A stretch of DNA of 33,338 nucleotides from an uncultured Lactobacillus sp. Lineage in GTDB: Bacteria; Bacillota; Bacilli; Lactobacillales; Lactobacillaceae. Below, in pieces: positions 1-33,338 of this stretch. The stretch is taken from contig CAJUTO010000018.1 in assembly GCA_910589675.1 (NCBI GenBank), positions 1-33,338 of the forward strand. Reading direction: 5' to 3'. The translations under genes and the position numbers were made by a program. Numbering within the stretch: the first letter of the stretch is position 1; every line of letters begins with the position of its first letter. Under the pieces are notes generated by a model that was not told where the DNA came from, did no database searches, and worked only from the letters and a program-made list of their open reading frames with translations.

Positions 1-23
1 TTAGATCACATCTATCAAGCAGC

Positions 24-125
24 TTAAGTGTTCAATTTATTATTGCAATTTACGACTTTTAATTTTTTAAAAGAAAATTCTTCTTGGTCAAATATCTCAT
101 ACATTTTATTAGTTAAAACTGTCAT
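24..125 (-). CDS. Short ORF, 33 aa, unknown
   Basis: An ATG at 125 is preceded by AGGAGA about seven bases upstream and opens a 33-residue frame ending at TAA (24-26). It starts 22 bases after the stop of the DUF2207 gene on the same strand, so it is probably co-transcribed with it. The peptide is polar, with a Phe/Lys-rich centre (EEFSFKKLKV), no membrane segment and no domain I recognise. It may be the N-terminal remnant of a longer gene, because a good ribosome site on so short a frame is unusual. The window edge prevents seeing what follows. Confidence 0.4.
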   Translation of the reverse strand: MTVLTNKMYEIFDQEEFSFKKLKVVNCNNKLNT

Positions 126-147
126 TTTTTTCTCCTATAATCAATCT

Positions 148-1944
148 TTAAAAGGCACCTCCTCCGCTGCCACCACCAAAGCCACCTGATGAACCACCAG
201 AAAATCCACCAGATCCACCAGAAGCAGAAGAATTTAAGTTAGCACCTGAGTCAAAGCTAGAACTAAAGTTACTTGCAAAACCATCTTTCCCATCCCTGTA
301 AAAAGTACCCCAGAATAATAGATTTGTATCATCAATTTCATCTGCAAATTCTAGTTTCAATTGTTTTAATACTTTTTTAGATACACCAAGAGCAACGGCA
401 TATGGCATTATTTCTTCCCACAAGATCAGTTCTCCAATATCACGCATCTTGAAATTACCAATTTCATCTAGCATTTTCTTAAATCCGCGAACTTGATTAG
501 TTACCTCTGCTCCTCTTGCTGTATAAGCTGATAATTTTTTCTTATTATAAACAACTGCCAAAATTGCCAGTACTAATAAAATTGCAGCACATATAAACAA
601 AGCAATATTTTCCTCATTCGAAAAGAAGGCGCTGAACATTGCAATACCACTCAAGATTAGTAAAGTCACCATCAAAATTGAATTAGCGTGCTGTTTATGT
701 TCAAGCTTTTCATCAAAAAATCCTGCTCTAGTTGCTTTCTGCATTTCTTGTTCTTGCCACTTATTGAACTTCTTTCCCAACTTAGAGGAGTGGTGTTTTT
801 TAAGTTCATATGTTGTAAAACTCTTGCCATCGCCTACTTTATCAAATAAGTAATTCAACAAAGGTTTATTTTTTATTATATTTTTATCAATTAAAGAAAT
901 TTTGTAGTACGTTCTTTTTCTTATCTTGATAGGATCAATCTTAATCTTTTTTTGGACCGCTAATTCCATTAGAGATGCACTTAAAGACCTAGAGCTTGGC
1001 TCATCTCCTGTATCTAAAATTTCAGCCATTACCGGTGAAACTGATGGAATCTCATAATTCCTAGCCAGTTGCTTTTCTTTTTCCGGTTTAACTCCGGACT
1101 TTTTTAAAGTAAAGCTTCTAATAATTGCTAGTAAAGAAAATAGCCCAGATATTACCAAAGCACCTAAGCCTAGGATTCTGTTTCTTTGACGCCGTTCATT
1201 AGCTTGTCGTGCAAATCTTGCTTCTTGATCTAAAACATATTCTTTATGATTTTGATCTTTAATATTCTTATTTTGATTAGTTACCTCAACAGGAAACAGA
1301 CTATGGACCTCAATTCCTTCATTTCCACCTACATTAGAAGCTGTCATGATAATATTGCCTTTTTGCGGATTAACTGTAATTTGGCCAGACAAGTCTCCAT
1401 GCGCCCAAGCTTTTAAGTCTTTAACTGGGCCCGGGAAGAAAATACCTACTCGTACATTATCTAGGTCTGTATCCCATCCATCTCCAATAATCTTAAAATT
1501 AAGTTCAGCTGTATCTTTCCAGTTCGTGATTGCATTTGTAATTTCATAAGTATAAATTACTGTAAATTTATCTCCATCCCTTACGCTATGCCAAACTTTA
1601 AAACGATAGCCATGATCACTATGACTTAATTCATAAGTATTATTTTCATGAGTCACACTTGGTACTACCATTTGTGAATTTTTGTCAGCCAAAATTCTAA
1701 CCTGCGGATTTTTTAATTCTTGATTATTGGCTAAATTTTGCAGATAGAAAATACCATGAGCGTCATCATCAAATTTATAGGTTATCCTTCTCTCCATAGA
1801 TAATGAACCATTTGGATTAACTCGGGCTGTCACATCAACATTTGTAATATCATAATTCACATCAGCCAAGGCTGGTTTAGTAAATACAATGACTAAAATT
1901 AAAAAAAGAATTATTTCAGTCATTACATAAAAAAATTTCTTCAT
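148..1944 (-). CDS. DUF2207 domain membrane protein with Gly/Ser-rich tail
   Basis: This is a predicted membrane protein of 598 residues. Residues 1-27 look like a signal peptide or anchor (KKFF then a long Ile/Leu/Val run ending KPALA). They are followed by an extracytoplasmic DUF2207-type domain of about 200 residues that begins DVNYDITNVDV. A membrane segment lies near residue 260 (LGALVISGLFSLLAI), a cytoplasmic stretch follows, then a hydrophobic pair around residues 425-470. The C-terminus is a run of Gly and Ser ending GGGAF, typical of this family. I chose the ATG at 1944 because AGAGG lies five bases upstream; an in-frame TTG five codons earlier has no ribosome site. Function is unknown for the family. 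It is separated from the upstream esterase by a terminator. Confidence 0.85.
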   Translation of the reverse strand: MKKFFYVMTEIILFLILVIVFTKPALADVNYDITNVDVTARVNPNGSLSMERRITYKFDDDAHGIFYLQNLANNQELKNPQVRILADKNSQMVVPSVTHENNTYELSHSDHGYRFKVWHSVRDGDKFTVIYTYEITNAITNWKDTAELNFKIIGDGWDTDLDNVRVGIFFPGPVKDLKAWAHGDLSGQITVNPQKGNIIMTASNVGGNEGIEVHSLFPVEVTNQNKNIKDQNHKEYVLDQEARFARQANERRQRNRILGLGALVISGLFSLLAIIRSFTLKKSGVKPEKEKQLARNYEIPSVSPVMAEILDTGDEPSSRSLSASLMELAVQKKIKIDPIKIRKRTYYKISLIDKNIIKNKPLLNYLFDKVGDGKSFTTYELKKHHSSKLGKKFNKWQEQEMQKATRAGFFDEKLEHKQHANSILMVTLLILSGIAMFSAFFSNEENIALFICAAILLVLAILAVVYNKKKLSAYTARGAEVTNQVRGFKKMLDEIGNFKMRDIGELILWEEIMPYAVALGVSKKVLKQLKLEFADEIDDTNLLFWGTFYRDGKDGFASNFSSSFDSGANLNSSASGGSGGFSGGSSGGFGGGSGGGAF

Positions 1945-2000
1945 AAAATCCTCTAACAAAAAAAGTGAGTTTTTGCTTAATTATAACTTAATACACTAAA

Positions 2001-2028
2001 AAAGCGCTAGATTTTATTCTAGCACTTT
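2001..2028 (-). terminator. Rho-independent terminator after the esterase gene
   Basis: Eleven-base inverted repeat (2001-2011 and 2018-2028) with a six-base loop and one G-T wobble on the minus strand, followed on that strand by a T run. It lies between the esterase stop and the DUF2207 start. Confidence 0.75.
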
Positions 2029-2142
2029 AATAGCAATTTAATTTAAGCAGTAACTCTTTGTTTTTTTATGAATGTATTAATAGGGCAACAACAATTCCAA
2101 TATTTGAAATTATCGATATCATCTCAACTATACTCTTTTCTA

Positions 2143-3042
2143 CTACTCTTTTACAATATGTCTTCTAAAAAATGCTGCTTCTTCGTCATTAGCTTCCTTC
2201 GCTAATTCATCTTTTTGATTAATTAGAAAAACATGCGGTTCGGGATGCTTTTCATCACCCCAAGATTTTTGAATAACTTCTACGCCTTTAGCCCTTAAAA
2301 ATCCATCTAATCGTACTGCACAATCATGGATAAAGTCTTCATTAGCTGTTGAAATAAAGGTAGGTAAAAAGTTCTCAGTAATATATTTTTCAACATCAAT
2401 TAAGTCCTGATTCTTAGTACTCTTCATTACTTCTGGATCAAAGTAAGCCAAGGTAGCCTCCATCATCATCCCTGGATCTTTCATAAACGTAGCTGGTGAA
2501 TTTAAAGCAACTACTCTGAATTTCAAGTCAGGTAAGGTATAGCCAAATTTTTCTCGATATACGGGATTAGTCAAAATCGCCGTGTATTGTTCAGCCATTT
2601 GACCACCAGCAGAATCCCCAACTAAGAAAACATTGTTTTTATCAAGATTATATTCATCTGCATGTTTTGCTACCCAGTGAATATATTCATTGACTTGATT
2701 TAGTTCCTCTGGAAATTTTACGTCTGGTCCCAACTTATAGTTAGGATTTATAAAAGCAAAGCCTCGTTTAGCCATTCCTAGTCCATAAAATTGATAGGTT
2801 TCTTTAGTACCGTAAACCCAACCACCTCCATGAATATTAATGATAACGGGAATTTTTCCTTCAATATTTTTCGGTAAATATATATCTAATAAATTCCATT
2901 TAGGATCGTTACCATATTGAATATCATCTACACGTTTTATCTCTGGAAGATCATGGGGTAACCCACTATCTCTTTTATCATCGTTCTTCTTCCAGTCAAT
3001 ACGCATTTTTTCAACAGCTTCTAAAATATCTTGTTCTTTCAT
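2143..3042 (-). CDS. Alpha/beta-hydrolase esterase (HSL-type)
   Basis: Cytoplasmic carboxylesterase-like protein of 299 residues with no signal peptide. The oxyanion motif HGGG is at about residues 71-74 and the nucleophile elbow GDSAG has its Ser near residue 144. A likely acid residue is in the ANED segment (about 236) and the His in EPHVF (about 270). This order matches the hormone-sensitive-lipase type of alpha/beta hydrolase; the natural ester substrate cannot be told from sequence. The start is the ATG at 3042, with AGAAGGGA about six bases upstream. The frame stays open a further 34 codons upstream, but that part is the tail of a broken ROK kinase, not part of the esterase. It probably shares the CcpA-type promoter at 3256-3304 inherited from the kinase. 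Confidence 0.85.
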   Translation of the reverse strand: MKEQDILEAVEKMRIDWKKNDDKRDSGLPHDLPEIKRVDDIQYGNDPKWNLLDIYLPKNIEGKIPVIINIHGGGWVYGTKETYQFYGLGMAKRGFAFINPNYKLGPDVKFPEELNQVNEYIHWVAKHADEYNLDKNNVFLVGDSAGGQMAEQYTAILTNPVYREKFGYTLPDLKFRVVALNSPATFMKDPGMMMEATLAYFDPEVMKSTKNQDLIDVEKYITENFLPTFISTANEDFIHDCAVRLDGFLRAKGVEVIQKSWGDEKHPEPHVFLINQKDELAKEANDEEAAFFRRHIVKE

Positions 3043-3236
3043 AATTTTCCCTTCTCTCATCAAATCCGTTTTCACCATATTAAGTTGCAAAAAGCTTAAT
3101 TCTTCTACTGGGAAGTAGCCTCCATTTAATAGTTGCCCATTCACAATTATTCCTTATCCAATTCCTGTTTCTAAGGGAATTACGGTACAATTTTTCACGT
3201 TCCCCCAATATCAATACTTAGATAATTCTTTTTCAT
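3043..3236 (-). pseudogene. ROK-family sugar kinase remnant, internally deleted
   Basis: An ATG at 3236, with AGAGGA upstream, opens the peptide MKKNYLSIDIGGT, the classic N-terminus and first phosphate motif of ROK kinases, then stops at TGA (3195-3197). Shortly after, another frame reads CTVIPLETGIG, a TAA, then GIIVNGQLLNGGYF, which is the TGIGGGI block from the middle of ROK kinases with one Gly codon turned into a stop. Most of the roughly 110 residues between these blocks are missing, as is the whole C-terminal half. The remnant runs in frame into the esterase leader. So a deletion has left the kinase promoter, ribosome site and first 13 codons in front of the esterase. Identification rests on motif order; I am confident it is a ROK fragment, less so about the sugar. 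Confidence 0.8.
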
Positions 3237-3255
3237 TTTTATCCTCTTTTCACAT

Positions 3256-3269
3256 ATTTAGCGCTTACA
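3256..3269 (-). promoter_or_regulatory. Candidate cre (CcpA) operator
   Basis: On the minus strand the site reads TGTAAGCGCTAAAT, matching 12 of 14 positions of the catabolite-responsive element consensus TGWAANCGNTNWCA. It lies just downstream of the -10 box at 3276-3281, around the expected transcription start, a position that usually gives repression by CcpA when preferred sugar is present. A cre fits the former sugar kinase gene. Confidence 0.6.
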
Positions 3270-3275
3270 CTAAAC

Positions 3276-3304
3276 ATTCTATGGTGTATTTTCATCCGAA
3301 ACAA
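3276..3304 (-). promoter_or_regulatory. Promoter of the kinase remnant and esterase
   Basis: On the minus strand, TTGTTT (3299-3304), 17 bases, then TAGAAT (3276-3281). The -10 matches five of six and the -35 three of six consensus positions. Spacing is ideal and the position before the ribosome site at 3236 fits. Confidence 0.5.
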
Positions 3305-3361
3305 GACAATTGTTGACATTTTTCATTCTACAGCTTGACAACAATTTAATTACTTATGAGC

Positions 3362-3404
3362 AAAAAAATAGTAAATTAAGTATCTTACTACTCAATTTAC
3401 TATT
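3362..3404 (-). terminator. Terminator of the leaderless Mub-like gene
   Basis: Perfect 11-base inverted repeat (3367-3377 and 3394-3404) with a 16-base loop, followed on the minus strand by a T run at 3362-3368. It lies about 35 bases past the stop at 3438. Confidence 0.7.
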
Positions 3405-3437
3405 AAATCTATGACTATTTATCTTCTAACTTAGAAT

Positions 3438-4865
3438 TCATTTTTTAGTGGTAGAATTTTTCGTATTCTCGACAGTTTGATTCTTTTCTAAAAATTTATT
3501 TAACACTTCTATGGTATCTTTAGCTACTGCAGTTATAGTTTCTAAATCTTTACTATTCCCAGTTGGTTGATAATTTTCTAGTTTCTTTAATACTTCTCCT
3601 TGCCGCTGACTAAATGCTTGTAGTGAATTAGAAGATTCATTTTTTTCTTTTGAATTAATGTGACGTAAACCCACTGTAAAGATCTGAGTAACTAAATGAT
3701 TTTGATTAAATGTTTGAACTTGACCATTCCCATCAAAATTATTAAAAACAACTTCAAAACCGGCTTCTTTAAGGGCAGTCATTGGAACGTCAGTATTGTA
3801 CAAATCATTGATAGATTCTCCCGGTAAACCATATAAAGGTCCTGAGGAGGTAATTTGCTTCCCATCATCATCTAGATCAATAAAGTTAACAATGGCCATC
3901 TGTTCATCAATACGTCTCTCCATCTCTTTTTCATCTACTTGACCTTTTATCCCCATAATAGCTTCTTGAACATCATTTTTCTTCAAGTCTCCATTACCTG
4001 AAGGCGAATAAGTAGATGAATCTGCTTGAGAAAGATCGATATTTTCAGTATCTGAAATATAGGTTGTATCTTCTTTAGGAATAGTTTTGTAAATAATGGA
4101 TATATCTTTATCTGGAGATTGAGGACTAATTATCTCTTGATCATGAGTATATCCTTCGATATCAGGAACAATTTGGTTAGGTGCAATTTTAGTTGGATCC
4201 TTTTCATCAGTTGCAAATTGATATGGCCCAACATTAGGAATTTCATCTCCATTTTCATCAACGGGAATTAGATATCCATTTAAATGATACGTTACTGAAA
4301 CTTCTACATCTTTATTGTCTACCTTAGGCCCAACTACAATTTTTTGATCTGCATGCACTCCAGGTAAAACCGGAACTTTTACATCATCAAATTTTTGACG
4401 ATCTAACTGCCAATCACTATCATACTTTCCATTTTCAATTCGTTGACTAGTAACTTTATCTGCAGTCAAAGTACGAAATAAGTGAGCAGTTTGAATATTT
4501 TTCTTTACTTTTGTAGGCGTTCCTTCATAAGTAACAGTAAAAGTAATAGGATGGTCATATTCTTTAGATGGAATTTTAGTTAATGGATGATCAAGATTAA
4601 CCGGACGGACATCATGCTTAAAACTTATTAAGTAGACCTTTGTGTCTTCGGTATAAGAAGGTTGACTGCCATCTCCATTAAAATTGTTCTTAACTAAAAC
4701 GTATCCTTTTCCTTCTAAATCCTTAATATCATTAGTTGGATCATATTCGATGGGGTCATTACTTTTTCCACTTAATTCAACAGACTCTCTAATACTCATT
4801 AACTCTTTATCTATATCAATAAAATTAATTACTGCCTTTTCACGTTTCTTTTTTAACCAAGCCAT
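3438..4865 (-). CDS. Mub-like module protein without signal peptide or anchor
   Basis: 475 residues assembled from the same modules as the giant adhesin upstream. Residues ~11-90 (AVINFIDIDKE to SFKHDVRPV) and ~325-405 (AIVNFIDLDDD to TVGLRH) are two copies of the first-half Mub module. Between them sit a VTYEG half-module and a MucBP-like stretch (GYLIPVDENGDEIPN) that matches the giant protein's GKIIPVDPSG block. A charged, probably coiled segment closes the protein. The N-terminus MAWLKKKREKAVINF goes straight into the first module: there is no signal peptide, no FGIRK motif, no LPxTG and no membrane segment. The gene is not obviously broken: AGGAAATG precedes the ATG, a TATACT box lies at 4886-4891, and a terminator follows. 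It may stay in the cytoplasm, leave by a non-classical route, or be an adhesin fragment that kept expression signals. Confidence 0.8.
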   Translation of the reverse strand: MAWLKKKREKAVINFIDIDKELMSIRESVELSGKSNDPIEYDPTNDIKDLEGKGYVLVKNNFNGDGSQPSYTEDTKVYLISFKHDVRPVNLDHPLTKIPSKEYDHPITFTVTYEGTPTKVKKNIQTAHLFRTLTADKVTSQRIENGKYDSDWQLDRQKFDDVKVPVLPGVHADQKIVVGPKVDNKDVEVSVTYHLNGYLIPVDENGDEIPNVGPYQFATDEKDPTKIAPNQIVPDIEGYTHDQEIISPQSPDKDISIIYKTIPKEDTTYISDTENIDLSQADSSTYSPSGNGDLKKNDVQEAIMGIKGQVDEKEMERRIDEQMAIVNFIDLDDDGKQITSSGPLYGLPGESINDLYNTDVPMTALKEAGFEVVFNNFDGNGQVQTFNQNHLVTQIFTVGLRHINSKEKNESSNSLQAFSQRQGEVLKKLENYQPTGNSKDLETITAVAKDTIEVLNKFLEKNQTVENTKNSTTKK

Positions 4866-5067
4866 AAATCATTTCCTATTCTTTTAGTATACCTAGCACT
4901 ATAAAATTACTATTATTTTTACACTTACTATTGTTTTTTATTAAAACCATTTTCTCTTATTTATTACTGTCATGTCAATAGCTGGAAGTCTTAAAAAGGA
5001 ATTATCTTTTAGAGAAAAATGTTATTTTTTACTGATTTACCAATTTCTTAAAAAATTAAATATTATC

Positions 5068-5100
5068 AAAAAAGATATGATCATCTGATCATATCTTTTT
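5068..5100 (-). terminator. Terminator of the giant adhesin gene
   Basis: Ten-base perfect arms (5074-5083, 5086-5095) extended by A and T runs to about 15 base pairs, with a two-base centre, six bases after the adhesin stop. The A-run (T-run on the minus strand) at 5068-5073 completes the signal; the symmetry could let it work in both directions. Confidence 0.8.
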
Positions 5101-5105
5101 CGTTT

Positions 5106-8100
5106 TTAGTCTTTACGACGTTTACTTGATGCACCAGTTAATCCGGCTAAACCAATTAAGGCAAGAGTACCACCAGCAATAGCTGCTGCACTATCATCAG
5201 TGTTACCAGTTTGTGGTAATGTTGCAGTATGTGGAGTCACATTTCTTTCTGCGTTTCTTTCCTTAGTAGGTAATACTGGATTGCTGGAGTTTTGTGATTG
5301 AGTTGTTACTGAAACCTTTTCAACATTTGGAGTTGATTTATTCTCACTAGATTGGGTTGGATTCGAAGTCTCCTTTTTCTCAGGAACAGGTAAATTATTG
5401 TTATCATCACCCGCTGGAAGATTTGGAACTTCTAGAGTAATTGGATCTTTAGGTTCTTCTTTACTTTCTACATAGATCACAATCTTTTGATCACCCTTAA
5501 TAACTACAGATGGAATTTCAACATCTGGATTCACTATCTTGTATCCTTTATTTTCAAGATCTTTAATTAAAGTGCTCTTATCAAAATTAAAGTTTGTACC
5601 GACATTTTGTTTACCGCTCTTCTTACCATAGTTAGATAAATCAGTATTAGTAGTATTGTCATGTACAACAATTTCAATTGAACCTTGATCTGGTGTTGGC
5701 ACTTCATTCTTGGTGTAAGGAACATTAGTATCCTTAGTTGGTACTTCTGGAGTTACGTTTGGAATATTTGTTGTCCAACCTGGGATGTTTGGTGTTGGTT
5801 CATTTGGCGTTACCTTAGTTGGATCAGTTGGATCGTTATGGTATCCAGGGGTTGGGGCATCTGGAATTTGGTTTCCGGATGGATCTACTGGAATGATCTT
5901 ACCAATCTTGTGGTAGACAATAGTGATTTCCTTGTTGGCATCTTCTGGAGTTGCAGTTTGACCTGTGTAAGTCTTTTGGTCTGATACGTAACCATCAATT
6001 ACTACTGCATTCGCATCTGTGTACTTGTGACTAGTTTCATTCCATTGACCAGCCTTACCTGGCTTAGTGAAGACGAAGGTATCATTTGTATTATCATCAC
6101 GTAACTTGTTGCCTTGTTCATCTACATAGTGAACTACTTGCTTACCAACTACAGTTTGATCTGCTGGGATTGGAGTAGTCTTCTTAGCGTAGTTGATTGT
6201 AATTACAATGTTGCCGTTTGCGTGGTTGACTGTCTTAGAAGCAACTGTACCTGTAGTTGAATCAATATCACCTAAATCTTCATTTGATGAAGAAATATTA
6301 GTGATGTAGTAACCAGCGGCATTTGGTCCGTCAACTTGTTCAAAGTTTCCACTGTCGCTATTTCCACCCTTGACTGTCCAAGTTAATGGAGTAGTCCATT
6401 GACCGGTTACCTTGTCAAGTACTCCTCTACCAGTGAACTCAATTTCAGTGTGGCTTGCTGGAACATTCAATCCCTCTCCAACGTAGTTAATGGTACGAGT
6501 TACAGTCTTAGTCAAATCAGTTTGACCAGTACCGTCTGGGTACTTAGGACCAGTTGGATCGTTTGGATTGATTGGTTGACCCGGGGTACCTGGGTTCTCT
6601 GGCGTTACTGGAACAGTATCGTGAACGAATTCAACCGTGTAAGTTTGAGTACCATTGGTGTAAGTTACATTTCCTGTTGGGTAACCATCATGACTAAGCT
6701 TATAACCTTGGTTAGTGTACTTAGTAATGGTGTCCTTAGTACTGTAGTTTACGTTTGATCCTTCATTGCCTGTTGAAGTTGCAGTTTCTAAAGTCTTGCC
6801 AGTAGTCTTATCAAGGTAGGTAATAATTACTGTACCTTTTTCAACTGGAGTTGGGGTCACTGGTTTCTTAGCTAAAGTAATTACTACATTACTGTTTTGA
6901 CCAGTTGGAGTAATAGTTTCGCTAGCCACTACACCATTACTCATATCAACATTAGCTGAAGTGTTATTTTCACTAACCTTAACAATATTGTATTGAGTTG
7001 TATCAATTGCCTTCGTTGCATCGAAGTTTTGACTATCATTATCCCACTTAGTAGTTGTATGGCCTGTTACCTTATCAGTAGTAGTTTTACCCATAAATGT
7101 CACTGTTTGATGAACTGGAGAGTTAGCTTGACTACCATCTTCGTAAACATAAGTTACATCACGAGTAATAGTCTTGTTAGCATCCTTAGTTTCAATCCTA
7201 TGAGCTAGATGAACTTCAAACTTGTTTTCACCATTAGTAAATACTTGTTCCCCATCCTTAAAGTTGTTTCCAACTAACTCGTAACCCTTGCTAGTATAGT
7301 TTGCAATTCTATCAGCAGTTGTGTAATCAATCTTATCACCAACATTACCGCCAAAGCTTGCATTTTCAAGAGTATTACCAGTAGTGTCATCAATATAAAC
7401 GATTGAACCATTTGCTGGAACTGGAGTTGGGGTTGGGGTGTTCTTAGTGTAAGGAACAGGAGTATCCTTAGTTGGTACTTCTGGAGTTACATTTGGAACA
7501 TCAGTAGTCCAGCCTGGGATATTTGGTGTTGGTTCATTTGGCGTTACCTTAGTTGGATCAGTTGGATCATTGTGGTATCCAGGGGTTGGAGCATCTGGAA
7601 TTGGATTTCCGGATGGATCTACTGGAATGATCTTACCGATCTTGTGGTAAACGATAGTGATTTCCTTGTTGGCATCTTCTGGAGTTGCAGTTTGACCTTC
7701 GTATGTCTTTTGGTCTGATACGTAACCATCAATTACTACTGCATTTGCATCTGTGTACTTGTGACTAGTTTCATTCCATTGACCGGTCTTACCTGGCTTA
7801 GTGAAGACGAAGGTATCATTTGTATTGTCATCACGTAACTTGTTACCTTGTTCATCTACGTAGTGAACTACTTGCTTACCAACTACAGTTACATCATCTG
7901 GAGTTGGAGTTACCTTAGTGTAAGGAACCTCAGTATCCTTAGTTGGTACTTCTGGGGTTACATTTGGAACATCAGTAGTCCAGCCTGGGATGTTTGGTGT
8001 TGGTTCATTTGGCGTTACCTTAGTTGGATCGGTTGGATCATTGTGATATCCAGGAGTTGGGGCATCTGGAATTTGGTTTCCGGATGGATCTACTGGAATG

Positions 8101-11100
8101 ATCTTACCAATCTTGTGGTAGACAATAGTGATTTCCTTGTTGGCATCTTCTGGAGTTGCAGTTTGACCTTCATAAGTCTTTTGGTCTGATATGTAACCAT
8201 CAATTACTACTGCATTTGCATCTGAGTATTTGTGACTAGTTTCATTCCATTGACCGATCTTACCTGACTTAGTGAAGACGAAGGTATCGTTAGTATTGTC
8301 ATCACGTAACTTGTTACCTTGTTCATCTACATAGTGAACTACTTGCTTACCAACTACAGTTTGATCTGCTAGAGTTGGGGCTTCCTTTTTAGCTAAAGTA
8401 ATTACAACACTACTATTTTGACTATTTGGAGTAATAGTTTCGCTAGCCACTACACCGTTACTCATATCAACATTAGCTGAAGTGTTGTTTTCACTAACCT
8501 TAACAATATTGTATTGAGTTGTATCAATTACCTTCGTTGCTTCAAAGTCGTGATTGTCAGCATTCCAAGTAATCTTACCTGCACCAGTGATCTTGCCATT
8601 TTCTACAGTTACTAATTGACCAGTTACAAGATCAACAAAACCGTTACCGTTGAAGGTAAATGTTTGGTGAACTGGAGTCTCAGCTTGACTACCATCTTCG
8701 TAAACGTAAGTTACATCACGAGTTACAGTCTTAGTCAAAGTTTGTGGTACGAAGTTGTCTGGAATCGTATGTGGATTGTTTGGATCATTTGGATTTGGAA
8801 CTTCTTGACCTGGCTTACCTGGATTTTCAGGAGTAATTGGAGTAGTTGCATGAACTAAGTGAACTTCAAACTTGTTTTCTCCATCAGTAAATACTTCTTG
8901 ACCATCCTTGAAGTTGTTAGATACAAGATCATAACCCTTCTTCTCGTAATTTGCAATTCTATCAGCAGTTGTGTAATTGATCTTATCACCAACGTTACCG
9001 CCGAAGCTTGCATTTTCAAGAGTATTACCAGTAGTGTCATCGATGTAAACGATTGAACCATTTGCTGGAGTTGGAGTTACAGGAGTTTTAGCGTAAACAA
9101 CCTTAATAGTTGAACTTGGGGTGTCCTTGTTTACAGTTTGAGCAGTTACAGAACCGTCTTGACCGACAGTGAAGCCTGAAATTCCGTTACCACTTACAGA
9201 AATTACGTGGTAACCGTCTGCAGTCTTAGCTGCAATTGCATCAAAGCTGGCATCCTTATCTGGAGTCCAAGTTAAACCTTGAGCTAAACCAGTGATCTTC
9301 CCGTTTTCAACAGTTACCCACTTACCAGTTACATTATCTAAGTAACCTGAACCTTGGAATTTAGTTTCTTGATGTTCAGGAGTTAAACCTGACATCTCAT
9401 TACCTTGTTCATCAACATAAGTTACATCACGAGTAATTGTGCGATCAAGGTATTCCTTAGTGAAACCATTCTTGTCATCTGGATGATCTGGATTTACTGG
9501 AGTTACACCATGAACTAAATTGATTACCCACTTTTGGCTGATATCATTCTTATCATCAGTGTTGTCGTAGTTACCAAAGTTAATGCCAGCATAGTTAGTA
9601 GCATCTAAGTTAGTACCATTGTATGAAGCACCGTCCCAAACGTAGCCCTTGTTCAATAAGGTTTGAACAAATTCTTGAGCATTACCAAAGCTAATTGCAT
9701 CTCCTTCAAGACCAGGTTGAGTGTAACTACCTAAATCTTGCTCTTGACCTGGAGTCACATCGCGAATAGTCAATTTAGCATTTTGTTGCGTCTTAGGAAT
9801 TTCTGGATTCTTAGTCAAAGTGATAACAATTGTACTATTTTGACTTGATGGGGTTACGGTTTCCTTAGCTACTGCAGTGTCAGTAACTTGAGCGCTAGTA
9901 TTGGTTTCACTTACATTGGATACGTAGTAACCGTCATGGTTAATTGCATCTACATTACCAAAATCTTGTGAATCACGGTCCCAAGTAATCTTGCCTCGTT
10001 GATCAACAATGTTTCCATCTTTATCAACATTTACCAAGTTACCAGTTACCAAGTCAATAATACCTTGCCCCTTGAAGGTAACAGTTTGAACTGAATCATT
10101 ATGAGCTGGTGTACCATCTGCGTATTGGTATTTAACAGTACGAGTGATGGTCTTTTCCAAATTAGTCTTTGATAAGTTTGGATTGCTTGGCGTTGGTGTA
10201 CCTGGATGTTGTGGATCTACAGGATCAGTTGGATTTGCAGGGGTTTCTGGAGTTACAGGACGTGTACCATGCTTTACATTAATTACAATTCGTTGATCAC
10301 CATCAGTGTACTTAGTTGGAATTGTTGGCAATTCACCATCTAGTACATATCCCTTGCTTTCAAGTGCAGGTAAATCCTTATCATGTGGATTGTAACTATA
10401 TGAGGTTCCTTCATCTTCCTTAGTTTGTGGTCTACCATAGCCTGGAATATCAACATTATCAGTTGTGTCGTGGTAAACAACTTCAATAGTTCCTTGCTTG
10501 ATTGGAGTTGGAACCTCATCCTTAGCGTACTTAACAGTTACTGTGTAGTCAGCCCCTGTGTGGCTAATCTTAGCACTATCAACGTTTTGGTTATCAGTTG
10601 TATCCTTATCAACACTTACTACGTGGTAGCCTGGGATCTTAGGTGTAGTTACACCGTTGAATGTTTGATCTTCTGACCAAGTTAATGGAGTAGTCCATTC
10701 ACCAGTTACCTTATCAAGAACACCCTTAGCAGTGAAGTGTACTGGTTGTTGTACATCACTTGGAGTGTATTCACCTGCACCTTCATAGTGAACTGTACGA
10801 GTAATGTCCTTAGTAAGATCTGTTTCACTAGTACCAGTTGGATACTTAGGTTGTTCATCCTTTGGACGTGGATCATTAGGGTTGATTGGCTTATCTGGAG
10901 TACCTGGATTTTCTGGAGTTACTGGAACAGTACCATGTTTTACGTGGATTGTTACAGTAGTTGTCCCCTTAACAATTGATGGAGGAATATTACCATCAGT
11001 TGATACGTAAACGTAACCCTTGTTTTCAAGGTTAGTTAAATCAGTACTTGGGTTGTAAGTTACTTGAGTACCAACATCTTGAGTGCCAGTATCAGTACCT

Positions 11101-14100
11101 ACACCAGTCAAGTCCTTATTATCAGTATCATCGTGGAACTTAACAATTAGGTTACCTTGTTCAGCAACAATTGGGTTGTATTGAACTACAACGTTAATAT
11201 TGTCACTTGCATGAGTAATGCCAGTGTAACTCTTAACATTTCCGTTGCCATCGTCAGCACCGTCAGTTACAACCTTTGAAGTGTAACCATCAATATGCTT
11301 AGTTGGAACTAAGTTAAAGCTACCTTCATCCTTAGTACCATCAGTGATTGTCCAAGTAATACCCTTAGTTTGATCACTTAATTCCTTACCATTTGCATCC
11401 GTCCACTTACCGGTTACCTTGTCTAAGTAACCTGTACCTTGGAAGTGAAGAGTATCAGTTACAGGACTTGGAGTCTTATCGCCGGCACCTTCGTAAGTAA
11501 CAGTACGAGTTACATCCTTAGTCAAGTTGGTCTTATCAGTACTGGATGGGTACTTAGGACCATCTGGATTATCAGGATTGATTGGTTGATCTGGAGTACC
11601 TGGAGTTGTTGGAGTTACTGGTTGAATACCATGCTTAAAGGTTACATAGAAGGTTTGAGTATTACCGTTAATATTGTCAAAGCTTGGCTTAGTACCATTT
11701 GCGTCAAAGCCGTTTGATACTAATACGTAACCTTGTTTTTCGTATTCAGCAATCTTATCAGCAGTGCTGTAGTTAATGCTATCGCCTGCTTGACCAGTTA
11801 ATGGATCACTTTGGCCTAAGTCAACTGGGTGAGCTGGATCGTTTACATCTTGGTAAACAACTAAAGCATTTTGCTTATCTGGAGTTGGAGCGTCCTTAGT
11901 GTAAACAACGTTTACTACTTGGTTAACACCACGTTCTGGAGTAGCAAATTTTACAGTCTTAGTACCTGGAGTGTAGCCAGTTACTTCTGGTGAATCAACA
12001 TCAGTAAAGGCGCTCTTATCAGAAGTCCAAGTACCTTCATTAACGATTGCACCAGTTACTTGATCAACTGTGTTAGTTCTAGACCAATTAATAATTTGAG
12101 TTGGGCTATCATCAGGAGCCTTCGTACCATCTGCCATGATGTAGTGAACATGAGCAGTAGTAGTTGCAGTTTCCTTCTTTTCACTAGTTGCATGTTTCAA
12201 GTAAATCTTGAAGCTTTGGTTAGTATTAGAATCATTGTCAAAGCTTGGGTAAGTGAAGCCGTTAGTTGCATCCCCACTCATACTTTGACCTTCAGATTTT
12301 TCAAAGGTGTAACCATTCTTCAAGTAGTTTTGCAATTGAATGTTTGAACCACCGAAGCTAATTTGCTTACCTGATTCGCCACCTGCTGAATAAGTTGCCA
12401 ATACACGTTGGTTCTGTGGATCATTATCATCAATGATTTGTAAATCAGCAGCTTGAGCAGAGCGGTTGTAAACAACAGTTACACGTTGGTTTACATTACG
12501 TTCTGGAGCATTGAATTGAACAGTTTCAAGACTTGGAGTGTAACCATCTTTAGAAAGATCTGGTGAATCTACATTAGTAAATGCATTCTTGTCAGCCTTC
12601 CAATCGCCCTCATTTACAACTGCACCAGTCACTTTGTCTACTTTATTAGTTCTAGTGTAAGTAATAGTTTGTAGATCGCTATCTGCTGGAGCTTGTACAC
12701 CATTATCAGCAACAACATAGTGAACTTGAGCAGTGGCTTGAGCAGTTTCAGTCTTATCTTCAGTATCGTGAATCAAGTAAATCTTGAAGTCTTGAGCAGT
12801 ATTACCGTAAGTTGGGTAAGTGTAACCACTTTGTGCATCCCCACTAAGGTTACCAGCAGTCTTTTGAACCTTGTAACCTTGGCTTAAGTAACTTTGAAGG
12901 ATTTCATTTGAGTTAGCAAAAGTAATTTGATCTTCACTCTTACCTTCGTTACTAAATGAAGCTAATTGCTTAGGTGCGTTAGCATCGTTGTTATCGATAA
13001 TTTCAAGGGTTGCCTTTTGAGTAACTTCAGGTGACTTATTCTTAGTGTAAGTTACAGTTACATCGTTAACCTTTTGACCTGGGTAAACAGTTACGCCGCC
13101 AACAGTTGAAATGTCAACCTTGTCGTAACCTACTTCGCTAGGAGTCTTAGAAGCAACTGAATCCATATTTTGAGTTGTTGGAGTCCAAGCACGGTCCTTA
13201 TCAGTAGTAGTTACATTGGTAGTTCCATCAGTACTGTAGCCCAAGATTTGACCAGTTACCTTATCGATAACGGCATTACGTTCAAAGGAAACGGTTTGAG
13301 TGTAAGTACTCTTACCATCTGGTGAACCATTTACTGGAGTAGTAGTTCCGTCTTCATTTACACCAACATAGTTAATCTTACGAGTTACTTCAGTAGTTAA
13401 AGCTCCCTTAGTTAAACCATCTGGGTAAACTGATGGCTTATTACGTGGATCGTTAGGGTTAATATTTCCACCTGGATTATGTGGAGTCTTTGGTGTGATT
13501 ACTTCAGTTTGGTGACCGTAGTAAACATTAACCACAGCATCTTTGGTATTTGCATCAACAGCTACATGATCGGCTTGTGCCAAATCAGGAGCAGTGTAAC
13601 CAGAATTTGAAAGATCTGGTGAAGTTACTTGAGCCCAGTCACCAGTGTTCCAACCATCAGCAGTTGCTCCTTTAGTAAAGGTCTTACCATCAGCACTAAC
13701 GCTTCCATAACCCATATCTTGACCAGTTGATGAAACAACGTGCGTACGTGATAAAGTTACGGTTTGAGCTGTAGGATTGTCCTTAATTAACTCATTAGGA
13801 ATCTTTTCACCGGTTACCTTGTCGTAATAGTTAATTGTACGAGTTACAGTCTTAGTTTCAGTAGTACCAGTGTAAGTTGGTGCTTCTGGAGTCTGAGGAT
13901 TGTAAGTAACAACAGTTGTTGGGTTTTGATTTGGATCTGGAGTTGGTCCTGGAACATTAGTCTTGTCTGGAGTGTATCCATCAAGGTTTGGTGTTGGTAC
14001 ATCAGTATAATTATCTGGAGTAGTCCAGTTTCCAGTTGGAGTTGTTACACCAGTTACCTTGTCCTTGGTTCCTGGACGAGTCCAAGTAATAGTTTGGACA

Positions 14101-17100
14101 TTGTCTGTTGGTGGATTAGTCTTACCGTCTGAAACAACATAGTGAACAGTTGAAGTAGTAGTCTTCTTGTCTGTTACATTTTCAGTATCATGAACTAAGT
14201 ACAACTTAAAGTGTTGATCACTAGTACTATTGTTGTCGAAGTTACTGAAACTGATTTGACCATAAGAAGCTGGGTTAGAAGTTTGGTTTTGGTCATTTAC
14301 AAAACTATCGATCTTGTAACCCTTAGCAATTAAATCAGCAACGTAGTTTGCAGAACCACTGAATGAAATTTGGGTGCCAGTCTTACCACTGTTATTGAAG
14401 TTGTTAAGTTCCTTGTTGTTATCACTCTTGTCGTAAATGACTAGGTCAGCTTTTTGATCAACTTGAGGATTTGGATTGTAAACAACAGTTACTACTTGGT
14501 CACGGTTAGGTTGTGGTGTAGTAAAGTTAGCTACAGCTTGATCTGGAGTGTAATTAGTAAGCTCAGGTGAAGTTACACTAGTAAAGCTGCTCTTATCTGG
14601 AGTCCAAGTTCCTTCAGTAGTTGCACCAGTAACCTTGTCAGTAGTATTAGTTCTAGTCCAATTGATTGTTTGAGTTGGGCTATCTGCCGGAGCAGCTGGC
14701 TTGTTAGGATCGTTACCTGCTACAACATAGTGAACGTGAGCATTAGTTGTTGCATTTTCAGTCTTAGTATCAGTTCCGTGAGCCAAGTAAATATTGAAGC
14801 TTTGAACATTGCCATCAATACTATCAAAATTACCAAAGTTAATATTTGAAGCAGTTCCAATTGAATTGCCACTTGCATCAGTTGCACTATCAAATACGTA
14901 GCCTGAATTTAAGTAAGCTTGAAGGGTTTGTGGTTCACCGTCAAAGCTAATTGCACTACCCTTAGTACCATTGTTGTTCTCAAAAGCAGCTAATTGCTTA
15001 TTATTTTCACTCTTATCGTAAATAGTAACCTTAGCTTTTTGTGGAGTATCTGGGGTCTTAGCATCTGGAGTGTAAACAATAGTTACATCAATATCATCCG
15101 AATTTGGATTTACAGTAATTGCATTTGCGCTACCATCCGCATTAGCATTTACGTTACCTGTGATGTGGTAGCCAGCAACAGCTTGACCAGCAACTTGAGC
15201 TAATGTACCAGTTGATGGGGTCCAAACAGTATCACCACTCTTGCCAGTTACTAAGTCCTTAGTAGCAGTTCCAGTAAAGCTTACTTTTTGATCTGCTTGT
15301 GGAGTCAAGTGACTTTCTGGAGTAGTGCCATCAGTAAAGATGTAGTGGAAACGACGAGTTACATCTTCATTAGTAGTTACTTGTTGAGTTTGGTGACCAT
15401 AGTAAACATTGTAAACAAGATCTTGAGTAGTTGGAGTTACTTCATGAGCCGCTACAATACTTGCACTTGTTTCATCTTGGAATTCAGGAGCAGTGTAGTT
15501 ATATGCGCTAAGATCACTTGAACGCTTAGCAGCAAATTGAGTACTGCTTTCACCAGCAGCGGTATGCCAATCTTGAGTTCTAAATGACTTACCATCAGTT
15601 GCAATAGTACCGTAACCTACAACCTTACCATCTTGATCCAAAACTTGAGTACGAGTGAAAGTTACTGAATCAGTAACTGGGTTTTGTGAAATTAAGTTAG
15701 ATGGGATTTTTGCGCCGGTTACCTTGTCGTAATAATTAATTGTACGATTAATAGTCTTAGATTCTTCAACACCTTGGTGGTAAGTAGTAGTTTGAACTGG
15801 GTTCTTAAAGTGAACAACAAATGCTTGATTGGTGTTGTCGTCATTGTCGTAGGCTGGGAAGCCAACACTAGTAAAACTACCACTAGCTGAACCATTAATT
15901 ACGCCATTACCAGTTGTACCGTTGTAAATGTAACCTTGGCTAATCAAGTTAGCAACAGTAGTACCCGCATTGTCAAAGCTGATTTGACTACCTGCATCTC
16001 CACTAGCATTTTGTTGCGGACTTAAACTTGCACCAGTATCATCGTTAACAAAAGTAATGTTAGCATTTTGCTTGTTAGCAACAGGAGTAGCAGCCTGGTA
16101 AAGGATAATTACATCTTGGTTACCATTAGTTGCATTATTAACAAACTCAGAACTAGCACCATCTGCTATTCCACCTGACTTTAAAGTAGAGCGAGAAATT
16201 GCACTAACGTACATAGCCTTCCAATTAGTAGCATCGTAACGTTCTGCATCATAAGCATTCAAGGTTACAGTACCCTTGGTATCTAATTGTTGGGTTACAT
16301 AGAGTCTATTTGGACCTGTGTTAGTAACAGTAAAGTCAATATCACCAGCACGGTAGTTTTTAATTTGACCAGTCAATGGAGTATCTAATAAGTCTGATGC
16401 TTTAATCGCTACACCGTTATTAGTAGTTAAAGTACGATCAGTAGCCAATTGACTTGCACCATATACTCCATTATTTCTCTTAACTAAATCGTAAGTTTTA
16501 CCATTAGCGGTAATTTTGTCATATTGAGCACCAGTTAAGTTGTATTCTTGACCGGAAATAGTGTCATCAGATACTTTATGAGCTAGTACTTCACCAGTAT
16601 CTGCATCTACATACCAAACATTTTGCTTTACTTTAGTTGGAACCAATCCACCAATACTTTGCCAATAACTATCTTGAACAGTTGTACCACCGTTATTCCA
16701 AATCATTTGTAAAGTACGAGGAGTTTGATCGGCAGATCCACTAACACCAATAGTAACAGGACTTTCACCGTCTGCATCAGTTACATCAATACGCGTAAAA
16801 GTATTCAAACCTGTTCCAGAAAGAGAACTATTAATTGTCTTAACATAATTATAAGTTCCCCCTTGGTAAGTGTTTCCATTTGTTTGGTCAATAGTCAATT
16901 TACCACCAAGAGTAGGTTTACTTGGTGTAGTAGCTTGGGAAGAGCTAGTAATCAACTTTCCATTAGCATAAAGATAAAGTGTTTGTCCCGGATTAGATCT
17001 ATCGGTAGCGAGGACATAAGTTATCTTTCTAGATGTATCATAATCTGCTACATACCCATATTTATCGGCTGGAATACCAGTTACACTAGTGTTATAGCCA

Positions 17101-17876
17101 GTTGGATCAGTAAAGTTAAAATCTATCTTCTGACTGTCTATATCAGTAACTTCCTGATTAGATGTAGCTACAAGAGAAGTATTAAGTAAAGATGACAATT
17201 GAGCAGAGGATAAAGATGCACTACGAGTCTTTAATCCTTGAAATTGTGCAACTGTAGTATTGGACTCAACACTAACATTTTGTTGAACAGTATTTTGATT
17301 TTCTTTTTCAGTAGTTTGAGCAGATTGACTCTGAACATTAGAAGCAACTGCTTGATTTGTATTAGAAGTAACAGTATTTGATTGATCTTTTGCTACTTCT
17401 TGATCATTTGATTGATTGACCTGGGTTGCATCGGTTGCCTGTTTAGTTTCCTGAATAGGTTGATTTTGAAGAGCAGCATCATTATTTGTTTGAGTAGCTT
17501 GTGTCTCCTCATGAGTTTCATTTTTAGGAGCAGAAGCTACCTCATTTTCCACTTTAGTTACTTGAGTGTCATTATTTATTGAAGCTGATACCTCTTGGCC
17601 TTGAGTGTTTTCTACCTTGTCTGAAGTTTGATCAGCTTGAACATCCAAAGTAGTAGGTGCCTTCGCAACTTCTATCTTCGTATCAGAAGCAATAGGTTGA
17701 ACATTTTTATTACTATCAGTAGAAGCAGCATCTTGGCTATCGTTGTCATTAACGGCTGCATGTGCCGAATTAGTATTAGTTCCTAGCCAAAGAGTAGTAC
17801 CTAAAAGAACAGAAGTAGCCCCAATAGTAAGTTTACGAATCCCAAAGTGGGATTGTCTTTCAGCGGTTTCTTCCAT
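5106..17876 (-). CDS. Giant LPQTG-anchored Mub-like mucus-binding adhesin, 4256 aa
   Basis: Cell-wall protein expected to bind mucin or host glycans. Residues 11-15 (FGIRK) and the following hydrophobic run form a YSIRK-type signal with likely cleavage after AHA (residue 40). Residues ~41-215 are Gln/Asn/Ser/Thr-rich, ~215-600 form a non-repeated N-terminal domain, and ~600-4140 hold about 14 Mub-type modules, each pairing an xIxYxDxxxG...GY...H block with an (R)T(I/V)xY block, plus three near-identical MucBP-like repeats. The sorting signal is LPQTG at 4220-4224, then a hydrophobic segment and KRRKD. There is no break in 12.7 kb. The only start in this frame is the ATG at 17876, which has no ribosome site and a TAA two codons upstream; the canonical start at 17905 is out of frame by one base (see that entry). 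A sortase gene lies just upstream. Confidence 0.93.
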   Translation of the reverse strand: MEETAERQSHFGIRKLTIGATSVLLGTTLWLGTNTNSAHAAVNDNDSQDAASTDSNKNVQPIASDTKIEVAKAPTTLDVQADQTSDKVENTQGQEVSASINNDTQVTKVENEVASAPKNETHEETQATQTNNDAALQNQPIQETKQATDATQVNQSNDQEVAKDQSNTVTSNTNQAVASNVQSQSAQTTEKENQNTVQQNVSVESNTTVAQFQGLKTRSASLSSAQLSSLLNTSLVATSNQEVTDIDSQKIDFNFTDPTGYNTSVTGIPADKYGYVADYDTSRKITYVLATDRSNPGQTLYLYANGKLITSSSQATTPSKPTLGGKLTIDQTNGNTYQGGTYNYVKTINSSLSGTGLNTFTRIDVTDADGESPVTIGVSGSADQTPRTLQMIWNNGGTTVQDSYWQSIGGLVPTKVKQNVWYVDADTGEVLAHKVSDDTISGQEYNLTGAQYDKITANGKTYDLVKRNNGVYGASQLATDRTLTTNNGVAIKASDLLDTPLTGQIKNYRAGDIDFTVTNTGPNRLYVTQQLDTKGTVTLNAYDAERYDATNWKAMYVSAISRSTLKSGGIADGASSEFVNNATNGNQDVIILYQAATPVANKQNANITFVNDDTGASLSPQQNASGDAGSQISFDNAGTTVANLISQGYIYNGTTGNGVINGSASGSFTSVGFPAYDNDDNTNQAFVVHFKNPVQTTTYHQGVEESKTINRTINYYDKVTGAKIPSNLISQNPVTDSVTFTRTQVLDQDGKVVGYGTIATDGKSFRTQDWHTAAGESSTQFAAKRSSDLSAYNYTAPEFQDETSASIVAAHEVTPTTQDLVYNVYYGHQTQQVTTNEDVTRRFHYIFTDGTTPESHLTPQADQKVSFTGTATKDLVTGKSGDTVWTPSTGTLAQVAGQAVAGYHITGNVNANADGSANAITVNPNSDDIDVTIVYTPDAKTPDTPQKAKVTIYDKSENNKQLAAFENNNGTKGSAISFDGEPQTLQAYLNSGYVFDSATDASGNSIGTASNINFGNFDSIDGNVQSFNIYLAHGTDTKTENATTNAHVHYVVAGNDPNKPAAPADSPTQTINWTRTNTTDKVTGATTEGTWTPDKSSFTSVTSPELTNYTPDQAVANFTTPQPNRDQVVTVVYNPNPQVDQKADLVIYDKSDNNKELNNFNNSGKTGTQISFSGSANYVADLIAKGYKIDSFVNDQNQTSNPASYGQISFSNFDNNSTSDQHFKLYLVHDTENVTDKKTTTSTVHYVVSDGKTNPPTDNVQTITWTRPGTKDKVTGVTTPTGNWTTPDNYTDVPTPNLDGYTPDKTNVPGPTPDPNQNPTTVVTYNPQTPEAPTYTGTTETKTVTRTINYYDKVTGEKIPNELIKDNPTAQTVTLSRTHVVSSTGQDMGYGSVSADGKTFTKGATADGWNTGDWAQVTSPDLSNSGYTAPDLAQADHVAVDANTKDAVVNVYYGHQTEVITPKTPHNPGGNINPNDPRNKPSVYPDGLTKGALTTEVTRKINYVGVNEDGTTTPVNGSPDGKSTYTQTVSFERNAVIDKVTGQILGYSTDGTTNVTTTDKDRAWTPTTQNMDSVASKTPSEVGYDKVDISTVGGVTVYPGQKVNDVTVTYTKNKSPEVTQKATLEIIDNNDANAPKQLASFSNEGKSEDQITFANSNEILQSYLSQGYKVQKTAGNLSGDAQSGYTYPTYGNTAQDFKIYLIHDTEDKTETAQATAQVHYVVADNGVQAPADSDLQTITYTRTNKVDKVTGAVVNEGDWKADKNAFTNVDSPDLSKDGYTPSLETVQFNAPERNVNQRVTVVYNRSAQAADLQIIDDNDPQNQRVLATYSAGGESGKQISFGGSNIQLQNYLKNGYTFEKSEGQSMSGDATNGFTYPSFDNDSNTNQSFKIYLKHATSEKKETATTTAHVHYIMADGTKAPDDSPTQIINWSRTNTVDQVTGAIVNEGTWTSDKSAFTDVDSPEVTGYTPGTKTVKFATPERGVNQVVNVVYTKDAPTPDKQNALVVYQDVNDPAHPVDLGQSDPLTGQAGDSINYSTADKIAEYEKQGYVLVSNGFDANGTKPSFDNINGNTQTFYVTFKHGIQPVTPTTPGTPDQPINPDNPDGPKYPSSTDKTNLTKDVTRTVTYEGAGDKTPSPVTDTLHFQGTGYLDKVTGKWTDANGKELSDQTKGITWTITDGTKDEGSFNLVPTKHIDGYTSKVVTDGADDGNGNVKSYTGITHASDNINVVVQYNPIVAEQGNLIVKFHDDTDNKDLTGVGTDTGTQDVGTQVTYNPSTDLTNLENKGYVYVSTDGNIPPSIVKGTTTVTIHVKHGTVPVTPENPGTPDKPINPNDPRPKDEQPKYPTGTSETDLTKDITRTVHYEGAGEYTPSDVQQPVHFTAKGVLDKVTGEWTTPLTWSEDQTFNGVTTPKIPGYHVVSVDKDTTDNQNVDSAKISHTGADYTVTVKYAKDEVPTPIKQGTIEVVYHDTTDNVDIPGYGRPQTKEDEGTSYSYNPHDKDLPALESKGYVLDGELPTIPTKYTDGDQRIVINVKHGTRPVTPETPANPTDPVDPQHPGTPTPSNPNLSKTNLEKTITRTVKYQYADGTPAHNDSVQTVTFKGQGIIDLVTGNLVNVDKDGNIVDQRGKITWDRDSQDFGNVDAINHDGYYVSNVSETNTSAQVTDTAVAKETVTPSSQNSTIVITLTKNPEIPKTQQNAKLTIRDVTPGQEQDLGSYTQPGLEGDAISFGNAQEFVQTLLNKGYVWDGASYNGTNLDATNYAGINFGNYDNTDDKNDISQKWVINLVHGVTPVNPDHPDDKNGFTKEYLDRTITRDVTYVDEQGNEMSGLTPEHQETKFQGSGYLDNVTGKWVTVENGKITGLAQGLTWTPDKDASFDAIAAKTADGYHVISVSGNGISGFTVGQDGSVTAQTVNKDTPSSTIKVVYAKTPVTPTPANGSIVYIDDTTGNTLENASFGGNVGDKINYTTADRIANYEKKGYDLVSNNFKDGQEVFTDGENKFEVHLVHATTPITPENPGKPGQEVPNPNDPNNPHTIPDNFVPQTLTKTVTRDVTYVYEDGSQAETPVHQTFTFNGNGFVDLVTGQLVTVENGKITGAGKITWNADNHDFEATKVIDTTQYNIVKVSENNTSANVDMSNGVVASETITPNSQNSSVVITLAKKEAPTLADQTVVGKQVVHYVDEQGNKLRDDNTNDTFVFTKSGKIGQWNETSHKYSDANAVVIDGYISDQKTYEGQTATPEDANKEITIVYHKIGKIIPVDPSGNQIPDAPTPGYHNDPTDPTKVTPNEPTPNIPGWTTDVPNVTPEVPTKDTEVPYTKVTPTPDDVTVVGKQVVHYVDEQGNKLRDDNTNDTFVFTKPGKTGQWNETSHKYTDANAVVIDGYVSDQKTYEGQTATPEDANKEITIVYHKIGKIIPVDPSGNPIPDAPTPGYHNDPTDPTKVTPNEPTPNIPGWTTDVPNVTPEVPTKDTPVPYTKNTPTPTPVPANGSIVYIDDTTGNTLENASFGGNVGDKIDYTTADRIANYTSKGYELVGNNFKDGEQVFTNGENKFEVHLAHRIETKDANKTITRDVTYVYEDGSQANSPVHQTVTFMGKTTTDKVTGHTTTKWDNDSQNFDATKAIDTTQYNIVKVSENNTSANVDMSNGVVASETITPTGQNSNVVITLAKKPVTPTPVEKGTVIITYLDKTTGKTLETATSTGNEGSNVNYSTKDTITKYTNQGYKLSHDGYPTGNVTYTNGTQTYTVEFVHDTVPVTPENPGTPGQPINPNDPTGPKYPDGTGQTDLTKTVTRTINYVGEGLNVPASHTEIEFTGRGVLDKVTGQWTTPLTWTVKGGNSDSGNFEQVDGPNAAGYYITNISSSNEDLGDIDSTTGTVASKTVNHANGNIVITINYAKKTTPIPADQTVVGKQVVHYVDEQGNKLRDDNTNDTFVFTKPGKAGQWNETSHKYTDANAVVIDGYVSDQKTYTGQTATPEDANKEITIVYHKIGKIIPVDPSGNQIPDAPTPGYHNDPTDPTKVTPNEPTPNIPGWTTNIPNVTPEVPTKDTNVPYTKNEVPTPDQGSIEIVVHDNTTNTDLSNYGKKSGKQNVGTNFNFDKSTLIKDLENKGYKIVNPDVEIPSVVIKGDQKIVIYVESKEEPKDPITLEVPNLPAGDDNNNLPVPEKKETSNPTQSSENKSTPNVEKVSVTTQSQNSSNPVLPTKERNAERNVTPHTATLPQTGNTDDSAAAIAGGTLALIGLAGLTGASSKRRKD
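5713..6156 (-). repeat. 444-bp MucBP-like repeat, copy A
   Basis: Encodes about adhesin residues 3908-4054 (TVVGKQVVHYVDEQGNKL to VPYTK). Nearly identical in DNA to copies B (7447-7890) and C (7918-8361), with the same 444-base length and only scattered differences, suggesting recent duplication or gene conversion. Confidence 0.9.
7447..7890 (-). repeat. 444-bp MucBP-like repeat, copy B
   Basis: Same unit as copy A, in tandem with copy C at a 471-base period. The peptide differs from the others mainly at single positions such as GNPIPDAP versus GNQIPDAP. Confidence 0.9.
7918..8361 (-). repeat. 444-bp MucBP-like repeat, copy C
   Basis: Third copy, directly upstream in transcription of copy B. 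It is flanked on both sides of the B/C pair by a second duplicated set: a TYVYEDGSQA half-module (about 6870-7190 and 8390-8735) and a SIVYIDDTTG half-module (about 7205-7420 and 8850-9066). The whole segment from about 6870 to 9066 therefore looks built by repeated duplication. Confidence 0.9.
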
Positions 17877-17905
17877 TTTTTAATTTTATTATTCTTTGAA
17901 ACCAT
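17801..17905 (-). other. Canonical adhesin start, out of frame by one base at an A6 tract
   Basis: The ATG at 17905 has the best ribosome site of the region (GGAGGAACT immediately upstream) and begins MVSKNNKIKK, the usual N-terminal lead of Mub-type adhesins in these lactobacilli. At the A tract 17876-17881 this frame reads AAA TGG instead of AAA ATG, so it departs from MEETAERQSHFGIRK and ends at TAG (17801-17803) after 34 residues. Seven A instead of six would join the two frames into one intact protein. As written, either the inner ATG at 17876 is used by coupling, or the gene is off, or the base count is wrong. Confidence 0.8.
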
Positions 17906-17950
17906 AGTTCCTCCAGTAATTTATAATTTATACAAATATTGCGTAAAATA

Positions 17951-17993
17951 AAATAACACACTGCCTAATGCTTATTTGATATAAGTGTTATTT
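17951..17993 (-). promoter_or_regulatory. Hairpin in the adhesin 5' leader
   Basis: Perfect 9-base inverted repeat AAATAACAC / GTGTTATTT (17951-17959, 17985-17993) with an inner 5-base stem (CTTAT / ATAAG). It lies between the promoter at 18016-18044 and the ribosome site at 17910-17914. It could be an RNA structure in the leader or a protein-binding site. There is no T run, so it is not a simple terminator. Confidence 0.45.
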
Positions 17994-18015
17994 AAATACA
18001 AAAAATATTTTCCTA

Positions 18016-18044
18016 ATTATACATATACCAACGCATATAGGCAA
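18016..18044 (-). promoter_or_regulatory. Adhesin promoter
   Basis: On the minus strand TTGCCT (18039-18044), 17 bases, then a perfect TATAAT (18016-18021). The predicted start leaves a leader of about 105 bases before the ATG at 17905. It gives the adhesin its own transcription start although sortase lies upstream on the same strand. The rest of 17906-18181 is AT-rich and non-coding. Confidence 0.65.
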
Positions 18045-18181
18045 GGTGTTTTTTTATTTTGTATGAAATTTAATTATTAAATTACTGGTAAATAACGCTT
18101 TTAAAGTGAATTTATAGAAAGTAAAAAATAAAAAGATGTTTTACTTATGAGAAAAAATACCATAACTGTGAGCGTCCCCTA

Positions 18182-18859
18182 TTATTTTTCAAATTTAAAC
18201 TTTTTCCTATAAAAAACTCTCTTTACAGATTTTTTCAACTTTGAAAATTTATATGTCTTTCTTAACGTAGCTCTAACCAAAATTCGTTTTTTATTATCAT
18301 TTGTACAAGTTAACATAGTTAAAAAATTACTCTTAGAATTAAGTGCTAGATTGACCTGAGTTGGAAAGATAATACGAACTGATTCTATTTTATATTCTTT
18401 TACTAACTTAAAATCAGTAATAAAAACCTCCCTATCAATCAGTTTATTATTTGCAAGTGGTGAAAATAACGCCTTACTAAACGATCCGAGGTTGTGTGCC
18501 CCAATAATAATATTTGAATTACTATCTATTTTTCTTTTGACTAACATCCCTGCACCAAATTGATAGACAGCATCATTCGTATTTTCCGCTACCGGAACCT
18601 CCATATTTAAACTAGGAACAATAAGAACTTCCTGATATTTAATATCATTCTTAAAAAATTGTCTTATTAAAGATAATATCGTTATATATTTAACGGAATT
18701 CCAATCATTTATCCCATTATTTTGCAAACTATTCTGACTATTGATTTTGGGTTGGTAGCAATCAATAATCCAACTTTCTAAAATTGGGCTGAAAAAACCT
18801 ATCCCAATAAAAAATGCCCCAATTAATAGAAGACGATATATAACTTTTTTCATCCTCAT
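18182..18859 (-). CDS. Sortase, class A-like
   Basis: Membrane-bound transpeptidase of 225 residues that would cleave LPxTG-type signals and join the protein to peptidoglycan. An N-terminal membrane anchor spans residues ~5-25. The catalytic triad is visible as His122 (IIIGAHNLG), Cys185 (LTMLTC) and Arg192 (KRILVRA), and FSPLANNKL matches the segment after the catalytic His in class A enzymes. The C-terminus is strongly basic. The ATG at 18859 overlaps the previous stop as ATGA, indicating translational coupling. Its position right before the LPQTG adhesin suggests a dedicated enzyme, although the housekeeping sortase could be elsewhere. The gene is markedly AT-rich compared with the adhesin. 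Confidence 0.85.
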   Translation of the reverse strand: MRMKKVIYRLLLIGAFFIGIGFFSPILESWIIDCYQPKINSQNSLQNNGINDWNSVKYITILSLIRQFFKNDIKYQEVLIVPSLNMEVPVAENTNDAVYQFGAGMLVKRKIDSNSNIIIGAHNLGSFSKALFSPLANNKLIDREVFITDFKLVKEYKIESVRIIFPTQVNLALNSKSNFLTMLTCTNDNKKRILVRATLRKTYKFSKLKKSVKRVFYRKKFKFEK

Positions 18860-19110
18860 GATTCTTTTTTATTCTCAAGAGATGTACTGATAAAATCAAT
18901 GCAATTTACAATTGGGAAACTTAAAATCGCATAGCCAAAATTCCTTAATCTATCACTTCTCTTATCATAAGTAACATATGGTAATTTCTTAGTGGTATAA
19001 ACCGTTTTTTCATGCAATACTTTACGTTGAAGATCGCTGCCAAAATTAATAGCGAAAGATATAAGAATGAGTAGGATACTTCCTAAGTACCAAAGTTTTC
19101 TATGTTTCAT
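18856..19110 (-). CDS. Small membrane protein coupled to sortase, unknown
   Basis: 84 residues with a good ribosome site (AGGGAG about eight bases upstream). A hydrophobic stretch covers residues 7-24 (YLGSILLILISFAI), a basic middle part follows, then a second weaker hydrophobic stretch covers 58-76 (FGYAILSFPIVNCIDFIS). I recognise no family. It is the first gene of the unit and its stop overlaps the sortase start by four bases. A role with the sortase or in adhesin export is inference from position only. Confidence 0.6.
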   Translation of the reverse strand: MKHRKLWYLGSILLILISFAINFGSDLQRKVLHEKTVYTTKKLPYVTYDKRSDRLRNFGYAILSFPIVNCIDFISTSLENKKES

Positions 19111-19152
19111 AAAATTTTCTCCCTATAACCTCTATCAGTTGATTTCCCAAGA

Positions 19153-19161
19153 ATTATAGCA
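19153..19161 (-). promoter_or_regulatory. Extended -10 promoter of the sortase unit
   Basis: On the minus strand TGC followed by a perfect TATAAT (19153-19158), about 43 bases before the ATG at 19110. The -35 region is poor, as is common with the TGn extension. Confidence 0.5.
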
Positions 19162-19216
19162 AGCTATTAGTAATAAATTATCTTTTTTACTTAAATACAT
19201 ACACAAAGTAAACGTG

Positions 19217-19235
19217 GTAAACAACATATGCCAAA
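19217..19235 (+). promoter_or_regulatory. Shared 19-bp motif upstream of the first tetR
   Basis: GTAAACAACATATGCCAAA, 18 of 19 identical to 19950-19968 upstream of the second tetR. It lies in the divergent region between the sortase unit and tetR, about 60 bases before the tetR start. A second GTAAAC (19208-19213) lies just before it. Candidate TetR operator. Confidence 0.5.
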
Positions 19236-19294
19236 AGTAAATACAATGGTAATCTTTACTAATAGAGCTAGATAAGTAATGAGAGGAAAATTTT

Positions 19295-19933
19295 ATGGAT
19301 TTTCGAAGTATAAATACTAGAAATAGAATTTTTAGAGGATTTATTAAAGTATTAGAAGAAAAGCGTTTTAGTGAATGTACAACTTCTGACATTCTTAACT
19401 ACGCAGAAATTAGCAAGAAGACCTTCTATAATTACTACAAAAATAAGCAGGAATTATTAGAAGATCTAGAAAACGAATTATTAGTGGGCTTATGGAAGGC
19501 TTTGGAAACTGATCGCGCCGAACTACAAAAAATCGAAATTAATAACTCTACCCAAAAAATTAGAATAGCAGCAAAGTCAGCCTTTAACTCCACTTTAGAC
19601 TATTGTGACTTGCATCGAGAAGAATTAGTCTCTCTCCTTTCTTCTAATGGAGATATTTCTTTTCATAATGAAATCGTCAGAATAGCAAATAAGGAATTTG
19701 ATCTTCGTTGTCCTCACTTATTTAACATTGATCCCAAAACTTGTACTGGCCCAGAATTAAGTACGTATGCCGTTTTTAAAATAATATATGTAGATGCTAT
19801 TAAAAATGCCCTAATTCTTTGGTTAACTCATTATGATGACATGACTTTAACAGATATCAAATCTTTAACTGCCTTAGTACAAACTAGTTCGCCTGTTGAA
19901 TTGATGAAAATTCTTTCTCAAAAGCAAAACTGA
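19295..19933 (+). CDS. TetR/AcrR-family regulator 1
   Basis: 212 residues. The N-terminal DNA-binding domain covers residues ~9-55, with the recognition helix in the ISKKTFYNYYKNKQELL segment, the typical TetR signature. The remainder is a helical ligand or dimer domain that I cannot assign to a ligand. The start is the ATG at 19295, with AGAGGA seven bases upstream. It shares the YYKNK hinge, a DR(A/K)xL segment and an LLSxNGDIxF motif with the next gene, so the two are paralogues. It is divergent from the 84-aa protein and sortase, and may control either that unit or itself. Confidence 0.85.
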   Translation: MDFRSINTRNRIFRGFIKVLEEKRFSECTTSDILNYAEISKKTFYNYYKNKQELLEDLENELLVGLWKALETDRAELQKIEINNSTQKIRIAAKSAFNSTLDYCDLHREELVSLLSSNGDISFHNEIVRIANKEFDLRCPHLFNIDPKTCTGPELSTYAVFKIIYVDAIKNALILWLTHYDDMTLTDIKSLTALVQTSSPVELMKILSQKQN

Positions 19934-19949
19934 AATAATTTTGTAGAAA

Positions 19950-19968
19950 GTAAACATCATATGCCAAA
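19950..19968 (+). promoter_or_regulatory. Shared 19-bp motif upstream of the second tetR
   Basis: GTAAACATCATATGCCAAA, one mismatch to 19217-19235. A TTGACA box follows at about 19991, so the site is just upstream of a possible promoter. Confidence 0.5.
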
Positions 19969-20059
19969 CTTACATCTACAGACAATTTAATTTGACAATG
20001 TCTTTCTCCAAAATTAACTTTATTGATGGAAATTAAGAGACAGGAAGGCAAGTTAATAT

Positions 20060-20611
20060 ATGGATATAAGAATTAATAGCACTTTAGAACAAATTCAGTA
20101 TGGTCTATTTGAGACAATGAAAGCAATTCCTTTTAGAAAACTTACAAACCGTGATATAATAAAAAATTCTCATGTTAGCTCTCGAACATTCTATCGATAT
20201 TTTAAGAATAAAAATGACTTGCTAGAGAAAGTTGAGGACAATCTTATTTCTGATCTTATGATTTTTTTAAAAAAGGATCGTAAAATGCTAGAAAAAAATA
20301 AGCTTCTTAACATAGACGCAAATAGTTATCATCATACTTTAACGTTTTGTGCAAAGAAGCGAAAAGAAATTCTCCTTCTTCTTTCCCAAAATGGAGATAT
20401 TGGTTTCCTAATCAAAATAAAAAATTTGGGAAGAGAGGAACTAAAAAAAAGATTTGAATTAACAAATCGAAAAATCGAAAATAATTTTTATCTAGACAAC
20501 ACCGTAGATAAGAATCTAAATGTAGTTATCAACTGGCTTATCTATTATGACAATCTTTCAAAAAACAATATTAGCAAATTATTAGCTCAATCCAGTCTGC
20601 AAAATCTTTAA
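20060..20611 (+). CDS. TetR/AcrR-family regulator 2
   Basis: 183 residues and a paralogue of regulator 1. The N-terminal helix-turn-helix covers ~10-55 (NRDIIKNSHVSSRTFYRYFKNKNDLL), then comes a helical domain with the shared LLSQNGDIGF motif near residues 111-120. An AGGAAGG ribosome site lies about 11 bases before the ATG. The protein ends shorter than its neighbour but has no sign of damage. The ligand is unknown. Confidence 0.83.
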   Translation: MDIRINSTLEQIQYGLFETMKAIPFRKLTNRDIIKNSHVSSRTFYRYFKNKNDLLEKVEDNLISDLMIFLKKDRKMLEKNKLLNIDANSYHHTLTFCAKKRKEILLLLSQNGDIGFLIKIKNLGREELKKRFELTNRKIENNFYLDNTVDKNLNVVINWLIYYDNLSKNNISKLLAQSSLQNL

Positions 20612-20713
20612 ACTTTACGTAAACAAAGTGTGTCGATTATAAACCGATAGATTGTTGAGTCGAAGATATATTTTCCACTAAGATAAAAAAGGTATTAGAG
20701 GTGTGTAAGAAAA

Positions 20714-21102
20714 ATGAAAAATATAATTATACTCAACAATGAAAAAGAATTAATAAATCAAATTCAAGTTTTGCTTGAAGAAGATCGAAAAAGCCTAGAA
20801 ACTATCAATGGTATAATAGCTGAAACAAAAAAGAAGACAGTTACCCTATCTTCTTACTCAAATACATTCAAATATTTCAAAAAAATCGTAATTACATTTT
20901 ATGGTTGTTCTACGAAAATAATCAATCCTGGCTACAAATAAGAGAAATTTTTGAAAAAGATCAGGAAAAAAGGATCAACCTTATTTTTCAAAAAATGTGT
21001 CTAGGTAAGACACCAATCTATTGTGTTCCCAGTCAAATTTGGGTAAAATACCAGCCTGATAAAATTATAGACTATTTAATACAACAACTACGCTATAAAT
21101 AG
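20714..21102 (+). pseudogene. TetR-like remnant 3: no DNA-binding domain, frameshifted
   Basis: A frame from 20714 (after AGAGGTG) reads NNEKELINQIQVLLEEDRKSL...SSYSNTFKYFKK, which lines up with the ligand-domain start of regulator 2. At the A7 tract 20879-20885 the match moves to the next frame, NRNYILWLFYENN...LQIREIFEKDQEKRI, which aligns without gaps with regulator 2 (KRKEILLLLSQNGDIGF...), and runs to 21102. One extra A would join the two halves. The N-terminal helix-turn-helix is absent, so even repaired it would not bind DNA as a TetR. The gap 20612-20713 has no coding match to the missing domain. Confidence 0.7.
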
Positions 21103-21169
21103 ACGCCGGAAAATCAAATGTACGCTCTTAGGATGATCATTTAGATTTCTTACCCTACTTTTACCTAGT

Positions 21170-21218
21170 AAAAAGACTTTCTTTCTGTAATTCAATAAGC
21201 CAGAAAGAAAGTCTTTTT
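21170..21218. terminator. Bidirectional terminator between tetR array and peptidase
   Basis: 18-base perfect inverted repeat (21170-21187, 21201-21218) with a 13-base loop, A run on the left and T run on the right. It serves the plus-strand regulators and the minus-strand peptidase. Confidence 0.9.
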
Positions 21219-21282
21219 ATATTTTAAACTTATTTATTTAACATATACTTTTGCTAATCAGACCAAAGATAAGTTCGATTTA

Positions 21283-22599
21283 TTATAGTCCAATGTGTTC
21301 CCAAGGTTTTAAGTCAATAGCTGGCTCTTCCCAGAGTTTAACTAAATCGTCAGACAAATATTTCTTATCAACAACGACATCATACACATATTCTTCAAAC
21401 CACTTCTGGCTCATTTCGTAGAATCCTTTATGGCCATACTTATCACCCCAAGAATTTTCTACTTTCCATTTGCGAATTTCGCCATTATCTTCATCTACAC
21501 CGACTAAGGTCATATCGTGTGTTGCAGAGCCTTCCCCCGTGGCTAAACGATCTGCTTTACTCATTTGAGTATCAACACTAAATAGATCATCCGTTTTGTA
21601 TAATTCAGTATCAAGAAAACCAGTCTTACGTTCCATTTGTTTTAATACGTCGTTTCCAAAAATAACTGCTTTTCCATCTTTCAATTGGGCTGCAGCTGCT
21701 CTTGCCAAAATTTCAATTGGTACATTTAGGCCAGTAATCGGAGTACCACCAGCCACATTATCGTATAAACCTTGGTGATAGCGTTTGTTGTAATCATAAT
21801 TAGGTGAATTCAATAAAACAACGTAATCATCCCAATTAAAGTCTTTTAAATATTTTTCAGCAAATTGACGTGGCGTTAAATCCTTTTCTAAATGATATTT
21901 CTTATCGTCGTCTCGGTACTCTAAATCAAATTTCTTAGGTGGCTCACCCAAAGCAACTGCTGCCATTCGGTAAACCTCATTTAAAAATTCCCTCTTAGCT
22001 TTTTCAGCTTCTTCTAGCTTACCTTCTTGAACTAATTTACGAAGTACCAAAGCATCTTTTCTTTCTTTACGAGCTAAGGAATCGATTAAAGCACTAGTAT
22101 TATTTGAAGTTGCATTTTCTGGCATTGCATATGATGGAACAACACCATATTTTTTAACCAGATTAATAGCCATTTGCCACAATCCACCATCTTGACCTGC
22201 AAAGTCAAACCAAGTTTCGACTTCACGATCATCAATTGGTTTATCAGCTAAGCGAATCATACTATCATAAAAAGCATTTGCTCTCTCAATCTTATCCCAA
22301 AAGAAATTATAAGCTTGTGAGAAAGTAAAATCTTTAACATGATACTTTTGGCCAAAATGATGACGCAAAACATTTAAAGTAGCAAATTCCCAACAACGTC
22401 CAGAATGCTTTTGATCAGTAACTCCACCGATATCTAATTCAGTTGAAAAAGTGTGATTTAATCGCTTTGAAACTTCATCATTAAATGATGCTTCAAATAA
22501 TCCACTTCGACGTGCAGCTCTAGAAGCAATTTTATTTTTATCATTTTTGTTAAAGTCTGCAGAAAAAGCCGCTAATTCTTGTTCAGATAAGGCACCCAT
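21283..22599 (-). CDS. pepE: C1B-family cysteine peptidase (PepC/PepE/PepG group)
   Basis: Cytoplasmic papain-like peptidase of the bleomycin hydrolase family, 438 residues, which degrades imported peptides. The oxyanion Gln63 and catalytic Cys69 are in DQKHSGRCWEFA, His361 in SATHDMTLVG, and Asn382 in VENSWG. In PepC aminopeptidases the C-terminal tail (typically ending WDPMGALA) reaches into the active site and enforces aminopeptidase action. Here the tail ends PWEHIGL, about two residues shorter, which fits the endopeptidase types PepE/PepG. The length also fits PepE. The ATG at 22599 has AAGGAGAG about six bases upstream. The symbol is my best choice within a close set of paralogues. Confidence 0.85.
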   Translation of the reverse strand: MGALSEQELAAFSADFNKNDKNKIASRAARRSGLFEASFNDEVSKRLNHTFSTELDIGGVTDQKHSGRCWEFATLNVLRHHFGQKYHVKDFTFSQAYNFFWDKIERANAFYDSMIRLADKPIDDREVETWFDFAGQDGGLWQMAINLVKKYGVVPSYAMPENATSNNTSALIDSLARKERKDALVLRKLVQEGKLEEAEKAKREFLNEVYRMAAVALGEPPKKFDLEYRDDDKKYHLEKDLTPRQFAEKYLKDFNWDDYVVLLNSPNYDYNKRYHQGLYDNVAGGTPITGLNVPIEILARAAAAQLKDGKAVIFGNDVLKQMERKTGFLDTELYKTDDLFSVDTQMSKADRLATGEGSATHDMTLVGVDEDNGEIRKWKVENSWGDKYGHKGFYEMSQKWFEEYVYDVVVDKKYLSDDLVKLWEEPAIDLKPWEHIGL

Positions 22600-22677
22600 T
22601 ATATCTCTCCTTTTGTCTTCATCAATTTAATTAATTTTAATCTTACATTAATATAGAAAATAAGCAAGTTTTATAAC

Positions 22678-22710
22678 AAAAAAGACTAAGTATTCTTAAA
22701 TACCTAGTCT
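22678..22710 (-). terminator. Terminator of the PPOX-fold gene
   Basis: Twelve-base arms (22683-22694, 22699-22710) with one G-T wobble on the minus strand and a four-base loop, then six T on that strand. Confidence 0.8.
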
Positions 22711-22758
22711 CTTTATTAAATAATTTAAAATGTAGACAGAAAAATATCTTTTCTATAA

Positions 22759-23124
22759 TTATTCAAAAATTTCATCAATATCAAGTACTACTACAAATGC
22801 ATTTGGAGTATCGGTACCAGAAACGATCTTCTTTGCATATTCATCATCTTCATGAACATGTGGCGTAGCCAAAACTTGAACAGCAGTATGTGATGGTACA
22901 TCAGCTGCTACTAATGCTACTTTTGAACCATTTTTAATATTTTCAAAGGCTGCACCTTTAGTTTTTTCAAGATATTGCATATGAGATGGGTCTAATACTG
23001 TCATTGAGCCTTTAGGACCAACTTGTGGATTACCATTTTCATCAACAGTAGCAATGTAAACTAAATTGTTCTTAAAAAGGTCAGCTTGTTTATCAGTTAA
23101 TTTATTTGTGTTTAATTTTTTCAT
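22759..23124 (-). CDS. Pyridoxamine 5'-phosphate oxidase-fold protein
   Basis: 121 residues of the small flavin-binding split-barrel type: LFKNNLVYIATVDENGNPQVGPKGSMTVLD is the typical first strands and turn, followed by AFENIKNGSKVALVAAD. Such proteins bind FMN or related cofactors and are often annotated as general-stress or PPOX-family; the true substrate is unknown. The start is the ATG at 23124 with AAGGAA about ten bases upstream; the frame is open ten codons further to a TTG inside the promoter, which I reject. A perfect TATAAT lies on the minus strand at 23154-23159. It is a single-gene unit with its own terminator. Confidence 0.8.
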   Translation of the reverse strand: MKKLNTNKLTDKQADLFKNNLVYIATVDENGNPQVGPKGSMTVLDPSHMQYLEKTKGAAFENIKNGSKVALVAADVPSHTAVQVLATPHVHEDDEYAKKIVSGTDTPNAFVVVLDIDEIFE

Positions 23125-23159
23125 AGTATATAGTTCCTTTCTACTACTAATCAATTATA

Positions 23160-23438
23160 AGTATAGGCCTATTTAATAAAAAAATCTTCTTTTTTGCTCA
23201 AATTTTTATAATATTTAATTAAATTAAATAACATTTATACCAAATATCAATCTATATAAATAGATTTTTCTTTTTTTATTGTCTTATTAATGAGTCAAAT
23301 TTAATAACATTTAGCTTATATGAAATCGTTTTATTTTTCATTAACATCAGGAATTTTTTATTCCTTATCCATCTTGATAAGCCTCATTAAACTATAAATA
23401 AAAAATTATATTAAAAATAAGAAAAATATAATTTGATG
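23160..23438. other. AT-rich intergenic stretch, no gene seen
   Basis: About 280 very AT-rich bases between the promoter of the PPOX-fold gene and the T-box promoter. All frames are short and lack ribosome sites. The words AATAACATTTA and TTAATAACATTTAG recur at about 23227 and 23300, and a small CTTATC/GATAAG hairpin lies near 23365-23383. I see no coding or RNA gene. Confidence 0.5.
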
Positions 23439-23466
23439 TTGACTTATTTTCAAAACGGCGTAATAT
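23439..23466 (+). promoter_or_regulatory. Promoter of the T-box leader
   Basis: TTGACT (23439-23444), 16 bases, TAATAT (23461-23466). It lies directly before the T-box leader. Confidence 0.5.
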
Positions 23467-23479
23467 TATGGTCACAAAC

Positions 23480-23757
23480 ATTATTATCAAACAGCTTTGA
23501 TAAGGAAAAGTAATTAGGAAATCGTCTTTCAGAGAATTTCTGGTTGGTGTGAAGAAATAGATAGATTCTTAATGAAAATCACCTTTGAGCGTAAACTACG
23601 ATTTAGAGTGGTTTAAGGGACAGCCCTTTATAGCGACGGCGTATCGTTCTCCTGTATTGAACCGTACGTTAATTAAAGACTAGTTTTCTAGTAAAAATAG
23701 GTGGTACAGCGACAAGACGCCCTATTGGATCAAATTGATCTAATAGGACGTCTTTTT
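23480..23757 (+). promoter_or_regulatory. T-box riboswitch, probable Ile specifier
   Basis: A leader RNA that senses uncharged tRNA and lets transcription continue into the peptide-binding protein gene. Visible parts are the AGTA element near 23496, the conserved distal loop GGTGTGAA (23546-23553), the specifier region GAAAATCACC (23574-23583), a hairpin AAGGG/CCCTT (23615-23628), a stem ACTAG/CTAGT (23679-23692), the T-box core AGGTGGTACAGCG (23699-23711), and a terminator. In the specifier loop only ATC (23578-23580) is followed by the usual purine, which points to tRNA-Ile; other triplets (AAT, TCA, CAC) are followed by C. The class is certain; the amino acid is moderately supported. Confidence 0.92.
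23714..23757 (+). terminator. T-box terminator hairpin
   Basis: Arms AAGACG-C-CCTATT-G-GATCA and TGATC-T-AATAGG-A-CGTCTT followed by a T run. The left arm overlaps the 3' part of the antiterminator (CGCCCTATT pairs with AATAGG of the T-box), giving the mutually exclusive switch. Confidence 0.9.
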
Positions 23758-23806
23758 GTTTTCTTAATCATGCTGTTAGTGGATTTTTGACGAAAGGAGA
23801 TTTTAT

Positions 23807-25561
23807 ATGAAGATGTCAAAGTCCAAACTGCTGTATGTAACTCTCGCAAGCTCTCTTACGATATTCGCAACTGCTTGTGGTGCTAAGAAAACTGATTCCA
23901 GTAATCAGACAATCAAGTTTTCTCAGAATGTCCCCAAGAAAGCCATTAAAAAAGGTGGCACTCTTACCTATGCACTAGAAAACGAATCACCTTTTACTGG
24001 AATTTTTCTCTCAGAAATTGCTGATACCAGTCCCGATGTAGAGGCTGCCGCTCCGGGAGATGAGTCGCTGTTTTCAATCAATGATCAATATCAAATTACT
24101 GATAAAGGAGCTGCCACGTTAAAATTAAATCATCACGATAATACAGCTAAAATCAAGGTAAAGGACAAAGTTCGCTGGTCAGATGGTAAACCAGTAGTTG
24201 CCAAAGATCTAGAGTACTCTTATGAAATTCTTGCCAATCCTAAGGTTCAAACTACTCAATATACTTCTTCATTAGAAAATATTAAAGGTATGGCTGAATA
24301 TCATCAAGGAAAAGCCAAAGAAATTTCTGGAATTGAAATGCCAGATGGTCCTAACGGGAAGACCTTAATTCTTCATTTCAAAGAATTAAAACCAGCAATG
24401 CTAAATGCTGCTAGTGGTTTTTACTGGGAACATGCCGCTCCTTATCACTATTTGAAAAAAGTACCATTCGAAAAATTAGTATCTAGTGATCAAGTTAGAA
24501 AGCATCCCCTCTACTTTGGTCCTTACAAGATGGATAAGACAGTTCAGGGTCAATCAACTAGCTGGTCTAGAAATCCGTATTATTGGCGTGGAAAACCTAA
24601 TTTTGCTCATATCTACATGTCAAATATTACTAATTCAAATGTTTCCCAAGCAATCAAAAGCCACAAATTTGATGTAGCCAGTGTTTTAGACTCTCAATGG
24701 CTGCAAGTCAAAAATACTAAGGGAGTTAATTTCGTTGGCAAAAAGACTCTCAGCTACAACTACCTAGCCTTTAAAGTTGGTAAATGGGATCAAAAACTAG
24801 GAAAAAATGTAGAAAATCCTCATGCCAAAATGAATAACCCCGCCTTAAGAAAAGCAATGGCTTATGCTATGAATGTAGATGTTATTAATAATCGTTTTTA
24901 TCATGGCTTAAAATTCAGAGTTAATTCACTAATTCCTTCACAATTTACGCCATATTACGATAAAAACATTCCAACTTATTCTTATAACTTAAATAAAGCT
25001 AATGAATTATTAGATAAAGCTGGCTACAAAAAAGCTCCTGGTGCCCTTTACAGACGTCAGCCTAACGGTAAGCCTTTAGTAATTAATATAGCTGTGCGGG
25101 GATCAGGCGAAAACAGCGAGGCGATCTGGCGCAACTATATCCAGCAATGGAAAAAAGCCGGCCTAAACGTTAAGTTTCTTGGCGGTCGCCCAATGGAATT
25201 TAATCGCTGGGTTGCCGCAGTTAAATCTAGTGATCCAAAAATTGATGTACTTGAAGGAAGCTGGGGCGCTGCCGGTGACCCTTCTCCAAGCGTATTTTAT
25301 GGTGAAAAAATGCCATATAACTTTGCCCGCTTTGTGTCTCCAACTAATACTAAACTTTTAGATGAAATTGATTCTGCCAAATCTTTTGATAAAAATTATC
25401 GAGTACAAAAATTCCATGAATGGCAAAGATGGATGTACAATAAAGCTTACGTCGTTCCAACTAGTGGAGCTTACTCGGTTACTGCAGTTAACAGTAAGGT
25501 TACGGGATGGTCATTAAAACCATCTGCTAATGTTTGGTATGAAGCTGGCTTTAGCAAATAA
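23807..25561 (+). CDS. oppA: Oligopeptide-binding lipoprotein (OppA family)
   Basis: Extracytoplasmic substrate-binding protein of family 5 (SBP_bac_5), 584 residues, capturing peptides for an ABC importer. The signal peptide ends in a lipobox with Cys24 (FATAC), so it is lipid-anchored. The family blocks are visible: KKGGTLTYAL near the mature start, VRWSDGKPVVAKDLEYSYE around residues 123-141, and YNLNKANELLDKAGY in the C-terminal lobe. AAAGGAG lies eight bases before the ATG. No permease or ATPase gene is nearby, so it must work with a transporter encoded elsewhere. Control by the upstream T-box ties peptide uptake to amino-acid starvation. Confidence 0.92.
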   Translation: MKMSKSKLLYVTLASSLTIFATACGAKKTDSSNQTIKFSQNVPKKAIKKGGTLTYALENESPFTGIFLSEIADTSPDVEAAAPGDESLFSINDQYQITDKGAATLKLNHHDNTAKIKVKDKVRWSDGKPVVAKDLEYSYEILANPKVQTTQYTSSLENIKGMAEYHQGKAKEISGIEMPDGPNGKTLILHFKELKPAMLNAASGFYWEHAAPYHYLKKVPFEKLVSSDQVRKHPLYFGPYKMDKTVQGQSTSWSRNPYYWRGKPNFAHIYMSNITNSNVSQAIKSHKFDVASVLDSQWLQVKNTKGVNFVGKKTLSYNYLAFKVGKWDQKLGKNVENPHAKMNNPALRKAMAYAMNVDVINNRFYHGLKFRVNSLIPSQFTPYYDKNIPTYSYNLNKANELLDKAGYKKAPGALYRRQPNGKPLVINIAVRGSGENSEAIWRNYIQQWKKAGLNVKFLGGRPMEFNRWVAAVKSSDPKIDVLEGSWGAAGDPSPSVFYGEKMPYNFARFVSPTNTKLLDEIDSAKSFDKNYRVQKFHEWQRWMYNKAYVVPTSGAYSVTAVNSKVTGWSLKPSANVWYEAGFSK

Positions 25562-25612
25562 TTCATAAATCACAACTAATCAACATATATAACTTTAATA
25601 TCGACTTGTCCT

Positions 25613-25648
25613 AAAAATGAAGTATCTATAAATGGATACTTCATTTTT
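25613..25648. terminator. Bidirectional terminator between oppA and merR
   Basis: 14-base arms AAAAATGAAGTATC / GATACTTCATTTTT with an eight-base loop. The right arm touches the merR stop codon (25648-25650), so the two convergent genes share it. Confidence 0.85.
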
Positions 25649-26085
25649 TATTTATCAATTTTTAGATATCGACCATGCTCATCGACTACGCCTTTAAAAT
25701 GATACTTTTGACCATCTTGCACTAAAAGTTCTCCCAAGTCGATCTCACCGTAGGCTTTATCTGCATCCGTAATAGTTACATCATTAAAAGTGTGTTCAAA
25801 AAAATTTCTCACAATTTTACTTTTTACTTTAATATCTTTTGAGCGCTCAAAGGCTGCAGATAAAGTAAATCCCTGATCAAGTTGAGTTTTAATAAAAATA
25901 ATTAAATATAAAGTTGAAAGAGTATATCTTCTAACTCCACTTTGATTATCATCGACCGGCTTAATATATCCCTTTTCTTCCCAATACCGTAACTGTCTTT
26001 GCGAAACACCAACCGTTTTACTTACTTCGCCTATTCCGACTTCAATATTTTGAAACACATCATGAAATATCTTTTTTGCTTCCAT
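25648..26085 (-). CDS. MerR-family transcriptional regulator
   Basis: 145 residues. The winged helix-turn-helix is at about residues 17-65, with the MerR signature IGEVSKTVGVSQRQLRYWEEKGYIKP followed by the wing GVRRYTLSTLYLI. The C-terminal part is short and lacks the Cys pattern of metal-sensing members, so the signal is more likely organic. The ATG at 26085 is chosen because AAGGA lies seven bases upstream; an in-frame ATG seven codons earlier has none. It is divergent from the DHA2 exporter, the usual arrangement when a MerR protein controls a drug pump. Confidence 0.85.
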   Translation of the reverse strand: MEAKKIFHDVFQNIEVGIGEVSKTVGVSQRQLRYWEEKGYIKPVDDNQSGVRRYTLSTLYLIIFIKTQLDQGFTLSAAFERSKDIKVKSKIVRNFFEHTFNDVTITDADKAYGEIDLGELLVQDGQKYHFKGVVDEHGRYLKIDK

Positions 26086-26185
26086 TTTTTTATCCTTAAA
26101 TATCATAATCTCAATTCTAGTTTAAAATCTTATGACAGTTTTAGCAACATATATGTCAAAGATAATTACATGTTTGTAAGATTAT

Positions 26186-26214
26186 TTGACAATCATTCTC
26201 TTTAAGATTATAGT
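26186..26214 (+). promoter_or_regulatory. Promoter of the exporter operon
   Basis: TTGACA (26186-26191), 17 bases, TATAGT (26209-26214). Just upstream, AATCTTA and TAAGATT form a wide inverted repeat, near 26128 and 26177, that could take part in regulator binding. Confidence 0.65.
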
Positions 26215-26261
26215 TTTTATAGTTAAATTTTAATATTAATAACTTAGAAAGGATCTTCAAA

Positions 26262-27734
26262 ATGGATAAACAACCCACCGATATTCATGGAAAGTCCTAT
26301 AATCGAAACTTACTGGTATTAGTTTTAATTATTGGTTCTTTCTGTACTGTGTTAAACGGGACATTGCTTGCTACTGCTCTACCTTCAATAATGCGTTCCT
26401 TTCATATCAGCACTGCAACTGCTGAATGGCTTTCAACAGCATTTTTGCTAGTTAACGGAGTAATGATCCCAATTTCCGCATGGCTAATCAATCGCTTTGG
26501 ATCAAGAAAAATGTACTTGAGTGCAATGTCTGTTTTCTTTATTGGAACAGTTATCGCAGCAATTGCACCGAACTTTGGCACCCTACTTGCTGGTAGAATT
26601 ATTCAAGGATTAGGTGTTGGAGTCACGATGCCTCTTCTTCAAACCATTATGCTTTCTATCTTTCCAGCTAATAAACGTGGGGCTGCTATGGGAACTGTTG
26701 GTATTGTTATCGGCTTAGCTCCTGCCATCGGCCCAACTTTATCTGGATGGATCGTTGATAATCTTTCTTGGCGCTACTTATTTAGTATTATTGCCCCAAT
26801 TGCCGGTATAGTTATCGTATTAGCCTTCTTTTTAATTAAAGATGTACTCCCTACTAAAAAAGAAAAAATTGATATTTTATCTGTAACCACTTCTACTGTT
26901 GGATTTGGGAGCTTACTTTACGGTTTTTCCGAGGCCGGCAACAAAGGTTGGACTAATCCAGAAATTTTAATGTTTATTGGTGTAGGGATAGTATTTGTCA
27001 TCATCTTCGGTCTTCGTCAATTGAAAATGTCAGATCCTTTCTTAGATATTACTGTGTTCAAACACTTTGAATTTTCTTTAGCTGCAGCCCTTAGTGGTAT
27101 TACAAATTTGGCCATGGTTGGTATCGAGATGGTGCTACCTTTATATATTCAAAACTTACGGGGAGTATCTGCATTTCATTCAGGTTTAATGCTTTTGCCA
27201 GGTGCTCTAATGATTGGAATTATGTCACCAATTACGGGACGTTTATTCGATAAATATGGTGCCCGCAAGATGGCCATTACGGGAATGACCCTTTTAACAT
27301 TAGGTACAATCCCATTTGTATTTTTGACTGAGCAAAGTTCCTATACCATGATTATCGTTTTATACGCAATCAGAATGGTCGGAGTAGCCTTAGTTATGAT
27401 GAATGTTACTACTTCTGGGATGAACTCATTGCCTTTAGACAAGATTTCACACGGAACTGCAGTAAACAATACATTTAGACAAGTTTTAAGTTCAATTGGT
27501 ACTGCCATTTTAGTCTCTGTCTTAACTACTGCGACTAACAACAACATGCCAAGTAAAGAATTACTGAAAACTTTACCACTTCAATATAAAAATCAAGCTA
27601 TTAATGCTACTTTAGATGGATTCCATGCTTCCTTTGCCATGAGCATTGTCTTTGCATTAATTGCTTTGGTTCTTGCCTTCTTCCTCAAGAAAGGTAACCG
27701 TGCCCGTGAAAATCAAGAAGAGGTGAATGGATAA
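26262..27734 (+). CDS. DHA2-family MFS multidrug exporter (14 TM)
   Basis: Proton-driven drug exporter of 490 residues with about 14 hydrophobic segments, as in the EmrB/QacA/LmrB group. Visible signatures are the N-terminal LNGTLLATALPSIMRSF, the loop 2-3 motif NRFGSRKMYL, GRIIQGLGVG, and the antiporter motif GLAPAIGPTLSGWI in segment 5 followed by WRYLF. The C-terminal half repeats LFDKYGARKM. AAGGA lies nine bases before the ATG. The stop overlaps the next start (TAATG). The substrate is not predictable. Confidence 0.92.
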   Translation: MDKQPTDIHGKSYNRNLLVLVLIIGSFCTVLNGTLLATALPSIMRSFHISTATAEWLSTAFLLVNGVMIPISAWLINRFGSRKMYLSAMSVFFIGTVIAAIAPNFGTLLAGRIIQGLGVGVTMPLLQTIMLSIFPANKRGAAMGTVGIVIGLAPAIGPTLSGWIVDNLSWRYLFSIIAPIAGIVIVLAFFLIKDVLPTKKEKIDILSVTTSTVGFGSLLYGFSEAGNKGWTNPEILMFIGVGIVFVIIFGLRQLKMSDPFLDITVFKHFEFSLAAALSGITNLAMVGIEMVLPLYIQNLRGVSAFHSGLMLLPGALMIGIMSPITGRLFDKYGARKMAITGMTLLTLGTIPFVFLTEQSSYTMIIVLYAIRMVGVALVMMNVTTSGMNSLPLDKISHGTAVNNTFRQVLSSIGTAILVSVLTTATNNNMPSKELLKTLPLQYKNQAINATLDGFHASFAMSIVFALIALVLAFFLKKGNRARENQEEVNG

Positions 27735-28294
27735 TGATAATTGTAATTTTAATCTTAGCCGCAATTTTATTTATTTACTTCAACGTCATCCCTGGTAAAG
27801 GACATACTATAATCTCCTGGCTTTCCTTAATTGTTACATCGCTTTGCATTCTGGGGATCGTTGCACATGACTATAATCACTGGGGAATGAAGACTGAGAC
27901 GCAAATAAGCAAACAAAGTCTAGTCTCAAGTGCTACTCCTAATCTTCCCCTTCTACTTTATCAACCTCTAGGTAATGGTACAGAAAAAGTATACTTATAT
28001 AAAACTAACAATGAACAAAAGAAGCCGAATGCTATTAAACTTGATAAGGTATCGACCGAAATTAAACATAGTGCGCAAGCCAATCTTCAAATAGAAACCA
28101 CTCGATATGTTTACCGAGATAATTTTAGTCGAATTATGTTCGGAGTCTTTAGTCATAATAATGAACTCAAACAGAGAAAATATATTTTTACCATTCCATC
28201 AAGCTGGAAAGTAATTTCAACTAAAGATATGAAAAAATTACAAAAGCAACTAGAAGAAAAAATGCAGGCCCAAAGAGCTGCAGCCCTTCATTAA
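27734..28294 (+). CDS. DUF4811-like membrane protein, exporter partner
   Basis: 186 residues. Two N-terminal membrane segments (residues ~2-16 and ~27-43) are followed by an extracytoplasmic beta-rich domain and a basic helical end (KKLQKQLEEKMQAQRAAA). It starts within the stop of the exporter (TAATG), with GAGGTG as ribosome site in the exporter's last codons, so the two are translationally coupled. Proteins of this kind (DUF4811, assigned from memory of the family) are found next to MFS exporters in lactobacilli. No activity is known. Confidence 0.75.
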   Translation: MIIVILILAAILFIYFNVIPGKGHTIISWLSLIVTSLCILGIVAHDYNHWGMKTETQISKQSLVSSATPNLPLLLYQPLGNGTEKVYLYKTNNEQKKPNAIKLDKVSTEIKHSAQANLQIETTRYVYRDNFSRIMFGVFSHNNELKQRKYIFTIPSSWKVISTKDMKKLQKQLEEKMQAQRAAALH

Positions 28295-28310
28295 TTTTTA
28301 TCTATATCCT

Positions 28311-28344
28311 AAAAAAGAAACGTCTATACGGACGTTTCTTTTTT
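28311..28344. terminator. Bidirectional terminator between exporter operon and glycosyltransferase
   Basis: 14-base perfect arms AAAAAAGAAACGTC / GACGTTTCTTTTTT with a six-base loop, reaching into the stop codon of the convergent gene. Confidence 0.9.
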
Positions 28345-29131
28345 ACTTTCCTTTTCCATTTTCATAGGCAAGAATTTTACTTGCTAAGGAAAATTCTTTA
28401 TCTAAGTCTTTTAAATAAAGATCATTTTCATTTTTACCAACATTCTTATTAAACAAGCCCTGCGCTTGTGTATCAGTAATTCCTTCACGCATTTTTTCTA
28501 TTTTTAAACTACATACTACCGTTGGTACATTTGATAATACTTCGACTAATTTTAACCATAAATCATCTACTGTAATGTAGTGCTTAATATAATCTAAATT
28601 AAATAATAGCTTTTCATCTAATAGATGAGGTGGGTATAAAACACTGCCAGCCCCCGTAGCTAATAATTTCATCGATGGCTGTTCATACTTTTGACTGCAC
28701 CAATTCCAATCATCATATGCTTTAATCGATCCATCATCATTAAAAGTTATTTCATGGGCTCTTCCCGTGACAATACATTTCGGAAATTTTAAGTACGTTT
28801 TATATAATTCTGATAGCATTTCTTTGTAGTAAATAACATCATCATCTACTGTAACAATAATATCGTCAGGAAACTCTTGCATAGCATAGTAATATTTTTT
28901 ATGCGGTTTTAGATCTAAGGGAACAAAGCGATATTCAATTCCCCTATCGCGTAATTCAATAAGAGATGATGGAAGATGACTTTCTTTAATATCATCAGTC
29001 AGATAAACTAAAATTTTATCGGCTTTTTTAGTCTGATTAAGCAAACTTTTAAGGCAAATAGATAGTGTATTCAACCTATCCCCATAGCTTGTCAAAGAAA
29101 CAATTATCCGAGGATTCAATGCCTTTTTCAT
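28343..29131 (-). CDS. Glycosyltransferase, GT-A type
   Basis: 262 residues, cytoplasmic, no membrane segment. The N-terminus RIIVSLTSYGDRLNTLSICLKSLLNQ is the first strand-helix of a GT-A nucleotide-sugar fold, and VTVDDDVIYY (Asp residues ~96-98) is the metal-binding DxD motif. The central DDWNWCSQKYEQ and the acidic VDDLWLK around residue 210 resemble acceptor-side motifs of polysaccharide glycosyltransferases. The ATG at 29131 sits nine bases after AAAGGG; an ATG three codons earlier is too close to that site. It stands alone between two terminators, not in a polysaccharide cluster, so sugar and acceptor are unknown. Confidence 0.75.
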   Translation of the reverse strand: MKKALNPRIIVSLTSYGDRLNTLSICLKSLLNQTKKADKILVYLTDDIKESHLPSSLIELRDRGIEYRFVPLDLKPHKKYYYAMQEFPDDIIVTVDDDVIYYKEMLSELYKTYLKFPKCIVTGRAHEITFNDDGSIKAYDDWNWCSQKYEQPSMKLLATGAGSVLYPPHLLDEKLLFNLDYIKHYITVDDLWLKLVEVLSNVPTVVCSLKIEKMREGITDTQAQGLFNKNVGKNENDLYLKDLDKEFSLASKILAYENGKGK

Positions 29132-29249
29132 ACTGCTCATCCCTTTCAGTTTAATATTATTAATAATTATCTCTTGATAGCGTTTTATAATAAATTAATA
29201 TGCTCATTATTTACTATTTTTAAGACCCAATTTATAAACAAAACAAAAA

Positions 29250-29275
29250 AGCTACAATCATTTCTGATTGTAGCT
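29250..29275 (-). terminator. Terminator downstream of the fic operon
   Basis: 11-base perfect arms AGCTACAATCA / TGATTGTAGCT with a four-base loop and six T on the minus strand. It lies about 140 bases past the fic stop; the bases between hold no convincing gene. Confidence 0.8.
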
Positions 29276-29415
29276 CAACATGATCTTAATGAAGAAAAAT
29301 AAATTGTTACACTTCTTAAAGGAGAAGTTTTCGGATCAGTCATCTATATCTTAGTCCATTTTTCTTCCATTGTTAAATCCAAATCTTTAATATAACAAAT
29401 ATCGGTTCAAGTTAT

Positions 29416-30003
29416 CTAATGAGCAACTTTCTTTGCTTTAGCATTAACTCTAATTAGACTAGCAATTTGATCAATATCTGCATTATTTTGGGCAATAATC
29501 AGGTCTTTGTTTGAACGTGGATAATCAATCACTTGACCATGATTGGCAGCAAAAGCTTGTAAAAATAATTTACTGCTTCTCCCATTTCCCTCTCTAAAGG
29601 GATGAAGATAATTTAATCTATCCAGTAAAAAAGCATAGTCAACATTTGCAAGTTCTTTTTTAGAAGACAATTGTTGTATCTTTTCGTCTATTTCTTCAAT
29701 TCCAAAATTAATACGAGAATACTCTAAAAACTCTGTCTCTCCTTTAACTAATTCATAATCTCTAATTTGACCAGCCCAATCGTAAAGCCAACCAAACATA
29801 ATTTTATGAATTTTTTTCAAATCTTCAACACTAGTGATTTTCTTATTCTTTCTCAAAAAAGCCACGGCCCGAATTCCTGAGCCTAAGTATTCTTTTTGTG
29901 CTAATTCTGCCGCATCAGTAATATTGAGCTTATTTTTAAGCGTACCATTTGGGTAAAGAAATTTTTGACGATACCATTCAGAATCCTTTTCGGCCTCATT
30001 CAT
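29416..30003 (-). CDS. fic: Fic-domain protein (AMP-transferase toxin)
   Basis: 195 residues. The Fic motif HPFREGNGRSSK is at about 134-145 (His134 catalytic, Glu138 metal ligand, GNGR phosphate-binding), with the family's upstream IHKIMFGWLYDWAGQIR segment near 65-81. Such enzymes usually transfer AMP from ATP to target proteins; class I toxins inactivate gyrase and topoisomerase IV. I see no (S/T)xxxE(G/N) inhibitory motif in this protein itself, so inhibition must come from outside. The start is the ATG at 30003, inside the last codons of the upstream gene (ATGAATGA overlap, eight bases). A longer in-frame start at 30069 would lie deep in that gene and is rejected. Confidence 0.9.
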   Translation of the reverse strand: MNEAEKDSEWYRQKFLYPNGTLKNKLNITDAAELAQKEYLGSGIRAVAFLRKNKKITSVEDLKKIHKIMFGWLYDWAGQIRDYELVKGETEFLEYSRINFGIEEIDEKIQQLSSKKELANVDYAFLLDRLNYLHPFREGNGRSSKLFLQAFAANHGQVIDYPRSNKDLIIAQNNADIDQIASLIRVNAKAKKVAH

Positions 30004-30415
30004 TTTCTTCACCCCAAATCCGATCAATTTCACTTTTAATCTCCTTAGATGGATTAATCGCCTCATCAAGTAGCATTAAAATATCCTCTTCATCTGGTTG
30101 CCAACCCTCTAAGTGTTCACTTTCTACAACAAATCTAATTTGTTCATACATTTCTGGATCTTCAATATAAATGCCTTGAATCATTTGATTAGTGTCATTA
30201 ATTTTCAAAGAATAAACTGGATCAAGTAATTCCAGTAAATCTCCTGGTCGCATATTTAAAGATGACGATAATGCCGATAAAATTGCACTTGACCAATTAT
30301 CTGGATTCTCATTAAGTGCATCTTCTAAATCTTTTTCCATTAAAGAATTACTTTGTGAAATATCCTTTAAGGTTAAATGATGATTTGTAAGTAAAATTGA
30401 TATTTTTGATAACAT
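29996..30415 (-). CDS. Fic antitoxin with VbhA-like inhibitory helix and N-terminal HTH-like domain
   Basis: 139 residues, first gene of the pair. The C-terminal half reads ESEHLEGWQPDEEDILMLL and contains S99-xxx-E103-G104, which fits the Fic-inhibiting motif (S/T)xxxE(G/N). The flanking pattern (LEGxxPD...then a helix and ...SEIDRI) resembles the class I antitoxin VbhA. Residues ~1-65 (LTLKDISQSNSLMEKDLEDAL...SSALSSSLNMRPGDLLELL) look like a Cro/CI-type helix-turn-helix, which would allow self-repression of the operon; this part is inferred from pattern only. GAGGG lies six bases before the ATG. The gene overlaps fic by eight bases. Confidence 0.75.
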   Translation of the reverse strand: MLSKISILLTNHHLTLKDISQSNSLMEKDLEDALNENPDNWSSAILSALSSSLNMRPGDLLELLDPVYSLKINDTNQMIQGIYIEDPEMYEQIRFVVESEHLEGWQPDEEDILMLLDEAINPSKEIKSEIDRIWGEENE

Positions 30416-30496
30416 AATTGCCCTCGTTCATTTTTACCTTACTATATTTATATATTTTAAATCAAAATTGGATTTTTCACTAAAGAATTACATAAA

Positions 30497-30540
30497 AAAA
30501 TAGAGAATTAGCACCTTTAGAATTACTAATTCTCTATTTT
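30497..30540 (-). terminator. glmS terminator
   Basis: 15-base perfect arms AAAATAGAGAATTAG / CTAATTCTCTATTTT with a 14-base loop, then a T run on the minus strand, about 20 bases past the glmS stop. Confidence 0.85.
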
Positions 30541-30560
30541 AATAATTAATCTAAATTCTA

Positions 30561-32372
30561 TTATTCAACTGTAACACTCTTAGCCAAGTTACGTGGCTTA
30601 TCTACATCAAGGCCCTTATCTTTTGATGCATAATATGCAAGAAGTTGAGCCGGCACAACAGTTAATAGAGCAGACATATAATAGTTAATTTCTGGTAAAA
30701 CTACATTGTCCCCTTCTCTAGCAAAGTCTTTACCAGCAATAGTAACAACGTTAGCACCTCTAGAAACAACTTCTTGAATATTTCCGCGCGTTAAATCAGC
30801 TGTTGCAGGATCATTAATTAAGGCAATTACTGGGGTATCTTTTTCGATAAGAGAAATAGTACCATGCTTTAATTCAGCTGCTGCAAATCCTTCAGTTTGA
30901 ATATATGAAACTTCTTTAAGTTTTAATGCTCCTTCTAAGGCTACTGCATAATCAATTCCGCGTCCAATGTAGAAAGCATTTCGAGACTTAATTAGGTATT
31001 TATCAGCAATCTCTTTCAAACTTTCTTTACTGTCAACAAGTTGCTGCATCCCTTCTGCTGCAATAGCTAAATCATGCTTTAAATTCCAATCTTTAGCTTC
31101 TGCTTTATTAAGTGCTTCGCCCAACGCCTTAGCCAGAACTGCTTGAACAGCAATTTGGGCAGTGTATGCCTTAGTAGATGCAACTGCAATTTCAGGACCA
31201 GCTTCTAAGAGCATAGTGTAGTCTGCTTCTCTTGATAAAGTTGAACCTTCTACATTAGTGATTGTTAAACTTGGGATATTACGCTTATTAACTTCTTTCA
31301 AAACAACACGAGAATCAGCGGTTTCTCCTGACTGAGTTAAGAAAATAAAGAATGGATTCTTACTCATCATTGGGAAGTGATAACCAGCTTCTGAGGCCAA
31401 ACCAACTTCAGTTGGGATTCCAGTATAATGCTCTAACATTGTCTTACCAACTAAACCATCATGATAACTAGTCCCAGCAGCGTAAATATAAATACGATCT
31501 GCTTTTGAAATAGAATCAATAATTTTTGGATCAACCTTAACATCATCATTTTCATCAAAATAAGTTTGAGAAATTTTACGCATTACGCTTGGTTGTTCAT
31601 CAATTTCTTTGAGCATGTAAAATTCGTAAGTTCCCTTTGAGGCTGCATTAGGATCAATATCTAATACATGGGGCTTACGTTCAACCTTTTTACCATCAAC
31701 AGTTTCGATTGTGTAAGAATCTTTAGTAATGTCACCAACATCACCATCTTGTAAATCAACAAAAGTTTTGGTTTGATCTAAAACAGAAATTGCATCAGAA
31801 GCAATAATATTGAAACCATCGCCAAGCCCTAACATCATTGGTGACTTGTTTTTAGCAATAAAAACATGCTCTGGTTCAGTATCATCAACTAAAAGGAAAG
31901 CATATGAACCTTTGACTAATTTCAAAGCTTCTTTAAACGCAGAAAAACCATCTAAATTCTTCTCACGAGCAATCTTACTAATTAATTGGACAACCACTTC
32001 AGTATCAGTATTAGAGTGGAACTTTACATCTTGTAAGTATTTTTCCTTTAATTCTGCATAATTTTCAATAACACCATTATGAACTAGGTAAAAACGCTTA
32101 GTTTCATCAAAGTGAGGGTGAGCATTATCCACTGTTGGCTTACCATGTGTAGCCCAACGAGTATGACCAATTCCTACTAATCCTTGTTCATCAGGAGTTA
32201 GTTTTTCTTTTAAGTTAGAAATTCTACCGACTGCTTTTGTCAAATATTCGTTTCCATTTAAGTCATTTAAATATATACCTGCAGAATCGTAACCACGATA
32301 TTCTAAGTTAGTTAAGCCATTTAAAATAATATCTCTTGCAGGTTTTCCAACAACACCAACAATTCCACACAT
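30561..32372 (-). CDS. glmS: Glutamine--fructose-6-phosphate aminotransferase
   Basis: Makes glucosamine-6-phosphate from fructose-6-phosphate and glutamine, the first step to UDP-GlcNAc for peptidoglycan. 603 residues. Cys2 (MCGIVGVVG) is the glutaminase nucleophile after Met removal; the Ntn domain (to about 220) shows GHTRWATHG and HNGVIENY. Two SIS sugar-isomerase domains follow (AAGTSYHDGLVGK, SQSGETADS, then IGRGIDYAVALEGALKLKE). The C-terminus DKPRNLAKSVTVE is the strictly kept tail that forms the active site and ammonia channel. AAAGGAGA lies about seven bases before the ATG. It is a single-gene unit with its own promoter, candidate operator and terminator. Confidence 0.98.
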   Translation of the reverse strand: MCGIVGVVGKPARDIILNGLTNLEYRGYDSAGIYLNDLNGNEYLTKAVGRISNLKEKLTPDEQGLVGIGHTRWATHGKPTVDNAHPHFDETKRFYLVHNGVIENYAELKEKYLQDVKFHSNTDTEVVVQLISKIAREKNLDGFSAFKEALKLVKGSYAFLLVDDTEPEHVFIAKNKSPMMLGLGDGFNIIASDAISVLDQTKTFVDLQDGDVGDITKDSYTIETVDGKKVERKPHVLDIDPNAASKGTYEFYMLKEIDEQPSVMRKISQTYFDENDDVKVDPKIIDSISKADRIYIYAAGTSYHDGLVGKTMLEHYTGIPTEVGLASEAGYHFPMMSKNPFFIFLTQSGETADSRVVLKEVNKRNIPSLTITNVEGSTLSREADYTMLLEAGPEIAVASTKAYTAQIAVQAVLAKALGEALNKAEAKDWNLKHDLAIAAEGMQQLVDSKESLKEIADKYLIKSRNAFYIGRGIDYAVALEGALKLKEVSYIQTEGFAAAELKHGTISLIEKDTPVIALINDPATADLTRGNIQEVVSRGANVVTIAGKDFAREGDNVVLPEINYYMSALLTVVPAQLLAYYASKDKGLDVDKPRNLAKSVTVE

Positions 32373-32388
32373 AAGTTTTCTCCTTTGG

Positions 32389-32417
32389 TATAGTTCATTT
32401 AAGTTAAATGGACTATA
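32389..32417 (-). promoter_or_regulatory. Hairpin beside the glmS ribosome site
   Basis: 29-base near-palindrome: TATAGT, one mismatch, CATTTAA, one centre base, TTAAATG, one mismatch, ACTATA. It ends three bases before the CAAAGGAG ribosome site. It could act as RNA structure limiting ribosome access or stabilising the transcript, or as an operator in DNA. Confidence 0.5.
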
Positions 32418-32440
32418 TTTATTTTGCTGTTATACTAACA

Positions 32441-32469
32441 ATAATAACCCTATTAAAGAAATTGGTCAA
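32441..32469 (-). promoter_or_regulatory. glmS promoter
   Basis: On the minus strand TTGACC (32464-32469), 17 bases, TATTAT (32441-32446), giving a leader of about 60 bases. Confidence 0.7.
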
Positions 32470-32485
32470 GATGTTTTATCTATAA

Positions 32486-32499
32486 TTGGTCTATATCAA
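32486..32499 (-). promoter_or_regulatory. Candidate NagR/GntR-type operator (dre-like)
   Basis: TTGGTCTATATCAA, close to the palindromic TTGGTCTATACCAA form of sites bound by NagR-type (GntR/HutC family) amino-sugar regulators. It lies about 16 bases upstream of the glmS -35 box. NagR is known to act on glmS in some lactic acid bacteria and streptococci; use here is inferred. Confidence 0.45.
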
Positions 32500-32525
32500 A
32501 AGATGAAAAAATTGCACAAAAAAAA

Positions 32526-32545
32526 GACGCTCCATACGGAGCGTC
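32526..32545 (-). terminator. Terminator of the ABC exporter gene
   Basis: GACGCTCC / GGAGCGTC with a four-base loop and eight T on the minus strand (32518-32525), about 90 bases after the stop. The bases between hold only a 16-codon frame without a ribosome site. Confidence 0.9.
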
Positions 32546-32637
32546 ATATCAGTGATTTGGTGCTCATAAAAAATATATAGAAAAGCTTACATTTTTCTTT
32601 GCAATCCATTTCATCTTTATTCATCAAATGAAATACG

Positions 32638-33338
32638 CTACTCTTTCACCTCATTTAAATTAATCACTTCATTAGCCAATTGTTTTATTTCTTCTCTTAG
32701 ATGATGAGTTACCATTATAACCGTTGTATTCTTCTTTGATAAAATTGCCTTTTCAAGTTTAACACTAGCAGACTTATCTAATGCAGAAGTTGCTTCATCT
32801 AATAAATAAATAGGTTTATCTCGCAGAATTTCTCTAGCAAATGAAATACGTTGCTTCTGTCCACCTGATAATTGCTTTCCCTGATCACTCAATACAGTAT
32901 CCACGCCATTGGAAAGTTTAGCGATCATATCTTCAAGGCCACATTCATGAATAGCGTTATTTATTTTAGCATCAGGTATATTTTTGCCTAGAGTCAAGTT
33001 CCACTTTAAAGAAGCTGAAAAGATATAAGGATCTTGCTGTAAATATGATATTTTTTCATGTAAGTCATTGTCTGAAATTGCTGAATAGCTTATATCATTC
33101 ATTTTTATATCACCACTATTGTTTCTTAGTAGTCCCGCAACTAAATTAAGAATGGTGGACTTACCGGCAGCTGAATCACCTACCAAGATGTATTTATTAT
33201 TAAGCTGGAAATCTAAATTTAAATTTTGGAATAGAGGCTTATCGTTTTTAGAATATTTGTATGAAATATTGTTAAATTTTATATTGGCCGATTGTAAAAT
33301 TAAGTTGAACACTTTTGAAAAATAAAAAAGTCCATCTG
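32638..33338 (-). CDS. ABC exporter ATP-binding domain, 5' end outside window
   Basis: The nucleotide-binding domain is complete: the A-loop Tyr in NNISYKYS, Walker A GDSAAGKST, Q-loop QQDPYIFSAS, signature LSGGQKQR, Walker B IYLLDEATSALD and switch His in VTHH. The order and spacing fit the ABCB/MsbA-type exporters, in which this domain is the C-terminal half of a protein with six membrane helices. The frame stays open to the window edge with no convincing start: the first possible codon is a GTG without ribosome site. The transmembrane half is therefore probably just outside. The substrate cannot be told. Confidence 0.85.
   Translation of the reverse strand, partial: DGLFYFSKVFNLILQSANIKFNNISYKYSKNDKPLFQNLNLDFQLNNKYILVGDSAAGKSTILNLVAGLLRNNSGDIKMNDISYSAISDNDLHEKISYLQQDPYIFSASLKWNLTLGKNIPDAKINNAIHECGLEDMIAKLSNGVDTVLSDQGKQLSGGQKQRISFAREILRDKPIYLLDEATSALDKSASVKLEKAILSKKNTTVIMVTHHLREEIKQLANEVINLNEVKE

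What the first reader, a model, noticed from the sequence alone, without database searches (positions are those of the whole stretch)
17870..17914. Giant adhesin start is one base out of frame at an A6 tract: phase switch, decay, or base-call error
The only strong ribosome site (GGAGGAAC) serves the ATG at 17905 and starts MVSKNNKIKK, but after the A6 tract this frame is lost and ends after 34 residues. The 4256-residue frame begins at an inner ATG that overlaps the tract, has no ribosome site and has a TAA two codons upstream. Seven A would give MVSKNNKIKKMEETAERQSHFGIRK. The added lead supplies four Lys, whereas MEETAERQ alone gives a poorly charged signal-peptide start, so the inner start would probably export badly. 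The remaining 12.7 kb is intact, which argues against long-standing decay and for a reversible switch, a very recent mutation or a sequencing error.
Basis: partly seen in the sequence, partly recalled or inferred. Interest (0 to 1): 0.75.

Follow-up and report, generated by a model that had tools for sequence, protein, structure and literature searches.

The report
Slippery start tract of giant adhesin
A run of six A's at the very start of a giant mucus-binding surface protein gene in a gut-type Lactobacillus puts the protein out of frame, a near-identical relative carries the in-frame form, and so this looks like a real on/off polymorphism of a kind known from other bacteria and not a sequencing mistake.

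Summary
The only good ribosome site drives MVSKNNKIKK; the frame is lost at an A6 tract (17876-17881, minus strand) and ends after 34 residues, while the remaining 4256-residue adhesin (YSIRK signal, 18 Muc_B2, 10 MucBP_2, LPQTG) is open. A lone base-call error is very unlikely: of 17 stored protein records of this allele length 15 (36 contigs, the window's included) begin at the inner Met and 2 at MVSK, and one record of each kind differ by a single residue. A near-identical MAG has seven A and an in-frame lead, but is broken by a second one-base A-tract difference further on. A diverged adhesin (G037) shows the same A6 loss with an otherwise intact, LPQTG-ended body. The start tract is the gene's only A/T run of six or more. 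Best reading: a slippage-prone 5' poly(A) contingency tract, caught OFF. It works like the published A7/A6 tract of Listeria inlA. Reversibility is inferred, not shown; recurrent loss, or low-level use of the inner start, remain open. New member of a known kind; I saw no report of it in lactobacilli in the (capped) result lists of the searches named.

The parts
17876..17881 (-). A6 homopolymer tract at which the lead frame is lost (overlaps the inner ATG)
17910..17914 (-). Shine-Dalgarno GGAGG
17801..17905 (-). 34-residue out-of-frame product of the SD-linked ATG (MVSKNNKIKKWKKPLK...), stop included
5106..17876 (-). giant mucin-binding adhesin frame from the inner ATG, 4256 aa: YSIRK signal, 18 Muc_B2, 10 MucBP_2, LPQTG anchor
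18016..18044 (-). sigma-70-like promoter TTGCCT-17-TATAAT upstream of the lead (consensus match only)
18182..18859 (-). sortase-family gene directly upstream, same strand; possible partner of the adhesin (inferred from position)
15289..15289 (-). place in the body where the near-identical G069 copy has A4 and the window A5; G069 is frame-broken here, the window is not

Best explanation
A 5' poly(A) contingency tract sits between the SD-linked start and the YSIRK signal of a cell-wall mucin adhesin. With seven A the ribosome reads MVSKNNKIKK straight into MEETAERQ...YSIRK and the adhesin is made, exported and anchored (ON). With six A, as in the window, the same ribosomes run out of frame and stop after 34 residues, so only traces could arise from the inner ATG (OFF). 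Replication slippage changes the tract length now and then, and selection in the gut sorts ON and OFF cells. Shown: both natural forms in near-identical DNA, the same OFF lesion in a second adhesin with an intact body, and that this is the gene's only A/T run of six or more. Inferred: that OFF means no surface protein, that slippage is the mutation, and that it goes both ways in one lineage.
For: (1) A near-identical MAG contig (G069 = CANOGU010000006.1) has seven A here and an in-frame lead. (2) Of 17 protein records of this allele length 15 begin at the inner Met (36 contigs by the table, the window's own record included) and 2 at MVSK (one contig each); P0014 (MVSK) and P0016 (MEET) differ at 1 of 4256 residues. 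(3) On a tree of the first 1500 residues of 27 of the 30 homologues (17 inner, 10 long) the annotated start changes at least 5 times, 3 forced by starred branches. (4) In G037 a diverged adhesin has the same A6 loss, and its frame runs 1049 residues to an LPQTG anchor. (5) Of 24 MVSKNN-type leads read in DNA 3 are out of frame; 2 of the 4 with an unbroken A6/A7 tract running into an ATG are out, 1 of the other 20 (one-sided p about 0.06, computed by hand; two of the four are the same gene). (6) The tract is the only A/T run of six or more at the gene. (7) Precedent: inlA of Listeria has natural A7 (in frame) and A6 (8-residue stub) alleles, with A6 to A7 at about 5.5e-7 and A7 to A6 at about 3.9e-8 (PMC2831843: passages and section 10 seen).
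Against: No reads, no two isolates of one clone, no expression data. The start state of the protein records is inferred from the annotated start: P0029 (L. intestinalis, inner start) is identical over the 867 residues compared to G020, whose DNA has A7 and an in-frame lead, so an inner annotated start does not prove A6. The protein search only sees frames of 0.55-1.75 times 4256 residues, so broken bodies are invisible and intactness is over-counted. G069 is broken at another A tract. Controls that do not help: 11 of the 24 leads hold another A6 run near their start (codons 3-5) and all 11 are in frame; and if L009 and L010, whose A6 at the critical place is not followed directly by ATG, are added, the count is 2 of 6 against 1 of 18 (p about 0.14, by hand). 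A6 is short, and the published rates are low.
Confidence: 0.55

Rival explanations
1. Recurrent loss of function: expression of the giant adhesin is often selected against, and one-base deletions in short A tracts (at the start or inside) silence it; A6 lineages rarely or never return.
For: The two near-identical copies compared each carry one frame-breaking A-tract lesion, at different places. G027 has an out-of-frame lead by another lesion and a body that stops after 561 residues. The adhesin is absent from the locus in the same-species genome G059.
Against: 15 full-length inner-start records and the 1049-residue G037 body are intact although off by this reading; but short frames could not be seen by the search.
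Confidence: 0.26
2. The A6 form is still translated: the inner ATG, or a -1 slip of the ribosome on AAA AAA, gives enough adhesin, and the lead is dispensable.
For: The inner-start form is the common one in this allele (15 of 17 records) with an intact body. PF04650 still scores the inner-start signal. G010 has a 3481-residue adhesin body with no MVSK lead in frame.
Against: No SD match of five or more before the inner ATG, and TAA two codons upstream; inner-start charge 0 against +2 or more in 52 of 52 SD-supported leads; 26 of the 30 best lead matches in the genus keep the lead in frame. The ribosomal slip is my inference; no test was run.
Confidence: 0.15
3. Base-call or assembly error in the window.
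For: One base in a homopolymer; the window comes from a 59-contig assembly.
Against: The inner-start form is stored for 36 contigs by the table, in records with different longest contigs, and the same lesion is in the diverged DNA of G037. Window and G069 align over 25.8 kb at 99.76%; apart from a compensated pair and a 9-base repeat unit, both in the adhesin, the only indels within the ORFs are the two in the adhesin named here.
Confidence: 0.04

Closest known systems
inlA 5' poly(A) tract of Listeria monocytogenes (Orsi, Bowen and Wiedmann 2010, PMC2831843)
   Same: A7 in frame, A6 out of frame, at the 5' end of a surface-protein gene; a clade there in which A6 and A7 alleles differ by that A alone; interrupted tracts in other lineages (A2GA4 there; AAG AAA ATG and the like here).
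   Different: Other genus and protein; change rates measured there, not here; here the tract overlaps an inner ATG, so gene callers still report a full-length frame; the body here is 12.8 kb and the carrier a Lactobacillus.
Replication-slippage ON/OFF G-tracts of sortase-dependent pili in Bifidobacterium breve UCC2003 (PMC9187656)
   Same: Gut commensal, sortase-dependent surface adhesin, homopolymer inside the coding region joins or separates a 5' frame and the body; no active start for the second frame.
   Different: G10-G11 tracts in pilus operons, measured by Maximum Depth Sequencing; here A6/A7 in a single giant adhesin, not measured.
Mucin-binding YSIRK/LPXTG adhesins of Lactobacillus (Muc_B2/MucBP_2; e.g. 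P0026, named mucin-binding protein [Lactobacillus johnsonii] by its source)
   Same: Signal and repeats, and the lead MVSKNNKIKK in front of MEE.
   Different: The window's copy has its lead out of frame.

Membership tests
Slipped-strand phase-variable (contingency) locus | homopolymer in or before the coding region whose length sets the frame | tested here: met
   relative with seven A in frame
Slipped-strand phase-variable (contingency) locus | both states occur among otherwise near-identical alleles | tested here: met
   in DNA window vs G069 (G069 is broken further on); by annotated start P0014 vs P0016, 1 of 4256 residues
Slipped-strand phase-variable (contingency) locus | reversible, heritable switching in one strain at a rate above point mutation | not testable with these tools
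   no reads or resequenced colonies; at least 5 changes of annotated start on the tree, direction unknown
Slipped-strand phase-variable (contingency) locus | OFF state abolishes the product | not testable with these tools
   no SD and unusual charge at the inner start, no expression data
YSIRK/LPXTG mucin-binding adhesin | YSIRK signal, Muc_B2/MucBP_2 repeats, LPXTG anchor | tested here: met
   (PF04650, PF17966 x18, PF17965 x10, PF00746); LPQTG
YSIRK/LPXTG mucin-binding adhesin | binds mucin | not testable with these tools
   domain names only

The most novel reading that the evidence does not exclude
An A7/A6 start tract is a shared contingency device of MVSKNN-type giant mucin adhesins in Lactobacillus: diverged members (window family and G037 in DNA; perhaps P0022, P0028 and P0029 by annotated start) go OFF at the same lysine-lysine-methionine codons, the body is kept free of other long A/T runs so that switching is confined to the start, and OFF is the common state in stored sequences of this allele.
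Probability: 0.3. Interest if true: 0.65.

Novelty: new member of a known kind. Interest (0 to 1): 0.46.

Why it matters
Mucus adhesion is a main colonisation trait of gut lactobacilli (general knowledge). If the largest adhesin is toggled by one base, strains called adhesin-positive from a genome may not display it, and annotation hides this because the inner ATG keeps the frame looking complete. It would put a Lactobacillus beside B. breve pili and inlA, and the OFF/ON ratio could be counted directly in existing metagenome reads.

Tried and rejected
A functional 34-residue peptide: rejected as not conserved; the G037 counterpart differs and has 25 residues. Plasmid-borne copy: no near match to window 17500-18300 in the plasmid collection. 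Copies in viral contigs: two hits, unrelated when read. Short or broken versions of this very gene: a protein search with residues 1-330 of the 874-residue G069 frame gave 22 more distant proteins and none of this gene. Literature: among the papers listed I saw none on a poly(A) start tract in a Lactobacillus adhesin, but the lists were capped (20 of 38 listed; 30: 20 of 233; 34: none found; 40: 12 of 18; 41: 10 of 10; 57: 10 of 10; 58: 12 of 43; titles and abstract starts only) and the library lacks most subscription journals. Papers opened: PMC2831843 (outline with abstract, passages, section 10) and PMC9187656 (passages). Species: probably L. johnsonii or a close sister; this is inference (G059, of the same species, is a single 1.95-Mb contig; the record named L. 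johnsonii is 90% identical over the searched N-terminal region), not a test.

Full report
What is there. The window is contig C18 of a 1.68-Mb, 59-contig assembly that the tools place in one genus with 74 other held genomes; a near-identical contig is titled uncultured Lactobacillus sp.. On the minus strand, GGAGG (17914-17910) precedes ATG 17905, whose frame reads MVSKNNKIKK, meets A6 at 17881-17876 and ends after 34 residues. The 4256-residue frame starts at an inner ATG that shares the last A of the tract; TAA lies two codons upstream. Pfam finds a YSIRK signal, 18 Muc_B2 and 10 MucBP_2 stretches and a Gram-positive anchor. LPQTG stands near the C-terminus, which ends KRRKD.

Is the lead the true start? 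Most likely yes. Of the 30 best matches to the in-frame lead in 75 genomes of the genus (E up to 5e-13), 26 match from lead residue 1-3 on; the four that do not are the window, G037, G027 and G010. Of 52 YSIRK leads with an SD match of five or more none has a net charge below +2, while the inner start has 0. These 52 come from 88 start regions (28 loci, 60); 84 of the 88 gave a recognisable signal. The match list was cut by the tool and I took only part of it, so this is a sample of the genus.

Both states are natural. G069 (same contig as CANOGU010000006.1) aligns to window 7487-33285 at 99.76% and has seven A with the lead in frame. That copy is itself broken: it has A4 where the window has A5 at 15289, and its frame ends after 874 residues. 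A protein search found 30 homologues: 18 begin at the inner Met, 11 at MVSK, 1 at another start. In the allele of the window's length 15 records (36 contigs by the table's column; P0009 is the window's own) begin at MEET and 2 at MVSK; P0014 and P0016, one of each, differ at one residue. A tree of the first 1500 residues of 27 of these 30 (P0002-P0028; P0029-P0031 left out as distant) needs at least 5 changes of state, 3 forced by well-supported branches; the labels are more clustered than in most shuffles, as near-copies make them. The annotated start is only a proxy: P0029 is annotated from the inner Met, yet G020, identical to it over the 867 residues compared, has A7 and an in-frame lead in DNA.

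The same lesion elsewhere. Among 24 MVSKNN-type leads read in DNA, three are out of frame: the window, G037 and G027. G037 has the same A6 before TGG, and its body is open for 1049 residues to an LPQTG anchor. G027 lost its frame by another change, and its body stops after 561 residues, as decay would predict. G010 has no MVSK lead in frame and only a four-base SD match before its inner ATG, although its body is open for 3481 residues; this speaks for a usable inner start or for a silent copy. Leads with an unbroken A tract running into the ATG are out of frame in 2 of 4, others in 1 of 20. Against this, 11 of the 24 leads hold another A6 run at codons 3-5 and all 11 are in frame, and with L009 and L010 (A6 at the critical place, not followed directly by ATG) the count is 2 of 6 against 1 of 18. 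The tract's own proneness is therefore a hint only.

The tract stands out in its gene. The adhesin body has no A or T run of six or more in 12,771 bases; the start tract is the only one. Synonymous shuffles expect 2.9 A6+ runs, and 4.25% have none, so the purge in the body is modest evidence. Of 14 other window ORFs 13 carry such runs.

Mechanism. The simplest account is a 5' poly(A) contingency tract. Orsi et al. (PMC2831843) describe this in Listeria inlA: A7 in frame, A6 truncated, a clade whose alleles differ by that A alone, A6 to A7 at about 5.5e-7 and A7 to A6 at about 3.9e-8, and interrupted, stable tracts in other lineages. Interrupted versions are also seen in Lactobacillus leads. 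B. breve pili use longer G tracts in a like way (PMC9187656). By likeness the window's gene works like inlA's tract; of the defining features of a phase-variable locus two were met and two, reversible switching among them, could not be tested.

Verdict. Observation confirmed; base-call error very unlikely; a natural tract-length polymorphism that sets the frame is shown in DNA; reversible phase variation is the best but unproven reading, with recurrent loss as the main rival.

Noticed in passing
window 3438-4865 (-): A 475-residue frame with MucBP_2 and Muc_B2 stretches, no YSIRK signal in the Pfam result and no LPXTG motif at its end lies directly downstream of the adhesin; it looks like a remnant of a second adhesin.
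   Followed up: partly
window 18182-18859 (-): Sortase-family gene directly upstream of the adhesin; in the same-species genome G059, which lacks the adhesin at this locus, about 310 bases (window 18650-18961) of the matching stretch are missing and the frame is altered at its start.
   Followed up: partly
L037:1589-4213 (G069): Near-identical adhesin copy with in-frame start but broken after 874 residues at a second short A tract.
   Followed up: yes
L106 (G037): Diverged adhesin, 1049 residues with LPQTG, with the same A6 out-of-frame start.
   Followed up: yes
L108 (G010): 3481-residue adhesin frame with no MVSK lead in frame; the inner ATG has only a four-base SD match.
   Followed up: partly
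P0044: Lead reads LKKWENSAEHKSHYSIRK, with KKW where others have KKM, as if a shortened tract had been compensated; DNA not seen.
   Followed up: no
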